The notes beneath the pieces are model-generated. The model searched no databases and was not told where the DNA came from. It saw only the letters and a program-made list of their open reading frames with translations. From Anaerolineae bacterium (GTDB lineage Bacteria; Chloroflexota; Anaerolineae; Aggregatilineales; Phototrophicaceae), in assembly GCA_022822545.1 (NCBI GenBank), contig JAJEBE010000049.1, forward strand, positions 124,001 through 188,000: a DNA stretch of 64,000 nt. The letters are read 5' to 3'. The position numbers and the translations under genes are program-made. Positions within the stretch are counted from its first letter, which is position 1. The number at the start of each line of letters is the position of its first letter. Shown here one piece after another: positions 1 to 64,000 of this stretch.

Positions 1-2
1 GC

Positions 3-485
3 CTTGGCGTCGGCTTGATGCTAATGTTCGTCGGCGTCGGTCAATTCTTCACCCAAATTGTGATTCTGCCGCCGGCATTGAAGAAATTCAGCGACCCGCT
101 TATTGTCATCTTCGGCGCCGGCGCGCGCGCGTTGGGCATGTTCATTTTCGCTGCGGCAACGGAACCCTTGCTCGGCTCCTTGAGCATGGTCTTTATCGCG
201 ATCGGCAGCGGATTGCTGCTGCCCGCGCTGCAATCTCTGGTCACCAAGACCGTGCCGCCGGAGCTGCGCGGGACTATACTCGGTATCTTTCAATCCGTCA
301 TGAATCTGGGTGTGATTATTTCCACCGCCGTTTCCGGTTCGCTCTTTGCGCTTCACCCGGCCGTGCCAAACTGGATCGGCGGCTTCTTGTACTTGTTTGC
401 AATCCTGCCGGCCCTAATGTTGTGGCGGCGGGAACGAGGCCAGCGGGCTAATGCAGGTGATAAATGGATGTTGTCAACTCAATAA
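3..485 (+). CDS. MFS transporter, C-terminal part (5' end outside window)
   Basis: The reading frame is open from the first bases of the window, so only the last ~160 residues of a major facilitator superfamily transporter are present. Visible are about five hydrophobic segments and, between two of them, the loop TVPPELRGTILGI, which resembles the conserved cytoplasmic loop of drug/sugar MFS proteins (P-x-x-x-R-G followed by a glycine-rich helix). The protein ends with a short basic, hydrophilic tail. The substrate cannot be inferred from this fragment. The gene is followed by tRNA-Pro on the opposite strand. Confidence 0.8.
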   Translation, partial: LGVGLMLMFVGVGQFFTQIVILPPALKKFSDPLIVIFGAGARALGMFIFAAATEPLLGSLSMVFIAIGSGLLLPALQSLVTKTVPPELRGTILGIFQSVMNLGVIISTAVSGSLFALHPAVPNWIGGFLYLFAILPALMLWRRERGQRANAGDKWMLSTQ

Positions 486-512
486 AAAACTGCCAAGACA
501 TGCTTGACAGTT
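484..512 (-). terminator. Intrinsic terminator of tRNA-Pro
   Basis: Read on the minus strand there is a 10-bp stem (one G-U pair; arms at 503-512 and 488-497) with a 5-nt loop, followed by a T-rich run at 484-489. It lies 13 nt past the 3' end of the tRNA. On the plus strand there is no T tract, so it serves the tRNA rather than the MFS gene. Confidence 0.75.
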
Positions 513-524
513 GCGAACTATTAG

Positions 525-598
525 TCGGGGCGGCGGGATTTGAACCCACGACCTCACCGACCCGAACGGTGCGCGCTACCGGGCTGCGCCACGCCCCG
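525..598 (-). tRNA. tRNA-Pro (anticodon CGG)
   Basis: The reverse complement folds as a complete 74-nt cloverleaf: acceptor CGGGGCG paired with CGCCCCG, D stem GCGC/GCGC, anticodon stem CACCG/CGGTG around loop TTCGGGT (anticodon CGG, reading CCG), a 5-nt variable loop, T stem GTGGG/CCCGC with loop TTCAAAT, and discriminator A at 525. CCA is not encoded; the next bases are CTAA. It is expressed alone from its own promoter. Confidence 0.96.
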
Positions 599-612
599 AC
601 AAAATCCCAAGT

Positions 613-641
613 AGCTTAGCAAAGTCCTGCCCGACTGACAA
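613..641 (-). promoter_or_regulatory. Candidate sigma70-type promoter of tRNA-Pro
   Basis: On the minus strand, TTGTCA (636-641) and an extended -10, TGC-TAAGCT (hexamer at 613-618), are separated by 17 bp and end about 15 nt before the mature tRNA 5' end. The -35 is 5/6 to consensus; the -10 is weak but has the TGn extension. Confidence 0.5.
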
Positions 642-647
642 GGCAAA

Positions 648-1286
648 ATGATGCCCGAAGCGTCACCGTTAACACTGACCGACCGACTGAGGAAGCTCGC
701 GAGCGCCCCGCTTGAGCGCTGCGCCAGCCTGCTTGCAAGGCTGGGAATTCATCCCGATTGGATTACCGTCGCTGGCTTGCTGCTGGTGGCCCTGGCCGCA
801 GCATTCCTGGCGCATGGCGAATTCCTGGCGGGCGGCGCGCTTCTCTTGCTCAGCCTGCCCCTGGACGCCCTGGACGGGGCGGTGGCGCGGGCGATTGGGC
901 GGGGGGGCGCTTTTGGCATGGTGCTGGATTCAACCCTGGACCGCTACGCTGACGGTTTAATTTTCGCCGCTTTCAGTTATTATTTTGCCGCGAACGCGCG
1001 ATTTGACATGCTGCTTCTGGCGCTCGCCGCCTTGCTTGGCAGCTTTCTGGTCAGTTACATTCGCGCGCGCGCCGACGACGCCAAGGTCGCCGTCGGCACA
1101 ACTGTCGGATTCTTCACGCGATTGGAGCGAGTGGCGGTCATACTTGTCATGACCATAAGCAGCGGCCTGCTGGAAACCGCGCTCCCGCTGGAAATCGGTA
1201 CGCTGATCCTGGCTATCGGCACAAACATTACCGCGCTGCAACGACTCCGGCATGTATACTCAAGGCTGAAAGACCGAGGTGATTAA
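648..1286 (+). CDS. CDP-alcohol phosphatidyltransferase family protein
   Basis: This is an integral membrane enzyme of phospholipid synthesis that transfers a phosphatidyl group from CDP-diacylglycerol to an alcohol acceptor. The family signature D-G-x2-A-R-x8-G-x3-D-x3-D is complete: D76-G77, A80-R81, G90, D94 and D98 of 212 residues. About six hydrophobic segments fit the family fold. The acceptor (glycerol phosphate, inositol phosphate or other) cannot be decided from the sequence. Translation starts at ATG 648 or 651. The stop codon directly abuts the lgt start at 1287, so the two genes are almost certainly cotranscribed, linking phospholipid and lipoprotein synthesis. Confidence 0.9.
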   Translation: MMPEASPLTLTDRLRKLASAPLERCASLLARLGIHPDWITVAGLLLVALAAAFLAHGEFLAGGALLLLSLPLDALDGAVARAIGRGGAFGMVLDSTLDRYADGLIFAAFSYYFAANARFDMLLLALAALLGSFLVSYIRARADDAKVAVGTTVGFFTRLERVAVILVMTISSGLLETALPLEIGTLILAIGTNITALQRLRHVYSRLKDRGD

Positions 1287-2348
1287 ATGGAATTTGAACA
1301 AGCCTATGTTGTCATTGGCAACCTGCAAATACGCTACTACGGGATCATCATTGTCATCGCCTTGCTCGCCGGGGCTTATGTCGCTTCGCTGCTCGCCAGC
1401 CGCAGCGGCCGCGACAGCGATCACATCTGGGGCGGCTTAACCTGGGCGATCATTCCCGGCATCATCGGCGCGCGCCTGTGGTTCGTGCTCTTCCCGCCGG
1501 TATCATTGATCGCCGGCTGCGGCATCGAAGGCGAGATTTGCCAGGATACCGCCTGGTTCCTCGAGAACTTCTTCGACCGGGAGAGCGGCGCCATCGCGAT
1601 ATGGAGCGGGGGCTTGAGCATCTTCGGCGGGTTGATCGGCGCTGCTTTTGGCGCCTGGCTCTATCTCAGCGCCTGGCATAACCGCATCGTCGGCTTGTTT
1701 ACCACGATTCTCACGCCCGTCCTGTGGCTGTACCAATTGCTGGAATGGCTCGTGACCATGATTGTCGCGCGCCTGCGCGGTAAAGACGCCAGCCCCTTCC
1801 GCTACCAGCGGCCCCAAAGCGACTTCCCGGATGAAGGCATGTACTTGCGGCCCTGGATGGACATCGCCGCTGTCGCCATTCCCTTGGGCCAGGCCATCGG
1901 CCGCTTCGCCAATTACGTCAATCAAGAGTTGTACGGCGCGCCGACCAACTTGCCCTGGGGCATCCAGATCCCGCGAGAAGCCCGCGTCGCGCCTTTTGAA
2001 AGCCTCATTGATTTTCCGCTCGATACGCTGTTTCATCCGATTTGGGCTTATGAAGCGCTCTGGAGCCTCGTCGCCTTCTATGTGCTCTGGCGCATTTATC
2101 ACCAGTATCGCGAGCGATTGCTCGAGGGCGATCTGTTCTTGCTCTATATCGCCCAATACTCTTTCGTGCGTTTCCTGCTCGAATTCTTGCGCGTCGAAGT
2201 CGCGGAAATCGGCGCCTCCGGCATCAACAGTTCGCAGTCTGTTACCTTTATCGCCTTCCTTATCTCTGCCGGTATACTCTTTCGGCGGCGTCGCGAGCGG
2301 GAAGCCGCCGCTGCCGAGGCGGCCGCTAAACAGGCGGCAGAGACTTAA
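1287..2348 (+). CDS. lgt: Prolipoprotein diacylglyceryl transferase
   Basis: Lgt moves diacylglycerol from phosphatidylglycerol to the lipobox cysteine of prolipoproteins in the cytoplasmic membrane. The family signature is present as GRFANYVNQELYG, with the catalytic-region Arg and Asn. The motif IWSGGLSIFGGLIG corresponds to the segment that carries His-Gly-Gly in many proteobacterial Lgt enzymes; here it is Phe-Gly-Gly. The protein has 353 residues, against about 260-290 typically. The excess is a hydrophobic/hydrophilic insertion of some 50 residues (about 135-190) before the signature, plus an Ala/Glu/Arg-rich C-terminal tail. A strong Shine-Dalgarno, GAGGTGA (1276-1282), lies inside the preceding gene. 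Confidence 0.95.
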   Translation: MEFEQAYVVIGNLQIRYYGIIIVIALLAGAYVASLLASRSGRDSDHIWGGLTWAIIPGIIGARLWFVLFPPVSLIAGCGIEGEICQDTAWFLENFFDRESGAIAIWSGGLSIFGGLIGAAFGAWLYLSAWHNRIVGLFTTILTPVLWLYQLLEWLVTMIVARLRGKDASPFRYQRPQSDFPDEGMYLRPWMDIAAVAIPLGQAIGRFANYVNQELYGAPTNLPWGIQIPREARVAPFESLIDFPLDTLFHPIWAYEALWSLVAFYVLWRIYHQYRERLLEGDLFLLYIAQYSFVRFLLEFLRVEVAEIGASGINSSQSVTFIAFLISAGILFRRRREREAAAAEAAAKQAAET

Positions 2349-2492
2349 CCGCCGGCATGCCGCGCCAGCATTGCTGCGCACTACAAAGTTTTCCAATCCG
2401 ATGAATTATGGTATCGTCATTTGAGCAAGGTGGACGATGTACGGGTCTGCTATACTTGTGCCACGCCAGTACGGCAAATCAAAGGCGAAGAA

Positions 2493-3251
2493 ATGGCGCG
2501 CGTCGTAATATTGGGAACAGCCGGTGCGGTCAACAGCGCCCAACACGACTATACGCATTTTCTGCTGATTGGGGAAAAAGATACGCCCGTCCTCGTCGAC
2601 GCCGGCTCCAATCCCTTGGACAAGATTAAAGCCCTCGGCATTGATGACCGGCAGCTTCAAGACATCATTCTGACGCATTTCCATTCCGACCATGTGGCCG
2701 GCGTGCCAAACATGCTCATGCACATGTGGCAGATGGGGCGGAAGACCCCGATGCGCTTCTACGGCATTCCCCATTGCATCAACCGCGTTGAAGAGACGAT
2801 GGAAATGTACGGCTGGGAATACTGGCCGAATTTTTTCCCCGTTTCCTTTTCCCGCATCAGTTTGCAAGACAATACTTTGCTCTTCGAGAATAAAGATTTC
2901 GCCATTCATTCTTTTCCAGTCGTCCACTTCATTCCCACCATCGGCATGCGCATCACCAACAAGCACAACGGCAACGTACTCGCCTACAGTTGTGATACGG
3001 AACCTTGCCCCAACGCCCTGAGAATTGGCAAGGACGCCGACATCTTCATCCACGAAGCCGGCGGTCCGCCGCCGGGCCACAGCACAGCGCGCATGGCCGG
3101 GGAAGCGGCGACGGAAGCCGGCGCCAAAGAACTGCGCCTGATACACTATCAGGTCTGGAATCAAGACCCGGAACCGCTCGTCCAAGAGGCGGCTGAAGCC
3201 TACGATGGTCCTATCCACCTCTGCCGCGATTTCGACGAGTTCGAGTTCTAG
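2493..3251 (+). CDS. MBL-fold metallo-hydrolase, RNase Z-like
   Basis: This 252-residue metallo-beta-lactamase-fold enzyme has the metal-binding motif H-F-H-S-D-H at residues 62-67. Downstream come SCDTEP, which supplies the bridging aspartate, and an IHEAGG segment. It resembles the RNase Z/arylsulfatase-like branch more than beta-lactamases. The substrate is unknown. The ATG at 2493, preceded by GGCGAAG, is preferred over an in-frame TTG at 2421, because the family fold starts at MARVVILGT. It follows lgt by about 145 nt. Confidence 0.85.
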   Translation: MARVVILGTAGAVNSAQHDYTHFLLIGEKDTPVLVDAGSNPLDKIKALGIDDRQLQDIILTHFHSDHVAGVPNMLMHMWQMGRKTPMRFYGIPHCINRVEETMEMYGWEYWPNFFPVSFSRISLQDNTLLFENKDFAIHSFPVVHFIPTIGMRITNKHNGNVLAYSCDTEPCPNALRIGKDADIFIHEAGGPPPGHSTARMAGEAATEAGAKELRLIHYQVWNQDPEPLVQEAAEAYDGPIHLCRDFDEFEF

Positions 3252-3262
3252 CAGGCCGCTAC

Positions 3263-4018
3263 ATGCAGCCACATTGCCCGCAATGCCAAGAGCCCATCAA
3301 AGCGGAGCAAATCAATATCCAGCGCATGGTTGCCTTGTGCGAGGCTTGCGGCAGCATCTTCGATATCGACAGCCAGCGCCATAAAGCCAAGCGCCGCAAG
3401 GTCAAGCGCCCCCAGCCCCTGCGCATTTTGGCGGAGGCGCCGCTGCATATCGCTTTCCGCACCAACTTCCGCCTGGATAGAAGCGAGAGCTTTCGCTCCA
3501 GCGCCATCATGAGCGGCGTCTTCAGCATGCTCACGCTGCTGATGCTCGGCCTTCAGCAGGAAGGCGAGGTGCCCCTCTTTTTGCCCTTGATGTTTCTGCT
3601 GATGGCGAGCGCGGCGCTCTATTCCCTGGCGACAATCGCCTATAACCAAACGCATATCCGCGTCGATGCGGCAGCGATCCACGTCGCCCGTCGTCCCCTG
3701 CCGTCCTTGACGCAGGCGCGGCAAGTCAGCCTGGACGGCATCGACTGCTTCAGCGCCGAAGAAACCGTCGCTTCCCAGCGCGAAGGCTACGATACGCCAC
3801 GTTATCATGTCTGGGCAAACTCTCTGGATGGCGGCCGCCGGCTGGTCTGCGGCGATCTCGTTGAAGAATACGCCAGCTATATCGCCAGCCAACTGAACCA
3901 GCGCCTGCTCCAAGACGACGCCGTCAGCGCCGCCCGCCTCAGCGACCGCCAGCCCGGCGCGCTCCACGAAGAGCTTGACCGCGATTTGGAAGCATCCGAC
4001 AAAGAAATCTCCCGCTGA
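3263..4018 (+). CDS. Membrane protein with N-terminal zinc ribbon, unknown function
   Basis: This is a 251-residue protein. The N-terminus has two CxxC knuckles (C5/C8 and C26/C29), typical of a zinc ribbon. Residues ~85-130 form a hydrophobic hairpin of two membrane segments, followed by a soluble C-terminal domain of ~130 residues with alternating hydrophobic residues. I recognise no enzymatic motif. It starts 11 nt after the preceding MBL gene and could be cotranscribed with it. The architecture (zinc ribbon, two TM helices, PH-like tail) suggests a small regulatory or scaffold membrane protein, but no function can be assigned. Confidence 0.75.
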   Translation: MQPHCPQCQEPIKAEQINIQRMVALCEACGSIFDIDSQRHKAKRRKVKRPQPLRILAEAPLHIAFRTNFRLDRSESFRSSAIMSGVFSMLTLLMLGLQQEGEVPLFLPLMFLLMASAALYSLATIAYNQTHIRVDAAAIHVARRPLPSLTQARQVSLDGIDCFSAEETVASQREGYDTPRYHVWANSLDGGRRLVCGDLVEEYASYIASQLNQRLLQDDAVSAARLSDRQPGALHEELDRDLEASDKEISR

Positions 4019-4069
4019 TTTGCGGGGACGCTGCGAAATGAGCGCCGCTTCGGATTTCCCCCGCTTTTG

Positions 4070-4098
4070 TGGTGAACCACCGCCATCTGCATTACAAT
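4070..4098 (+). promoter_or_regulatory. Candidate promoter of the permuted SBP gene
   Basis: TGGTGA (4070-4075), a 17-bp spacer and TACAAT (4093-4098) precede the SBP start at 4135. The -10 is 5/6 to consensus; the -35 is weak. The site is placed suitably for a ~30-nt leader with the GGAGGAG ribosome-binding site. Confidence 0.4.
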
Positions 4099-4134
4099 CT
4101 GACCTGTCTACAAACCAATGGAGGAGATTTAACA

Positions 4135-5805
4135 ATGAAAGTTCTATGCCGATTGCCCATTCTGTTGCTCATAATTGCCATGCTCGCCCTGCCTGCCGCC
4201 GGCCAGGATGAATTGCTCAGCTTCGGCGCCGAAGACTGTAACTACGGCGGCAACCTCAAGTCGGTCGAAGCGGTTGACGCCCTTACTGTGCGTGTCACGC
4301 TTTGCAATACGGATGCGCTCTTCGAGCAGAAGGCAGCCAGCCTGGGCTTGTCCATTCATCCCGCCGAATACGTCAACGCCACCCAAGGCGAAGGTGATCT
4401 GTTGACCCACGCCATCGGCACCGGCCCGCTGAAGTTGGTCAACTGGGACCAAGGCAACGAAATCGTCTTCGAGCGCTACGACGACTACTGGGGTGAGCCC
4501 TCAATCGAAGACACCGTCATCCTGCGCTGGAATTCCGAGGCGGCCGCCCGCGCCACCGAACTGCGCGCCGGCACGATCGACGGTATGAAGTTCGCCAATC
4601 CGGACGACATTCCGGTCTTCCGCGCCGATCCCAACTTCAATCTTATTGACATTCCCCCGCTGACGGGCGTCTATGTCGCCATGAGCAACTACTTCGAGCC
4701 GCTCAATGACGTGCGCGTTCGCAAGGCCATCGCCATGGGCATCGACCGCCAGCGCATCGTCGACAACTTCTTCCCGCCCGGCTCGCCTTTGACGCCCGAC
4801 TTCGCGCCTCCCGCCGTGTTCGGCCACGTCTCCGAAGGCGGTGTGCCCGGCTTCGATCAAGACGCCGCCAAGGCGCTGCTGGCGGAAGCCGCTGCCGATC
4901 TGGGCTTCGAGCTCCCGCTGGATTCCCTGGTCGATACCCGCACCGGCGAAGACCGCGCTCTGACCCTCACCTGGCGTGACGTCGTCCGCGGCTACCTGCC
5001 CAACCCGGGCATCATCGCCAACGATGTCGCCGCTCAACTCGCGGATATCGGCGTTATCGCCGATGTACAAGTGGTTGAATCCGGTACTTTCCTCGCCTCG
5101 GCAAATGCCGGCAACGAACCCCTGCATATCCTGGGCTGGCATGCCGACTTCCCCGACGCCTCCAACTTCTACAGCTGCTGCTTCGGCCCCAACAATACGC
5201 AATTGGGCGTTCCCAATCCCGCGCTGTATGAACCCTTGGTCTCCGCTTCCCAAGTCCTCGACCCCGAAGAGCGCATGGGATACTTCCGGCAAGTCGCTGA
5301 TGCTATGGCGGAACACGTGCCTTGGGTGCCCTTCGGCCACGCTGGCGCCGCCGATGTCTGGCAAGTGCGCATGGTCGGCGTGCATCCCGGCCTGCTCGAT
5401 GGCACGGAAGAATTCTCCCGCATTGAAGACCCGGACGACAACAACGTCATCTACATGCAAAATGCCGAGCCGATCTCGCTCTACTGCAACGACACCTGGG
5501 ACGGCGAGACCTTCCGCGCCTGCCACCAGGTAAGCGAAGCCCTGCTTGACTTTGAGCGCGGCGGCGTCGATGTGATTCCCGGCCTGGCGGAAACCTGGTC
5601 AGCGTCGGACGACGGCTTGACCTGGACCTTCAACCTTCGCGAGGGCGTCCTCTTCCACGATGGCTCCACGCTGGACGCTAATGATGTCGTCGTGTCCTGG
5701 CAGGCTCCCGCGGATTGCGCCAGCCCCAACCACACCGGCACCGGCCAAGCCTTCGCCATCTACAAGTCCATCTTCCAGCAGTTCATCAACGCGGATCAGT
5801 GCTAA
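4135..5805 (+). CDS. ABC transporter substrate-binding protein (SBP_bac_5), circularly permuted order
   Basis: This is an extracytoplasmic solute-binding protein of the peptide/nickel (DppA/OppA) family, 556 residues, with a signal peptide ending at LPAAGQ. The start ATG at 4135 is preceded by GGAGGAG. The domain order is unusual. The segment KSVEAVDALTVRV...GTGPLKLVNW, which belongs ~150-250 residues into a canonical family member, sits right after the signal peptide. The canonical N-terminal block (EPISLYCNDTW near residue 445, then SDDGLTWTFNLREGV and FHDGSTLDANDVVVSW near residues 488-522) forms the C-terminus. In the paralogue at 49010 the equivalent SEDGLTWTFNLR lies near residue 105. 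The protein is therefore a circular permutant. Cysteines occur near both new termini. It converges on two ABC permease genes, its probable partners; no ATPase gene is nearby. Confidence 0.9.
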   Translation: MKVLCRLPILLLIIAMLALPAAGQDELLSFGAEDCNYGGNLKSVEAVDALTVRVTLCNTDALFEQKAASLGLSIHPAEYVNATQGEGDLLTHAIGTGPLKLVNWDQGNEIVFERYDDYWGEPSIEDTVILRWNSEAAARATELRAGTIDGMKFANPDDIPVFRADPNFNLIDIPPLTGVYVAMSNYFEPLNDVRVRKAIAMGIDRQRIVDNFFPPGSPLTPDFAPPAVFGHVSEGGVPGFDQDAAKALLAEAAADLGFELPLDSLVDTRTGEDRALTLTWRDVVRGYLPNPGIIANDVAAQLADIGVIADVQVVESGTFLASANAGNEPLHILGWHADFPDASNFYSCCFGPNNTQLGVPNPALYEPLVSASQVLDPEERMGYFRQVADAMAEHVPWVPFGHAGAADVWQVRMVGVHPGLLDGTEEFSRIEDPDDNNVIYMQNAEPISLYCNDTWDGETFRACHQVSEALLDFERGGVDVIPGLAETWSASDDGLTWTFNLREGVLFHDGSTLDANDVVVSWQAPADCASPNHTGTGQAFAIYKSIFQQFINADQC

Positions 5806-5824
5806 CGCTGCGTCAACCGTAAAC

Positions 5825-5897
5825 TGTAGGGGCGACCGATCCGGTCGCCCGCAAAGCATCTATCCAACAAATGGGCGGCCCGCCGGGTCGCCCTTAC
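5825..5897. repeat. Dispersed palindromic repeat (REP/BIME-like), locus 1
   Basis: Two hairpins lie between converging genes. The first has a 9-bp stem (5830-5838 with 5842-5850); the second has 9 bp with one G-T (5873-5881 with 5885-5893). Their outer arms are themselves inverted copies: GTAGGGGCGACC at the left, and the complement of GTAAGGGCGACC at the right. The same core, GTAGGGGYGAC...GTCGCCCG, recurs at 27798-27864 and 60913-60938. The second hairpin is followed only by TTACG, so it is not a convincing intrinsic terminator. Confidence 0.8.
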
Positions 5898-5931
5898 GTT
5901 TCGGCACAAGATTGGGTTGGGGATTGAATAG

Positions 5932-6870
5932 CTAATTCCGATTCAGCCGCGGATCAAGCGCGTCCCGCATGCCATCGCCGAGCAAGTTAAATCCCAACAC
6001 GGTAATCATGATCGCGATACCGGGGAAGAATACCAAATGCGGCGACGTAAACAGGTAATTGCGAGATTCGCTGAGGATCTGCCCCCATTCCGGCGTCGGC
6101 GGCTGTGCGCCCAATCCCAGGAACGACAAGGCGGCCGCGTCCAAAATCGCCGTGCCGACGCCGAGCGTCCCCTGCACAATGATCGGCGTGATTGCGTTCG
6201 GCAGAATATGCGCCAGCATGATTCGCAGGGGATTCGCGCCCAGCGCCTGCTCGGCCACAACGAACTCCTGCTCCTTGATCGACAAGACGCTCGCCCGCGA
6301 TAGCCGCGCGTACTGCGGGATGAAGGTGATGGTGATGCCTAGCAGGGCGTTCGTCAGCCCCGGGCCAAGAATCGTGACGATCGATATCGCCAGCAGCAAC
6401 GCGGGAAAAGCTAAAACGACATCCATCAGACGCATGATCGCGTTGTCCACCGCTCCGCCGACATAACCCGCGATTAAGCCCAGCGTCGTGCCGGCGATGA
6501 TCGATAGACTGATCGTGATGACGCCCACTGACAGCGAAGTCCGCGTTCCATAGATCACCCGGCTGTATAGATCACGCGCGTTGAGGTCCAGGCCGAGGAT
6601 ATGTTGCGGCTCTTCACAGCCCAAAATAGGTATGCACGGCGGCTTGCTCGGCAGCCGTCCCGTCTCTCCCGGCACGCCGATCATCGTTTTGAGGGGATCG
6701 TGCGTCGCGAAGATCGGCGCGGCGATGGCGATGATGACCAGCGCGCCAATGATAATCATGCCGAGCAATGCCGACGGGCTGTGCCGCAGGTTGCGCAGCG
6801 CTTCCAGCCACAAGTTTGGAGAACGATAGGCTGACTCGGGTTGAAGCGCCGCTGGTCTTGTCGCTGCCAT
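5932..6870 (-). CDS. Peptide-type ABC transporter permease (DppC/OppC family)
   Basis: This 312-residue inner-membrane permease has the BPD_transp_1 fold. It has an N-terminal OppC_N-type segment, then a periplasmic loop with Cys residues and the sequence GLDLNARDLYSRVIYGTRTSL, diagnostic of the DppC branch (D-x-x-G/A-R-D-x-x-S/T-R). The EAA-type loop is seen as EQALGANPLRIMLAHILPN. About six membrane helices are visible. It is 20 nt downstream of the DppB-type gene and forms the heterodimeric channel with it. The likely binding protein is the convergent permuted SBP. No ATP-binding subunit is encoded in this locus, so the ATPases must be elsewhere or shared. Confidence 0.93.
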   Translation of the reverse strand: MAATRPAALQPESAYRSPNLWLEALRNLRHSPSALLGMIIIGALVIIAIAAPIFATHDPLKTMIGVPGETGRLPSKPPCIPILGCEEPQHILGLDLNARDLYSRVIYGTRTSLSVGVITISLSIIAGTTLGLIAGYVGGAVDNAIMRLMDVVLAFPALLLAISIVTILGPGLTNALLGITITFIPQYARLSRASVLSIKEQEFVVAEQALGANPLRIMLAHILPNAITPIIVQGTLGVGTAILDAAALSFLGLGAQPPTPEWGQILSESRNYLFTSPHLVFFPGIAIMITVLGFNLLGDGMRDALDPRLNRN

Positions 6871-6890
6871 AAGCTTGACTCGTAGGCCCG

Positions 6891-7967
6891 CTAGTTGAAG
6901 CGGATGCGCGGATCAAGGTAGCCATACAAGATATCGACCACCATGTTGATTAGTACAAATCCCGCGGCGATGACGACGGTGAAGCCCTGCACAAGCGTGT
7001 AATCCCGCGAGGTGATGCTATCGACCAAGGTCCGGCCGACGCCCGTCAAACTGAAGATCGTTTCCGTCAAAACGGCGCCGCTGATCACCAGGCCGAAATT
7101 CAGGCCGATCACCGTGATGACCGGCAGCATCGCGTTCTTCAAAGCATGTTTGCCGACCACCTCGCGCTCGCGTAGGCCCTTCGCCCGCGCCGTCCGCACA
7201 TAATCTTGATTCAGCACCTCCAGCACGCTCGAGCGGCTCATCCGCGCGATGATGGCCAGCGGGATCGTGCCAACCGCCACCGCCGGCAAAATCAGATGGC
7301 GCAAGGCATCGACGAGCAGCTCGCCGTTCAAGGTTAGGACGGCATTCAAGGTGTTGATGCGCGAGATGAAGCGTAGCAAGCCGGGCGGCTCAGCCCCTTC
7401 GGCGATCCACCCCGCTACAATGTAGAAGGGCTCGGGGTTGGCGCCGGGTGTCAATCGGCCCGATGGCGGCAGCGCGAAGGGTGTGTCCTTCAGCAGCACC
7501 GCGAAGAGATAGGCCAACATCAAGCCCAGCCAAAATACGGGCATCGAAACACCGATGTTCGCGCCGATCATCGTGCCGACATCCAGCGCCGATTTGTGGC
7601 GGTAGGCGCTGAGCACACCCAGCGGAACGCCTACGCTGATCGCGAAGAGCAGGGCGAAGGCGCCGAGCTCCACCGTGGTCGGCAGCCGCTCAACCAGCAA
7701 CTCCATCACCGGGCGGTGAAAACGCATCGAGTCGCCCAAGTCGCCTTGGGCGAAATTCCGCATATAGATCAACAATTGGATTGGCGCTGGCTGGTCGAGT
7801 CCGTTGCGCCGAAAGAAAGTCTCGCAGATTTCCGGCGTCGCTCGCTCGCCCAGCACCGCAAGGCAGGGATCGCCCGGTATCGCCCGCGCCAGCGTGAATG
7901 TGACAATCAGAATCCCGAGGAGCACCGGGATGGAAAAGGTCAACCTGCGAATGACAAACTTGAGCAT
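6891..7967 (-). CDS. Peptide-type ABC transporter permease (DppB/OppB family)
   Basis: This 358-residue permease has the DppB-type N-terminus (RLTFSIPVLLGILIVTFTLARAIPGDP, visible as its first helix and first periplasmic segment) and six or so membrane helices. The coupling loop is RTARAKGLREREVVGKHALKN, and the end is DILYGYLDPRIRFN, the usual DppB ending. A longer periplasmic loop (about residues 180-220, containing AGWIAEGAEPPG) adds to the usual ~310-340 residues. It is transcribed ahead of the DppC-type gene and 68 nt after glpK on the same strand. Confidence 0.93.
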   Translation of the reverse strand: MLKFVIRRLTFSIPVLLGILIVTFTLARAIPGDPCLAVLGERATPEICETFFRRNGLDQPAPIQLLIYMRNFAQGDLGDSMRFHRPVMELLVERLPTTVELGAFALLFAISVGVPLGVLSAYRHKSALDVGTMIGANIGVSMPVFWLGLMLAYLFAVLLKDTPFALPPSGRLTPGANPEPFYIVAGWIAEGAEPPGLLRFISRINTLNAVLTLNGELLVDALRHLILPAVAVGTIPLAIIARMSRSSVLEVLNQDYVRTARAKGLREREVVGKHALKNAMLPVITVIGLNFGLVISGAVLTETIFSLTGVGRTLVDSITSRDYTLVQGFTVVIAAGFVLINMVVDILYGYLDPRIRFN

Positions 7968-8035
7968 CGCTGGAATCCAGACAATAGAAGTCTCACAAGT
8001 ATAGCGGAATTCCCGATAGGCTGGGCTAAGGCGCC

Positions 8036-9520
8036 TTAGCTATCAGCCCAATTGCGCGATCGCTCGACCGCTTTCTGCCAGCCGGTGTATAAACTCTCGC
8101 GCTCGTCCAGGGACATTGCCGGTTCAAATTCGCGCTCGACCCGCCATTGACCCGCGATTTCCTCCTGCGAACCCCAGTAGCCGGTGGCCAATCCAGCGAG
8201 ATAGGCCGCGCCCAGGGCGGTCGTCTCTGTCACGGCCGGGCGTTGGACGGGCACACCCAGTATATCGGCTTGAAATTGCATCAGGAAGTTGTTCGCCACA
8301 GCGCCGCCATCAACGCGCAGCGTCTCCAGCGGCAAGCCGGAATCGGCCGACATCGCGTCAACGACATCGCGAGTTTGGTAGGCGATGGACTCCAAAGTAG
8401 CGCGGACGATCTGCGCGCGTCCGCTGCCGCGCGTCAGGCCGACGATCGTGCCGCGCGCATACTGATCCCAATACGGCGCGCCCAAGCCGACAAAGGCCGG
8501 CACGACGTAAACGCCGTCTGCGCTTGCGATGCTGCCTGCGATCGCCTCGCTTTCGGCGGCGTCAGCCAGCAGCTTCATTTCATCGCGCAGCCACTGCACC
8601 GCGGCGCCCGCCATGAAAATGCTGCCTTCCAAGGCATATTGCCTGGCCCCGTCGCCGACTTGCCAGGCGATGGTCGTCAGCAGGTTGTTGCGCGAGACCT
8701 GCGGTTCATCGCCGGTGTTCATCAGCATGAAACAGCCGGTGCCATAAGTATTCTTCGCCATACCGGCCTGATAAGCCGCCTGCCCGAAGGTGGCCGCCTG
8801 CTGGTCGCCTGCCATGCCGGCGATAGGTATCGCCGCCCCAAATAGCGTCGCATCGCATTCGCCGTAGACCTGGCTGCAAGGGCGGACCTCCGGCAGTAGC
8901 GCGCGCGGTATATTCAGACGATCGAGTATCGCGTCTGACCAATCGCCCCTGTGAATATCGAAGAGCATCGTACGCGCGGCGTTGCTGACATCGGTGATAT
9001 GCAGCGCGCCGCCGGTCAATTTCCAAACGAGAAAGCTATCGATCGTGCCGAAGGCAAGCTCGCCGGCTTCCGCCCTTTCTCGCGCGCCTGCCACATTATC
9101 CAGCAGCCAGGCGACCTTGGTTCCGGAAAAGTAGGCATCGGTGACCAGGCCGGTCTGCCGCAAGATTACTTGGTCGAAGCCCTCCGCTTTCAGCTCGTCG
9201 CAAAACGCGGATGTTCGCCGATCCTGCCAGACGATGGCATTGTGGATCGGCTCGCCGGTCGCTCTGTCCCATATCACGGTGGTTTCGCGCTGGTTGCTTA
9301 TGCCGATGGCGGCGATGTCGCGTGGATCATCGACGGTGTCTTGCGCCACTTGCAACTGCGATGCCCAAATATCGGATGGGTCATGTTCGACCCAGCCGGG
9401 CTGAGGATATATCTGCCGAAACTCCAGTTGAGAGCTGCGGACGGCGCTGCCTTCTTTATCAAACAAGATGGCGCGTGAGGATGTTGTGCCCTGATCGAGC
9501 GAAAGGATGTAAGATGACAT
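8036..9520 (-). CDS. glpK: Glycerol kinase
   Basis: GlpK phosphorylates glycerol to sn-glycerol 3-phosphate in the cytoplasm, feeding lipid synthesis and glycolysis. The 494-residue length matches the family. The N-terminal nucleotide-binding loop is [13 protein letters not shown]. The FGGY-family signatures are present, including [12 protein letters not shown] and the C-terminal stretch [31 protein letters not shown] is the adenosine-binding region. No glpF or glpD is adjacent; the two ABC permease genes follow on the same strand, so the kinase may be cotranscribed with them. A TACAAT hexamer lies upstream on the coding strand (9560-9565), without a clear -35. Confidence 0.96.
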
Positions 9521-9586
9521 TTGTAGACGAACCCTAGCGTATCAGATAATCATTCGACCATTGTAACGCATCGCGGCCCTATGGTC

Positions 9587-10054
9587 TCATGCTCGACTTT
9601 CTTCTTGCTCCTTGACCAGACGATGCAATAGACCCAGACCGAGCCCGGCCAAGGCGCCGGCTGCCATCCAGGGCGGCAAGCGCTCAAGCACGCCCAAAAG
9701 CATCGCCGGCGGAAAATCGGGAAAAGGATGCGCGTGCCGCAGGTCCTTGAAAAGCATCAGCGCTGCGCTGATGACGCTGGCTGAAGCGCCGATTAACGAG
9801 CCCATGAGCGCTGCGGTTATGATCTGGCGCCTCATGCCGGCGAGTCTTGGTCCCAGTATTGTCATCGTCAGGGCAATGGCAGTGATTAGACCAAAAGCGA
9901 CAGCGCCGGTCGCGTCTTTATCTTCAAGTCCGGACCACACCAGTATGCCAACCCCGTCCAGGATCAAGACAAATCGCCAGAAGCTTTTCGAAGGCCGGCG
10001 CTTAGGCTTCATGCCACGATGCTCTTGTCGCTCGTCATGCCAATGCTGGACCAT
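9587..10054 (-). CDS. Small membrane protein, unknown function
   Basis: This protein of about 155 residues begins with a hydrophilic, His/Arg/Lys-rich N-terminus, followed by four hydrophobic segments. The loop between them contains DLRHAHPFPDFPPAML. I see no recognisable family motif. ATG 10054 is used; TTG 10075 and ATG 10012 are alternatives, and none has a strong Shine-Dalgarno. It lies 33 nt after the alpha/beta hydrolase gene on the same strand and probably belongs to the lon-hydrolase transcription unit. Confidence 0.6.
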   Translation of the reverse strand: MVQHWHDERQEHRGMKPKRRPSKSFWRFVLILDGVGILVWSGLEDKDATGAVAFGLITAIALTMTILGPRLAGMRRQIITAALMGSLIGASASVISAALMLFKDLRHAHPFPDFPPAMLLGVLERLPPWMAAGALAGLGLGLLHRLVKEQEESRA

Positions 10055-10087
10055 CGATATGTCTTTGCGCTCCAATTCCAGGCTGGC

Positions 10088-10849
10088 TCAAACCTCGGAG
10101 GCCCCACGCAAGTGACGCAGCGTCATCTGATAGAATTCCTCCCGCGCCTCGTCATGCACGGCATGGCCGCAGTCAAAGAGCGCCAGTCGTCCCTTCTTGA
10201 CGCGCTTCACGAATCTCTCGCCATATCGCGCCGGATTGAGTTTGTCGTTTCGCCCTAGCATGATGACAAGCGGGCATTCGATTTTCTGCGCCAGGCCCAG
10301 GCTGACATCGCCGCCGGCATCGATCATTTTTGTCATCGCTCGCGCCCACTCGCCGGTAAATCTCGCCGCGTCAGTGAAGCCATGGAGGCGCTTTTCTTCG
10401 TCGCTGATCCAGTCGCCCGGGTACATGCGTTGAAAGACCGACCGCAACTCCGGGCCGAAATTGCCGATTGCGCCGATGGCAATACAAGATGCGATACGCG
10501 CGGCGTATTTGCCCGCCGCGATCAGCGCGACCTCGCCGCCATCGGAGTAGCCGATCAGGTGCGCGCGCTGTATAACGAGAGCATCCATGAAAGCGAGTAG
10601 ATCGTCGCAATCGCGCTGATAGAAGTCATCCGGGAAGTCACGCGGTTTGGGCAGCGATTCGCCATATCCGCGCAACGTCAGGCCGATAACTCGCAGGCCC
10701 TTGCTGTGAAGCCAATCCATCACATTACCCAAGTGCCCGCGCGCCGTGCCCAACATGCCGTGAACGAGAATTACGGGGACTTGATCGCCTTCCGGCAACA
10801 TATCTTCGTAATGAAGCCATGCGCCAGTCGCCAACTCTACAAGCGGCAT
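10088..10849 (-). CDS. Alpha/beta hydrolase
   Basis: This 253-residue cytoplasmic hydrolase has the alpha/beta fold. An oxyanion-hole region LVHGMLGT is followed by the nucleophile elbow G-Y-S-D-G-G (Ser as nucleophile), a late aspartate in MLGRNDKLNP, and the catalytic histidine in DCGHAVHDEAREEF. The substrate is not evident; the family includes esterases, lipases and C-C hydrolases. It starts 39 nt downstream of lon in the same direction, so lon transcription likely reads into it. Confidence 0.88.
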   Translation of the reverse strand: MPLVELATGAWLHYEDMLPEGDQVPVILVHGMLGTARGHLGNVMDWLHSKGLRVIGLTLRGYGESLPKPRDFPDDFYQRDCDDLLAFMDALVIQRAHLIGYSDGGEVALIAAGKYAARIASCIAIGAIGNFGPELRSVFQRMYPGDWISDEEKRLHGFTDAARFTGEWARAMTKMIDAGGDVSLGLAQKIECPLVIMLGRNDKLNPARYGERFVKRVKKGRLALFDCGHAVHDEAREEFYQMTLRHLRGASEV

Positions 10850-10888
10850 CCCAGTCCTCTTCCTGAGTTTCGACCCGTCTGTGACCGG

Positions 10889-13381
10889 CTAATTCGACTC
10901 AACTGCGCTAAGGCCATCGGCTAGCGCGATGTCAAGGACCTCGTCCAGGTGCTCGACAAGCACAAATTTGAGCTCGGCGCGGACATCATCGGGCACATCA
11001 TCGATATCGTTTTCATTCTTGCGCGGCAGGATCACCGTATCCGCGCCCAAGCGATGCGCCGCGAGCACCTTGTCTTTGATCCCGCCAACCGCCAATACCT
11101 GGCCGCTCAGCGTCAATTCGCCGGTCATGGCGATATTGCTCTTTGCCGTTCTGCCTGTCAACAGAGAAGCCAGGGCGGTCGCCATGGTGACGCCGGCGCT
11201 CGGCCCGTCTTTCGGCACAGCTCCCGAGGGCACATGCAGGTGGATATCGTATTCGTCATAGAAGGAAGGATCGACTCCCAACTGCTCCGCCCGCGAGCGC
11301 GCGAAGCTGAACGCGATCTTCGCGCTTTCCTGCATGACATCGCCCAGTTGACCGGTGTACTCGAAGCCCTTGCCGCCTCTCATCTTGGTGGCTTCGATGA
11401 AGAGCGCGTCGCCGCCGACCGGCGTCCAAGCCAGCCCGGTTGCGACGCCGGGGATCTCGGTGCGTTCTTTTAATTCGCTTCGGTATCCATAGCGCGGCTT
11501 GCCCAGCAAGTCCTTGATCTCATCAACGCTCACGCTCACGCTGTCTGCCTGGCCCTCGGCGATGCGCGTCACGACCTTGCGCGCCGCCTTGCCGATCTCC
11601 CGCTCCAGATTCCGGACGCCCGCCTCGCGCGTGTAGTCCCGGATGATCAGCAGCAGGGCCTCATCGCTGAAGTCCAATTCATCTGTATGCAAGCCGTTTT
11701 CCCGCCGTTGCCGCGGCACGAGATACTGCGCCGCGATAGCTCGTTTTTCCATTTCGGTATAACCGCTAAGTTGAATGATCTCCATGCGGTCGCGCAAGGG
11801 GCCGGGAATGGTATCGAGCGAATTGGCGGTGGTGATGAACATCACATCGCTGAGGTCAAAGGCCACATCCAGATAATGATCGCGGAACTCGGCATTCTGT
11901 TCCGGGTCGAGCACTTCCAGCAGCGCTGAGCCCGGATCGCCGCGGAAGTCGCGCCCGAGTTTGTCGATTTCATCCAGCATAATCAGCGGATTGCGCGATT
12001 TGGCGCGGCGAATGGCTTGAATTATTCGGCCCGGCATCGCGCCAATATAAGTCCGGCGGAAGCCGCGAATTTCGGCTTCATCGCGGATCCCGCCCAGACT
12101 CATTCGGATGAACTCACGCCCCATCGCCCGCGCGATGGAGGCGCCGAGCGATGTCTTGCCCACGCCGGGCGGGCCGACAAAGAGCAGAATCGCCCCAGCG
12201 CGATCCCGCCGAACCGGGTCAAACCGATCGCCATCGGCGAAGTCGGCGGAACGTTCGGCGCGCAACTTCCGCACCGCCAGAAATTCGAGAATCCGCTCCT
12301 TGACATCTTTCAAACCATAATGATCCTCATCGAGGATGTCCCGCGCGTGCGCGATGTCCAGCTTGTCTTCGGTGCGCTTGTCCCATGGCAAGCTGCAAAT
12401 CCAATCAAGATAAGTGCGGATGACGCCGTATTCGGCCGCCGCCACCGAAAGCTTCGATAGGCGGTTCAATTCGCGCTCCGCCTCTCGCCGCGCCTCCTCG
12501 GGCATATTGGCTGCTTCTATCAACTCGCGGAATTTCTCGATTTCGTGCTGGTCTTCGTCTTCTTCCAGCTCCCGTTGAATGGCCTTCATCTGTTCGCGCA
12601 GGAAGTAATCCCGCTGGGTCTTCTCCATCTCTTGCTGCGCGTCTTCTTGAATCTTGCGCCCCAGCGACATAACGTCATATTCTTTGCTGAGCAGCTTTAG
12701 CAGGTGGCGAATCTTGTCGCCGACGCTGTCCATCTCCAACAAAAGCTGCGCCTCTTCAAGCTCGATGCGGACGTAAGTCGCGATGGAATATACGAGTTGC
12801 AGCGGATCCTCGACATTCAAGGCGTTGCTGACCAACTCTTGCGGAATGCTGGGCACCAACTCGGCGAGCGCACTGAAGCGATCAACCGCGCTGCGGACCA
12901 TCGCTTCCATTTCAATGTCATCGGCAAAGACAACTTCGTCTTCCGGTATCCGCGTAACACGCGCCTTGAGATAGGGCGCGGTCTCGACGAATTCGTCAAT
13001 CTTGATGCGTTGAAGACCCTGTATCAGCAGGCGCACGGTGCCATCGGCCGCGCGGAAGAGCCGATGAATCGTCGCGAGCGTCCCCACCATTTGAACTTGA
13101 TCCGGTCCGGGAGTTCCCAAGCTCGGGTCCTTGGACGCCACCAAGCCTACAAGCCGATCGCCAGCCACGACATTGTCGACCAACTGTATGCTGCGCTCTT
13201 GGCCAACCGTGAGCGGAATCGCGGTCTGCGGATACACAACCAGACCGCGCAATGGCAGAATCGGCAATTCTTCCGGCAGGTCAATTGCCGTGCCTTCGTC
13301 ATCCAACTCTTCGCTGAGCGCGACCTTGATCTTCGTCGGCGGCTCAGCCAACTCGTCGAACAGCACTTCCCAATAGGTCAT
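10889..13381 (-). CDS. lon: ATP-dependent protease La
   Basis: Lon is the homohexameric AAA+ serine protease for damaged and regulatory proteins. In the 830 residues: an N-terminal LON substrate-binding domain (~35-240), a coiled coil (~240-300), AAA+ with Walker A GPPGVGKT at 403-410 and Walker B LIMLDEID near 458, and the protease domain with catalytic Ser728 in KDGPSAG and the Lys in GGIKDK (769-771). Compared with the usual Lon sequence there are about 19 extra residues just before Walker A ([17 protein letters not shown]). The start ATG at 13381 gives an N-terminus about 35 residues longer than the LON domain needs; no better start is apparent. Confidence 0.97.
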
Positions 13382-13529
13382 CGGATCGGTTCCTTGTTTG
13401 CCATACCCTTACTCTACATATAGACGCGCAAAATTGGTATCAGAGTTCGTCTCATGCCCGATTTTTGATACGTTTCTAAGACTTCGCGCTCCGATGCCCC
13501 GCGGCAAGCCAGGTCCAGCGGCGAGCGAT

Positions 13530-13573
13530 TTGCCCGTTTCGCCAGCCTGAATACAATGGAACTACATTGTATT
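13530..13573 (+). promoter_or_regulatory. Promoter overlapped by a perfect 9-bp inverted repeat (putative operator)
   Basis: TTGCCC (13530-13535), a 16-bp spacer and TACAAT (13552-13557) form a plausible promoter for the transpeptidase-like gene. The -10 lies inside a perfect palindrome, AATACAATG-GAACTA-CATTGTATT (13550-13573), ending 25 nt before the ATG at 13599. A symmetrical 24-bp site covering the -10 is the normal geometry of a repressor operator. The same site carries TACAAT on the minus strand too, pointing toward lon. Confidence 0.55.
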
Positions 13574-13598
13574 GCCGGTTGGCTGGGAAGACTTTGCC

Positions 13599-15350
13599 AT
13601 GACAGAGAGTATTGGCAGACCGCGTAAACGAAAAACGAAACGAGCGCGCGAGCGTAACCTGGCGAGGCAGCAACGGCGACTCGCGATGATGGAAGGCAAA
13701 TTGGCCAGCGGCGGCGACCATGCCTTCTTTCGCAAGCGCTTTCCTTCCTATGATGATACAAAAATCGCGCACCGCGCCTTGGCCTGGCTTTTCTCGAGCC
13801 GTTCGCCAGTCGCCAAGTTGACGACTGTGGTCACCGCGTCGGTGCTGATATTCTTCATCGGCAGCTATGTGCTTTCGGATCGCATATTCCCCAATATTTA
13901 CGCCATGGGCTTGCCGGTGGGGGAATTGGCGCCGGCCGCGGCGGAGGCCCAGATACTGGACTTTTGGAATGCCGATCTCTCCATAGATATCAGGGTCGAT
14001 GGCGCGAGTATCGACCTGGTTAGCCCGGACGAGCTCGGTCTGTCAGTGGATGCCGCTGCGATGGCTGCTGGCGCCAAGGCCGCCGGCTTGGCCGGTCTGC
14101 CTTTTGGTTACAATATCGCGCCGGTGGTTACGGTATCTCATAGCCGCGCTCAGACATTGCTGCTCGACTTAACCGAATCCATCTATGTGCAGCAATATGA
14201 AGCCGGCTACAAGTGGTCGGGCGGCCGATTGACAACAGTGCCCGGGCGCCGCGGCCGTCATCTGGACATCAAGGCCAGCCTGGATCGCTTGAAAGCCAAC
14301 GCGCCTGCCGTAGTCTCAGAAGGCCGCTTCGAGCTTCAGACGATTCCGCTTAACCCAACAGTGGCGGATAGCTCGCCCTTCCTTGATGAGGCTCTGGTCT
14401 TCCTCGGCAACGGAATCCGCTTGCAAGCCTACGACCCCTTCAAGAATGACATGAAAACGTACGCCATTGACCAGCAATTGGCTGCCGAATGGTTAATTGC
14501 CGGCGTCAATGGCTTGTCCGTCAGGGCGGAAACTTTTGGCGAGTTCATCGCGGCTGAAAATGAAAAACTGGTGCGTGGCGGACGTTACATTGATAAGCTG
14601 CTTGCCACCGAAAAACTGCAAGAGGCGCTGCTCCGTGGCGAGCCTGATGTTACCTTGCGACTAAACTATCTGCCCGATGAGTATGAGATCATTCGCAAGG
14701 ACACCGGCTACCGCATTGGCCGCAAGCGCGGTATTCCCTACGAGCTTATCCGCGATGCGAACCCCACGGTAAATTGGAGCAGCCTGATTGTTGGCCAGAC
14801 TGTGCAGATTCCGTCCCGCGATGTCATGATCCCGGAAGATCCGGTGCCGCACAAGCGAATCATCGTCGACCTTGAAGCGCAGTGGCTTGTCGGCTTCGAA
14901 AACGGGGAGCTCGTATTCGATTGGGGCATTTCTTCCGGGCGCGAAGAAGCGCCGACATATCCCGGCATTTTCCAAATCCTGACACACAATGAGAAGGCCT
15001 TTGGCGGGAGTTTCGCACTTTGCAACGAAACGGGAACCAACTGCAATCAATGGGAAATGGCCTGGTTCATGGGGATCTATGAAGTCGTGCCCGGCTTGAT
15101 GAATGGCTTCCACGGCGCGGTACTCTTGCCCAACGGCAATTACCTTGGCGGCGGCGGCGTTTATGAACCATCGACTTTTGGTTGCATCATGTCGGTGGAT
15201 CAATGGGCGCGTGAGCTATATGAATGGGCGGAAACAGGCACGATGGTCGAAATTATCTCTGACGAATTCGCGCCGGAAAGTGATCTGGCTCGCTATGCGC
15301 AAGAGTATATAGCGACAATCGATACGAACTTCCGGCCGATCTCGGCTTGA
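13599..15350 (+). CDS. Membrane-anchored L,D-transpeptidase-like (YkuD) protein with LysM and VanW-type N-terminal domain
   Basis: This is a 583-residue cell-wall protein. A very basic cytoplasmic head (to ~50) precedes one membrane helix (~75-92). Next comes a region resembling the PG_binding_4 module of VanW/YoaR-type proteins (~100-280), then a LysM-like repeat (DEYEIIRKDTGYRIGRKRGI...VGQTVQIPS, ~360-410), and a YkuD catalytic domain at the C-terminus. YkuD enzymes make 3-3 or Lpp-type crosslinks through the Cys of [ST]HGC[IV]R. Here the motif reads S-T-F-G-C-I-M: Cys529 and the upstream His505 are kept, but the His and Arg of the motif are Phe and Met. ATG 13599, after GGGAAG, is preferred over TTG 13572. 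Confidence 0.85.
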   Translation: MTESIGRPRKRKTKRARERNLARQQRRLAMMEGKLASGGDHAFFRKRFPSYDDTKIAHRALAWLFSSRSPVAKLTTVVTASVLIFFIGSYVLSDRIFPNIYAMGLPVGELAPAAAEAQILDFWNADLSIDIRVDGASIDLVSPDELGLSVDAAAMAAGAKAAGLAGLPFGYNIAPVVTVSHSRAQTLLLDLTESIYVQQYEAGYKWSGGRLTTVPGRRGRHLDIKASLDRLKANAPAVVSEGRFELQTIPLNPTVADSSPFLDEALVFLGNGIRLQAYDPFKNDMKTYAIDQQLAAEWLIAGVNGLSVRAETFGEFIAAENEKLVRGGRYIDKLLATEKLQEALLRGEPDVTLRLNYLPDEYEIIRKDTGYRIGRKRGIPYELIRDANPTVNWSSLIVGQTVQIPSRDVMIPEDPVPHKRIIVDLEAQWLVGFENGELVFDWGISSGREEAPTYPGIFQILTHNEKAFGGSFALCNETGTNCNQWEMAWFMGIYEVVPGLMNGFHGAVLLPNGNYLGGGGVYEPSTFGCIMSVDQWARELYEWAETGTMVEIISDEFAPESDLARYAQEYIATIDTNFRPISA

Positions 15351-15551
15351 ATCAGGCCCCTTCTAGTTTGAACGAGCCCTCAGGCTTGCCTGCGCTTTGA
15401 ATGAGCGCTGAGGCTGCCGCTGGTACACTGGTCCGCGCGATTTCGCTTCTGCTTCATCTCTCCTCCAAATGCTCGCGAAAGTGGGCATTCTGTTTTGCTC
15501 AGCCGCAAGTAAAATCGGTAACTGTTTACAAACTAGGTCGGGGCAAGCAGT

Positions 15552-17429
15552 ATGAGCAAACCTTATGGCGCCTGGAGTAGTCCAATCAACGGCCTGTCTA
15601 TTGCCAGCGGAGTAAACTTGCGCGATGTCCAGTGGAATGGCAGCGGCGATACGCTGGTCTGGTGGGAGAGCCGCGGCAAGACAGGTGTGCTCGTGGCGCA
15701 GACCGGGGCCCAAGCTCCGCGCGACCTAACGGACCGGCGGTGGAACGTGTCGGGGCGCGTTGGTTACGGGGGCGGGGCCTTCACGCTTCGCGGCGGCAAA
15801 GCCTACTTTGCGGCCAATGGAAGGCTGTACCGACAGTCCCTCGCTGGCGGCGATCCGCAGGCGATCACGCCGGCTTTCGGCAGCTACGCCTCGCCAGCGG
15901 TATCTCCCGATGGGCAGTGGGTCGCATTCGTTCACAGCTACGAACATGTCGACGGGATTGCGCTGGTTGACGCCGATGGACAATCTTTTCCGCGCAAGCT
16001 CGCCTATGGCGCCGACTTTGTTATGCAGCCCACTTGGCATCCGGCGGGCAACTACATCGCCTTCATCGCCTGGAATCATCCGCAGATGCCTTGGAACGGC
16101 AGCGAGTTGCGCTTGCTCGAGCTCGCCAGCGACGGCTCGCGCTTGCCCGTCCCCGGCGATATCGTGACGATCGCTGGCGACCGCGAGACCGCCGTTTTTC
16201 AACCGGAATTCTCGCCGGACGGCCGCTATCTCTCATACGTTAGCGATGCCAGTGGCTGGGGCCAACTTTACATCTATGACCTGGAAAAGGCGGAACACGG
16301 CCAGTTGACGAAGAACGAAGCGGAGCACGGCGTACCGGCCTGGGCGCAAGGCTTGCGCGCCTATGGCTGGAGCAGCGACAGCCGCTCAATCATCTATCTC
16401 GAAAACGCGGGCGGTTTTGTGACGCTCAAGCGCCACTGCCTGGACAGCGCCAAAAACGAGCCGGTCCCGGGCTTGGAGGCCTATACGCATCTCGAGCAGA
16501 TCTCCGTCTCGCCTGATAGCGATGCTGTCGCGGTCATCGCATCGTCTTCCTTGATTCCGCCCCGAGTGCTGTCATTGGCGGATGATGGCGAAGTCTTCAT
16601 TCACCGGCGCCGCGCCGCGGAGAACTTGGGTGACAATCAACTGTCGGCTGCCGAAGCGATAAGCTGGCAATGCGCTGATGGCGGCGTCGCTCACGGACTG
16701 TTTTATCCGCCGGTCTTGCAGGACGATATGCCGGTGGGCAAGCCGCCATTGATCGTCAATGTGCATGGCGGCCCCACTTCGCAGCGCTTTGCCGCTTTCG
16801 CCAGCGAAGTGCAATTCTTTACCACGCGCGGCTACGCAGTGCTGCAAGTCAATCACCGCGGGAGCACCGGTTATGGCAAAGCCTACATGGAAATGCACCG
16901 CGGCAATTGGGGTGTTTACGATGTGACAGACTCCATTGATGGTGTGAAATACCTGGCCGGCGCGGATCTGGTTGATGCCGGCAAAGCCGTGATTATGGGC
17001 GGCAGCGCCGGCGGATTCACCGTCCTGCAATCCCTTGTCGAGCATCCCGGTTTCTATCGCGCTGGCATCTGCTCTTATGGCGTTTCCAATCAATTCGGCT
17101 TGCTCATGGACACGCATAAATTTGAAGAGCGCTACACCTATTGGCTTCTGGGCGAATTGCCGGAAGCGGCCGAGCTCTATCGCGCTCGCTCGCCGGTTTT
17201 TCACGCGGACAAGATCGTCGATCCTGTCATCGTCTTTCAGGGCACAGACGATGTGGTCGTGCCGCAAGATCAATCCGACAGCATCGTGGCTTCCTTGAAA
17301 CGCCGCGGCGTGCCCCACGAATACCATCTCTTTGAAGGCGAGGGGCATGGCTGGCGCAAAGCGGAAACGATTGAGACCTACTACGACAGAATCGACCGTT
17401 TCCTGCTTCAGCACGTCATCTATGCTTGA
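15552..17429 (+). CDS. S9 family prolyl oligopeptidase / acylaminoacyl peptidase
   Basis: This 625-residue peptidase has an N-terminal beta-propeller with WD40/PD40-type repeats (for example YASPAVSPDGQWVAFV and FQPEFSPDGRYLSYVSD) and a C-terminal alpha/beta-hydrolase domain. The catalytic triad is visible: Ser in GGSAGGFTVLQSL, Asp in FQGTDDVVVP and His in EGEGHGWRK, with the oxyanion-region sequence VNVHGGPTSQ. There is no signal peptide, so it is cytoplasmic and probably degrades short peptides or acyl-peptides. It stands alone, with about 200 nt of upstream sequence. Confidence 0.93.
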   Translation: MSKPYGAWSSPINGLSIASGVNLRDVQWNGSGDTLVWWESRGKTGVLVAQTGAQAPRDLTDRRWNVSGRVGYGGGAFTLRGGKAYFAANGRLYRQSLAGGDPQAITPAFGSYASPAVSPDGQWVAFVHSYEHVDGIALVDADGQSFPRKLAYGADFVMQPTWHPAGNYIAFIAWNHPQMPWNGSELRLLELASDGSRLPVPGDIVTIAGDRETAVFQPEFSPDGRYLSYVSDASGWGQLYIYDLEKAEHGQLTKNEAEHGVPAWAQGLRAYGWSSDSRSIIYLENAGGFVTLKRHCLDSAKNEPVPGLEAYTHLEQISVSPDSDAVAVIASSSLIPPRVLSLADDGEVFIHRRRAAENLGDNQLSAAEAISWQCADGGVAHGLFYPPVLQDDMPVGKPPLIVNVHGGPTSQRFAAFASEVQFFTTRGYAVLQVNHRGSTGYGKAYMEMHRGNWGVYDVTDSIDGVKYLAGADLVDAGKAVIMGGSAGGFTVLQSLVEHPGFYRAGICSYGVSNQFGLLMDTHKFEERYTYWLLGELPEAAELYRARSPVFHADKIVDPVIVFQGTDDVVVPQDQSDSIVASLKRRGVPHEYHLFEGEGHGWRKAETIETYYDRIDRFLLQHVIYA

Positions 17430-17509
17430 TCGCGTGATACAGACAACGCCCGTAAGCGGGATGGCGCGGATATCGCCTCGCCGCTCTTGAATCCAGAGAC
17501 CTAGAGCCG

Positions 17510-18490
17510 GTGCTTCCTCAAATCATTTTGCTCATCGTGGGACTGGTCGCGCTTTTCTATGGCGGCAATTGGCTGGTGCGCGGCGCGTCCAATCTGGCCC
17601 TGTCTTTCGGCGTCTCCGTGCTGATCATCGCTCTGACCTTTGTCGCCCTCGGCACCTCCATGCCGGAGCTGCTTGTGAGCGCCCAGGCGGCCCTCAGCGG
17701 CAAGAGCGATCTCGCGATCGGCAATGTCATCGGCTCCAACATCGCGAACATCGGGCTCATCCTGGGCGCGACCGGGTTGATGACGCCGCTGCGCGTCAAG
17801 GCGGTTCTCCTGCGCCGGGAGATACCGCTCATGATATTGATTTCGGTGTCTGCCTATGCGCTGACGCTTGATGGGCAAATCGGACGAGCGGACGGCTTGA
17901 TACTCCTTACCGCCTTTGTCGGCTTCAATGCGGCATTCTACATTCTCGCCAGGCGGGAAAGAGATACGCGTGAACGTCTGCTCTCCGATCTTGATGAGGC
18001 GGAAGCAGGTCTAAGCCGGGGCCGGGAATTAGCCTACTTGGCCGCCGGGATTGTCGCGCTTGTCATCGGCTCGCGCCTGATGATCGAAAGCGCCGTGCTG
18101 CTTGCTCGCGCCATCGGCATCAGCGAGCTGATTATCGCGATAACCTTGGTCGCCTTCGGCACCTCCCTGCCCGAATTGGCCGCCTCTATATCGGCTGCTT
18201 GGCACAAAGAAACCGATCTCGCGATCGGTAATGTGGTTGGCTCGAACATCGCCAATCTCTTGCTCGTCCTGGGCGCAACCGCCCTTTTGCAGCCCATACC
18301 GGTCGCTCGGGCCGAAGTGCAGTTTGAATTCCTCGTCATGATTGCCTTTGCGGTTTTGCTGATTCCATTCATGTGGAAGCAGCGCTTGGGTCGAAAGCGC
18401 TCGGCGCTGTTTCTCGCCGCATACTGCGCCTTCATCGCTTATAGCATTTTCAACGGAAGCCCGTCCCCGGCGGTTGATCTGCTACAATGA
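17510..18490 (+). CDS. Calcium/sodium (or cation) antiporter, CaCA family
   Basis: This 326-residue membrane antiporter has the internal duplication typical of CaCA exchangers. The two alpha repeats are LTFVALGTSMPELLVSAQAA with GNVIGSNIANIGLILG, and LVAFGTSLPELAASISAA with GNVVGSNIANLLLVLG. Each contains the ion-coordinating G-T-S-x-P-E motif. About ten helices are separated by a charged cytoplasmic loop (RRERDTRERLLSDLDEAEAG). It resembles the YrbG group. The gene starts with GTG at 17510; no ATG is available upstream. Confidence 0.93.
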   Translation: MLPQIILLIVGLVALFYGGNWLVRGASNLALSFGVSVLIIALTFVALGTSMPELLVSAQAALSGKSDLAIGNVIGSNIANIGLILGATGLMTPLRVKAVLLRREIPLMILISVSAYALTLDGQIGRADGLILLTAFVGFNAAFYILARRERDTRERLLSDLDEAEAGLSRGRELAYLAAGIVALVIGSRLMIESAVLLARAIGISELIIAITLVAFGTSLPELAASISAAWHKETDLAIGNVVGSNIANLLLVLGATALLQPIPVARAEVQFEFLVMIAFAVLLIPFMWKQRLGRKRSALFLAAYCAFIAYSIFNGSPSPAVDLLQ

Positions 18491-18558
18491 CATTGCTGGA
18501 CCGACCGCTTTGATCGGCGCTGACGAGCGCGCGCCAAAGTTTTCGAAAGACTGGATCT

Positions 18559-19584
18559 ATGAATCACTTGCCACCCGTAGAACGCTTTGTCAGCAGCAGC
18601 GGAGTCGACATTTACCGCCTGCCGCTGGTGCTCTTCCCCAATAACTTTAGCGGCCACGCCTTTGTTCTAGACGGCGCCGGCCCGCTTACCCTGGTTGATA
18701 CCGGCTCGGGCATGGGGCGCAGCAACGACGATCTGCTGGCCGGCTTCCGGCAAATCGGCGAGCGCTTCGGCAAATCGATAAAGCTGGGTGATATCAAGCG
18801 CGTCATCCTTACTCACGGACATATTGACCACTTCGGCGGCCTGGCCTTCGTCAAATCGCAGACCGACGCCGCTGTCGGCATCCATGAGTTGGATCGCCGC
18901 GTGTTGACCAACTACGAAGAACGCGTCGTCGTGGCGACCAAGGCCCTCGGCATTTTCTTCGACCGCGCCGGCATCCCGCCGTCACAGCGCGACGCGCTTT
19001 TCTCCATGTACGGCTTCGCCAAAAAACATGTCACCTCGATTGATGTCGATTTCAGCCCCGCCGATGAACAGATCATCGACGGCATGGAATTCATCCACAC
19101 GCCGGGGCATTGCCCGGGCCAGGTTTGCATTCGGCTTGGCGATGTCCTGCTCAGCGCCGATCATGTGCTCTCGCGCACGACCCCGCATCAATCGCCCGAG
19201 AGCATCACCCACTACATGGGGCTGGATCATTATGCGGATTCTCTGCGCAAGCTCCTGCGTTTTGATGGTATCCGCCTCGCGCTCGGCAGCCACGAAGACG
19301 CCATACATGACTTGTACGGGCGCATCCACGCTATACGCGCCAGCCATAATCGCAAGCTTGACCGCATACGCAAAATCATGCGCGACCATGACTCGCCCAT
19401 GACAACCAGCCAAATCTCAGCCCGGATGTACCCCGATGTTGAGGGCTACCATATCTTGCTGGCTATCGAGGAAGCCGGCGCGCATGTCGAATATCTATAT
19501 CAGCATGGGCACCTGGCGATCGCCAACCTGAGAGAATTCGAGGCGGAACCCAACCCGGCCATTTATTATCAGCTAAATGACTAA
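18559..19584 (+). CDS. MBL-fold metallo-hydrolase with C-terminal helical domain
   Basis: This is a 341-residue enzyme. The metallo-beta-lactamase core has H-G-H-I-D-H (residues 86-91), a second metal ligand in HTPGHCPGQ, and the bridging Asp in SADHVLSR. A C-terminal helical/winged-helix extension (about 270-330) resembles that of the LACTB2/hydroxyacylglutathione hydrolase-like branch. It is cytoplasmic; the substrate is unknown. It starts 68 nt after the antiporter gene, with a TACAAT hexamer at 18483-18488 that lacks a good -35. Confidence 0.88.
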   Translation: MNHLPPVERFVSSSGVDIYRLPLVLFPNNFSGHAFVLDGAGPLTLVDTGSGMGRSNDDLLAGFRQIGERFGKSIKLGDIKRVILTHGHIDHFGGLAFVKSQTDAAVGIHELDRRVLTNYEERVVVATKALGIFFDRAGIPPSQRDALFSMYGFAKKHVTSIDVDFSPADEQIIDGMEFIHTPGHCPGQVCIRLGDVLLSADHVLSRTTPHQSPESITHYMGLDHYADSLRKLLRFDGIRLALGSHEDAIHDLYGRIHAIRASHNRKLDRIRKIMRDHDSPMTTSQISARMYPDVEGYHILLAIEEAGAHVEYLYQHGHLAIANLREFEAEPNPAIYYQLND

Positions 19585-19703
19585 GCGCCCGGATTCCCCG
19601 GGCTCCGATTGACCACCATCGCAAGTTAATAGTACACTTGAGGCAAGTCGCTGATTTCCGCTGAAGGCAAAGCCATTTGGCTGAGCAAGGAGAAAAGGTG
19701 GAT

Positions 19704-20171
19704 ATGGAAGAGAAAGCGAAGATAGGTGGGCGCGAAGCTGGCGAGAGCCCCGAATTGGCTGGGCTGTCCAACCGCTTGCTTGCGGGCGTTATGGACGGCA
19801 TCCTGCAGGTTATAGCCCTTGTGCTGGCGATAATGCTGGTCGGGCTGGTTTGGGGCGACGCGGCCGAGTTTCTGCTTCAACTCGCCGCTTTGGCGGTGCC
19901 GATCGGTTATAACTGGTATTTCTGGACGCGCCGCAACGGGCAGACGCCCGGCAAGTTCGCCCTCGGGATCCAGGTTGTCAAAGCGGACGGCTCGCCAATT
20001 AGCGATGTCGATGCGGTCATCCGCGCGATCGGCTACCAGGTAAGTTCATTGGCCTGCGGCTTGGGTTATATCTGGGCGATTTTCGATAAGAACAATCAGA
20101 CTTGGCACGACAAGCTCGCCCGCACCTATGTTGTGCGCAAACAGGGAAATCGCCATACCGTTCAAGTTTAG
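19704..20171 (+). CDS. RDD family membrane protein
   Basis: This is a protein of about 155 residues with a charged N-terminus, then the RDD-domain pattern: SNRLLAGVMDGILQV, where the family's Arg-Asp-Asp becomes R...MD; three hydrophobic segments; the conserved loop RRNGQTPGKFALGIQVV; and a terminal segment DKNNQTWHDKLARTYVV, which matches the family ending. RDD proteins are small membrane proteins of poorly defined role, some linked to ion transport. The start is ATG 19704; GTG 19698 or TTG 19677 are possible, because two purine-rich sites (AAGGAG and AAGGTG) lie just upstream. Confidence 0.85.
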   Translation: MEEKAKIGGREAGESPELAGLSNRLLAGVMDGILQVIALVLAIMLVGLVWGDAAEFLLQLAALAVPIGYNWYFWTRRNGQTPGKFALGIQVVKADGSPISDVDAVIRAIGYQVSSLACGLGYIWAIFDKNNQTWHDKLARTYVVRKQGNRHTVQV

Positions 20172-20226
20172 GCTGTTCGCCTTTCTTGTTTAGCCCGTTT
20201 CGCAATACATTTGTTTGCATACGGCC

Positions 20227-20745
20227 ATGATGAAACTGGCGCAACATCTGGGCATTGCGCGCTATGAGGCGGATGAGCATTATCGCGCTGGCCTCGCCGC
20301 CTTTGTGAGGCGGGATTTATCGAAGTCGATTCAAGCGCTTGAGGCCGCCGTTGCGCTCCTCCCAAGACATGCCGAGTACCATGCCGCCCTGGGCTTCGTC
20401 CTGCTCGATGACAAGCGGCAGCGCGAGGCCGGCGCGGCTTTTGAGCGCGCCCTCAAGTTAAATCCTTATGAGATGTTGGCGAATTACGGCTCTGGCATAC
20501 TCGCGTATCGCGCCAAGAAGTGGCTTGAAGCCATGAACTATTTCACGGTCGCCCACGCTGCCCAGCCCAAACGCGCCGAAACACAATATTATCTGGCGAT
20601 GGTAAATCATCGAGTCGGCAAAAACTCCGAAGCTCTGGTGTGGATGGAGCGGGCTGCCAACGCCTTCGCCAAGACAGGCGACCGACGCCAAAGCCAATGT
20701 ACCGCTTGGAAGCGTGAGTTTCAAAAGCTGCTCGCGGCTGCCTAA
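20227..20745 (+). CDS. Tetratricopeptide repeat protein
   Basis: This 172-residue all-helical protein has about three TPR units: AGLAAFVRRDLSKSIQALEAA, AALGFVLLDDKRQREAGAAF and YLAMVNHRVGKNSEALVWME match the alternating small/large residue pattern of the 34-residue repeat. There is no signal peptide and no catalytic domain, so it is presumably a cytoplasmic protein-protein interaction scaffold. ATG 20227 (or 20230) is chosen over an in-frame TTG at 20215. It follows the RDD gene by 55 nt. Confidence 0.8.
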   Translation: MMKLAQHLGIARYEADEHYRAGLAAFVRRDLSKSIQALEAAVALLPRHAEYHAALGFVLLDDKRQREAGAAFERALKLNPYEMLANYGSGILAYRAKKWLEAMNYFTVAHAAQPKRAETQYYLAMVNHRVGKNSEALVWMERAANAFAKTGDRRQSQCTAWKREFQKLLAAA

Positions 20746-20811
20746 CTGACTAACTGATTAACGAGGCGGGCTCTGGCTCGACCCCGCTTCGGGCATTTGC
20801 CGGATGTGATC

Positions 20812-22479
20812 ATGACGAAACTTCTACCGCTAACGGGCGCTTCCCCTGAACCTGTGGCGCGGGTTCCCGCCCTGCTTCTGGCAATCGCCGCGCTGACGGC
20901 TCTGCTTGCCTTGGGCGCGTCGCCGGCCGAATCGCAAGGCGGCTTGGCGGACGAATGGTGGAATGACCGCGTCTTCTACGAGATATTCATCCGAAGTTTT
21001 CAGGATAGCGATGGCGATGGCATCGGCGATATTCAAGGTCTGATCGACCGGCTCGATTATCTCAACGATGGCGACCCGGCTACTGACAATGACCTGGGCA
21101 TCACCGGCATCTGGCTGATGCCGCCCTTCGAGGCGCACAGCTACCACGGCTATGATGTAACGGACTATTACGCGGTTGAATCCGACTACGGCAGCTTGGC
21201 CGATATGCGGCGGCTGATCGCGGAAGCGCATAGACGGGGCATCGCCGTCCTTGTCGATATGGTGATAAACCACACATCTAGCCGGCACCCCTGGTTCATG
21301 TCATCGCGCCTTGGCGAGGAAACCTACGCCGACTGGTACATTTGGGCCGATGACGATCCCGGCTACCCTGGCCCCTGGGGCGCCCCCGCCTGGCATCAAG
21401 CCGGGGGCCGCTATTACTACGGCGTCTTCTGGGATGGCATGCCGGATCTGAACTTTCTTAACGCCGCGGTGACTCAGGAAGTCTACGATATCGCAACATT
21501 CTGGCTGACGGACATCGGCGTCCATGGCTTCCGGCTTGACGCGATCAAGCACCTCATTGAAGTGGGCGAATCCCAGGAAAACACCCCCGAGAACCGCGCC
21601 TGGCTCGCCGCCTACGAGACCCATCTCGAAGCGGTGAAGCCCCATAGCTTAACGATCGGCGAGATCTTCAACGGACCTTCTTTCGTCGTCGCGCGCTACA
21701 TCGAGGAGGGCGCGATAGATATCGCTTTCGACTTCAATTTGGCGGACAAGATGATATCGGCGGCCCAGCGCGGCGCCGCTCGCGATATTGCCCGCGCCCA
21801 CCGCACCGCCCTCCGCGATTATCCCCTGAACCAGTTCGCGACGTTCCTGACCAACCACGATCAAACCCGGCTGGCGAACCAGTTGCTTTTTGACATCGGC
21901 AAGAACAAAGTAGCCGCCTCGCTGCTGTTGACCGGTCCCGGGCTGCCCTTCATATATTATGGCGAGGAAATTGGCATGGCCGGCGCAAAGCCGGACGAGC
22001 GCCTGCGCACGCCGATGCACTGGGATGATTCGCGCCGCGCCGGTTTCACCGCCAGCGATTCGGTCTGGGAGCCATTGCAGAAATCGGAAAATATCACCGC
22101 CGCGAATGTTGCCCGCCAAGACTCGGATCCCGATTCGCTCTTGAGCCATTATCGCGACTTGATTCACTTGCGCAACAGCAATTCCGCCCTGCGTCGGGGC
22201 GGTTTAACCCCGGTCGATAGCTCGGCGCGGAATATCTACGCCTTTCTCCGTCACGATGCCGAGCAGACTCTCCTCGTGCTAATCAATCTCTCGGGCGAAA
22301 CGACTGCGGACTACGCGCTTACGCTCGCCGAGAGCGGCCTGGACCTTGCCGCGCCGAGGCTTGTCTATGGAGCAGGCCAGTTAGCGACCCCGTCATTCAA
22401 CTCTGATGGCGGCTTTGACGGCTACCGACCGCTTTCAGAACTCGATCCGCATAGCCTGCGCGTCATTGAGTTCGGATAG
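20812..22479 (+). CDS. Secreted alpha-amylase family glycoside hydrolase (GH13)
   Basis: This 555-residue enzyme has an N-terminal signal peptide (hydrophobic core LLLAIAALTALLALGA, likely cleavage after SPAESQG), so it acts outside the membrane on alpha-glucans or oligosaccharides. The GH13 conserved regions are in order: DMVINHTSSRHPWF (region I), GFRLDAIKHLIEVG (region II, nucleophile Asp), GEIFNG (region III, acid/base Glu) and FLTNHDQTR (region IV, transition-state Asp). The early sequence YEIFIRSFQDSDGDGIGDIQG is a calcium-site-like loop typical of the oligo-1,6-glucosidase/amylase branch. ATG 20812 is preferred to TTG 20797. Confidence 0.94.
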   Translation: MTKLLPLTGASPEPVARVPALLLAIAALTALLALGASPAESQGGLADEWWNDRVFYEIFIRSFQDSDGDGIGDIQGLIDRLDYLNDGDPATDNDLGITGIWLMPPFEAHSYHGYDVTDYYAVESDYGSLADMRRLIAEAHRRGIAVLVDMVINHTSSRHPWFMSSRLGEETYADWYIWADDDPGYPGPWGAPAWHQAGGRYYYGVFWDGMPDLNFLNAAVTQEVYDIATFWLTDIGVHGFRLDAIKHLIEVGESQENTPENRAWLAAYETHLEAVKPHSLTIGEIFNGPSFVVARYIEEGAIDIAFDFNLADKMISAAQRGAARDIARAHRTALRDYPLNQFATFLTNHDQTRLANQLLFDIGKNKVAASLLLTGPGLPFIYYGEEIGMAGAKPDERLRTPMHWDDSRRAGFTASDSVWEPLQKSENITAANVARQDSDPDSLLSHYRDLIHLRNSNSALRRGGLTPVDSSARNIYAFLRHDAEQTLLVLINLSGETTADYALTLAESGLDLAAPRLVYGAGQLATPSFNSDGGFDGYRPLSELDPHSLRVIEFG

Positions 22480-22599
22480 CCAACTGTCCCGAATGGCGCC
22501 TATACAACAGCGCCGCCTTCGGCTATCAAGAATTGCGTCTTCATCAGCCACCAACTAGAATCGGGGCCAGCTTCCCTCAAAATTCTAAAGTAGGTCGCA

Positions 22600-23502
22600 T
22601 TGGTAACCTTCTTGGGCGAGACTGCCGCGCTCGCCGCCGCCCTCTGCTTCAGCCTGGCGTCAATCACTTTTACGCTGGCCGGGCGCAAGTTTGGCGCGAG
22701 CGCGTCGATGGCGCTCAGCCTCGTCATCTCACTCGTCTTTCTGCTCCCCCTTCATCTGGCGCTGCAGGGCGAACTCTTTCCCTTTGATACCTCGCCCCAA
22801 CGCTGGCTGCTGCTGGGATTGTCCAGCCTGGCAGGCTTCGTCATCTCAGCGCTGATGCTTCTGCGCGCCTTTCAATACATCGGGCCCCGCCTGACCTTGC
22901 TCGTCGGCGCGACCTCGCCGATATATGCCACCGGAATGGCTTGGCTCTTCCTGGGCCAAGGCTTGTCGAATCACGCAATTCTTGGGATCTTGCTGGTCAT
23001 CAGTGGCGTAGTCGGGGTCGTTTCCGAAGATTCCATTGGCGCCTACAGCCGAAAGATCGCCGAATATCGCAAGGGATTGATGCTGGCGTTTGGCGCTGCC
23101 TTCGCCCAAGGCGCCTCCTTCATCTTGATGTCGCAAGGGGTAGCGGGCGACTATCCGGCAATGAGCGCCAGCCTGATTCGGACGGTGGTCGCATTGATTC
23201 TGCTTTGCCTTTTCATCGGGATACGCGGCAAGATTCGCTACAATCTGGACTTGATATCTACCGAGCCGCGCTCGCTCGCGTTGATCATGCTGGCTTCGCT
23301 GGCCGGTCCGGTCGTCGGCAACACGTTGATACTGCTATCCTTGCAGTTTACTAGCGTCGGCATCTCATCAACATTGACCGGCACCACTCCGATTTTCCTG
23401 ATCCCAATTTCCTTCATCGTGTTTGGCGAGCGTATTACCCTGCGCGCCTGCATCGGCACTGTCCTGGCGGTCCTTGGCGTGGCGCTCCTTTTCGCCGCTT
23501 GA
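22600..23502 (+). CDS. DMT superfamily transporter (EamA domains)
   Basis: This is a 300-residue protein with ten predicted membrane helices arranged as two EamA repeats; each repeat ends with the family's G-rich helix (GILLVISGVVGVV and GTVLAVLGVALLF). The sequence between repeats is charged and cytoplasmic. It is a predicted exporter or permease for small metabolites, substrate unknown. The start is uncertain: TTG 22600 (after TAGGT) gives the expected N-terminus; no ATG is suitably placed. Confidence 0.9.
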   Translation: MVTFLGETAALAAALCFSLASITFTLAGRKFGASASMALSLVISLVFLLPLHLALQGELFPFDTSPQRWLLLGLSSLAGFVISALMLLRAFQYIGPRLTLLVGATSPIYATGMAWLFLGQGLSNHAILGILLVISGVVGVVSEDSIGAYSRKIAEYRKGLMLAFGAAFAQGASFILMSQGVAGDYPAMSASLIRTVVALILLCLFIGIRGKIRYNLDLISTEPRSLALIMLASLAGPVVGNTLILLSLQFTSVGISSTLTGTTPIFLIPISFIVFGERITLRACIGTVLAVLGVALLFAA

Positions 23503-23734
23503 GCAGCGATTTATGCGCGAGGCTGGTCCAACATCAATAGGGAGTGCTGATTCTGGTGGATGTGAAACGTTAGCATTTATATCGGTTTCCGCATCTAAGC
23601 TCCCCTCCCTAATGCTTTGGATGCTCGCCATAGAGATGGCGAGAGGGCCGGGGCTGGGGTTAGAAAAGGCAATATCTACGAAATTAACCACTGCCGCATC
23701 AATACGCCGATTTTTCATGTCGGCTCAAAGTGGC

Positions 23735-23740
23735 TATAAT
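23735..23740 (+). promoter_or_regulatory. Candidate -10 element upstream of GNAT gene
   Basis: A perfect TATAAT lies 38 nt before the ATG at 23779, at the end of a 276-bp intergenic gap. The best hexamer 17 bp upstream is the weak TTTTCA (23712-23717), so the -35 is uncertain. The rest of the gap (about 23590-23670) holds a fragment of a GGGCCGGGG-type repeat also seen near 27930. Confidence 0.4.
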
Positions 23741-23778
23741 AGTCGCTGGATACGTACAGAAATGCGAAGGTCTTGGCG

Positions 23779-24309
23779 ATGGCCGAATTTAGCATCCGTC
23801 CTTTGGAGCGCTCCGACCGTGAATGGGTGGCCCACTTTTTGGACGAGCGCTGGGGAACAACACAAATTGTCTCCCGCGGTAAAGCGGTCTACGGTCACCT
23901 CTTGCCGGGCTTCATGGCGGAACGGACTACAAACGAGTCCGAAGATGAAGCCTCAGAAGCAGAGGCGCCGGCGGACCTGGAGAATATCGGCCTGGTCACT
24001 GTGCATGTCGGTGAGAAAGAATGCGAGATCACGACCTTGAATAGCTTGACGGAGTGCGTCGGCGTGGGCTCGGCGCTGGTGGAGGCGGTGGAGGCTTGGG
24101 CGCGGGAAGCCGATATAGAACGCCTTTGGCTGGTCACCACCAATGACAATCTCGCCGCTCTCAAGTTTTGGCAAAAGCGTGGATACGAACTGGTCACGGT
24201 ACATCGAAACGCGATAGCCGATGCCCGGCGCATCAAGCCGCAGATTCCCATCACGGGCTTGCATGGCATCACCATCCGTGACGAGATTGAGCTGGAGAAG
24301 CGTTTCTAG
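23779..24309 (+). CDS. GNAT family N-acetyltransferase
   Basis: This is a 176-residue single-domain acyl-CoA N-acyltransferase. Motif A is seen as TECVGVGSALVEAVEAWA (a Q/R-x-x-G-x-G/A variant that binds the CoA pyrophosphate), and motif B includes TNDNLAALKFWQKRGYELV, the common C-terminal half of small GNATs. Residues ~50-70 are an acidic insertion (ESEDEASEAEAPADLE). The substrate is not predictable. ATG 23779, with AAGG 8 nt upstream, is preferred over TTG 23773. Confidence 0.88.
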   Translation: MAEFSIRPLERSDREWVAHFLDERWGTTQIVSRGKAVYGHLLPGFMAERTTNESEDEASEAEAPADLENIGLVTVHVGEKECEITTLNSLTECVGVGSALVEAVEAWAREADIERLWLVTTNDNLAALKFWQKRGYELVTVHRNAIADARRIKPQIPITGLHGITIRDEIELEKRF

Positions 24310-24337
24310 CCGCTCTCATGCTTTCCGCCGCAGCGCT

Positions 24338-24844
24338 TCAGGCTGAGCTGTCGTCGTTGGCGGCGCTTCTTCTTTCCTGGTAGTCCCGCCACAGATTCTC
24401 GCCTACTGCCAATAGCGCTCCGAGCACAATGGCGTGATCCGCCAGGTTGGATACGTTCGAAATTACATCCGGAATCTGATAATGGATAAAGTCCACCACG
24501 TGCCCGTATTGCAAGCGATCAAGCGCATTGCCGATCGCGCCGCCGATGACAAGCCCGATCGCGACGGGCGCCAGGCGCGCCTCAGATCGCGTATCGCGGA
24601 AGTACCAGAGCAAACCAGCGATGATGAACAGCGCGACAAGCAGAAAAACATCGCCAGCCATCGGCAGTATGCCAAAAGCGGCGCCGCTGTTGCTGCTGCG
24701 CGTAAACTGAAAGAGCGGCGCCAATGCTGGAATCGGCGCGGCGCTTTCGTATAATTCCAAATTGGCGACTACCCAGCTTTTGCTGGCTTGATCGGTGACG
24801 ACCGTCGCCGCGAGCGCGCTGCCCAAGATGATCCACTTTCGCAT
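24338..24844 (-). CDS. lspA: Lipoprotein signal peptidase II
   Basis: LspA is the aspartic protease that removes signal peptides from lipidated prolipoproteins, acting after Lgt, which is also in this window. The 168-residue, four-helix protein carries both catalytic aspartates in family motifs: GNALDRLQYGHVVDFI (Asp118) and SNLADHAIV (Asp136), plus the N-terminal TDQASK motif. The ATG at 24844 with TTGGAG upstream is chosen over TTG 24856. The stop lies 28 nt from the converging GNAT gene. Confidence 0.95.
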   Translation of the reverse strand: MRKWIILGSALAATVVTDQASKSWVVANLELYESAAPIPALAPLFQFTRSSNSGAAFGILPMAGDVFLLVALFIIAGLLWYFRDTRSEARLAPVAIGLVIGGAIGNALDRLQYGHVVDFIHYQIPDVISNVSNLADHAIVLGALLAVGENLWRDYQERRSAANDDSSA

Positions 24845-25229
24845 CGGGCGCTCCAAAGCTGACCGGTAAATGCCGATGTATTGTAGCAGAAAGTCGACTG
24901 TCGTCCTGTCAGGCTCATACCTGATCCTATGCTACCGGGCAATCGCTTCAAATTGTTTTTACCGCCAAGTGCACCGAGAGGATAGAGGACACAAAGAAAA
25001 GCTGTTTGGCATTTAGGCGGCAGCGACAGTTCCCGCCTTCTGACGACGGCAGGTGTTGAGAAAAGGCCGAAAAAATACTAATACCTCTGTGTCCTCAATT
25101 TAACTCGCTGTACTCGGTGGTAGAATTTCAGCTTGATTCTTCGTCATCCCATGCGTCATCATTTTGAAGCGATTGTCCTATCCTATCCTAAAGCCATCTT
25201 GGCTCGTGAACATTCTACCGGGGAAACAC
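24845..25229. other. Intergenic region with a 161-bp inverted-repeat element
   Basis: This 385-bp gap lies between the divergent lspA and phosphotransferase genes. It contains no plausible gene. Most of it (24961-25121) is a small element with imperfect terminal inverted repeats, described separately. A TAGAAT hexamer at 25121-25126 could be the -10 for the downstream gene, but I see no matching -35. Confidence 0.6.
24961..25121. repeat. MITE-like element with ~33-bp terminal inverted repeats
   Basis: The left arm (24961-24993) begins ACCGCCAAGTGCACCGAG and ends GAGGACACA. The right arm (25088-25121), read in reverse complement, begins ACCACCGAGTACAGCGAG and ends GAGGACACA. Roughly 14 of the first 18 and all of the last 9 positions agree. 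The 94-bp interior is noncoding. A related CACCGAG...CACAGAG sequence with an opposing TTTGTGTTCTTCGCG arm occurs at 60674-60755. Confidence 0.65.
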
Positions 25230-26261
25230 ATGCAATTGACCGAATTGAGCTTGGGGCGGCAGAAGGCCCTGTTTGAAGCCGCCGCCGCCGCAGTCCTTCC
25301 CCAATGGCAAATTGGCGAATATGAAATCGCCTGGATCAGCTACAGCACAAATGCCGTTTTCGCTGTCAAAGCGGCGACCGGTCGCTACATCTTGCGCCTG
25401 CATACGCCCGGCCGAGTATCCCAAAAGGTGCTGCGTTCCGAACTCTATTGGCTGCGGGCGATCCGGCAGCGGACCAGCCTGATTGCGCCCATGCCGGTCT
25501 CCGCTTCAAACGGTCAACTGTTCGCCGCATTTTCGCCGCCGACGCTGCCGTCAACTGGCGAGATCCTTTGCGTATTGTTCGAGCGAATGGCGGGGCAAAG
25601 CAAACCGGCATCGGCCCTGACCGGAGCAGACCTGCGCAGAATCGGCGCTTACCTCGGCGAGTTGCATCGCGCGGCCCAATTCGATCCCCCGGCCGATTTC
25701 CAGCGACACTGCCTCGACTTCGAGGGGCTCTTCGGCGTCGCTTCGCCTTATTATGTGGCGGACGAATGCCAATTCCTCACGCCCGAGCAAAGCGAAATCT
25801 TCCGGACGCTAACTCAGCGCCTCCGCCAGGCGATGACCCGGCTGGATAACACCGGCGCTAGATCCGGCTTGATCCACGCCGACTTGCTCGCCAAGAACCT
25901 GTTATTCAGCGGCGATGCGGTCGCCGCCCTCGATTTCGAATATTGCGGCTGGGGCTGTTTCCTCTACGATCTCGCGCCTCTGCTCTGGCAGTTGAAGGGC
26001 GATCGCGCTTCTGACTATGCCCAGCTCGAGTCCGCGCTCTGGCATGGCTACATCTCAATACGCCCGGAGGCGGAGAAACAGCGCGCTTCCCTGGAAGATT
26101 TCATCGCCGCGCGCCAACTCCTCTCCTGTCGCTGGCTGCTGCAGAACCGGCATCTGCCCAATGTGCGGGCTATGGCGCCGGCCCTCCTGCAAGCGCGCGC
26201 CCAAGAGTTGAAGGACTATCTGTCTACCGGCCTGTTGCTGCGCCGCTCGGCGACGCTTTAG
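25230..26261 (+). CDS. Aminoglycoside phosphotransferase-family kinase (APH/RdoA-like)
   Basis: This 343-residue protein has the protein-kinase-like APH fold. The Brenner-type catalytic motif H-A-D-L-L-A-K-N (His216, Asp218, Asn223) is followed by A-L-D-F-E-Y for metal binding, a combination found in homoserine kinase II, RdoA/YihE-type and antibiotic kinases. The substrate may be a metabolite or protein side chain; resistance should not be assumed. ATG 25230, preceded by GGGGAAA, is favoured over GTG 25206 and TTG 25164. The MFS gene starts 25 nt downstream, so the two may be cotranscribed. Confidence 0.85.
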   Translation: MQLTELSLGRQKALFEAAAAAVLPQWQIGEYEIAWISYSTNAVFAVKAATGRYILRLHTPGRVSQKVLRSELYWLRAIRQRTSLIAPMPVSASNGQLFAAFSPPTLPSTGEILCVLFERMAGQSKPASALTGADLRRIGAYLGELHRAAQFDPPADFQRHCLDFEGLFGVASPYYVADECQFLTPEQSEIFRTLTQRLRQAMTRLDNTGARSGLIHADLLAKNLLFSGDAVAALDFEYCGWGCFLYDLAPLLWQLKGDRASDYAQLESALWHGYISIRPEAEKQRASLEDFIAARQLLSCRWLLQNRHLPNVRAMAPALLQARAQELKDYLSTGLLLRRSATL

Positions 26262-26286
26262 TTGACAAAGGTTTGAGTGATCCCGA

Positions 26287-27522
26287 ATGTTATTCAAAAC
26301 GCGCTTCCCTCGGGCCGACGCCTACAAGCTCTACCTCTTCATGACGGCGGTGCAGGCGGTCGCCCTGACTGCCGTTTTCACAATCAATATGGTCTACCAG
26401 GTACAGCAAGTTGGCTTGAATGCCCTGCAATTGGTTCTGGTGGGCACAACGCTTGAATTGACCGCCTTCCTGATGGAAATCCCCACCGGCGTCGTCGCCG
26501 ATGTCTATAGCCGGCGGCTGTCGGTCATTGTTGGATTCCTCCTGCTCGGCATCGGTTTCATTGTCGAAGGCGGGCTGCCGATCTTTGAAGCGCTGCTGGT
26601 CGCCCAGGTCATCATGGGCCTGGGTTATACCTTCCTCAGCGGCGCGACCTCGGCCTGGATCGTCGATGAGATCGGCTATGAACGCGCGTCCGGCGCTTTT
26701 CTGCGCGCGTCCCAAGTGGCGCAAGTGGCCAGCTTCCTCGCGATTGGCTTGAGCGTTGCCCTTGCCAGTTACAGCCTGCAGCTCGCCATCATCACCGGCG
26801 GCTTCATTCTTCTCGCGCTCGCCGCCTTGCTGACCCTGGTCATGCCGGAGCGCGGCTTCAAGCCCGCCGGCGAACGAGAATCCTGGCAGACCTTTCGCGC
26901 TACGCTGCGGGGCGGTATGCGCCTGGTCCGCGCGCGCCAAATCCTGCTGCTGATTATCATCGCGATGCTGATCCACGGTGCCTTCAGCGAAGGCTTCGAC
27001 CGTCTGTCCACCGCCCATATTTTGCAGAATTTCGCATTGCCGCCTTTGGGCTCGCTCAACGAAATCGTCTGGTTCGGCATCATCAGCGCCGTATCCATGC
27101 CCTTGACTCTGGGCGTAACCGAGGTCATCCGCCGCCGGCTCGACCTGACCAATGGACGTACCGTGGCCCTGACCCTGACCGCCGTCTACCTTGTGATGAT
27201 CGGCAGTGTTCTGCTCTTCACGCTGGGCGAAAGTTTCGCCCTGATATTGCTAGGATTCTGGCTGACCCAAGCGGCCCGCGGCGTCTGCAATCCCCTGATG
27301 GACGCCTGGATCAATCTCTACGTTGAATCCGATGTCCGGGCCACCGTCCTGTCCTTTGGCGGGCAGGCCGATGCCTTCGGGCAGATCGCCGGCGGTCCTG
27401 TCGTCGGCGCAATCGGCTTGTGGCGCTCCGTGCGCGTCGCCATTGCCTGCTCGGCCCTCATGCTGCTGCCCATTCTGCTCGTCTTCCGCCGCACGCTGCG
27501 GCCACCGCCCTCGGATGAATAA
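26287..27522 (+). CDS. MFS transporter, paralogue A
   Basis: This 411-residue transporter has about twelve membrane helices. After helix 2 it shows MEIPTGVVADVYSRRLSVIVG, an MFS loop 2-3 signature (G-x-x-A-D-x-x-S-R-R/K). It is clearly related to the transporter at 29253: both share PTG-x-x-AD-x-x-SR, WIVDEIG/WLVDELG, GFKPAG/GFQPAG and a central AHILQNF/PHIVQNF segment. The substrate is unknown. It follows a phosphotransferase-family kinase closely. Confidence 0.92.
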   Translation: MLFKTRFPRADAYKLYLFMTAVQAVALTAVFTINMVYQVQQVGLNALQLVLVGTTLELTAFLMEIPTGVVADVYSRRLSVIVGFLLLGIGFIVEGGLPIFEALLVAQVIMGLGYTFLSGATSAWIVDEIGYERASGAFLRASQVAQVASFLAIGLSVALASYSLQLAIITGGFILLALAALLTLVMPERGFKPAGERESWQTFRATLRGGMRLVRARQILLLIIIAMLIHGAFSEGFDRLSTAHILQNFALPPLGSLNEIVWFGIISAVSMPLTLGVTEVIRRRLDLTNGRTVALTLTAVYLVMIGSVLLFTLGESFALILLGFWLTQAARGVCNPLMDAWINLYVESDVRATVLSFGGQADAFGQIAGGPVVGAIGLWRSVRVAIACSALMLLPILLVFRRTLRPPPSDE

Positions 27523-27679
27523 ACTCCCCGTGTGCAGTTATAAAGCGATTCGAATCCAGTTAATAAATGAACATTTGTTCTTGTATGGAACGCCCTTGTG
27601 TGCTAGCGTGACTGTATGGCAGATCTCTTATTGCGTTTTCGCCGGTGGCGACGCTCCCCCTCTCCTAGTGCTGTGTCGG

Positions 27680-27700
27680 CGGTCAGTGTCTACGCGACCT
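27680..27700. repeat. 21-nt direct repeat, copy 1
   Basis: The 21 bases from CGGTCAGTG to GCGACCT at 27680-27700 are identical to 60762-60782. In both places a GTAGGGGYGAC-type hairpin lies 100-160 bp downstream. Confidence 0.8.
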
Positions 27701-27797
27701 ACGCGCGCCCATTGTGTGCTGAGGACAGGACAGGTTTGATTTGCTTGTATATGAGAGCGGCGGGACAGCAATCACAAACATCATATTTGCTGAAAGT

Positions 27798-27864
27798 TGT
27801 AAGGCGACTCTGTGAATCGCCCGCCATAACACCCCATCCGTAGGGGCGACCCGGTGGGTCGCCC
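27798..27864. repeat. Dispersed palindromic repeat (REP/BIME-like), locus 2
   Basis: There are two hairpins: an imperfect one (27802-27809 with 27813-27820) and a perfect 9-bp stem with a 3-nt loop (27843-27851 with 27855-27863). The core GTAGGGGCGACC...GGTCGCCCG is shared with 5825-5897, and GACTCTGTGA-TCGCCCGC is shared with 60921-60939. Confidence 0.8.
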
Positions 27865-28214
27865 GAAAAAGCGCAAGATATACGATGATATTCTGCTCGC
27901 TGAAAACTATTCTGTTCTCAGCCCCTTGTGGGAGAGGGGCCGGGGGTGAGGGGTAGAAACGCGACCGTCGCGCCACACTACCGGACAAGCCTTATATGGT
28001 CGCCCGCCCACGAAACTTTTCTGCTGCCATCGACAACATGAACAACAGATCTCACACACAACATCTAATCCGAAATCATGCTGAACCTAAGCCAAAATAC
28101 AACCCATATCGTCCCTTTTGCAAGAATTCTGCCCCTGGGGCATCGCCGTATCCATACTGTATCAATAGAGATTGGCATATTTGCCATCCATCTGCCGTTT
28201 TCACTTGCCTTTGC

Positions 28215-28256
28215 CCATACTGCATCCACCCTTTTCCATACTGCGTCCACCTTTTA
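28215..28256. repeat. Two-copy 21-bp tandem repeat
   Basis: CCATACTGCATCCACC-CTTTT (28215-28235) is followed directly by CCATACTGCGTCCACC-TTTTA (28236-28256). A more degenerate copy, CCATACTGTATCAAT, lies at 28150-28164. The 21-bp period keeps frame, so this may be the remains of a repeat-containing coding sequence, but no intact ORF supports that. Confidence 0.55.
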
Positions 28257-28496
28257 CTTACCTCATCCGCCGAACTTTCGACTGCAAGGCCTGGACTTGA
28301 TTCGACGCCGAAAGAGATCGACGATACACTTCCCGCTGCCCCAGATCTCAGATGGCCAGATTGCCAGATTGCCAAAAAAAGTTTTCCGTCGGCGGCAAAA
28401 CTGTCGCGAGCCTCTCCGCTTGCCAGCGAGCCTTAGACTTCATAGCTGTGGCGGAGTAGAATGTAGAACGCCAAAACCTGAGGAGGCGGCTAGCCT

Positions 28497-29219
28497 ATGA
28501 ACACGAAGCAAATGCTGGAAGAACTCAAGAACTTTGATACGCCATCCATCACCAATGTGGTGGCGACTTATCCGGATTCGCCGCTTTGCCTCGGTCTGTA
28601 CAATCCCTGGACCGAGAACTGGTACACCGATCAAACCATACGCTGCATGTACCCGGAGCTGGGCCGGCGCGTCGGTTATGCGGTGACTTGCGTCTACGGT
28701 TTGCCGGATCCAAATTATTCCCGCCTGGGCTTCGCCGATGTGCTGGACGCGATGGAGGCATCGCCTCAGCCAACGATATTGGTCCTGGAGCAGAAATTTC
28801 CCCCGGCGCTGGCCGGCAAAGTTGGCTTGGCCGGCGGCAATATGGTCTCGGCGATGAGAGCCCTCGGTTGCGTCGGCATGCTGTCCAACGGACCCTCGCG
28901 CGATCTTGACGAGGTCCGCGAAATGGATTTCCAGTATATGTTGAGCGGCGTAACCGCCGGGCACGGCGCCATGGCGGTGCAAGCCCTGAATGTGCCGGTC
29001 TCCGTCGGCGGCATGGATGTGGCGCCCGGCGAACTCATTCACATGGACGAAAACGGCGCTTGCAAATTCCCGGCCGCCCAACTGGAAGCCGTGCTAATCA
29101 ACGCGCGCGCCCTGCAAAAAGAGGAAGCCGCGCGCATGAAAGCCTTGCAAAATGCGAAGTCCGCCGCCGAAATCCGCGCGATATTTGGCGGGCATGCTTA
29201 CGGCGATGCCGACGAGTAG
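28497..29219 (+). CDS. RraA-like protein (HMG/CHA aldolase family)
   Basis: This is a 240-residue member of the RraA/4-hydroxy-4-methyl-2-oxoglutarate aldolase superfamily (older annotations call it demethylmenaquinone methyltransferase-like). The characteristic block is visible as GGNMVSAMRALGCVGMLSNG followed by PSRD, giving the conserved Arg-Asp pair; the Asp-Gly before it is Asn-Gly here. VSVGGMDVAPGELIHMDENG matches the family's GD-x-hydrophobic metal-site strand with small changes. Activity may be aldolase, decarboxylase or none. AGGAGG (28481-28486) lies 10 nt before the ATG. It sits between two paralogous MFS genes, suggesting a catabolic role for an imported acid. Confidence 0.85.
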   Translation: MNTKQMLEELKNFDTPSITNVVATYPDSPLCLGLYNPWTENWYTDQTIRCMYPELGRRVGYAVTCVYGLPDPNYSRLGFADVLDAMEASPQPTILVLEQKFPPALAGKVGLAGGNMVSAMRALGCVGMLSNGPSRDLDEVREMDFQYMLSGVTAGHGAMAVQALNVPVSVGGMDVAPGELIHMDENGACKFPAAQLEAVLINARALQKEEAARMKALQNAKSAAEIRAIFGGHAYGDADE

Positions 29220-29252
29220 CCCCATGACGAGCAGGCGATCTAGCCAGCTTGC

Positions 29253-30470
29253 ATGAATCATTCCCGATACCGTGCCCGGCGCGCATTCTATGTGTTCAGG
29301 ATGGTGGCGCCCTTTGCCTTCGCCATGTGGCTGACCATGGCGAATCTCTATTTCGCGACCGTCATCACCGCGGACCCATTTCGTTTGGCATTGCTCCTGG
29401 TTGTATTGGAAACAGCCACTTTCGCCTTTGAGGTCCCGACAGGCCTCATCGCCGACAGCTTCAGCCGCAAATGGTCTATAGTCATCGGCTACATCATTTG
29501 GGGCGGCGGCTTTCTAGTGCAGGCGCTCGTGCCGATATACGAAGTGACGCTCCTGTCGCAGGCAATTTGGGGTTTGGGTTTCACCTTCGTCAGCGGCGCG
29601 CCCGAAGCCTGGCTGGTCGACGAACTGGGTCAGGAAGAAGCATCCACGCTGTTTCTTCGCGGCTCCCAGATTGCTCAGGTAAGCACCCTTCTTGGCATCG
29701 CCGCTTCGACCGCGCTGGCGACGCTGCATCTTGCTTTGCCGATCGCGCTTGGCGGCGCAGCTACAATACTGCTGGCGCTTCTGCTGGCGGTTATCATGCC
29801 CGAAGAAGGTTTCCAGCCCGCCGGATCTATGGGGATATCATTTGCTCAATTGCGGCGCACTTTCTCCGCCACTCTCAAGATGGTGCAGGGAAGGCCTGTC
29901 TTGCGCTCGGTAGTCTTGATCGGCTTGGTCATCGGCAGTTCCGTTGGCGGCTTTGATGCTATGTATGCTCCCCATATTGTGCAGAATTTCCTACTGCCTA
30001 TCTTTGAGCCGGAAATCTGGTTCGGCATACTGTTTGCCGGCGTGACGCTCTTGACATTGCCTTTGCTGGAGCTGGCGCGGCTGCGGCTGCGGCAAAGGCC
30101 TGAGTCGAGGACGACCGGCATACTCGCCTTGTTTGCTGGCGGCACTGTACTGGGCAACCTGGTTTTCATTTGGGCGCCGACGTTCTACGTAGCCGCCCTG
30201 GCATATTGCCTCAGCCAGGTCTTGCGGACGGCGACCAAGCCGCTCTTTATGATCTGGATAAATCGCCATGCGCCATCTGATGTGCGCGCGACAGTCATCT
30301 CGCTGTACTGGCAATCCAATGCTTCGGGGCAAATCGTTTTCGCGCCATTGTTCGGCGCCCTTGGGACCTTGACCTCTCTGCGTATTGCCTTGTCTGCCGC
30401 AAGCTTGGCGCTGCTGCCGGTTATCCCGCTCTACCGCCGTCACCGCCGAAACAGCATGGAGGTCGCCTAG
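29253..30470 (+). CDS. MFS transporter, paralogue B
   Basis: This 405-residue, twelve-helix transporter is homologous to the one at 26287. The loop 2-3 signature is EVPTGLIADSFSRKWSIVIG; WLVDELGQEEASTLFLRGSQ matches the paralogue's WIVDEIGYERASGAFLRASQ, and EEGFQPAG matches ERGFKPAG. Divergence is large enough to suggest an old duplication with different substrates. It starts 33 nt after the RraA-like gene, so the two are probably cotranscribed. Confidence 0.92.
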   Translation: MNHSRYRARRAFYVFRMVAPFAFAMWLTMANLYFATVITADPFRLALLLVVLETATFAFEVPTGLIADSFSRKWSIVIGYIIWGGGFLVQALVPIYEVTLLSQAIWGLGFTFVSGAPEAWLVDELGQEEASTLFLRGSQIAQVSTLLGIAASTALATLHLALPIALGGAATILLALLLAVIMPEEGFQPAGSMGISFAQLRRTFSATLKMVQGRPVLRSVVLIGLVIGSSVGGFDAMYAPHIVQNFLLPIFEPEIWFGILFAGVTLLTLPLLELARLRLRQRPESRTTGILALFAGGTVLGNLVFIWAPTFYVAALAYCLSQVLRTATKPLFMIWINRHAPSDVRATVISLYWQSNASGQIVFAPLFGALGTLTSLRIALSAASLALLPVIPLYRRHRRNSMEVA

Positions 30471-30552
30471 AATGGACGGCTGAAACACGAAGCAGGCGGA
30501 TTTCGTATACATTAAGTGAGACGGAAAGAATTAATCGAGTAATCGAGGGCAA

Positions 30553-31410
30553 ATGATGATTGGCAAACGAATACTTATCACCGGCGCGACCAATGGCATC
30601 GGCAAACAGGCGGCCCTTGAACTGGCGAAGATGGGCGCGGGGCTTGTCATCGTCGGGCGCGACGAGATAAAGACGCTGAAGGTGAGCCGCGATATCAAGC
30701 AGGCAAGCGGCAATTCCAACGTGAATATCTTGGTGGCCGATCTCTCTTCCATGGACGAGGTTCGCCGTATCGCCGCCGAATTTCGCGAGAAGTATCAGCG
30801 GCTGGATGTCTTGCTGAACAACGCCGGCGCCGTCTTCTCCGAGTATCAGCAATCGGCTGATGGCTACGAGATGACTTTCGCGCTGAATCATATCAGCTAT
30901 TACCTGCTCACTCATCTCCTGCTTGATATCATCAAGCTGACTGCCCATGAACACGGCGAAGCGCGCATCATTAACGTCTCTTCAAGCGCCCATAGAAACG
31001 CGGCATTGCGGCTGGATAACCTGCGTGACCAGAGCGGCTTCAGTATGCTTAACAGCTATGGCGCCAGCAAACTGATGAATGTGCTCTTCACTTATGAATT
31101 GGCGCGGCGGCTTGAAGATACTGCTGTGACTGTCAATGCGGTGCATCCCGGTTTGGTCGATACCGGCTTCGGCCACAATACCGGGGGACTGTGGTCTTCC
31201 ATAATCAAGATCTTGCAGAAGCTGTTTGCGATATCGCCGAAAAAAGGCGCCGAGACGCTCGTTTACCTCGCCTCTTCGTCCGATGTGGCGGGCATCAGCG
31301 GGGCATACTGGAACGAGAAACAGCAGAAACGCTCAAGCGAGAACTCCTATGACCGCGAACAGCAGAAATCGCTTTGGGCTTTCAGCGCCGAAGCGACCGG
31401 CATCGGCTAG
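30553..31410 (+). CDS. Short-chain dehydrogenase/reductase (retinol dehydrogenase-like)
   Basis: This 285-residue NAD(P)-dependent oxidoreductase has the classical SDR layout: glycine-rich TGATNGIG at the N-terminus, LLNNAG in strand 4, the catalytic serine in NVSSSAH, and the catalytic Y-x-x-x-K as SYGASKLMN. NAVHPGLVDT follows. The longer C-terminal part (GGLWSSIIKILQKLF...) resembles the retinol/WW-domain oxidoreductase branch. The substrate is unknown. Two adjacent ATGs (30553 and 30556) follow GAGGG. Convergent with the DUF952 gene. Confidence 0.92.
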   Translation: MMIGKRILITGATNGIGKQAALELAKMGAGLVIVGRDEIKTLKVSRDIKQASGNSNVNILVADLSSMDEVRRIAAEFREKYQRLDVLLNNAGAVFSEYQQSADGYEMTFALNHISYYLLTHLLLDIIKLTAHEHGEARIINVSSSAHRNAALRLDNLRDQSGFSMLNSYGASKLMNVLFTYELARRLEDTAVTVNAVHPGLVDTGFGHNTGGLWSSIIKILQKLFAISPKKGAETLVYLASSSDVAGISGAYWNEKQQKRSSENSYDREQQKSLWAFSAEATGIG

Positions 31411-31416
31411 GTATTG

Positions 31417-31782
31417 TCAGGGCAGGCCCGGCGGCAGCCTGAAGCCGTCTTCCGATTCAGTGAACTCGATGACTTCCAAGACCGCATCGAGATTCAGTTT
31501 TCCATACACATGCGGGAAAAGCGCTTCGACCGTTGTTGCGTCCGCGCCCTCCGCCCTCGGATGCGCCGGCGCTTCCCAGCGCAGCTCCGCGCTCAGCCGA
31601 TCTTCGTCGATGCAAAGCAGCAGCAGATCCGCCGCGCCGCGGTAGAAGTCCTCCGCGACCGCCAGCACCTGCTCGCGCCGCGAACAATGAATGAAGCCTT
31701 CGCTCGCCAATGACGGGGCGCTGTACCAACCCCGTCCCTGCGCCGCCTGCCAAGCTGCGCGGGAGCTTATGTGGTAAATCAC
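31417..31782 (-). CDS. DUF952 domain protein
   Basis: This small 121-residue protein matches the DUF952 pattern: MIYHISSRAAWQAAQ at the start, SLASEGFIHCS near residue 30, then LLLLCIDEDRL, and FPHVYGKLNLDAV toward the end. The family has an ADP-ribosyltransferase-like fold of unknown activity. It starts with GTG, overlapping the TGA stop of the upstream gamma-synthase-type gene (GTGA overlap), which indicates translational coupling. Confidence 0.85.
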   Translation of the reverse strand: MIYHISSRAAWQAAQGRGWYSAPSLASEGFIHCSRREQVLAVAEDFYRGAADLLLLCIDEDRLSAELRWEAPAHPRAEGADATTVEALFPHVYGKLNLDAVLEVIEFTESEDGFRLPPGLP

Positions 31783-32903
31783 GCAAGCGCCTGCTGCAGG
31801 TCCGCGATCAAATCCGCCGGATGCTCAAGGCCGATGGAAACGCGCAGCAGGTTGGGCGGTGTGCTCGAGCTTTCTTCGATCGACTCGCGGTGCTCAATGA
31901 GACTGTGCGTCCCGCCGAAGCTGGTCGCGCTAGTGAAGAGCTTCAGCCGGTTGACAAGGTCGATAGCGCCTTGCCGCCCGCCCTTGACCAGGACCGACAT
32001 CAGACCGCTGCCAACCCGCATCTGCCGCAGCGCCAATTCATACTGCGGATGGCTGGGATGATGCGGATAAAGCACGCGCTCAATCTTGGGGTGTTCCGCC
32101 AGGAAACACGCCACTTGCAAGGCGTTTTCGCTATGAGCGCGGACGCGATAGGACAAGCTCTGCAAGCCGCGCGCGGCCAGCCAGCTATTCATCGGAGACA
32201 GGACGCTGCCGCCGATTCTCACCAGCCGCATGACGCGCTCGGCGAATTTGTCTTCTTGGGCGAAGATGATGACGCCGCCCAATACATCGTGGTGCCCGGC
32301 GATATATTTGGTGAGGGACATGACAACGATGTCGGCGCCAAGCGCGATCGGATTCTGCGCGGCAGGCGTCGCCACGGTGTTATCGACCAGCAGCAAGGCG
32401 CCGCTTTCCTGGGCGATCTCGGCGATTGCGGCGATGTCCGCCAGCCGGATCATAGGATTGGTGGGCGACTCGAGGATGACCAACTTGGTCTCCGGGCGCA
32501 TGGCGGCGCGCACCGCCTTCAGATCGCTCATATCGACGTAAGTGGTTTCCAGGCCCCAGGGCGCAAAGAATTCGTTCAGTTGCACGCGAATGCCGAAGTA
32601 CATATCGTCGCTCGATACGACGTGATCGCCTGGCTCCAGCGCCTGGAATATGGTGAGCATGGCGGCGGATCCGCTGGAAATTGCATGCGCCACCGCGCCT
32701 CTTTCAAGCTTGGCCAAAGATGCTTCCAAGGCGGCGCGGTTGGGATTCTGATAACGAGTGTAGATCAGCTCGTCCGCTTCACGCTCGCGGCCTGTCGTCT
32801 CGTACTCGAAGGTGGTGCTCAGCACAATAGGCGCTACGATTGCGCCGCTCGCAGGGTCGATCGCCGCGTTGTGAACTGCCTCGGTTTCCGGCCGCAGATT
32901 CAT
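31779..32903 (-). CDS. Cystathionine gamma-synthase/lyase-type PLP enzyme
   Basis: This is a 374-residue member of the Cys/Met metabolism PLP-dependent family. Visible are the N-terminal TTFEYE segment, SGSAAMLTIFQAL at the cofactor phosphate site, ESPTNPMIRLADI, the cofactor aspartate in LLVDNTVATP, and the Schiff-base lysine in MSLTKYIAGHHDVLGG. SLGGTHSLIEHR at the end reads here as SFGGTHSLIEHR. It could act in transsulfuration, direct homocysteine synthesis or methionine degradation; sequence alone does not separate these. It is coupled to a DUF952 gene downstream. Confidence 0.93.
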   Translation of the reverse strand: MNLRPETEAVHNAAIDPASGAIVAPIVLSTTFEYETTGREREADELIYTRYQNPNRAALEASLAKLERGAVAHAISSGSAAMLTIFQALEPGDHVVSSDDMYFGIRVQLNEFFAPWGLETTYVDMSDLKAVRAAMRPETKLVILESPTNPMIRLADIAAIAEIAQESGALLLVDNTVATPAAQNPIALGADIVVMSLTKYIAGHHDVLGGVIIFAQEDKFAERVMRLVRIGGSVLSPMNSWLAARGLQSLSYRVRAHSENALQVACFLAEHPKIERVLYPHHPSHPQYELALRQMRVGSGLMSVLVKGGRQGAIDLVNRLKLFTSATSFGGTHSLIEHRESIEESSSTPPNLLRVSIGLEHPADLIADLQQALA

Positions 32904-33100
32904 TTTTATATTCCTGTAGTCTCAATGTCTCGGCAATCATACAAGCTGGCGGGCAGGCCTGCCAAGTGCAGGCGAGTCAGCGCTGAGAATTGACGGCGGC
33001 GCTATGAAATCGATGTAGAATAAAGTGGCGACAGATAATTTTCTGATTACCGCGTGAAGCATCGGCAAAGGATGGCAACGCTGAATTGGAGAGGTGTACC

Positions 33101-33628
33101 ATGCCGGATATGCTTGTCAAATTATACGATCTTCCGGAGTTGGAGCCCGCGCTCGCCAAGCAGCGGGACATGGGGATTACGATCCGACGGGGAATGGCGC
33201 CGGAGAAGTTCCTGGTCCTAGATTGGATCGGCCAGCATTTCAGCGAGTATTGGGTTAGTGAAGCCGATGTGGGTTTTGCCGCGCGTCCGCCGACAATCTT
33301 TTTGGCGCATCGCGGCGAGCAGATTCTCGGCTTTGCCTGTTACGATACCGCGCACATGAATTTCTTCGGGCCAACCGGCGTTGACGAGGCTGAGCGCGGG
33401 CGGGGCATCGGCACTGCGCTGCTGCTTGCCGCTTTGCACGCCATGCGGGAAACGGGCCACATGTACGGCATCATCGGTTGGGCGGGGCCGGTCAAGTATT
33501 ATGAGAAGGTCGTCGGCGCCGAGGTGATCTCTGGGTCCGAGCCGCCGGGCAGCTATCGCGGCATGCTGGGCACACACGCCATATTCACCGAAGGCGCGCC
33601 GGGCGATTCCTTCCTGCATGAGCGCTGA
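33101..33628 (+). CDS. GNAT family N-acetyltransferase
   Basis: This is a 175-residue acetyltransferase. The CoA-binding motif A is GVDEAERGRGIGTALLLAALHAM (R-G-x-G-I-G core), followed by YGIIGWAGPVKYYEKVVGAEVI, a motif-B-like segment. The substrate is unknown. ATG 33101, preceded by GGAGAGG, is chosen; TTG 33086 lies inside that ribosome-binding site. A TAGAAT at 33016-33021 may be its -10, with TTGACG 20 bp upstream (32990-32995), a rather long spacing. Confidence 0.88.
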   Translation: MPDMLVKLYDLPELEPALAKQRDMGITIRRGMAPEKFLVLDWIGQHFSEYWVSEADVGFAARPPTIFLAHRGEQILGFACYDTAHMNFFGPTGVDEAERGRGIGTALLLAALHAMRETGHMYGIIGWAGPVKYYEKVVGAEVISGSEPPGSYRGMLGTHAIFTEGAPGDSFLHER

Positions 33629-33629
33629 G

Positions 33630-34073
33630 TCAGGCAGATTTCAGGCGTTGCTTCGCTTGATAGACGACGGCATTGATCAACTCGGTCAAGCCGCGTCCCT
33701 TGCCCATAGAAATATCCCGGCCGAAGAAGGTGAAGACAACTTCGCCATTGATGGCGGCCACTTGCTCCAATGGCGCGCCGCTGCAAGCCTGATCAAGGAT
33801 GGCGCTCATGGCCATCGCTGACAGGCCCTGCGGATTTAGCACGTCAAAGTAAAAGTCCAGCGTACCGTCCGCGCGCTCAAGCGCCCATACGAAGGCTTCT
33901 GATTCGCAGCCGATAACGCGATGCGCCTCGTCGTAGGGTTTGGTCGCAATCGAAGGAGGCACCGGCTGGAATTCGTCGGCGATGGCGATCAGATAGTCGA
34001 CGCGTTCTTCCCGCGATGTGATGAAGTTGAAATCGTCGAGGTATTCTTGCAGCTTTGCCGGATAATCCGCCAT
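33630..34073 (-). CDS. sufE: SufE-type sulfur acceptor protein
   Basis: SufE accepts persulfide sulfur from a cysteine desulfurase (SufS) for Fe-S cluster assembly. The 147 residues match the family, with active-site Cys56 in RVIGCESEAFVW and the terminal GRGLTELINAVVYQAKQRL helix. No sufS or sufBCD is nearby. Instead, the preceding gene on the same strand, 65 nt away, encodes a two-domain rhodanese, making a pair of persulfide-handling proteins. Confidence 0.92.
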   Translation of the reverse strand: MADYPAKLQEYLDDFNFITSREERVDYLIAIADEFQPVPPSIATKPYDEAHRVIGCESEAFVWALERADGTLDFYFDVLNPQGLSAMAMSAILDQACSGAPLEQVAAINGEVVFTFFGRDISMGKGRGLTELINAVVYQAKQRLKSA

Positions 34074-34138
34074 TGACGCCTCACCCTGGGCAAATGAACC
34101 GGGACAGCGTGTGACCGCCCCGATTCACGGATTGTCTA

Positions 34139-34999
34139 CTACTTCTCGATAGGCAGGCCGACGCTGTTGCCCCATTCCGTCCAAGAGCCGTCGTAATTCC
34201 GCACATCGGCGAAACCGAGCAGGTTGGTCAAGACAAACCATGTATGGCTGCTGCGCTCGCCAATGCGGCAGTAGGCGACGGTGGGCTCAGCCGGATTCAA
34301 GTCGATCTCCTCGAGGTAGATCGCGCTCAGTTCGGCCGCGTTCTTAAACGTTCCGTCTTCATTGGCGGCGCGTGACCAGGGAACGCTCGAAGCGCCTGGA
34401 ATATGACCGCCGCGAACGGCGCCTTCCTGCGGATAGCCTTCCATGTGCAGCTTCTCGCCGCTGAACTCGGCCGGGCTGCGCACATCAACCAACTGACCGC
34501 TGGATTGAATATGTTGCAAGACGCCATCGCGAAAGGCGCGGATACGGCTGTCGTCCCGTTCCGGCGCGCTGTAGGATGTCGGGCTGATGACCGGCTTCTC
34601 ACGTGTGAGCTCGCGTCCTTCTTCCGCCCACTTGAGCCGACCGCCATCCATAATCTTGGCGTTTGTGTGGTTGAAGAGCTCAAAGACCCAAAGGGCATAA
34701 GTCGCCCACCAATTGCTCTTGTCGCCATAGAAGATGACGGTTGTATCAGGCGTGATGCCGATGCGGCTCGCCAGCGCCTCAAAGCCGGCCTTACCGAGAT
34801 AATCTCGGCGGAGCGGGTCGTTGAGGTCCTTGACCCAATCGACCTCGACGGCGCCAGGAATATGACCGCTTGGATACAGCAGCGGGTCTTCGTTGGACTC
34901 GACGATACGAATATTGTCGTCATTCAGGCGGGCGGCGACCCAGTCTGTCGAGACGAGCTTGTCTGGATTCGCATACCCACGACTTCCGATATCACTCAT
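34139..34999 (-). CDS. Thiosulfate/3-mercaptopyruvate sulfurtransferase (two-domain rhodanese)
   Basis: This 286-residue protein consists of two tandem rhodanese domains. The N-terminal, inactive copy has [14 protein letters not shown] and [15 protein letters not shown]; the C-terminal copy has [21 protein letters not shown] and the active-site loop C-R-I-G-E-R-S starting at Cys244. The CRIGERS loop is the thiosulfate-sulfurtransferase type (arginine-containing) rather than the CGSGVTA mercaptopyruvate type. ATG 34999 with AGGAGAAG is used; an in-frame extension to ATG 35113 runs through a terminator-like hairpin and is not thought to be translated as part of the enzyme. Confidence 0.93.
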
Positions 35000-35064
35000 T
35001 CTTGCTTCTCCTGTTTCACTAATCTTTCGAGGTAATACAGTGGTTGCCCGTTCGGACTGCATAA

Positions 35065-35094
35065 TCAAAAAAGCCAACCTGCGCGGGTTGACTT
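35065..35094 (-). terminator. Intrinsic terminator (minus strand), possibly an attenuator of the sulfurtransferase
   Basis: On the minus strand a 9-bp stem (35086-35094 with 35071-35079, one G-U) with a 6-nt loop is followed by TTTTTTGA. It lies 170 nt past the stop of the minus-strand three-gene unit ending at 35264, and 66 nt before the start of the sulfurtransferase gene. It could end the upstream unit or regulate the downstream one. The hairpin lies inside a short ATG-initiated frame beginning at 35113. Confidence 0.7.
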
Positions 35095-35263
35095 GTCGGT
35101 AGCGAACAACCATGCTGCTGGCAAACCAAACTCACCCGCCTATAGGCTATAGCCCAGGCAACAACAGGTCGCGAACATGCCAGGGAAGATAGATTTGCTC
35201 ATGCGCTTACACTATCACAGCCGCGCGCGGAATACAAGCAGGGATGAAAACTCTGATGGCATT

Positions 35264-35662
35264 CTATTGGAAAGGCGGCAACTCAAGCGTCGTGTGGAGA
35301 CGGTTGCAGCAGAGTTGGCAATTCTCCAGCTTGAGCGAAAGGTGGACGCCTTGCGGCAGCGTGAAAGTGAATTTTCCTCGACCGATGCTGCCGATAAGCG
35401 GTTTCCGCCTGGCAACGATGTATACGCCGGCGTCATCTTGATCGGTCGTCCATTGCCAGCCGAAGCCCGCTTGCAGTTCCAGTTTCGCCAAGACTTTGAG
35501 CTGATCATGCCAGGACAAACTGATATCGCAGTGTTCGGTTTTGAGAAAAAAGGTATTTGGAAGAGTTACGTTCCATTCAAGGCGGCGAGTTTCGACTGCC
35601 AGATCGCGGGCCGAGCCAACAAGCTTGACGGCGCTCCAAATGCCAGCCAGGCGCCGCATCAC
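35264..35662 (-). CDS. Hypothetical protein, coupled to class IV aminotransferase
   Basis: This 132-residue protein is of unknown family. It is rich in predicted beta strands (WNVTLPNTFFLKTEHCDISLSW; RGKFTFTLPQGVHLSLKLENCQL), has no signal peptide and no catalytic motif I recognise. Its GTG start overlaps the TGA stop of the aminotransferase gene (35659-35662), the usual sign of a real translationally coupled gene. The overlapping plus-strand ORF is considered a shadow. Confidence 0.6.
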   Translation of the reverse strand: MMRRLAGIWSAVKLVGSARDLAVETRRLEWNVTLPNTFFLKTEHCDISLSWHDQLKVLAKLELQAGFGWQWTTDQDDAGVYIVARRKPLIGSIGRGKFTFTLPQGVHLSLKLENCQLCCNRLHTTLELPPFQ

Positions 35663-36489
35663 AATTCTTCCAGGTGATCAGCGACCCAGCGGTCATACAC
35701 GGTTCGCAGTTTCCGCGTGAACAAGCCGACCTTGCCGCCGCCTATCGCCCCGCCGTCAATCTCAACGACAGGGATGATGCCCCGGCTGCTGCTCGTAAGA
35801 AATGCTTCGCTGAAATGAGGCAGGTCGTCCAGCCGTGGCGCATGCCGGCGCAGCGGGAGTATGCCGATACAAACCTCAAAAACGATCTTGCGCGCGATAC
35901 CAGCCAGCACGCCATCACCGGCCGTCAGCAATTCGCCGTTATTGATGGCATAGAAATTGGAGGTCAAGCCTTCGAGGATGCCGCCGCGAGGACCAACGAG
36001 AAAGATCTCATAGATGTCCGCCGGCATTGCTGAAAGCAAGGATTCGCGTTGATGCATCCACATGCTGGATTTGGAGGCGGGATTGCTTCTCGCGGCGGCT
36101 GTGCTTGTTATGCAGCGTACACCCTCACTGATGATGTGGGGCGCCGGCGGCTGAAATGGTTCTATCGTGAGCAACAGTTCGTCCGGAGCATTTGCGGGAA
36201 CAGAAATCCGAAAGCGCGCATCGCCATAGCCGGAGTCGACAATCATTTGGCGCAAGGCTCGCCTTAGGCAACTGCGGTCCAGTTTGAGCGAGATACCTTC
36301 GCGCAACGCCGAGTCTTCCAGGCGGTCCAGGTGGGCTCCCAGGAGCAAGGTCTGTGTTGCGTGGCAGGTGTTGCTGACCGTGTATACGCCGTCACAGGGC
36401 TCATACCGGGCCGCGTCGCGCAGGCTTTCCGCGGCGTAGTTGACGTCCGCGAGTCTGGCAGAGGTCAGTCGTTTAACCAGGGCGGGCAT
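35659..36489 (-). CDS. Class IV aminotransferase (BCAT / aminodeoxychorismate lyase fold)
   Basis: This is a 276-residue PLP enzyme of fold type IV. The signature region ILEGLTSNFYAINNGELLTA is complete (E-x-x-x-S-N-F/I). The candidate Schiff-base lysine is in NPASKSSMWMHQRESLL, where homologues have K-x-x-N/S-Y. AFLTSSSRGIIPVVEIDG corresponds to the phosphate-binding turn. It could be a branched-chain or D-amino-acid transaminase, or 4-amino-4-deoxychorismate lyase. It starts 15 nt after the TIM-barrel gene and overlaps the following hypothetical gene. Confidence 0.88.
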   Translation of the reverse strand: MPALVKRLTSARLADVNYAAESLRDAARYEPCDGVYTVSNTCHATQTLLLGAHLDRLEDSALREGISLKLDRSCLRRALRQMIVDSGYGDARFRISVPANAPDELLLTIEPFQPPAPHIISEGVRCITSTAAARSNPASKSSMWMHQRESLLSAMPADIYEIFLVGPRGGILEGLTSNFYAINNGELLTAGDGVLAGIARKIVFEVCIGILPLRRHAPRLDDLPHFSEAFLTSSSRGIIPVVEIDGGAIGGGKVGLFTRKLRTVYDRWVADHLEEL

Positions 36490-36504
36490 ATCAGGCCGGC
36501 CGAT

Positions 36505-37689
36505 CTAGCGCTGCAGCCACTGTTCGCGGAACACGTTCCAATCGGCCTGGCTAAGCTGCTCATCGGAATATATGGCGATGCCCGTTACCAAGGCGCGCCT
36601 CTCTTCATCCAGGCGGCGCAAACCCTCGCTAACGCCGTCAAAGGCGTTTGCCATCGTCTCGATCGCCGGGTTGTGCGCATTGCTCGCGCCACCATAGTTG
36701 GGGACGCTCACCAGAATTTCTGTGCTGGGTTCCGTGAGATTGACATAGGTTTCGATGTGATAAGCGACCCAGTTCACGTAATCGAGCGGTTCCTGGCGAT
36801 AGCTCTGGTACATGAGCAAAACAACTTCGTCCGCCGAAACCAGTACGCGCTGCTTGAAATTGGAGGACCACATCGTTCCCGGTGCGATGGACGGGATATT
36901 CTGCAATCGAAGATCGTGGGGAGTTAGATCAGCAGTGACGGCGATGGCGATGGCGCTTTCGGGGCCGACGATCGTGCGCACTCGCTGGATCAGGCGGATA
37001 AAATCATCATTGTCGGAGAACATCGGTTTGACATCAAGCAATACGCCATCAAAGCCCATTTGCTTGACGAGCAAACGGGAAAAATCAGCGATGTTTTGGT
37101 GCAGATTGCTGTCATCCAGGCGATAGCCGTCAACGTTATCGAGATGCGTCCAGATCTCTAACCAGGCGAAGATTTCCAGTTGATCGCTCTTGCTTTTGAA
37201 TGCCTCGATGAACCGAGCGACGGCGTCGCGAGAATCTATGAAACCGGCAGCGCCTTGCGCTCCACCTGACCAGCGTTCGTCTATGCCAAGCGAACTGACG
37301 TAGACATAAGCCTTGCCAATGCCATGTTCAATCAAGCGATTTACAAACTCGCCCAACCGCGCATCGTCGAGATCGCCGTAAATCCACGTTCTGTCTAGCC
37401 AAATGGCGTTGTTCAGGGGCAACTGTTCCACGCCACGATTTAGTAAAGCAGTGATAAGCAGTCCAGAAGCCAGGACTATACCGGCGGCTGCGCCAACTCT
37501 CAGCCGATTGCGGGGAGCGAGCAGGGCGGACAACCGTAGCGCTCGCTGTTGTCCCAAGTGACCGCTTCCTGTCTTGGCGGGCGAGCCGGTCAATAGTGTG
37601 GAAATCAAGGTTACTACGGAATTAAAGATGGTTCGGAGCCCACGCCCGAGGGATGAATTTTCGGAGGCTGAATCACGGCTCAGGGACAT
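36505..37689 (-). CDS. Membrane-anchored GH18-like TIM-barrel protein
   Basis: This is a 394-residue protein. A hydrophilic head of ~65 residues precedes one membrane segment (~67-85), then an extracytoplasmic domain of ~300 residues. That domain has barrel-like strands: AIWLDRTWIYG, KAYVYVSSLG, LEIFAWLEIW, FDGVLLDVKPM, EVVLLMYQSY and TEILVSVPNYGG. FDGVLLDVKP matches the position of the GH18 D-x-x-D-x-D-x-E strand, but the acidic residues are reduced, so catalytic activity is doubtful. A chitinase-like or glycan-binding role is possible. It is first in a three-gene unit with the class IV aminotransferase. Confidence 0.7.
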   Translation of the reverse strand: MSLSRDSASENSSLGRGLRTIFNSVVTLISTLLTGSPAKTGSGHLGQQRALRLSALLAPRNRLRVGAAAGIVLASGLLITALLNRGVEQLPLNNAIWLDRTWIYGDLDDARLGEFVNRLIEHGIGKAYVYVSSLGIDERWSGGAQGAAGFIDSRDAVARFIEAFKSKSDQLEIFAWLEIWTHLDNVDGYRLDDSNLHQNIADFSRLLVKQMGFDGVLLDVKPMFSDNDDFIRLIQRVRTIVGPESAIAIAVTADLTPHDLRLQNIPSIAPGTMWSSNFKQRVLVSADEVVLLMYQSYRQEPLDYVNWVAYHIETYVNLTEPSTEILVSVPNYGGASNAHNPAIETMANAFDGVSEGLRRLDEERRALVTGIAIYSDEQLSQADWNVFREQWLQR

Positions 37690-37734
37690 GGAAACATCCG
37701 AAATGCAATTTCACATTCGATTAACGTATATTGT

Positions 37735-37765
37735 ATCATAAAATGCGCTCTCACTCTCTCGGCAA
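37735..37765 (-). promoter_or_regulatory. Candidate promoter of the TIM-barrel gene unit
   Basis: On the minus strand TTGCCG (37760-37765) is followed after 19 bp by TATGAT (37735-37740), in the only AT-rich stretch of the 94-bp gap after the dgkA-like gene. Position relative to the ATG at 37689 is suitable; the spacing is long. Confidence 0.4.
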
Positions 37766-37783
37766 GATTGAGCTTGCGCCAAC

Positions 37784-38245
37784 CTACAGAGTTAACGCGG
37801 ATTTCAGTTGCTCCAGCAAAGGCGGTCCAAGGATGAGAGCTCCAACGATGGCGGCGGATACCGCTGCCACCAGCACAGCGCCGGCTGCCACGTCCTTCGC
37901 TGTTTTGGCCAGCGGGTGATATGTCGGCGCAGCTAGATTGACTGCGGCTTCTATCGCGGCATTTGCGAATTCGGCAACCCATACCAGGGCGATCGCGAGA
38001 CACAATGCAGCCCAGCCATTCGCATCTATGCGGAGCCACAAGCCAGCAACTACTACCGTGATCGTCGCAAGCGCCATGATGCGAGTGTTCTTCTGGTAGC
38101 GCAGCATATAAGCGAATCCGGCCAGGGCAAAGGCAAGACTTTGCAGCCGATTGGAGCTGGTGTGATAGCTGCTTGCGGCGGGATCGGACTCCACCGCGCG
38201 GCGCAGGTCGCGCTGGAATTGCTTAGGCGCGCTTGATCGTTTCAT
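37784..38245 (-). CDS. Diacylglycerol/undecaprenol kinase family protein (DgkA-like)
   Basis: This 153-residue membrane protein has three hydrophobic helices after a ~30-residue extension. The family block is AEFANAAIEAAVNLAAPTYH followed by PLAKTAKDVAAGAVL. Glu92, Asn95 and Glu99 of the E-x-x-N-x-A-I-E core are kept. Two usually acidic positions are altered: the Asp of A-V-D-L is Asn103, and the Glu of the E-x-N-x-R motif appears as Gln51 (YQKNTRIM). Its place after ybeY matches the conserved pgpH-ybeY-dgkA gene order. ATG 38245 lies within ybeY (23-nt overlap). Confidence 0.85.
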   Translation of the reverse strand: MKRSSAPKQFQRDLRRAVESDPAASSYHTSSNRLQSLAFALAGFAYMLRYQKNTRIMALATITVVVAGLWLRIDANGWAALCLAIALVWVAEFANAAIEAAVNLAAPTYHPLAKTAKDVAAGAVLVAAVSAAIVGALILGPPLLEQLKSALTL

Positions 38246-38708
38246 ATCTATCCACAAGCGCGCGGTTTATGCCCAAGCTCTCCAATGCCTTAGCTTGCGC
38301 CTCCCACATCCGCTCGCAAGCTTCCGGGGCGTCGTGCGTGTACCCCAGCAAGTGCAGCGTACCGTGAATGACAAGAAGGCAGAGAGTCTCTTCAAGGCGC
38401 GTGCCCCTGGCTGCCGCTTGGGCCGTGGCGTATTCGCAGGCAATTATTACATCGCCAAGATATGCTTGTTCTTCGCTGATCTCGTCGGGCATAGAGGGCG
38501 CGGCAAACGACAATACATCTGTCGGGGCGTCTATTAGACGATGGCGCTGATTCAGCTGGCGCAAGTCGCCTTCGCTGCTGATGACAATTGTCATTCGGGC
38601 GCGGCCATGCGCGGCATGCTGGTCCAGGACGGTTTGCGCAGCGCGTTTCAGGCGCTCTTCATTCAAGCGGTACTGGTCAGGATTGTGAAACTCAATTTGA
38701 GTCGCCAC
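38223..38708 (-). CDS. ybeY: Endoribonuclease YbeY
   Basis: YbeY is a zinc-dependent RNase for 16S rRNA 3' maturation and ribosome quality control. The 161-residue protein has the metal motif HGTLHLLGYTH: all three histidines at the conserved spacing (H-x3-H-x5-H); the usual Asp before the last His is Thr. The segment DVLSFAAP matches the family's DVLSFP. It starts 5 nt after pgpH and overlaps the dgkA-like gene. Confidence 0.94.
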   Translation of the reverse strand: MATQIEFHNPDQYRLNEERLKRAAQTVLDQHAAHGRARMTIVISSEGDLRQLNQRHRLIDAPTDVLSFAAPSMPDEISEEQAYLGDVIIACEYATAQAAARGTRLEETLCLLVIHGTLHLLGYTHDAPEACERMWEAQAKALESLGINRALVDRYETIKRA

Positions 38709-38713
38709 ACGGG

Positions 38714-41161
38714 CTAATCCGCTTCATCGGCGCGCTTGACCGGATGCTTGGGCAGTGATCTGTTGCCGTTGCGCTTTGGCAAGACAGGCACGTCAGCCAG
38801 CGGTTCATCATCTTCCATGATGATGGAGTCGCCAGGTTCCTTGGCTAGAGGAGGACTGGATTCAACCGGATTCTTATCTCGCGCGGCTTGACCTGCATTC
38901 GCATTCGCCGCCGGCATCGTGACGGAATCGGCCGCTTTCTCGACAGTGTTGGAGCGCGCGGGCGCCGCAATCGCTTTGGCGTTGCCGGGATCAGCCCTCT
39001 GCTTGGGGGCTCCGTTACCGTTGTGAGGGGCCGGTCGCGGGGACTGGTGAACAGCTTTGGCGTAATCCAGGCGCGGGTGGAATAAGCCGCGGAAAATGTC
39101 GATGAAAGTATCTTCAATTAAGCGCAATTCATTAAGAGTGAGATTGGAGTTGTCCAATTGCCCGGAATTGCGTTTCCCTTCGATGATATTGTGAACGAGT
39201 TCGGCGATTTCCTGGTTCGTTTGCGGCTTGACCGCGCGCGCTGCCGATTCGCAACTGTCGGCCATCATGAGTATGGCGGTTTCAGGACTTTGTGGAATCG
39301 GGCCGGGATAGCTGAAATCGGCGGGGTCGATGCCATTTTTATCGCCGGCGGCGGCCAGCGCCCGTTGATAAAAGACGTAGACCTGGGTCGTGCCGTGATG
39401 CTCGCGAATGAATTCGCGAATTCGATTCGGTAGGTTGAACTTCTTGGCAATCTGGTCGCCTTCTATGACGTGGTTGATGATGATATCCGCGCTGCGATAT
39501 GGATCATCAAGGGCATCATGCGGGTTCTGAATATGCTGCTGGTTTTCGGTGAAGAAAAACGGATTACTCATTTTGCCGATGTCATGATAGAGGGCGGCGA
39601 CATGGGTCATCTGTGTATCCGCTCCAATTGCCTGGGCCGCCTGTTCAGCCAGGTTGGCCACCTGCAATGAATGCTGATAAGTGCCCGGCGCTTCACGCAG
39701 CAGGCGCTGCAACAAGGGTTTGCTGGGCTGGCTCAAATCCATCAGGCGGAAGGGCGTCGCCAGATTCATCGATACGGTCAATATGTACATCACGCCAAAT
39801 GAGGCAGTCGGAACAATGAGCAACCCGCTGAATAAGGCTTGCAACATATTGGAGGCATCATTGGGCTGATAGCCGATCTGTAGCGCGAAGATCGCGACTA
39901 CGGCTGCGTTTGCCAGGCCGACGAAGAGCCCGGCCAGAAAATAGTTGTTGAGGCGGCCGGCGTTCCTCAGCGTTAAAATCGCGCCGATATTGCCAGCGGC
40001 GACCAAGCTGGCGATCTCCAGCGAGGGGCTGCGGCTGAGCAAACTGCTAAGAAAGGCAAAGCCGACAGCGGCAACGATGGCGAAGTTCGGCGTACTAATT
40101 GCAACATAGACGATGCCAAGCGCTGCCGCGGGCATGAGATAAATATTCGCGCTGCCGAAGGCTCTCATCGTTGCCAGGGCGACTAGAAAGAGCAGCGCAA
40201 TCAGCAGAAGATTGGCGCGGTCCAACGATAACATTTGCCGCTCAAACCGGCCTATGTAAAGGCCGAGCAAGGCGGTTACCAGGGCGCTTGCTACGAGGGC
40301 GCGCAGGACTCTTGCGCCGCGATTGGCGGTCTGGGCGAGCAAACCCAATTCCTGCAGCGCTTCAAATGAGAGCGCGTCAATGCGTTGGCCCGCCGGGGCA
40401 ACAATCTGGCCGGCGATGAACTGGCGCTGTTGATCTTCGACCTTGGCGAGGGCCTCTGCCTGATTGATCGCCGTCTGATCCGGGTTCTCAAAGGTATTGG
40501 CGCGTATCAGATCGGAAGTGATCTCGGTAACGATCCGGCTCTGCTGCTCGCTCAAGCGGAGGCTGACCTGATTCGGAAGCTGATCACGGGCGCGGTTCAA
40601 GTCTGCGGCGCGTATCTCGTCGCTCATCACGCGCTCGAGAACGAGAGTGATTTCGGTTCGCACTTGCGTCCAACTCTCATCAGGCAACTGCAGAATGGCT
40701 TCGATGGTATCTTCGTTGTTGTCCAATTGCAGCGATGTTATCGCCCGTATGTCAGTGATTTGTTGTTCCAGCGAAGCGAAGGAATCGGCGCGCACATTGT
40801 CGATATAATTGAGGATATTTTCCGAAAGATCGCGTTGACGGCGGGCGACGCCGGGATCCGCCGGAGCGAATACCGTTGGCACCTGCGCCAGCACATTCGT
40901 CCGTTCTTGCTCGGTGAGAATCGCGCTGATGAAGGATCCTTCTTCCTGGGCGATGATGTCCTCGGTCGGCACACGGCCGATGCCCAGGTTCGCTGTGCTA
41001 TTGAAGCGCAAGAATATGTCATCAAGCGCGATGATGAGCGTACAGCAGAGGGCGAAGATAACAGCAGCGAACAGAAGCAGCAAAATATGCGCGGCCGCTT
41101 CCGTCCGTTCGGGACGTATGTTCAGGCGTTCTTCGAGCAGATCAGCGACGGACGCAACCAC
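38714..41161 (-). CDS. 7TM-HD cyclic-di-AMP phosphodiesterase (PgpH/YqfF family)
   Basis: This is an 815-residue membrane phosphodiesterase. After one N-terminal helix (~25-47) there is a long extracytoplasmic 7TMR-HDED domain (~50-285), seven clustered helices (~287-475) and a cytoplasmic HD domain with HSLQVANLAEQ (His497) and YHDIGK (His526-Asp527). Family members hydrolyse cyclic di-AMP. Residues ~706-815 form an unusual Pro/Ala/Asp-rich, probably disordered tail. The gene starts with GTG at 41161, 3 nt after yqeY. In many bacteria phoH precedes it; here phoH is missing and yqeY takes that place. Confidence 0.93.
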   Translation of the reverse strand: MVASVADLLEERLNIRPERTEAAAHILLLLFAAVIFALCCTLIIALDDIFLRFNSTANLGIGRVPTEDIIAQEEGSFISAILTEQERTNVLAQVPTVFAPADPGVARRQRDLSENILNYIDNVRADSFASLEQQITDIRAITSLQLDNNEDTIEAILQLPDESWTQVRTEITLVLERVMSDEIRAADLNRARDQLPNQVSLRLSEQQSRIVTEITSDLIRANTFENPDQTAINQAEALAKVEDQQRQFIAGQIVAPAGQRIDALSFEALQELGLLAQTANRGARVLRALVASALVTALLGLYIGRFERQMLSLDRANLLLIALLFLVALATMRAFGSANIYLMPAAALGIVYVAISTPNFAIVAAVGFAFLSSLLSRSPSLEIASLVAAGNIGAILTLRNAGRLNNYFLAGLFVGLANAAVVAIFALQIGYQPNDASNMLQALFSGLLIVPTASFGVMYILTVSMNLATPFRLMDLSQPSKPLLQRLLREAPGTYQHSLQVANLAEQAAQAIGADTQMTHVAALYHDIGKMSNPFFFTENQQHIQNPHDALDDPYRSADIIINHVIEGDQIAKKFNLPNRIREFIREHHGTTQVYVFYQRALAAAGDKNGIDPADFSYPGPIPQSPETAILMMADSCESAARAVKPQTNQEIAELVHNIIEGKRNSGQLDNSNLTLNELRLIEDTFIDIFRGLFHPRLDYAKAVHQSPRPAPHNGNGAPKQRADPGNAKAIAAPARSNTVEKAADSVTMPAANANAGQAARDKNPVESSPPLAKEPGDSIIMEDDEPLADVPVLPKRNGNRSLPKHPVKRADEAD

Positions 41162-41164
41162 AGT

Positions 41165-41611
41165 TTAACTCAATAACTCTCTTACAAGCGCGTTGACGGC
41201 TTTTCCATCCGCCAGCCCACGCACACGGGGCATAACGGCGCCCATGACTTTTCCGATTTCCGTTACAGAATTGGCGCCGACTTCGTCAATCGCTTCCCGT
41301 ACGATGGGACGCAATTCCTCGTCCGTCAATTGGCGCGGCAAGAATTCTTCGGTCACCGTCAGTTCAAAGCGTTCGCTTGCCGCCTCATCTTCGCGCCCGG
41401 CGCTTTCCAACTCTGCAATTGTCTCGCGGCGCTTTTTCGCTTCCCGGCGCAGGATGTCCAGGATCGCTTCATCGTTCAGCGGCCTGCGCTCGTCGATTTC
41501 GACCTGCTTGATGGCGCTCTGCAACAATCGGATGGCGTTTCGGCGCTCCTTGTCCTTCGCCTTCATCGCATCCTTGAGCGCTTCCTGTAATTGCTGTTTT
41601 GAGTTCGTCAT
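41165..41611 (-). CDS. yqeY: GatB/YqeY domain protein
   Basis: This 148-residue helical protein belongs to the YqeY family, related to the tRNA-binding C-terminal domain of GatB. The typical N-terminus is LQEALKDAMKAKDKERRNAIRLL; the C-terminal helices include EVGANSVTEIGKVMGAVMPRVRGLADGKAVN, reported here only as two recognisable halves. Its role is unclear; it is proposed to be linked to aminoacyl-tRNA amidation or tRNA handling. ATG 41611 is favoured by family alignment; ATG 41647 would overlap mtaB. Confidence 0.92.
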   Translation of the reverse strand: MTNSKQQLQEALKDAMKAKDKERRNAIRLLQSAIKQVEIDERRPLNDEAILDILRREAKKRRETIAELESAGREDEAASERFELTVTEEFLPRQLTDEELRPIVREAIDEVGANSVTEIGKVMGAVMPRVRGLADGKAVNALVRELLS

Positions 41612-41630
41612 CGCAGCTTTCTTGATCTTA

Positions 41631-42977
41631 CTATCCGGCAGCGCCATGGTTAGCAGGGGCCGACACGCTTGCGTCGCGCGGGTCTAGGATCGGCATGACT
41701 TCTTTCACTGTACCATGAATCTCGCCCTCGGTGAATGTATCTAGTCCGGTAGAGGTGACAATATTGCTCAAGTCGCGCGGATGTACGGCGCGAACGCGCA
41801 TATAATTGTCGGTGTAGCCCGCGTTGATGAATCCTCGCGGTGTGGCGCCAATGACCTGTTCCCAGAGGACCGATTGTACTGTGCCAAGCAGGCGTTCGGC
41901 GAACTCTTGCTCCATTTGCCGGGACAAGTCGAGCAGTTTGGCGCTGCGCGCTTTCTTGACTCGATTGCTGATCTGATGCCGCATGCGGTTTGCTGGCGTG
42001 CCGGGCCGGCTGCTGTATCGAAAGACGTGGAGACCGCCGAATTCCATCTCTCGGATAAAGCGCTCCGATTCGGCGAATTCGTCGTCGGTCTCTCCGGGGA
42101 ACCCGACAATGACATCGGTGGTGATTCGCAGTTCTGGAATCAGATCGCGCGCCGCTATAATCAGCGCGCGAAACTGCTCTTGATTCGTGTGCCGGCGCAT
42201 GCGTTTGAGTGTAGCGTCGCAGCCGCTTTGGAGGGGCAGATGCAGATGGCGACAGAGCCGCCGATTTTTCCACAGCGCGAAGAAAGCCGGCGTCAGGTCC
42301 CAAGGCTCAAGTGAAGAAAGACGGATCCGCGGCATCGTCGTCTCCGAGAGCAAGGCTTCCACAAGATGCTTTAACCCGTGGCGATCGCCAAAGTCATGAC
42401 CGTAGCTGCCCAGATGCACACCGGTAAGGACGGCTTCTTGATAACCGCCGCGCCGCAGGTAATTCACTTCGCGCACAAGATCAGGGATGGAACGGCTGCG
42501 TCCCGCGCCGCGAGCTATTGTGGTGACGCAGAAGGTGCAGGCGTTGTCGCAGCCGTCTTGCGCTTTTACGAAGGCGCGCGTCTTTCCCAGAAGACCGATT
42601 CCGGACTGACGCGCGATTGGCTCGGCGTCGAATTCGTCTACGGTTTCGCCGGTGACCAGCGCTACAAGCCTGGATTTGCTGCTGTTATCGATGACTCGCC
42701 GCACGCCGGGCAGATGACGTATTTCATCCGGCGCGATCTGGGCATAACAGCCGGTCACAGTGGTTTCGCCGCTTGACTTGCTTCGCTGGAAATCGCGAAT
42801 GAACTTGCGACTCGTTTTGGTCGCCTCCTTGGTTACAGCGCAGGTATTGAGGACGAAATGGTCGGCTTCTTCCGGCGAAGCAACGACCTCGTGACCCAAT
42901 GCCTTGAACTGCCGCGCCATAGCGTCGATTTCGCTCTGGTTGAGCCGGCAGCCGACCATGCGCAAATGCACTTTCAT
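41631..42977 (-). CDS. mtaB: tRNA methylthiotransferase MtaB
   Basis: This radical-SAM enzyme converts t6A37 to ms2t6A in tRNAs decoding ANN codons. The 448 residues have the UPF0004 domain with cluster cysteines C10 (MVGCRLNQSE), C46 and C77, the radical-SAM C-x3-C-x2-C at C143/C147/C150, and a C-terminal TRAM-like domain (WEQVIGATPRGFINAGYTDN). The VGCRLNQSE N-terminus is that of MtaB rather than MiaB or RimO. Its ATG overlaps the stop of the upstream gene (ATGA). Confidence 0.94.
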   Translation of the reverse strand: MKVHLRMVGCRLNQSEIDAMARQFKALGHEVVASPEEADHFVLNTCAVTKEATKTSRKFIRDFQRSKSSGETTVTGCYAQIAPDEIRHLPGVRRVIDNSSKSRLVALVTGETVDEFDAEPIARQSGIGLLGKTRAFVKAQDGCDNACTFCVTTIARGAGRSRSIPDLVREVNYLRRGGYQEAVLTGVHLGSYGHDFGDRHGLKHLVEALLSETTMPRIRLSSLEPWDLTPAFFALWKNRRLCRHLHLPLQSGCDATLKRMRRHTNQEQFRALIIAARDLIPELRITTDVIVGFPGETDDEFAESERFIREMEFGGLHVFRYSSRPGTPANRMRHQISNRVKKARSAKLLDLSRQMEQEFAERLLGTVQSVLWEQVIGATPRGFINAGYTDNYMRVRAVHPRDLSNIVTSTGLDTFTEGEIHGTVKEVMPILDPRDASVSAPANHGAAG

Positions 42978-43906
42978 AGTCTGGCGTCCTCACGGCCTGT
43001 CTCAGCCGGACTGTATACAATCATGTCGTCAAAGCGCACAACCACGCCGCCGCCTCCGGTCGCGGTCGATTGCGCGATCAATCCGATTTTCCCGCTGCGA
43101 TTCATCTCGTCCCGGTAGGTATCGAGCATACTTCCGTTGACGCACTCTCCGCCGGAATATGTGCTTGCGGCACCCGCGTCATCGGGAATGCATAGACTGA
43201 CGTTCACATCGTTGATGAAGAATTGATAGCGGGAACCCCGCGACAGAATGCGAATCGCATTTTCCGCGCCGATGCCCTGATTGATGTGAGGCGAGGCGAT
43301 CCAACCGCTCAGCGCATTCGCCGCGCCGTCTTCCGTTCGCCAAAGTGAATAGTAGCCGTCGCTGCTGATCATGAAGGCTTTGTAGCTGGTTGTCGGCCGT
43401 CCGTCAAAGGCTTGCCGCAAGGCCGCGCCGGCTAACGGCGAAAGCTCGCTGATTCCACAGAGTAAGATGGCCGGTAGCGTACAGGAGTCGTCCGCTGCCA
43501 CCTCGACGTGGAAGACCAACCCAAATGCGTTGTCCAGCGGACCCGCGATTGCGCTGGCCGAAACGCTCACATCGAAATCAGCAAATCGTGGACTGGAGGC
43601 GGACCAGGCGGCAGTCCGCGTATCAGCCACAGAGATTTCCAATTGCTCCGCGACAATCCGGGCGCTCTGCCGGCCTGCAAACAAATCCCAGTCCTCGCTG
43701 TAGGCGGAGAAGGCGGAAACATAAAGCAATGCCCCGTCCCTGCCGGCAAGCGCTTCGGTTGGCTGTGCCAGCGCACTGTATGTCAGGTTGGCCGCGATCA
43801 AAGCGAGCGTGAGACAGACGCACAGTACAAAAATGCGCGCGCTTGCCGTCAGGCGCCGCTGCCCGGAATCGGATGCGTTGCTGGATCCCGCCACCAAATG
43901 AGCCAT
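42974..43906 (-). CDS. Exported membrane-anchored protein, LamG/DUF1080-like, unknown function
   Basis: This is a 310-residue protein with a hydrophobic segment at ~24-45 (ARIFVLCVCLTLALIAANLTY). The extracytoplasmic part is beta-rich and resembles concanavalin-like (LamG/DUF1080) domains: FADFDVSVSASAIAG, AFGLVFHVE, YYSLWRTEDG, YQFFINDVNVSL, KIGLIAQ and VVVRFDDMIVY follow the usual strand order. A loop carries three or four cysteines. No catalytic residues are evident. It overlaps mtaB by 4 nt and heads the minus-strand run through yqeY, pgpH and ybeY. Confidence 0.75.
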   Translation of the reverse strand: MAHLVAGSSNASDSGQRRLTASARIFVLCVCLTLALIAANLTYSALAQPTEALAGRDGALLYVSAFSAYSEDWDLFAGRQSARIVAEQLEISVADTRTAAWSASSPRFADFDVSVSASAIAGPLDNAFGLVFHVEVAADDSCTLPAILLCGISELSPLAGAALRQAFDGRPTTSYKAFMISSDGYYSLWRTEDGAANALSGWIASPHINQGIGAENAIRILSRGSRYQFFINDVNVSLCIPDDAGAASTYSGGECVNGSMLDTYRDEMNRSGKIGLIAQSTATGGGGVVVRFDDMIVYSPAETGREDARL

Positions 43907-44048
43907 GGCACATCGCTTGTAAATTGCGCGATTTTAGCATAGGGTCTCGCTGCCGTAAACGATGAGCGGACGCAGCCCGGCGCATATTGACAGGCGTCGG
44001 TTGCGAGTGGGCATACGTGCGCTCTAGCTGAGAACGCGAGATCTATAC

Positions 44049-44077
44049 TTGACAGCTTTAGACGCGCTTGCTAGATT
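44049..44077 (+). promoter_or_regulatory. Strong sigma70-type promoter of the aspartate kinase leader
   Basis: A perfect TTGACA (44049-44054), a 17-bp spacer and an extended -10, TGC-TAGATT (hexamer 44072-44077), would start transcription near 44084, about 25 nt before the leader ORF. It is the closest match to consensus found in this window. Confidence 0.75.
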
Positions 44078-44108
44078 TGCCGTCAGATTGAGACGAATCG
44101 GATCGGCG

Positions 44109-44195
44109 ATGTCGAGAACAGCCGCTATGGGCATGACTATGACCTCGACTATGATGCGCCAGGGCGCGCAACGTGGAGGTTTTGGTTTGTTGTAG
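44109..44195 (+). CDS. Met/Thr-rich leader peptide of aspartate kinase
   Basis: This is a 28-codon ORF from ATG 44109 to TAG 44193 (or 22 codons from ATG 44127). Codons 7-16 read MGMTMTSTMM, i.e. five Met and three Thr in ten codons, then RQGAQRGGFGLL and stop. Such a run of codons for end products of the aspartate pathway is what attenuator leader peptides such as E. coli thrL use to sense charged tRNA. No strong Shine-Dalgarno is visible (GGAT at 44100-44103 is the best), so the exact start is uncertain. The last codons overlap the antiterminator arm at 44173-44183. Confidence 0.65.
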   Translation: MSRTAAMGMTMTSTMMRQGAQRGGFGLL

Positions 44196-44250
44196 GCGGA
44201 ACGAAGCGAGCAGCAAACGGGCGTGTGGAAAACCTCCACACGCCTTTTTT
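44173..44250 (+). promoter_or_regulatory. Transcription attenuator: mutually exclusive antiterminator and terminator
   Basis: GTGGAGGTTTT (44173-44183), inside the leader ORF, is perfectly complementary over 11 nt to AAAACCTCCAC (44229-44239). That target overlaps the loop and 3' arm of the terminator hairpin, so the two structures exclude each other. Between them, 44185-44192 pairs with 44211-44218 (8 bp, one G-U), bringing the arms together. A possible protector, ACCTC (44142-44146), can pair with GAGGT (44176-44180). A ribosome stalled at the Met/Thr codons would leave 44173-44183 free and allow readthrough; one reaching the stop would cover it and permit termination. Confidence 0.7.
44220..44250 (+). 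terminator. Intrinsic terminator in the aspartate kinase leader
   Basis: A perfect 10-bp G+C-rich stem (44220-44229 with 44235-44244) and a 5-nt loop are followed directly by six Ts (44245-44250). It lies 104 nt before the kinase ATG and downstream of the kinase's own promoter, so it acts on the leader transcript. Confidence 0.85.
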
Positions 44251-44353
44251 GTTTTCGAGAGTTGTCTGCAAGGGTCTATTGATCTGCGCAAGGAATAAGG
44301 ATCATTCTTAAGCGATACCACGTAAAGCATTTCGCGAAGGAAAGGAATGTGTG

Positions 44354-45799
44354 ATGGCTAGATATACGATGAAGTTCGGCGGCACATCGGTTGGATCCCC
44401 GGAGGCAATCGCCCAGGTCGTCGAAATCGTCAAAGGCTTCCTTGCTGAGGGGCATGAGTTGGCGGTTGTTGTCTCGGCGATGGCCGGCGTTACCGATATG
44501 CTCTTGGAGTCGGCCACAGCGGCAGCCGCGCGCGATCGCGCCAAATACTTGGCGATCAGCGATGTGCTTCGTCAAATGCACAGTAGCGTGATAGAAGGGT
44601 TGATCGACTCCGAAGCCGACCGCGCGGCCATCGAGACCGAGATGGAGGAACTGCTCCGCAGTCACCTTGAGCTATGTGAAGCCGTGTATATTCTTGGCGA
44701 AGTCACGCCGAGGATATCGGATGCGCTTGTATCTTTTGGCGAGCGCTTGAGCAGCCGAGTTATTGCCGCGGTCATGCGAGCGGGGGCCCTGCCGGCCAGG
44801 CAGTTCGACTCGGACGCCTTCATCGTCACCGACAATCAGTTCGGCGACGCGGAGCCGATATGGGATGAGACTGAGGCCCGCGTCGCCGGCCCGCTTCGGC
44901 AGGAGCTGGATGCCGGCCTTACGCCTATCATCACCGGCTTCATCGGCGCCACGCCGGACGGCACGATCACGACGCTGGGACGGGGCGGCAGCGATTACAG
45001 CGCGGCGATTTTTGCGGCCTACCTGGATTGCGACGAGCTGGTGATTTGGACCGATGTCGATGGCGTGATGACAACCGATCCGCGTTTGGACGAACGAGCG
45101 CGCGTCTTGCCTTATGTGTCGTATCAGGAAATCGGCGAGCTTGCGTTCTATGGAGCCAAAGTGCTGCATCCCAAGACAGTACAACCCATTATCAATCGCG
45201 GCGTTCCGCTGCGCGTGCGCAACACATTTAATCCGGACCATTCGGGCACCCTTGTGGGCGCCAGGACGCAAGCCAGCGCCACCGTGATAAAAGCCGTCAC
45301 CGGCATCAGAGATGTCTCTATGCTGACCGTCAGCGGCCGCGGCATGCTCGGCGTGCCGGGCATTGCGGGGCGGACCTTCCTGGCCTCCGCCAATGCCGGC
45401 GCCAATATCTTGATGATCTCGCAATCTTCCTCGGAGCAGAGCTTCTGCTTCACCGTGGTTGATCCGCTGGCGCAGGCGGTCAAATCAGCGGTGGAGACGG
45501 AATTGCAGCGGGAGATCCAGCACAACAACGTGGATAGCGTGGATGTGCTCTCCGATATCGTGATTATCACTGTGGTCGGTTCCGGCATGCGCGGAACGCC
45601 GGGCGTGGCGGGGCGGGTCTTTTCGCTCTTGGGGGAAAACCGGATTAATGTGCTGGCGATCGCGCAAGGGTCATCCGAGTGCAGCATTTCCTTCATCATT
45701 GCCGAGGAAGATCTTGAGAAGGCGGTGGGGGAGTTGCACAGCCTCGCGCTGGAGACAGTTGAGAACGACAGGATAAACGGGGTCGGCAGCCCGTATTAA
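44354..45799 (+). CDS. Aspartate kinase (ThrA/LysC-type, two ACT domains)
   Basis: Aspartokinase phosphorylates aspartate, the first step to lysine, methionine, threonine and isoleucine. The 481-residue protein starts with the family motif KFGGTSVGS; TLGRGGSDYSAAIFAA and WTDVDGVMTTDPR complete the kinase domain. The tandem ACT domains contain ISQSSSEQSFCF and IAQGSSECSISF, as in the kinase part of ThrA-type enzymes, usually the threonine-inhibited group. There is no homoserine dehydrogenase domain. AAGGAA (44341-44346) precedes ATG 44354. It is monocistronic and controlled by the attenuator upstream. Confidence 0.95.
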   Translation: MARYTMKFGGTSVGSPEAIAQVVEIVKGFLAEGHELAVVVSAMAGVTDMLLESATAAAARDRAKYLAISDVLRQMHSSVIEGLIDSEADRAAIETEMEELLRSHLELCEAVYILGEVTPRISDALVSFGERLSSRVIAAVMRAGALPARQFDSDAFIVTDNQFGDAEPIWDETEARVAGPLRQELDAGLTPIITGFIGATPDGTITTLGRGGSDYSAAIFAAYLDCDELVIWTDVDGVMTTDPRLDERARVLPYVSYQEIGELAFYGAKVLHPKTVQPIINRGVPLRVRNTFNPDHSGTLVGARTQASATVIKAVTGIRDVSMLTVSGRGMLGVPGIAGRTFLASANAGANILMISQSSSEQSFCFTVVDPLAQAVKSAVETELQREIQHNNVDSVDVLSDIVIITVVGSGMRGTPGVAGRVFSLLGENRINVLAIAQGSSECSISFIIAEEDLEKAVGELHSLALETVENDRINGVGSPY

Positions 45800-45808
45800 G
45801 ACCGTCCG

Positions 45809-46696
45809 TTAGCCTGCGGCCAGGGCCTGCAGAATCGCCTCCCAGTGTGAATACAACATGAGATGCCCCGCCTGCGCATCGCAATGAGCATGGGCGTTGG
45901 GGATCATTTTCGCCATGCGTTCCGCCACGACAGGCGAGCAAAAAAGGTCAGCTTCGCCCCACCAGATATCGACCGGCACGCGGATAGACTGCAGGTGGTA
46001 GCCCCAAGGCCGTGTGAGAGCGAGGATCTCGTCCGCCAGGTTGTCGCTGCCAGTCCCTCGAATCTCGCCCCACATATCACGCCGACTGACAAATAGGTCG
46101 ATGTTGCTCAGGGCAGCTTGGTCAATACGCGAGAGCGAACTGCCAAGATCACGAATGTACTGATCGGCCGGACGCTGGCCATCAAAGACGAAGAAGGCGC
46201 GCAGCAGCAGGCGGAAGAACGACTCGTTGCCAGCGGCAAGCTGAAACAGGCGGCCATAGAGCGGGTGCAAGGCGCGGAAGCCAAGAGCGTGATCCAGCGG
46301 GGGCCAACTGGCAACAACTGCGCAGCGACTGATGACTTGCGGGAAGCGCCAGGCGCAGGCAAGCGCATAAGGCCCGCCGGCTGAGTAGCCCAGTACGGCG
46401 AATTGCTCAAGCTTCAGCGCCTTGCCGAGCAGCATCACATCGTCCACAACATCCATGAGGCCGCGCCCGGGCTTGCGGGTGGATGCGCCGTAGCCGGGCC
46501 GGTCGACGCCGATCAAGCGGATGCCGAGGCGTGTCAGGATCGAATCATCGGGATGGCGCAGGCTGCGATTGCCCCAAAGGTCATGGAAGAGCATGATCGG
46601 CTTGCCCGCGGGCTCGCCATATTCGGCGAATCCCAAGCGTCTGCCGTCTTGCAGTTGCGCTTGCCTGGCTGTGGCAACTTGCGCCAATTTAGGCAT
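45809..46696 (-). CDS. Alpha/beta hydrolase
   Basis: This is a 295-residue hydrolase. MLFHDLWGNRS lies at the oxyanion hole, VDRPGYGAS is the typical strand-4 turn, and the nucleophile elbow is G-Y-S-A-G-G. Later come WWGEADLFCSP (acid residue) and DAQAGHLMLYSHW (catalytic His). The HD-x-W motif instead of HG-x-P suggests an esterase or haloperoxidase-like branch; the substrate is unknown. ATG 46696 with GGAGTGAC is preferred over the upstream ATG 46762. It ends 9 nt from the converging aspartate kinase gene. Confidence 0.88.
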   Translation of the reverse strand: MPKLAQVATARQAQLQDGRRLGFAEYGEPAGKPIMLFHDLWGNRSLRHPDDSILTRLGIRLIGVDRPGYGASTRKPGRGLMDVVDDVMLLGKALKLEQFAVLGYSAGGPYALACAWRFPQVISRCAVVASWPPLDHALGFRALHPLYGRLFQLAAGNESFFRLLLRAFFVFDGQRPADQYIRDLGSSLSRIDQAALSNIDLFVSRRDMWGEIRGTGSDNLADEILALTRPWGYHLQSIRVPVDIWWGEADLFCSPVVAERMAKMIPNAHAHCDAQAGHLMLYSHWEAILQALAAG

Positions 46697-46769
46697 TGTC
46701 ACTCCGGTAGAAAGTTTGCCCTGCCGAGGGTACAGGATTTCGAGCCTGGGAGATAGCCACAAGGTCAGG

Positions 46770-47567
46770 TCAGCGCGGGTAAACGGCGAGCACGGTGGGA
46801 ACGGCGTCGAATGAGGGCTGAAAATAGTCGGCGGCCGGAATGGCGATCATCGTGGATCCGCCGCCGTCCAGGTTGACTGCTGTCACGATATCAAGATCGG
46901 TTGACGGCAGATAGGCGCTGAGGTCTTGCAGCGACGGTCCGAAGTATGGCGCGACCAGTATCAGGATATTGCTGTTGGCGTCCTCGGCGATGACGGTGCG
47001 GCGGTTTCGTTCTCCCTCGGATGACCCGAAGTAGGCTTGCTCGCCGTTGAACACGAGCAAGGGAAAACCCTGAACCGCTTGGTTCACGGTCGTATCGATT
47101 GGGGGCGGTCCGGCGCGAAAGCCGATGACGGAGGGCGCGCCATTGCGCACGAGGAAGGTGCCGCCGCGGCTTTGATAAGCGTTGCCGCTGAGGCGGCCGT
47201 CGCTGACCACCGCTCCAAGCGCGCGATTCGCTCGATCGTAGAAGTTGGCGTTAATGATGATGCTTGCGTTTGGCTCAAGCTCGAGCCAGCCTGCGAGGCT
47301 TTTGGGAGCGCCAGCATGATAGATAGCGCGAAAACGATAGCGCCGCGGGTCTATGCGTAATACGACAAGCTGTGACGAGCCATCGCCGTCGGGGCGAAGC
47401 GTCCGCCACTCCAGCCCGACGGCGATAGTTTCCCAATCCGATAAGGCTGTGGCTGTCGCTGCCGGCGCTGCTGTTGGCGCGAGCGGCGATTTCGCTGGCA
47501 AGTTGCAGGCGCCTAGCAAACCGGCAAATAGAAGAAGGAGCATTTGTCCGCGCAATCTGCTCCTCAT
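46770..47567 (-). CDS. Lipoprotein with phosphodiester glycosidase (NAGPA) domain
   Basis: This 265-residue lipoprotein has a signal peptide ending in the lipobox LLGAC (Cys21), a Pro/Thr/Ala-rich linker, and a NAGPA/DUF2233-type domain. Family hallmarks are INANFYDRANRALGAVVSDG in the first half and AVNLDGGGSTMI near the end. The family includes GlcNAc-1-phosphodiester alpha-N-acetylglucosaminidase and exopolysaccharide-associated proteins. A role in cell-surface glycan processing is likely, with substrate unknown. It lies 26 nt after the aminotransferase gene. Confidence 0.9.
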   Translation of the reverse strand: MRSRLRGQMLLLLFAGLLGACNLPAKSPLAPTAAPAATATALSDWETIAVGLEWRTLRPDGDGSSQLVVLRIDPRRYRFRAIYHAGAPKSLAGWLELEPNASIIINANFYDRANRALGAVVSDGRLSGNAYQSRGGTFLVRNGAPSVIGFRAGPPPIDTTVNQAVQGFPLLVFNGEQAYFGSSEGERNRRTVIAEDANSNILILVAPYFGPSLQDLSAYLPSTDLDIVTAVNLDGGGSTMIAIPAADYFQPSFDAVPTVLAVYPR

Positions 47568-47593
47568 GTCAGCAACCGCAGTCGCTCTTGGAA

Positions 47594-48772
47594 TCAGGCG
47601 AGTTTGCCGGCAATGCGCCGTATTCTTTCAACGGCTTCCTTTAGCTTGCCGAGGTCTTCGGCAAACGAAAAGCGAATATGCGCGTCTTTAGTGATGCCGA
47701 AGGCGCTGCCCGGCACGCCGACAACCACCGCTTCATCGAGGATAATGTTGGCGACTTCTTCGCTGGTCTTGCCGGTTTCATTCACTTTCGGGAAGGCGTA
47801 GAAGGCGCCTTCAATATCAGGGCTGGACATGTTCGGAATGCTGTTGAAAGCGCTGACCATGAAGTCGCGCCGTTCTTCGTAGGACTTGCGCATTTCTTCT
47901 ACGCAATCCTGGGGTCCGGTGAGCGCGGCGACCGCGGCATGCTGCGCGAAAGTGGCCGCCGAGGTAGCTGTCTGTGAATTGAACATTCCAGCCACGCTTA
48001 TCAGCGATGTGGGGCCGGCAAGCCAGCCCAGGCGCCAGCCGGTCATCGCATAGGCTTTGGACATGCCATTGATCACCACCACGCGATCGGTGATTTCCGG
48101 TATCGACGCCAAGGAAATAGCCGGGCGCCCATCGAAATTGAGCTTCTCATATATGTCGTCCGAGATGATGTAGAGATCGTTTTCCAACGCAAGCGTCGCC
48201 ACCGCTTCAATCTCGGCCGACGACAGCATGTGCCCGGTTGGGTTGCAGGGCGAGTTGATGATGATCGCCTTGGTTTTCGGCGTGATAAACGCTTTCATAT
48301 GCTCGAGATCCAGCCGGTAATTGTCCGCGCTGCTCGTCTCGACCGTTACCGGCGCCCCGCCAACCATCGTCGTAATTGATGGGTAGCTGACCCAATATGG
48401 CGCCGGAATCAGGACTTCGTCGCCGGGATCGAGCATGGCTTTGAGCGCCAGGAAGAGCGCCAGCTTGCCGCCGGGCGTGACAATGATGTCGGTCATGGGA
48501 TCGACGCGGACATTATTGTCCCGTTCCGTTTTGGCCGCAATCGCCTCCAGCAGCGGGCGAATCCCTTTGGATGGCGCCGCATAACGCGTTTCGCCATCGC
48601 GCAGCGCTTTGACCGCTGCTTCGACGATATGCGAAGGCGTGTCGAAGCCCGGTTCTCCGCCGGCCAGGCCGATAACGGACTTGCCTTCCGCCGCAAGCTG
48701 TTTCGCCTTGTCATTCATCGCGATCGTCGGCGATTTGGATATCTTTTTTGCCAATAGAGTTGGGCTTGGCAT
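47594..48772 (-). CDS. Class I/II pyridoxal-phosphate aminotransferase (aspartate aminotransferase-like)
   Basis: This is a 392-residue fold-type I enzyme of the AspC Ib group. Visible are GLAGGEPGFDTPSHI near the N-terminus, the cofactor-stacking region TPGGKLALFLAL, INSPCNPTG, the Asp/Tyr pair in YIISDDIYEKL, and the Schiff-base lysine in INGMSKAYAMTGWRLGW. The C-terminal substrate arginine is in AHIRFSFA. It probably interconverts aspartate/oxaloacetate or glutamate/2-oxoglutarate. AAGG precedes the ATG. It is divergent from the second substrate-binding protein gene. Confidence 0.94.
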   Translation of the reverse strand: MPSPTLLAKKISKSPTIAMNDKAKQLAAEGKSVIGLAGGEPGFDTPSHIVEAAVKALRDGETRYAAPSKGIRPLLEAIAAKTERDNNVRVDPMTDIIVTPGGKLALFLALKAMLDPGDEVLIPAPYWVSYPSITTMVGGAPVTVETSSADNYRLDLEHMKAFITPKTKAIIINSPCNPTGHMLSSAEIEAVATLALENDLYIISDDIYEKLNFDGRPAISLASIPEITDRVVVINGMSKAYAMTGWRLGWLAGPTSLISVAGMFNSQTATSAATFAQHAAVAALTGPQDCVEEMRKSYEERRDFMVSAFNSIPNMSSPDIEGAFYAFPKVNETGKTSEEVANIILDEAVVVGVPGSAFGITKDAHIRFSFAEDLGKLKEAVERIRRIAGKLA

Positions 48773-48923
48773 TGCTTGACCTTTTTAACCTTTTGAGTCG
48801 CTGGATAACGCGAAGAGTGTATCCCCGTCGTCAGCGCTAGAAAAGGGTGGGTAGGCGTCTTCGCTCAGGCTGCCAGACACGGCTGAATTGGATGTATGCC
48901 GATGCGCCGGCGCAAAGCTTGTA

Positions 48924-48951
48924 TTGCGACTTTGCCATAGATTGCTATAAT
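48924..48951 (+). promoter_or_regulatory. Promoter of the second SBP gene
   Basis: TTGCGA (48924-48929) and a perfect TATAAT (48946-48951) with a 16-bp spacer lie ~59 nt before the ATG at 49010. The rest of the 237-bp gap (48773-49009) shows no other clear element. Confidence 0.65.
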
Positions 48952-49009
48952 ATGGCGCTATTGCCTTTGCGTTACATTTTGGTCGTATGTGTGTAGGAAA
49001 GGGTTAACA

Positions 49010-50746
49010 ATGTCTAGAAGTTTGCGGTTCCTATCGTTCTTGCTGCTGCTTGCGCTGCTTCCGCTGGCGCCGGCTGCCTTTGCGCAAGACAATGTTGATG
49101 TCTACGGGCGCGAATTGCCGGCGGATGCCGCCCCGTACGAGATGCAGATCTATCGCAACCTGTGTGACTCGGCGCGCCAGGAAACTTCGCTGTCATCCAT
49201 CGTCACCGTGTATTCCCGCATTTGCAGCACCGGCGCCTTTGACAAATTCTCCGATTCCCTAGTTGTGCTCAACAACAATATGGAAATCATTCCCTCGGCC
49301 GCCACAGACTGGTCCGTATCCGAAGACGGTTTGACCTGGACCTTCAACCTGCGTGGCGATCAGATGTGGAGCGATGGCACTCCTGTCACTGCCAATGACT
49401 GGGTCGAGAGTTGGCGTTATATGGCGGATCCGGATCATGCCTATGATTTCGTCTGGTTATGGCTGGGCATCATTGACGGCTGGGACGAGGCGGTTGCCAG
49501 CGAGATTTCACCGGAAGAGATTGGCCTGGAAGCGGTCGACGACAATACGCTCGCTGTGACCACGCAAGTTCCGTTCCCGCCCTTGCCGGCGACATTCTTC
49601 TTCTGGCCGCCGATGCAAGCCAAAGCGCTGACCGAAATCGGACCCGACTACATTCTGGATCCCGCGACGCACGTCTCCTCCGGTCCCTTCATTCTGCGCG
49701 AATTCGAGCCGGGCAGCCACGCGGTCCTTGAAGCCAATCCGGATTACGTCGGTCCGCGCACGCCCTGGCTGCGCCGCCTGGAGTTTGTCTACGGCGATAT
49801 GCTCAACAGCAGTTTCCTGGCTTTCCAGGATCACGAAATTGACCAGGTGCACCAGTCCTTGCTGAGCCCGGCCGACTTTGACGTGATATTCGCCGATGAG
49901 GTCATGTCGCAGAACTATCGCCAGCATGCGGGCGACTTCCGCACCGACTACCTGTTGATGGACACTTACACCGAGCCCTTCAGCGATGTAAACGTTCGTT
50001 TGGCTTTTGCCAAGGCGCTTGATCGCGAGTCCATTGTGGAAAACGTTGTCGGCACGACTGTGGGCATCCCGGCCTATTCCTTCCTGGCGCCCGGCTTCCC
50101 CGCTTCCAACAGCGCGGGCTTGCAGGATATCCAGGACTTTGATTGTGAAGCGGCGCAAGGTCTGTTGGCTGAGGCTGGCTATCCTGGCGGCGAAGGTTTC
50201 CCGGCGGTTGAATTGGCGCTGCGTGGCGAATCTGCCTTCATCCAGGATTGGTTCATCGCCGCGGCTGCTTCGATCGGCCAATGCCTGAATGTCGAGATCA
50301 CGGTTAATAATCTTGAATTCCAGGATTATATGACTCGCCTGTTGGAACGTCCGACGACGCTTCAGTTTGGTGGCGTGTCCTACGGTATGGACTACCTGGA
50401 TCCGGCCAACATGATGGGTGTCTGGGTCTCGACCGGCCGCCATTCCTGGCGCAACGAAGCTTTTGACAATCTGGTCCGCGAGGCGAATTCCTTCACCGGT
50501 GATCCCGCCGAGCGTATTGCCATGTATCAAGAAGCCGAGCGTATTATGGTTGAAGATGTCGGTGGTATCTTCCTGGTTCACCGCATTCAAGGCGACTTGT
50601 GGCATCCCTATATGGGCGCGACCGGCAATTGCTGGGAACCTGATCGTCAAGGCCTGGCGACCACCCATTGGGGCAATGAGCATTGCTGGGGCGATTACTA
50701 CATCACAGATGAGGTGATGAATTACGACACTCATCGCGATGAGTAG
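49010..50746 (+). CDS. Peptide ABC transporter substrate-binding protein (SBP_bac_5), canonical order
   Basis: This 578-residue exported binding protein has a signal peptide (SFLLLLALLPLAPAAFAQ) and the usual SBP_bac_5 order: PSAATDWSVSEDGLTWTFNLR near residue 100, SDGTPVTANDWVESW, then SSGPFILREFEPGSHAVLEANPDY, and the second lobe with DVNVRLAFAKALDRESIV. Many cysteines are present. It binds peptides or similar solutes for the two permeases that follow, and serves as an internal reference showing that the SBP at 4135 is permuted. ATG 49010 is preceded by AGGAAAGGG. Confidence 0.94.
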   Translation: MSRSLRFLSFLLLLALLPLAPAAFAQDNVDVYGRELPADAAPYEMQIYRNLCDSARQETSLSSIVTVYSRICSTGAFDKFSDSLVVLNNNMEIIPSAATDWSVSEDGLTWTFNLRGDQMWSDGTPVTANDWVESWRYMADPDHAYDFVWLWLGIIDGWDEAVASEISPEEIGLEAVDDNTLAVTTQVPFPPLPATFFFWPPMQAKALTEIGPDYILDPATHVSSGPFILREFEPGSHAVLEANPDYVGPRTPWLRRLEFVYGDMLNSSFLAFQDHEIDQVHQSLLSPADFDVIFADEVMSQNYRQHAGDFRTDYLLMDTYTEPFSDVNVRLAFAKALDRESIVENVVGTTVGIPAYSFLAPGFPASNSAGLQDIQDFDCEAAQGLLAEAGYPGGEGFPAVELALRGESAFIQDWFIAAAASIGQCLNVEITVNNLEFQDYMTRLLERPTTLQFGGVSYGMDYLDPANMMGVWVSTGRHSWRNEAFDNLVREANSFTGDPAERIAMYQEAERIMVEDVGGIFLVHRIQGDLWHPYMGATGNCWEPDRQGLATTHWGNEHCWGDYYITDEVMNYDTHRDE

Positions 50747-50775
50747 CCGTTAGTTAGAGCGCAAGAGAAGACAAG

Positions 50776-50807
50776 TGGGGGCGGGTTAGTAGCCCGCTCC
50801 CATTTTT
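50776..50807 (+). terminator. Intrinsic terminator between SBP and permease genes
   Basis: A 10-bp stem (50776-50785 with 50793-50802, one G-T) with a 7-nt loop is followed by TTTTTG. It is 29 nt past the SBP stop and about 145 nt before the DppB-type permease. It would let the binding protein be made in excess over the membrane subunits, either by partial readthrough or by separate promoters; no clear promoter is seen in 50808-50951. Confidence 0.8.
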
Positions 50808-50951
50808 GTTTGAGTTCCACTTGATCCTGTTTGCATTGGCCCGCAGCGCTTCGGCACAGGCTTAGTCGGCGGAAGACGCGCGCGATAGACCAACGCTCCG
50901 AGGACATTCCCAGAACGCCACAGTCATTGACAAAGAGGCAATGCCGCAACC

Positions 50952-51923
50952 ATGATCGGTTATATTTTTCGCCGATTGCTATCGCTAGGATTTGTGCTGC
51001 TGGTCGTTTCGGTTTTGGTCTTTGTTTTGATGAATCTGGTCCCTGGCGGTCCGTTCACCCTGGCCGATCGCGGTTATAGCGGGGCCGCGCTGGAAAACCT
51101 CGAACGCAAATACGGCTTGGACAAGCCACTGCACGTTCGCTACATCAATTACCTCAGCGGCGCGGTACAACTCGACTTTGGCAATTCCTTTTCGGTAGCG
51201 GGCAATCCGCCGGTCAAAGACCTGATCGCCCGAATATGGCCGGTCACTTTTCAGTTAGGCTTCTACACCATACTCGTTTCCTTCGGCTTGGGCATCACCC
51301 TGGGCATCATCGCTGCTTACAATCGCAACGGACTTATTGACAACTTTGTTACCTTTGTCGCGACCGCCGGCATCGCCGTGCCAAATTTCATCATTGCCAC
51401 CTGGTTCCTCTTGATCTTTGGTTTTCAGAACGGATGGGGCGTCGAGAGCAAGTGGATCATTGGACCGGTTACCGCGGATGGCCCCGCAATTTTGTCCTGG
51501 GATTATTTCTTGCCGGTGCTGACCTATGCCCTGGCGCCGCTGGCGCTGGTCTCTCGCTATACCCGCTCAAGCTTCGCCGATGTGCTGACGGCCGATTTCA
51601 TACGGACAGCCCGGGCCAAAGGTTTGTCCGAGCGTTTCATCATGCTGCGTCACGTCTTGCGAAATGCGCTGATACCGATGATCACGGTGCTGCTGCCGCA
51701 GGTGCCCAATCTGCTGACCGGCTCGCTCTTTATTGAAGTGGTCTACGGTGTGCCTGGCTTGGGCAAGTTCTTCGTGACGAGCATCTTCAATCGTGATTAT
51801 CCGATGATTATGGGCTTGGTGCTGCTGATTGCCTTGCTCTGGGGTTTGACCTATCTGATCACCGATATCCTCTACACCGTCATCGACCCGCGCATCCGCC
51901 TCGGTGAAACGAAGGGAGCTTGA
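50952..51923 (+). CDS. Peptide-type ABC transporter permease (DppB/OppB family)
   Basis: This is a 323-residue inner-membrane permease. The DppB-type N-terminus has FIFRRLLSLGF-like helix 1 (seen as YIFRRLLSLGFVLLVVSVLV) and LVPGGPF; the coupling loop is RTARAKGLSERFIMLRHVLRN, followed by ALIPMITVLLPQVPNLLTGS. The C-terminus TDILYTVIDPRIRLG is the usual ending. It is translationally coupled to the DppC-type gene that overlaps or abuts its stop. Confidence 0.94.
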   Translation: MIGYIFRRLLSLGFVLLVVSVLVFVLMNLVPGGPFTLADRGYSGAALENLERKYGLDKPLHVRYINYLSGAVQLDFGNSFSVAGNPPVKDLIARIWPVTFQLGFYTILVSFGLGITLGIIAAYNRNGLIDNFVTFVATAGIAVPNFIIATWFLLIFGFQNGWGVESKWIIGPVTADGPAILSWDYFLPVLTYALAPLALVSRYTRSSFADVLTADFIRTARAKGLSERFIMLRHVLRNALIPMITVLLPQVPNLLTGSLFIEVVYGVPGLGKFFVTSIFNRDYPMIMGLVLLIALLWGLTYLITDILYTVIDPRIRLGETKGA

Positions 51924-51928
51924 GCTCA

Positions 51929-52834
51929 ATGCCCGCTACGCCACCGCTATTGAAGGCGGATGCGCCCGAACAGTTGGAGCAGCGTTCGCTCTTGCGCGAT
52001 GCCTTGCGCCGCTTTCTGCAAAACCGCCTGGCGATGCTCGGGGCGATCTTGCTTTCCCTGCTTGTGATCGTGGCTGTGCTGGCGGACATAGCGGCGCCGT
52101 ACGGGCTGAATGAAGTGGATTTCTCCATTGTCCGCTTGCGCCCCTTTGAAGACCTGGATCATATCCTCGGCGGCGATGGCGTCGGGCGCGACTTTCTTAC
52201 GCGCCTGATCTACGGGGCGCGCACATCGCTCTTCGTCGGTCTGCTTGTGCCGCTAATCTCATTTGGTTTTGCTGTGCCGCTTGGCGCGCTCGCCGGATAT
52301 CGCGGCGGATTTTGGGATTTTGGCATATTGCGCGTGATCGAGATTGCCACAGCGATTCCCCCGCTGCTCTTCGCGATGTTTCTTATCAGCATTACCGGAG
52401 CCGGCTTGGGCAATGTGATCTTCGTCCTGGCAATCACATCCTGGATCGAACCGGCGCGAATCGCTCGGGCGCAGTTCCTTAAATTCCGCGAGACTGAATT
52501 TGTTTTGGCCGCGCGCGCTTTGGGCGCTTCGGAGGGTCAGATTATCACTCGTCACATCCTGCGCAATTCTCTGACGCCTTTGCTCGTCTCTTTCACCTTC
52601 GCCGTGCCCTTAGCGATCTTCGCCGAAGCCGGCTTGAGTTTTTTGGGCATCGGCATCACCGAGCCGACAGCAAGTTGGGGTAAAATGGTGGGAGGCAGTG
52701 TAAAGTCGTCGACGGTCATCGTTGATTATCATTTGGCGCTTTTCCCGACGGTGTTGGTAGCGCTGACCATGCTGAGTTTTTCCTTTGTCGGGGATGGCTT
52801 GCAGGAAGCGCTTGATCCTTCGCGCGGCGACTGA
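51929..52834 (+). CDS. Peptide-type ABC transporter permease (DppC/OppC family)
   Basis: This 301-residue permease has DGVGRDFLTRLIYGARTSLFVG, the DppC hallmark (read here in two parts), and the coupling loop AARALGASEGQIITRHILRN. The EAA-like region is followed by AEAGLSFLGIGITEPTASWG and the ending GDGLQEALDPS. ATG 51929 with GGGAG 10 nt upstream is used; TTG 51920 would overlap the preceding stop. No ATPase follows; the next gene is a cytochrome c lipoprotein. Confidence 0.93.
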   Translation: MPATPPLLKADAPEQLEQRSLLRDALRRFLQNRLAMLGAILLSLLVIVAVLADIAAPYGLNEVDFSIVRLRPFEDLDHILGGDGVGRDFLTRLIYGARTSLFVGLLVPLISFGFAVPLGALAGYRGGFWDFGILRVIEIATAIPPLLFAMFLISITGAGLGNVIFVLAITSWIEPARIARAQFLKFRETEFVLAARALGASEGQIITRHILRNSLTPLLVSFTFAVPLAIFAEAGLSFLGIGITEPTASWGKMVGGSVKSSTVIVDYHLALFPTVLVALTMLSFSFVGDGLQEALDPSRGD

Positions 52835-52847
52835 ATTGGAGATTGCT

Positions 52848-53336
52848 ATGACAAGCACAAGATGCCTCGCGGCGTCTCTTATGCTAACTGTAGTGGCCTT
52901 GCTTGTAGCCGCTTGCGGCGGCGGCCCCAGCCAGCCCACGGCGACGCCGACCAGCCCGCCGCCCACGGTCACGCCATTCCCCACATTTGCTTTCGTCGAG
53001 CCAACGAAAGCGCCCGTCTTCGACCAGACCAGCCAAGACGATGCGGCTGATGACGAAAGCGGCAACCTCGGGCTGGAACTCGATCCCAAGCTGGTAGGGC
53101 GCGGGCGCGGACGTTTTGAAGCGCTTGAATGCGGCAATTGCCACGGGGCGAACGGAGAAGGCACGGAGCTTGGCAAGAGCTTGCTGGATTTCGACTTGAC
53201 TGAAGAAGATTTTGTCACTTTTATGCGTTCTGGGGGCGAGCTGGGCACAGTCCACCAGTTCTCCACCGACCGCCTCAGCAATAGCGGCTCCCGCAACCTC
53301 TATCAATACCTGCTGTCAATCGCGCAGGGCGATTGA
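52848..53336 (+). CDS. Cytochrome c-domain lipoprotein
   Basis: This is a 162-residue protein. A signal peptide ends with lipobox LVAAC (Cys23), then a Pro/Thr linker (about 25-60) and an acidic patch, and a class I-type cytochrome c domain with heme motif C-G-N-C-H (Cys95-Cys98-His99) followed by GANGEGTELG. A Met in TFMRSGGE is a candidate sixth ligand. It is expected to face the outside of the membrane as an electron carrier. GGAG precedes ATG 52848, 13 nt after the ABC permease, so it may be cotranscribed. Confidence 0.9.
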   Translation: MTSTRCLAASLMLTVVALLVAACGGGPSQPTATPTSPPPTVTPFPTFAFVEPTKAPVFDQTSQDDAADDESGNLGLELDPKLVGRGRGRFEALECGNCHGANGEGTELGKSLLDFDLTEEDFVTFMRSGGELGTVHQFSTDRLSNSGSRNLYQYLLSIAQGD

Positions 53337-53356
53337 GCCGTCGCGATTGAATCGGC

Positions 53357-54085
53357 ATGAGCCCCTCTGATCTGGCGTCACTTCGTGGCGAGCCGAGTTA
53401 TGTTTGGCGCGCCGGTCAAGAGCGGCGCTTGCAGATGATGGCGCGCTGGGGTCGCCTGACCGATGCGCATGTACTCGTGGCCGGTTGCGGCGTTGGCATG
53501 TACGCGCGTCAGATTCGCGCGCGATTCACCGATTCCGTTGAAGCATTTGACATCGAGTTTGATCGCGTGAAGCGCGCTCGCGCCGACTTGCGGCAGGCTA
53601 TCGTGTCCGCTGGCGAGTCTATTCCCTTCGCATCGGATAGCTTCGACACGATCTTATCGCACGAGGTGATCGAACATGTCGCCGATGATCGACTCTCGTT
53701 GCAGGAGATGCTGCGAGTCGCCAAACCCGGCGGACGGGTTTTGCTGTTTTGTCCAAATCGTTGGTATCCCTTCGAAACGCATGGACATTATTGGAAGGGC
53801 CAATATCATTTCGGCAATACGCCGTTGATCAACTACCTGCCCAAGCTATGGCGCGATCGACTGGCGCCGCACGTCCGCGCTTACACGGCCGGGGATATCA
53901 GGCGCTTGCTGCCAATTGACCGGGCAGAAGTTGTGCACCACACCCGCATTTATGGCGGCTACGACAATATCATCGCCAGACTTGGAGCGCCGGCCGCGCT
54001 GTTGCGCAATTTGGCCTACCGATTTGAAGGGACGCTGCTGGACACTTGGGCGCTGTCCCATTTCCTGGTGATAGAGAAGCGTTGA
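53357..54085 (+). CDS. Class I SAM-dependent methyltransferase
   Basis: This is a 242-residue protein with the Methyltransf_11-type fold. Motif I is VLVAGCGVGMYARQ, the acidic end of strand 2 is EAFDIEFDRVKRA, and motif II-like SDSFDTILSHEVIEHVADD and the strand KPGGRVLLFCPN follow. The C-terminal half contains YTAGDIRRLLP. The acceptor is unknown; similar proteins act on quinones, sugars or lipids. It starts 20 nt after the cytochrome gene and converges on the transglutaminase gene, with their stop codons adjacent. Confidence 0.9.
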   Translation: MSPSDLASLRGEPSYVWRAGQERRLQMMARWGRLTDAHVLVAGCGVGMYARQIRARFTDSVEAFDIEFDRVKRARADLRQAIVSAGESIPFASDSFDTILSHEVIEHVADDRLSLQEMLRVAKPGGRVLLFCPNRWYPFETHGHYWKGQYHFGNTPLINYLPKLWRDRLAPHVRAYTAGDIRRLLPIDRAEVVHHTRIYGGYDNIIARLGAPAALLRNLAYRFEGTLLDTWALSHFLVIEKR

Positions 54086-56527
54086 TCAGCGGCGCCGCAA
54101 GAAAGGTATCCGCCGGCGCAGCCAGCGACGTAGGATATTGCCTCGCGTGCGATACCAGGCTTTTTCCGCGCTTTCCGCGAAGCGACTGTGTTCGACTTCA
54201 TCGCGATTGCCGCCGTAACGTTCCCGCGTGTAAAGATCGCTTATTGTGCGAATCGGCTCGCGCGCGGCCGGGATGCGCCGCTGCAACTCCCGGCGCTTCT
54301 CCAGCGTCGTCAATGTGCTGCCTATGCTGATGCCGATTAATTGAATGTATCGTTCCAGGCGAGCATACGCGCGCGACACGGGGCTGAGATCGCCCATCCC
54401 GCGCCATTCCCACCACCAAAACAGAATCAAGGCGATGATGACAAGAACGATCAAGAAGATCATCACCACCAACGCGAAGAAGATTATCGGTTGCAGAAGA
54501 CTGAGTGGCGGCGGGTTATCAGGGGAGATCGGCGGCTGCACTGTCGGCAGGATGAAGGGCGTCGGCGATGGCGATGGCAGGGCGGTTGGCGTTGGCGTAG
54601 CGGTGGGCTGCTCCAGGATCTGTTCGCGCGCCTCCTGGCTCGGCAAGGCAGTCGGGCTGGGCGGCGGGGTGGGAGAGGGAGACGGCGAAGGTGTGGCCGT
54701 CGGTTCCGGGCTCTGCGGCCCCTCCTTTTCCTCCGCCAATTCATCGCCGTCGCGATGGATCGGCGCCTGCGCCGAGGTCGGCTCAAATTCGATCCAGCCA
54801 TAACCGGGAAAGTACACTTCCACCCAGGTGTGCGCTTCACGTTCGCGCACGACGAATTGGCCGGAATCTGTATCGTAGGTCCCTTGCGAGAAGCCCGCGG
54901 CCAGGCGCGCCGGTATGCCCAGATGCCGCAGCATGACGATCATCGATGTGGCGTAATAGGTGCAATAGCCCTCGCGGACGTCAAACAGGACCCATTCAAC
55001 CGTGTCGACATTCGGCGGCGGCGCGCTGATTGATTCATTGTAGGCGATGTTCTTCCGGAGCCAGGTTTCGATGGCTTTGGCTCGATCATAGGCGTTGTCC
55101 GCGCCGGCTTCTTCGACGATCTGACGCGCCAACTCCCATACCCGCGTATTCGGCACGCCGATGTAAAGATTGGCGCTGCTGACCCAGGCCGGATAATCAG
55201 AGCCGGCGCCGCGCAGTTGCGTTGCCGAGGCCGTGCTTATCAAGCTGTTGGCCAGGTAGGATTCGCCGCGGCGCAGCACTCTAAGCGGGCGGATCACCGA
55301 GACATTCATGGAAGCGTTTTCGGGCCGGTCGGTGTAGATGAGGTCAATACGGCCGTCGCGATCGATGGATTCCGGCTGGGGCGCGGTGTAATAGATGCGC
55401 GAGCTGGCTGTCCCGACGGTGAACCGCTGTTGAATCCGCTGACGGTCCGCGCCGGAAACCTCGTCATTCATCTGTATCTGTACCGGCGGCGAACGGTCAG
55501 TGATGCGCAGGTCTGCTGAAGGAGACCATTGACCGTCGCTGTAGCGCTCGAAGACTCGTGATCGCCAATAATAACGATAGCCGTTTGGCGGCGCTTCCAC
55601 TGTGAATACGACATCATCGCCCAGGCTTATCGCGCCGCTGAGGTTGAGCAGGTCGGCTCCGTAATAATCGGATGTTGCCGGACCTTCTCCTTCCATCGGC
55701 GCGAAGAGCCTGTTCCACACTTCCGCGATTTGCTCAATGGGGTCGGAAGCGAGAAAGCGTTGAAAGTTTTGCAGGCGTTCATCAAGCGCCGCGCTCGGCA
55801 GGCCCCAGGCGAAGGCGAGCGCGAGCAATGACAAGAGAAGACCTATCGTGGCAAATTGCCGCCGTACAATCGTCGGGACAGAAACACCGCGGATTGCCCA
55901 TTCCCATTGCCGCGCGTCCAAATGGGAGCGGACGATAAGCACCAGCGAAAGGAGCAGGAATCCGAAGAGTTGGCGGTCAAGCGGCTCGTCCCCGCTGAAG
56001 AATATGATATTGACCAGGAGGATCAGCCCCGGCGGCAGGATCACCCGCCAGACGCGATCCAGGCGAAAGATATGCCAGTTCGCGTTATACGCCAGGAACC
56101 AGAATAAGAGCGCCACCAACATGGTTAGCACGAGTTCGTCTGTGTTTATGCCTCCGCTGAATAGGTCAACCGTCCATTCGTAGCAGCGCGTCAGGACGGC
56201 GGCAAGCGCCTCGCGGAAGGGCAGATTCTGATTCGCCGCCGCGGCCAGAACGACGGCGACCGCGCCGTACAACAGACTGAGCAGGAGGGCGAAGAATTCG
56301 CCAAAGCGGCTGCGCGCCAGGATCAAGCCGAGCAGCACACTCGAGAGTGTTACCGGCAGGACGATTTCCATGTCGACCGCCCAGCCGGCGATATCGATTG
56401 CTGTCAATGGCATTGCCAGCAGCAGGCCGACCACAATCAAGGTCGAGATCGTGTCAAGCGATACTGGGCTGCGCCAGCGGGATCGCTTCCTACGGGTTCG
56501 TCTTCCGCCCAGGCTCGTCGTGGTCAT
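54086..56527 (-). CDS. Membrane transglutaminase-like protein (DUF3488/TgpA, DUF4129)
   Basis: This 813-residue membrane protein has an N-terminal block of about seven helices, a large extracytoplasmic region, and a transglutaminase-like core: catalytic Cys in DVREGYCTYYATSMIVMLRHLGIPAR (first half), His in REREAHTWVEVYFPG and the acid residue in WIEFEPTSA. A Pro/Ser/Thr-rich linker (~640-690) leads to a last helix and a cytoplasmic DUF4129-like tail. Relatives are often encoded with MoxR and DUF58 genes, which are absent here. ATG 56527 is used; TTG 56542 is possible. Confidence 0.9.
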   Translation of the reverse strand: MTTTSLGGRRTRRKRSRWRSPVSLDTISTLIVVGLLLAMPLTAIDIAGWAVDMEIVLPVTLSSVLLGLILARSRFGEFFALLLSLLYGAVAVVLAAAANQNLPFREALAAVLTRCYEWTVDLFSGGINTDELVLTMLVALLFWFLAYNANWHIFRLDRVWRVILPPGLILLVNIIFFSGDEPLDRQLFGFLLLSLVLIVRSHLDARQWEWAIRGVSVPTIVRRQFATIGLLLSLLALAFAWGLPSAALDERLQNFQRFLASDPIEQIAEVWNRLFAPMEGEGPATSDYYGADLLNLSGAISLGDDVVFTVEAPPNGYRYYWRSRVFERYSDGQWSPSADLRITDRSPPVQIQMNDEVSGADRQRIQQRFTVGTASSRIYYTAPQPESIDRDGRIDLIYTDRPENASMNVSVIRPLRVLRRGESYLANSLISTASATQLRGAGSDYPAWVSSANLYIGVPNTRVWELARQIVEEAGADNAYDRAKAIETWLRKNIAYNESISAPPPNVDTVEWVLFDVREGYCTYYATSMIVMLRHLGIPARLAAGFSQGTYDTDSGQFVVREREAHTWVEVYFPGYGWIEFEPTSAQAPIHRDGDELAEEKEGPQSPEPTATPSPSPSPTPPPSPTALPSQEAREQILEQPTATPTPTALPSPSPTPFILPTVQPPISPDNPPPLSLLQPIIFFALVVMIFLIVLVIIALILFWWWEWRGMGDLSPVSRAYARLERYIQLIGISIGSTLTTLEKRRELQRRIPAAREPIRTISDLYTRERYGGNRDEVEHSRFAESAEKAWYRTRGNILRRWLRRRIPFLRRR

Positions 56528-56653
56528 TTCGTGTTTCTGCAAGCGTGACAGTTTTGAGTAGCTTATGACAACTCGCCTGCGCTGACAAGCGCTGCCACGC
56601 TACGATCCGCCGACGTTGCAGTTGCCGCGCCTCAGATCCTTCGCGTTCCATGC

Positions 56654-56659
56654 TAGAAT
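56654..56659 (+). promoter_or_regulatory. -10 element of rnpB
   Basis: TAGAAT (5/6 to consensus) ends 6 nt before the predicted 5' end of RNase P RNA, the expected distance for transcription starting at the mature end. A clear -35 at 16-18 bp was not found. Confidence 0.5.
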
Positions 56660-56665
56660 ATAGCA

Positions 56666-57014
56666 GCCGGGTTGACTGAGGGGATCGCGGCAGGTCTGGC
56701 GCCTGTCGAGGAAAGTCCGCACTCCATAGGGCAGCGATGCCGGTTAACGGCCGGGCAGGGCAACCTGACGGCAAGTGCAACAGAGAGCAGATTGCATCGC
56801 GAGATGTGAGGGTGAAAGGGTGCGGCAAGAGCGCACCGGCAGCGGCAGTAATGTGGCTGGCCAGGCAAACCCCATCGGGAGCAAGGTGAAGCAGGCGCCG
56901 GGGAGCGGCCCGCTCCGCAGAAAGCGCCGGGTACACCGCTAGAGATCGGCGGCAACGTCGATCCCAGATAGATGATTCCCCACGACAGAATGCGGCTTAT
57001 GAGGTTGACCCGGC
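56666..57014 (+). ncRNA. rnpB: RNase P RNA (bacterial class A)
   Basis: The catalytic RNA that matures tRNA 5' ends. The 5' strand starts GCCGGGTTGACTGAGG. The near-universal core elements are present: GAGGAAAGTCCGCACTCC (56708-56725; P4/J3-4 region), a central GGTGAAAGGGTGCGGCAAGAGCGCACC hairpin region, GCAAGGTGAAGCAGGC, and the 3' core ACAGAATGCGGCTTATGAGG. The termini GCCGGGTT and GACCCGGC pair as helix P1, fixing the ends within a few bases. Minus-strand ORFs over this region are shadows. Confidence 0.96.
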
Positions 57015-57018
57015 CTAT

Positions 57019-57055
57019 ATGCCCCTCACAGCAGTGAAGGGCATTCTGCTATTTT
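57019..57055 (+). terminator. Probable terminator of rnpB
   Basis: ATGCCC...GGGCAT forms an imperfect 11-bp hairpin (57019-57044) 5 nt after P1, followed by TCTGCTATTTTG. The T-run is interrupted, so efficiency is uncertain. Confidence 0.5.
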
Positions 57056-57082
57056 GACTGTGCCGTAGGCGACAGCTCTCGG

Positions 57083-57532
57083 CTATTCCAGATAGTCAGT
57101 GAATTCGAGCAGGTGATGCTCGAGACCCAATGCCGTCCAAAAGGCCTTCGCCGTCTCGTCTTCGTGGTCGACTTGCGCATTTATAACGCTTAGATCTTCG
57201 ACAGTGGAGCATAGCTGGCTACGCAGGTCTTCGACAAGCCGCCGGCCGATGCCTTGCCCCCGATGTGACTCAGCAATGCAAATCTCGTCGATAGTTGCCG
57301 ACACGCCGGGCATGGCCGGATGCCTCATCAAGGCGCACAAGATGTAACCTACGATCTGGCGATCATCCAAAGCGACGAGGGCCGGCGCCATCTTATTGCC
57401 CGGATAACGCGAAAACCAAGACCGCTCGCGTTCAGTCGTATGCCAGGTATTGCGCTGCTTCAACAGCCATCTCTCACGCAAGGCCAACATGGCCTCAACA
57501 TCCGCCGGCTGAATATCGCGTATGTTTATCAT
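57083..57532 (-). CDS. GNAT family N-acetyltransferase
   Basis: This 149-residue single-domain acetyltransferase has motif A as EICIAESHRGQGIGRRLVEDL (R-G-x-G-I-G core), followed by DLSVINAQVDHEDETAKAFWTALGLEHH, which is the motif-B helix with the conserved N/A-x-x-F-W/Y pattern. The substrate is unknown. It stands alone, converging on rnpB. The 227-bp gap upstream (57533-57759) shows no further gene; a TAGAAT at 57714-57719 may serve the sulfatase gene. Confidence 0.9.
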   Translation of the reverse strand: MINIRDIQPADVEAMLALRERWLLKQRNTWHTTERERSWFSRYPGNKMAPALVALDDRQIVGYILCALMRHPAMPGVSATIDEICIAESHRGQGIGRRLVEDLRSQLCSTVEDLSVINAQVDHEDETAKAFWTALGLEHHLLEFTDYLE

Positions 57533-57759
57533 TTCCGCCTCCTATATTTGCTGTTGACTTCTGAGCATTAGAGCGGCGGCGAGGCGGGGGAGAACGTATT
57601 CGTTGGCGTCTCTATCGAAACATGTCTGACCTCGTAGCTGAATACAAGCAATTGGCGTATTTGTCGAACAAGGTATTGCATCTATGGTATCACCAAATCT
57701 GTGAGAATTCCGCTAGAATCTACGCTTGTCCATTGCTTATTTAGAATGAAGAGACCGAA

Positions 57760-59223
57760 ATGAGCGAGTACAAGAATCGCCCGAACATCCTGTGGATATG
57801 CACCGACCAGCAGCGCTATGACACGATAGGCGCCCTGGGCAATCCCTACGTGTCCACGCCGAACCTGGATGCCTTGGCGGGGGAGGGCGTCGCCTTTGAG
57901 CGCGCCTATTGCCAGAGCCCGATCTGTACGCCCAGCCGCGCGAGTTTCTTGACCGGCATGTATCCAAGTTCACTGCGCGTCAACCGAAATGGCAATCCGG
58001 TATTTCCGGACTTCCCGCCGCTGATAAGCAAGACGCTAGCCGACGCTGGCTATGACTGCGGACTCATCGGAAAGCTGCACCTCACAAGCGCTTTTGGCCG
58101 CATTGAGCAGCGGACGGACGATGGCTATACATACTGGCAATACAGCCATGCTCCGCGCGATGATTGGGCGATGGGGCATGACTATGCCGATTGGGTACGG
58201 GCGAAAGGCGCCGATCCCTCCGAGCTAATCAAGGACGAGAGAGGCGTGCCGGCCGAATACCACCAGACAACCTGGTGCGCGGAAAAGACCATAGAGTTCA
58301 TCCGGGCGGATCGCTCTGGTCCATTCTTTGCCAGCGTCAACATCTATGATCCGCACCCGCCATTCAATCCGCCGCAGGCTTATCGCGACTTGTTCGATCC
58401 CAAGGCTGTTAATGCGCCTCTATTCCGTGAGAGCGACCTGGAGCAGCAGGCAAAGCTGGCAGCGGTAGATTTCCAATCCGAATCGCGCCGGCCGGACCAG
58501 CTCGACATCAGCAGCCCGATCTTGCCGCAATCGCCAGTGTCTTCGCTGATTGAGCCGCGCACCGGCGGCGAGCGCGACGCGAGGACGTTGATCGCCGCTT
58601 ACTACGCTATGATCAAGCTGATAGACGACCAGGTAGGGCGGATCATAGCGGCGCTGGAAAGCAGCGGAAAACGAGAAAATACGATCGTTATTTTCACCAG
58701 CGATCATGGCGAGGCCCTGGGCGATCATGGCTTGATACAGAAAGGCTGTCGCTTTTACGATGGGCTTGTGCGTGTGCCGCTTATCTGGTCCTGGCCCGGC
58801 GTCTTCACGTCCGGCTTGCGCAGTCCGGCTTTGGTCGAATTGACAGACATCGTTCCCAGCTTGCTTGAGATATGCGAACTGCCGATCCCGGATTACATTT
58901 CAGGCCGCTCGCTTTTGCCGATTCTAACCGGGAACGCCTCGCCGGAGCGTCATCGGGATTATGTGCGCAGCGAGTACATCGACGCGATCGACATGCCCGA
59001 TGCTTCCGTCGCCAGTATGTATTTTGATGGTCGCTACAAGCTCGTGTGTTACCATAATCACGGCTTGGGTGAACTCTACGATTTGGCGGCTGATCCGGGA
59101 GAGTATGTCGATTTATGGGATAGCTCCGGCCACCTTGACTTGAAAACCGGCTTGCTTCAACGGAGTTTTGACGCGCACATGACGACGCTTTACGCCGGCC
59201 TTCCGCGCCGGGGACCGATGTAG
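57760..59223 (+). CDS. Type I sulfatase (formylglycine-dependent)
   Basis: This is a 487-residue member of the sulfatase/alkaline phosphatase superfamily. The active-site signature is C-T-P-S-R (Cys56), where Cys is converted to formylglycine by the FGE enzyme. The metal site is built from WICTDQQRYDT near the N-terminus and FTSDHGEALGDHG. There is no signal peptide, so it should be cytoplasmic, consistent with desulfation of imported sulfated sugars or small sulfate esters. GAAGAGA precedes the ATG. No sulfatase-maturase gene is adjacent. Confidence 0.93.
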   Translation: MSEYKNRPNILWICTDQQRYDTIGALGNPYVSTPNLDALAGEGVAFERAYCQSPICTPSRASFLTGMYPSSLRVNRNGNPVFPDFPPLISKTLADAGYDCGLIGKLHLTSAFGRIEQRTDDGYTYWQYSHAPRDDWAMGHDYADWVRAKGADPSELIKDERGVPAEYHQTTWCAEKTIEFIRADRSGPFFASVNIYDPHPPFNPPQAYRDLFDPKAVNAPLFRESDLEQQAKLAAVDFQSESRRPDQLDISSPILPQSPVSSLIEPRTGGERDARTLIAAYYAMIKLIDDQVGRIIAALESSGKRENTIVIFTSDHGEALGDHGLIQKGCRFYDGLVRVPLIWSWPGVFTSGLRSPALVELTDIVPSLLEICELPIPDYISGRSLLPILTGNASPERHRDYVRSEYIDAIDMPDASVASMYFDGRYKLVCYHNHGLGELYDLAADPGEYVDLWDSSGHLDLKTGLLQRSFDAHMTTLYAGLPRRGPM

Positions 59224-59244
59224 TCCGCGCTTGTCGATTGTTTT

Positions 59245-59979
59245 TCAGTCAAAGAAGCGGTAGCGCAGGAGGGTCCAGGCGGCGATTGGGGCGTCGGTCC
59301 ACTTGATTTTTTTGCCTTCTTCATATTCGCGGCCGTAGTAGGAAATTGGGACTTCGACAATTCGGATGCCTTGTCGCAGAACTTTGGCGGTGAATTCCGG
59401 CTCAAACTCGAAACCGCGCGCGTTGATCTTCATATCAGCCACAACCTCGCGCCGGAAGCATTTGTAACAGGTTTCCATATCGCTGAGGATGGCGTTGAAG
59501 AGAATGTTGGTAAAGAGTGTAAGACATTTGTTGGCCACCATATTCCAAAAATTCATCGCCTTGCGCGTGCCGCCCAGGAAGCGCGAACCGTATACGACCG
59601 TGGCTACCCCTTCTTGTATCGGCTTGAGCAAGAGCGCATATTCCCGCGGATCATATTCAAAATCGGCATCTTGGATGACGATCACATCGCCGGTGGCGTA
59701 CTCAAATCCCGTGACCAGCGCCGCGCCTTTGCCCTGATTGCGCTCATGAAACTGAACGATAAGACGGTCATGCCCCTCCGATTCGAGCTGCCGCAACACA
59801 TCGCGCGAGCCATCGGTTGAGCCGTCGTCCACGATAATGACCTCGTCAACCAGGTCTTCAGCGAGCACGCGCGTCACAATATCTTTCACGGTTTTGACTT
59901 CGTTATAGCAGGGCATGACGACGCTCAAAGCCGGCTTGGGCGCAGTTGGATCCGGCGGTCGAGATGGCGGATGTCGCAT
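59245..59979 (-). CDS. Family 2 glycosyltransferase (dolichol-phosphate-mannose synthase-like)
   Basis: This is a 244-residue GT2 enzyme with a GT-A fold. Visible are [13 protein letters not shown] at the N-terminus, [17 protein letters not shown] (nucleotide-binding Asp pair), [29 protein letters not shown] (seen in two parts; D-A-D is the metal motif), and [10 protein letters not shown]. It lacks C-terminal membrane helices, so it belongs to the soluble DPMS-like type that glycosylates polyprenyl phosphates. The gene has an extended -10 upstream. Confidence 0.92.
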
Positions 59980-60031
59980 TGAATACCTGCACTGAGACTG
60001 AATATGTAAGCGGGTCTAGGATACGCGCTGC

Positions 60032-60040
60032 ATTATAGCA
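60032..60040 (-). promoter_or_regulatory. Extended -10 promoter element of the GT2 gene
   Basis: On the minus strand TGC-TATAAT (hexamer 60032-60037) lies 53 nt before the GT2 start codon. No good -35 is seen, but a TGn-extended -10 can function without one. Confidence 0.45.
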
Positions 60041-60081
60041 TAAGCCGAACTCATGATTCTTTACACGCTACCGCAGTCGTC

Positions 60082-60489
60082 TCACTTAATCTCCGCTGGA
60101 ATGTCTTGCAGAATCGCGGCGCTGCCGGCAACAATTCGGATTACGTTCTGCGCGGAATGAACCTGATACAAGCGCGCGTAATCAGTGATTGAGGCATAAG
60201 CATCGGGAAACTGATGTATCGCTTCTCCCACCAGTCCCACGTTCAGCAGCAGTTCGATACAATCGCTTCTAGCCGCAATGTCGAACTCGGCGCTCGGCCA
60301 GCTCATCGGCGCGTCAATATAAGCGACATCGGAAAAAAGCAGGTAAAAGGCAGGCTCAGTGCGCACGCCTTTGTAGACACTGAGATAAAGACGGGAAAGT
60401 TTGCGATGGTAATGATGAACCTGGCAGCGATAACGCTTGGGATCGCTAATGTTAAAGGCGTTCCTGCTGCCTTGTTCCGTCTTAACCAT
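60082..60489 (-). CDS. Hypothetical protein
   Basis: This 135-residue ORF has an ATG start preceded by GAGGCGG. The composition is protein-like: an N-terminal basic part (DPKRYRCQVHHYHRKLSRLYLSV), then FYLLFSDVAYIDAPMSWPSAEFDIA and a helical part with CIELLLNVGLVGEAI. No family is recognised and there is no signal peptide. It could be a small DNA- or ligand-binding protein; its reality rests on length, start context and codon use only. It lies 102 nt upstream of the GT2 gene on the same strand. Confidence 0.5.
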   Translation of the reverse strand: MVKTEQGSRNAFNISDPKRYRCQVHHYHRKLSRLYLSVYKGVRTEPAFYLLFSDVAYIDAPMSWPSAEFDIAARSDCIELLLNVGLVGEAIHQFPDAYASITDYARLYQVHSAQNVIRIVAGSAAILQDIPAEIK

Positions 60490-60673
60490 GCTGGGTCCGC
60501 CTCTTTGCGCGCTCGGATGCCGCTAATGTAGTGGATTCTGGTTAAGGGCGAAAGCGGAAAGTCCCGCGGTTTCCTATAACGTGATGCGCGACTACGCGCT
60601 TAGTCAAGCTTGTTTGAAATGCCAGAACACTCACCGCAGCAGGTAGTGTATCCTTTTCGGTTGAAACTGAAAA

Positions 60674-60755
60674 ACTTTGCCACCGAGGACACCGAGTATT
60701 TTAGAAGGCACAGAGAATCGTATGCGAAATATGACTTTTCTTTGTGTTCTTCGCG
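60674..60755. repeat. CACCGAG/CACAGAG inverted-repeat sequence
   Basis: TTGCCACCGAGGACACCGAG at the left and CTTTGTGTTCTTCGCG at the right (complement CGCGAAGAACACAAAG) resemble the arms of the element at 24961-25121. The match is partial, so this may be a decayed relative. Confidence 0.45.
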
Positions 60756-60761
60756 CCTTGA

Positions 60762-60782
60762 CGGTCAGTGTCTACGCGACCT
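60762..60782. repeat. 21-nt direct repeat, copy 2
   Basis: Identical over 21 bases to 27680-27700; the flanks differ. Confidence 0.8.
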
Positions 60783-60912
60783 GTGGCGAGACTGAATTTG
60801 ACTAATTGAATTTCAACCGAATTCAATACATTACCCCGCAGTAGTAGTAGGACCAAATAAAGTAATGAGAAAAATATTGCAAGATAAAGAGAATGGCAAA
60901 ACCGAAATCATT

Positions 60913-60938
60913 GTAGGGGTGACTCTGTGAGTCGCCCG
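60913..60938. repeat. Dispersed palindromic repeat (REP/BIME-like), locus 3
   Basis: GTAGGGGTGACTC-TGT-GAGTCGCCCG forms a 9-bp stem (60917-60925 with 60929-60937, one G-T) with a 3-nt loop. It shares its core with 5825-5897 and 27798-27864. Confidence 0.8.
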
Positions 60939-61088
60939 CTTACAACATCCGCTACATTTCATTTGTCGCGTGACTAACTTGGTTTTACTGTGAATTAGAC
61001 ATTCAGTGAGAGCTGTGTCAAAATCTTTGCCAATTAAAATTCAGGATGATCTACATGCCTTGGCAATAAAGAGGGCAGGGAGGACAGC

Positions 61089-61859
61089 ATGCGATTTCAA
61101 GGCAAAGTTGCAGTAGTAACTGGCGCGGCAACCGGCATCGGCGGCGCAACCGCTGTGGCCTTTGGTAAAGAAGGCGCGTATGTCGTCTTGACCGATGTTA
61201 ACGCCGCCGCGCTTGACGAGCGCCTTGGCGAGATAGAGGCGGCTGGCGGCCGCGGCATCGCGCTGGTCGCTGATGTCACCAAGGCCTCCGATGCGAAGGC
61301 TGCCGCCAGTGAGGCCGTCGCCGCATTTGGCGGCGTCGACTATCTTGTCGCCAGCGCCGGCATCCAGACCTACGGGACGGTGGTTGACACCGATGAAGAC
61401 ACCTGGGAGCGGACGCTCGCGGTTAACGCCAAGGGGGTTTATCTCGCGGCAAAATACTGTATCCCGGAGATGGTCAAGCGGGGCGGCGGCGCTATCGTTA
61501 CTGTGGCCTCGGTGCAAGGGTTGTTCAGCCAGCCAAACGTGGCGGCTTACGCGGCCTCCAAAGGCGCGGTTATCGCTATGACGCGCACGATGGCCATTGA
61601 TCACGCCGGCGACAATATTCGCGCCAATAGTCTCTGTCCCGGTTCAGTCGATACGCCGATGCTCCGCGCCTCCGCCAAGCTCTTCAGCCCGGAAGACCCG
61701 GAAAACGCGCTTGAGGAATGGGGCGGCTTGCATACTTTGGGGCGGATCGCCAAGCCGGAAGAGATGGCTAAGATTGCGCTCTTCCTCTGTAGCGATGACG
61801 CATCCTTTGTCACTGGCGCCGCGATCGTGGCTGATGGCGGCTTGACGATCCGTTTGTAG
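61089..61859 (+). CDS. SDR family oxidoreductase A
   Basis: This is a 256-residue classical short-chain dehydrogenase. It shows GKVAVVTGAATGIGGATAVA (cofactor loop), ASAGIQTYG at the N-N-A-G position (Ala-Gly kept), the catalytic Ser in TVASVQ, and Y-A-A-S-K. The ending FVTGAAIVADGGLTIRL is typical of the 3-oxoacyl-ACP reductase/sugar dehydrogenase-like group. It is strongly similar to the SDR at 62951. GGGAGG gives a good ribosome-binding site. It heads a three-gene unit of likely sugar or polyol catabolism. Confidence 0.94.
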   Translation: MRFQGKVAVVTGAATGIGGATAVAFGKEGAYVVLTDVNAAALDERLGEIEAAGGRGIALVADVTKASDAKAAASEAVAAFGGVDYLVASAGIQTYGTVVDTDEDTWERTLAVNAKGVYLAAKYCIPEMVKRGGGAIVTVASVQGLFSQPNVAAYAASKGAVIAMTRTMAIDHAGDNIRANSLCPGSVDTPMLRASAKLFSPEDPENALEEWGGLHTLGRIAKPEEMAKIALFLCSDDASFVTGAAIVADGGLTIRL

Positions 61860-61885
61860 TTGCAATCAGCTGAAAGGCAATATTC

Positions 61886-62704
61886 ATGACCTGTAAAGTC
61901 TCCCAAGTCATCTTGGGCCGGACGATGCGCGCGCTGGAAATCGAGAACGACTTGCTGGCCATAACGATCTTGCTTGACAAAGGCGCGGATATCTATCGCC
62001 TCAGGCACAAACCGAAGAATATCGATGTCTTGTGGAAGGCGCCCTGGGGCATGAAGGAAAGCGGCCGAGGCTTCGACTCCGCCTTTGATTCGCAGACCGC
62101 CTGGCTGGAAGCCTACGCCGGCGGTTGGCAGGTGCTGTTTCCGAACGGCGGCTTTCCCAATACGTACAAAGGCGCGAGCCTCGGTTTTCATGGCGAAGCT
62201 TCGATGAAAGCTTGGGATCACGAGATTCTGCGCGCCTCTGGTGATTCGCTGGAGTTGAAGCTCAGTGTTCGTTTGTCGCGCAGTCCGTATACTCTTGAGC
62301 GGCGGCTGCGGCTTGACGCTGGCAGCCCGGTCCTGGATCTTCGCGAGCGGATTACCAACCACGCTGGCGAGCCGATGGACTGCATGTGGAGTCACCATCC
62401 AGCCTACGGGGCGCCCTTCCTCAGCGAACACTGCGTCATTGACACGGACGCGCGCAGTCTGATAGCGGACGACGAGTATGCTGGCGCGGCCAACCCGCTT
62501 GCGCTGGGTCACGCGTATGACTGGCCTATGGCCGGCGATATTGATATGTCGCGAGTGCCTCCGCCTGACCGCCCACGAGACCTGCTGGCCTACTTGAGCG
62601 ACTTTGAAAGCGGCTGGTATAGCATTACAAACACATCGCTTGGCCTGGGGATAGGCCTGAGCTGGGATGCTGACGTGTTTCCCTACGCCTGGTTCTGGCA
62701 ATAG
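61886..62704 (+). CDS. Aldose 1-epimerase-like (DUF4432) protein, truncated by in-frame TAG
   Basis: These 272 residues belong to the galactose-mutarotase-like superfamily: LDKGADIYRLRHKPKNIDVLW, LFPNGGFPNTYKG, FHGEAS, and the conserved HHPAYGAPFLSE. The frame stops at TAG 62702-62704 after FPYAWFWQ, at a point where homologous folds continue. The same frame then stays open for 75 further codons with matching sequence. Either the protein is truncated, losing the last strands of the sandwich, or the amber codon is read through, or it is a sequencing error. AAAGG lies ahead of the ATG; it is 26 nt after SDR A. Confidence 0.8.
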   Translation: MTCKVSQVILGRTMRALEIENDLLAITILLDKGADIYRLRHKPKNIDVLWKAPWGMKESGRGFDSAFDSQTAWLEAYAGGWQVLFPNGGFPNTYKGASLGFHGEASMKAWDHEILRASGDSLELKLSVRLSRSPYTLERRLRLDAGSPVLDLRERITNHAGEPMDCMWSHHPAYGAPFLSEHCVIDTDARSLIADDEYAGAANPLALGHAYDWPMAGDIDMSRVPPPDRPRDLLAYLSDFESGWYSITNTSLGLGIGLSWDADVFPYAWFWQ

Positions 62705-62932
62705 TTGAACTCGTCGCCTGGTTTTCCCTTCTACAAGCGCAGCTACGTGATCGCTATCGAGCCGGCTGCCTCCATCCCGGGGCAGGGATTGACGGCGGTG
62801 ATGGAAAAGACCGGAACGCACTTGACGCTGCAACCTGGCGAAAGTCGGGATGTCAGCTTAAAGACGGTCTTCTATGAATCGCATTCGGGAGTTCAACATA
62901 TTGATGATGCGGGCCATGTCAAACTGAAGTGA
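62705..62932 (+). pseudogene. Detached C-terminal part of the epimerase-like gene (in frame after TAG)
   Basis: This continues the frame of the gene at 61886 directly after its TAG: FPFYKRSYVIAIEPAASIPG, then GTHLTLQPGESRDVSLKTVFYES, both typical of the terminal strands of DUF4432/aldose-epimerase proteins. It has no start codon of its own except the TTG abutting the stop, and no ribosome-binding site, so it is not an independent gene. Confidence 0.75.
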
Positions 62933-62950
62933 CGGCCGGGAAGGCAGATG

Positions 62951-63730
62951 ATGTCGAGACGATTTGAGGGTAAAGTTGCCATTGTGACTGGCGCCGGCAA
63001 GGGAATCGGCCGCGCCAGCGCGTTGGCTTTTGCCAGTGAAGGCGCCAGCGTCGTGATCGCGGACATTGATCGGGCAGCGGGCGAAGCCGCGCGACAGGCG
63101 ATCGCCGCCGCCGGCGGACGCGCTATCTTCGTTCCGGGCGACATCGCGGACGAAAATTACGTCAAGGCTATGGTGGCGGCAGCGGCGAGCGAATTTGGCG
63201 GCCTGGACGTTTTGCACAACAATGCCGGGGTCGTGCGCTATGGGACAGTCGTCGATCAGCCAGTCGCGGATTGGGATTACCAGATCAACATCAATCTGCG
63301 GGCGACCTTTCTCGCCTGCAAATACTGCATCCCGGAGATGAGAAAGCGCGGCGGCGTCGCCATCGTCAACACATCGTCGGCGCAAGCTGTCGCCTCCCAG
63401 CGGACCGTCGCCGCTTATGCCGCGTCAAAGGGCGCGATTGTCAGCTTCACAACCACGGTCGCCCTCGACCACGCTCGCGAGAATATCCGCTGCAATTGCA
63501 TCGCTCCCGGGTCTATCCACACGCCCATGCTTGACGATGCCGCCAGACTCTTCGGGCCGGACGATCCGCCGAGCATGATCCGCGATTGGGGCGACCTGCA
63601 TCCGATAGGGCGGGTAGGGCGGCCGGAAGAAGTGGCGAAACTTGTACTATTCCTCGCCAGCGATGACGCTTCGTTTATCACCGGCGCATTCTACCGCATT
63701 GACGGCGGCTTGCTTTCTACTTTGCTCTAG
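62951..63730 (+). CDS. SDR family oxidoreductase B
   Basis: This is a 259-residue classical [23 protein letters not shown] (cofactor loop), [11 protein letters not shown], catalytic Ser in NTSSAQ, and Y-A-A-S-K. It is closely related to SDR A: both have YCIPEM-x-KRGG, DHA-x-x-NIR, TPML, PEE-x-AK and SDDASF-x-TGA. GGGAAGG precedes two ATGs (62948 and 62951). The Asp after strand 2 ([10 protein letters not shown]) suggests NAD preference. It ends 1 nt from the converging enolase gene. Confidence 0.94.
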
Positions 63731-63731
63731 G

Positions 63732-64000
63732 TCAGCCTGTCAGGCTCAAACCGTGCAGCGCTTCCAGCACGAGCAGGCGATTGTATTTTGCCAATCGCTC
63801 GGACTGCGTGATCGAGCCGACCTTGATGTAATCACCCGCCCAGCCCGTTGCCAGGTCCGCCAGCCAGTCATCTTCCGTTTCGCCGCTTCGGGCGCTGACG
63901 ACCACCTTCCAACCGGCGCCTCGCGCCAGACGCATGGCTTCGAGCGCTTCCGTCAATGTGCCGATTTGGTTGACCTTGAGCAAGAGGCTGTCACAGGCAT
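63732..64000 (-). CDS. eno: Enolase, C-terminal part (5' end outside window)
   Basis: The frame is open to the right edge of the window. The visible ~88 residues match the end of enolase: CDSLLLKVNQIGTLTEAL, including the catalytic Lys in LLKVNQIG, then WKVVVSARSGETEDDWLADLA, with the S-x-R-S-G-E-T-E-D substrate loop, and IKVGSITQSERLAKYNRLL. Enolase interconverts 2-phosphoglycerate and phosphoenolpyruvate. Confidence 0.95.
   Translation of the reverse strand, partial: ACDSLLLKVNQIGTLTEALEAMRLARGAGWKVVVSARSGETEDDWLADLATGWAGDYIKVGSITQSERLAKYNRLLVLEALHGLSLTG

Follow-up and report, generated by a model that had tools for sequence, protein, structure and literature searches.

The biosynthesis of methionine and threonine begins with aspartate kinase, and lysine is the other product of the pathway. 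The question raised by the locus described here is how the gene of such a kinase is controlled from the region in front of it. The window, meaning the whole stretch of DNA analyzed, comprises 64,000 nucleotides from an Anaerolineae bacterium, and the coordinates of the locus refer to it. The kinase gene is located on the plus strand (44351/44354 to 45799, with the ATG at 44354 favored by relatives) and encodes a protein of 482 amino acids, which matched TIGR00657 with 402.7 bits (cut-off, 208.7). The kinase stands alone and is not fused to a homoserine dehydrogenase. A preliminary description had proposed that its gene is preceded by a leader-peptide attenuator responding to Met and Thr. Ribosome-mediated transcription attenuation is very probably the best explanation of this region.

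All elements of the leader are on the plus strand. The promoter (44049 to 44077) is of the sigma-70 type and was read directly as TTGACA (-35, 44049 to 44054), a spacer of 17 nt, and TAGATT (-10, 44072 to 44077), the latter preceded by TGC as an extended -10 element. A promoter scan recovered the same promoter with 10 of 12 consensus matches and the TG present. The TTGACA and TAnnnT columns were almost invariant among 35 aligned leaders, and a loose TTGAC...TA...T match was found 5' of 77 of the 85 leaders, compared with 2% of shuffles. Transcription would start about 25 nt 5' of the leader open reading frame (ORF). This ORF extends from the ATG at 44109 to the TAG at 44193 to 44195, encodes a peptide of 28 amino acids (MSRTAAMGMTMTSTMMRQGAQRGGFGLL), and has homologues in relatives. 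No enrichment of a Shine-Dalgarno sequence was seen at the start of the homologous leaders. Codons 7 to 16 (44127 to 44156) read MGMTMTSTMM. In the six frames of the window, no other 10 consecutive codons included eight or more Met or Thr, three or more of them Met, and 20 Markov-1 resamplings of the window yielded no such run.

Pairing counts revealed a small hairpin within the ORF (TGCGC/GCGCA, 44155 to 44170), which is possibly an RNA polymerase pause hairpin. It is followed by the antiterminator arm, GTGGAGGTTTT (44173 to 44183), which is a perfect complement, over 11 nt, of AAAACCTCCAC (44229 to 44239) in the loop and 3' arm of the terminator. The arm is separated from the stop codon by 9 nt, a position in which it would be masked by a ribosome that has reached this codon. 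According to folding and pairing counts, the antiterminator is extended by an inner helix between 44185 to 44192 and 44211 to 44218. The intrinsic terminator (44220 to 44250) consists of a 10-bp stem (44220 to 44229 and 44235 to 44244), an AAACC loop, and six T residues (44245 to 44250), and it ends 100 nt before the kinase gene. A terminator scan of positions 43800 to 44500 detected a single terminator-like site, at 44219 to 44245. Folding of the leader was 4 standard deviations better than that of dinucleotide shuffles (z, -4.0). On direct reading, the promoter, the ORF, the Met and Thr codons, the arm and the terminator agreed to the base with the preliminary description.

These elements suggest the following mechanism. 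If either Met-tRNA or Thr-tRNA is in short supply, the first ribosome on the transcript would stall within the control codons and leave the antiterminator arm free. The free arm would pair with its complement as the terminator loop emerges, so that the terminator would form too late and transcription would read through into the kinase gene. When both charged tRNAs are plentiful, the ribosome would reach the TAG and cover the arm, and the terminator would form. The leader would then be an OR gate with the two homoserine-branch products as its inputs, and would be expected to regulate the kinase gene in vivo.

To examine the conservation of the leader, homologues that retain the terminator but lack the Met/Thr run and the arm were looked for, as the preliminary description had named these as evidence against its proposal. 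In the same genus, the orthologous kinase gene was preceded by a Met/Thr-rich ORF (27 to 35 amino acids) and a terminator in 34 of 34 genomes, and the complementary arm was present in nearly all of them, in some with a mismatch or bulge. Most loci elsewhere in the class were alike. In a survey of 80 kinase loci in named genomes, the leader was present at all 27 loci of the same genus and at 46 of the 53 loci of other Anaerolineae, where the Met/Thr-dense ORF was located 20 to 41 nt 5' of the terminator. A terminator was found in nearly every homologous leader, and the differences in ORF length were whole codons, with the frame kept. In a different family of the same order (f3), seven genomes shared the layout but differed in the peptide tail and had an unrelated arm, for example, MPIETAFSFVTMTTTMTTSTMMMGGRTMPVASRAKRSD. 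In the f3 leader L080, the arm GCCGGTTGCT pairs with AGCAACCGGC. Several genomes of f3 and a few outside it lacked the leader, and the arm was weak or interrupted in L012, L014, L034, L121, and L156.

In its own genome, the covariance model built for the leader recovered only this locus, along with the opposite strand of its hairpin. Among 151 genomes of the phylum, no convincing matches to the model were obtained outside the order. The matches inspected came from the same class, those elsewhere being weaker; they proved to be ordinary terminators, in two cases next to GATGAC-type repeats, and were rejected as leaders. As judged from the sequences, the arrangement of the leader is not due to chance, and its comparative conservation is the decisive evidence.

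The preliminary description had suggested covariation in both stems as a check. The expectation held for the terminator, whose covariation was above that of 500 of 500 shuffles. It did not hold for the antiterminator within the genus, where the helix is nearly invariant and covariation was no higher than in shuffles. Since the same-genus antiterminator was too conserved for covariation counts, arms and terminators were swapped across lineages. The pairing of arms with their own terminators was stronger than that with swapped ones (-16.9 versus -14.3 kcal/mol, mean of 45 leaders), and none of 5,000 random re-pairings was as good as the own terminators, although kinship among the leaders makes these figures indicative. 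The preference persisted when the genus and f3 were left out (32 leaders; 0 of 20,000 re-pairings, again an indicative figure, since related leaders are not independent). Matching changes in arm and terminator included GTTTT/AAAAC, GTTGT/ACAAC, and GTCT/AGAC.

Folding of growing transcripts was modeled with a ribosome whose footprint was assumed to reach 13 nt beyond the A site. For a ribosome placed at the last core Met codon (RNA free from 44168), the antiterminator was predicted for transcripts ending at 44236 to 44242, with a mean pair probability of 0.84 to 0.90 and together with the inner helix. The terminator won under these conditions only once its 3' arm was fully exposed. When the ribosome was placed at the stop codon, the terminator formed from the start, and without a ribosome, it was likewise dominant by 44242. 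The antiterminator outcompeted the terminator in 36 to 39 of 45 leaders when the last 4 to 6 nt were hidden and in 10 of 45 at full length. In equilibrium folding of the full-length leader, the terminator was favored in most leaders despite a stalled ribosome, indicating that the switch must be kinetic. The truncation folding shows that the full-length equilibrium is the wrong comparison, which was therefore rejected. The proposed attenuation thus appears well supported by what can be seen in the sequences and in folding models, namely, the anatomy and conservation of the leaders, the preferential pairing of arm and terminator, and the switch reproduced by truncation folding. Support for attenuation also comes from other attenuator candidates of fitting codon content in the same order, one of them in the same genome; these are described below.

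Codon content was analyzed in 45 dissimilar leaders with the start codon left out, and non-leader small ORFs from the same regions served as controls. Met and Thr together made up 33% of the leader residues versus 8% in the controls. The frequency of Met was 12.8% versus 2.1%, a six-fold enrichment, and that of Thr was 20.6% versus 5.6%. No enrichment was detected for Lys (2.0% in leaders versus 4.4% in controls). In the codon alignment of the same-genus leaders, Thr was encoded by ACT (82 codons), ACC (59), ACG (35), and ACA (22), and codon position 1 was the most conserved and position 3 the most variable. The use of all four Thr codons along with the conservation of position 1 indicates selection on codon meaning. 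Most same-genus sequences have Met or Thr in the core columns, and the two interchange there. The composition of the leaders and their synonymous variation argue that Met and Thr are sensed at the level of codons.

The interchange at the same core columns would also be expected from single-step mutations if the leader responded to only one amino acid, Thr or Met, the other being its mutational neighbor (ATG and ACG are one transition apart). A few leaders that are mostly Thr (L128, with one Met and seven Thr) or mostly Met (L141, with six Met and two Thr) are consistent with such a response. However, at least one Met and at least two Thr beyond the start codon were kept in 85 of 85 leaders, and the commonest Thr codons, ACT and ACC (141 of 198), are two changes away from ATG. 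The six-fold enrichment of Met and the lack of enrichment of Lys also argue against a single sensed amino acid, which we consider rather unlikely. In the sister family f4, the equivalent kinase genes are preceded by a SAM-I riboswitch in place of the leader (L042, L044, and L046), indicating that the aspartate kinase gene accepts methionine status as an input. Sensing of both amino acids by the leader is likely.

The leader might act through its peptide, the nascent chain stalling the ribosome in response to a ligand (Met, Thr, or SAM) in the manner of arrest peptides. The peptide tail RGGF.LL is indeed highly conserved within the genus, but it coincides with the RNA arm, and in lineages with other arms the tail is of the FRLP or PAASGARSR type, and only the Met/Thr composition persists. 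Peptide arrest is thus very unlikely. Still less probable is a metabolite riboswitch or a protein-bound antiterminator with an incidental ORF. The leader is well structured, and the sister family does use a SAM-I riboswitch at its kinase genes, but no Rfam family matched the leader. Moreover, its conserved structure is limited to the terminator, the antiterminator, and the small in-ORF hairpin, and its most persistent features are the reading frame and the Met/Thr content. Intrinsic terminators are common, but an ordinary terminator of the upstream gene or a chance ORF can be dismissed, as the upstream gene (42974 to 43906) is on the minus strand, opposite to the leader, a promoter precedes the terminator, and conservation of the arrangement extends to some 80 genomes.

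The amino acids for which leader-peptide attenuation is established are Trp, His, Phe, Leu, Ile/Val, and Thr/Ile (parts of this are covered by PMC12925634 and PMC1262725). The attenuators concerned (trpL, pheL, hisL, and ilv/leu; trp/ilv in Actinobacteria; hisS/hisZ in Firmicutes) share their principle and anatomy with the leader described here, which differs in Met as the presumptive sensed amino acid and in its phylum, Chloroflexota. The closest likeness is to the thr operon of Escherichia coli (thrL, RF00506), with a peptide rich in pathway amino acids, an antiterminator/terminator switch, and a target containing aspartate kinase. While thrL mediates attenuation by Thr and Ile through the ribosome (PMC12925634), the present leader has Met in place of Ile, a stand-alone kinase as its target, and a Chloroflexota host. 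The Rfam model Thr_leader (RF00506) did not match the leader even at E values up to 5. The best Rfam match was RF04312 (trpB) at 22.9 bits, below its gathering score of 59, and no family was assigned.

The SAM-I riboswitch (RF00162) shares its target with the leader in that it precedes the equivalent kinase of f4, but its aptamer senses SAM; no such aptamer was found in the leader by the Rfam search. The T-box (RF00230) likewise senses tRNA charging but does so by binding tRNA directly, and its model had no match in the leader. Both occur elsewhere in the genome. Two SAM-I riboswitches precede metK and a gene for a Cys/Met pyridoxal phosphate (PLP) enzyme, and three T-box matches, two of them above the gathering score, precede a valS-like gene, trpE (trp operon), and pheS rather than the kinase (gene names were read from the sequences). 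The window itself also contains an RNase P RNA (class A; 56668 to 57016, plus strand) and a tRNA gene (525 to 598, minus strand).

In 2010, such attenuators were held to be unknown beyond Proteobacteria and Actinobacteria before the His case in Firmicutes (PMC2965389), and in Actinobacteria no RNA element was found at Thr or Met operons (PMC1262725). The preliminary description considered a combined Met and Thr sensor undescribed, which holds in Rfam and in the open-access literature, where no report was found of a Met or Met/Thr leader peptide or of any leader peptide in Chloroflexota. The novelty lies in the presumptive pair of sensed amino acids, the arrangement of the target, and the phylum, while the working principle is classical. 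The leader would extend leader-peptide attenuation to Chloroflexota and to methionine and would represent a naturally occurring sensor with two inputs, placed where metabolism branches.

No Met/Thr leader was detected in the regions checked for the second aspartate kinase of this genome and of relatives, and the homoserine dehydrogenase gene is located closely behind another gene, without a leader. The kinase under the Met/Thr leader may be the one devoted to Met and Thr. With moderate confidence, we propose that a ribosome-based sensor of Met or Thr sets the entry into the homoserine branch, that it is widespread in Anaerolineae and swapped for SAM-I in the sister family, and that it belongs to a wider, undescribed attenuation in Chloroflexota, with Phe/Tyr leaders before aromatic genes as well. 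The occurrence of the Met/Thr leader in some families and SAM-I in another would be a clean exchange of tRNA-charging and metabolite sensing at the same gene. The set of some 85 leaders permits direct tests of the coevolution of codon choice and RNA pairing.

Three other leader candidates were observed. The candidate second attenuator in the same genome (L253; genome G000, contig C41, approximately 2085 to 1940, minus strand) consists of the ORF MHDLQVASFRYYYPNCIDRSG and a terminator. It precedes a small aroH-like gene, a prephenate dehydrogenase-like gene, and an EPSP synthase-like gene, and related DNA was found in 22 of the 25 same-genus genomes searched. In genome G057 (contig C43, near 26271 to 26158, minus strand), the leader MRGYFGFYFYYWGDIAPGRALSAAV (L233) is rich in Phe, Tyr, and Trp codons and precedes aroH-like, DAHP synthase-like, and prephenate dehydrogenase-like genes. 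In genome G036 (contig C162, near 42260 to 42690), the Phe-rich leader MILLMKHFTFSFTRFTTLLGRRK (L255) with its terminator resembles pheL of E. coli and precedes a prephenate dehydratase-like gene, followed by an asd-like gene.
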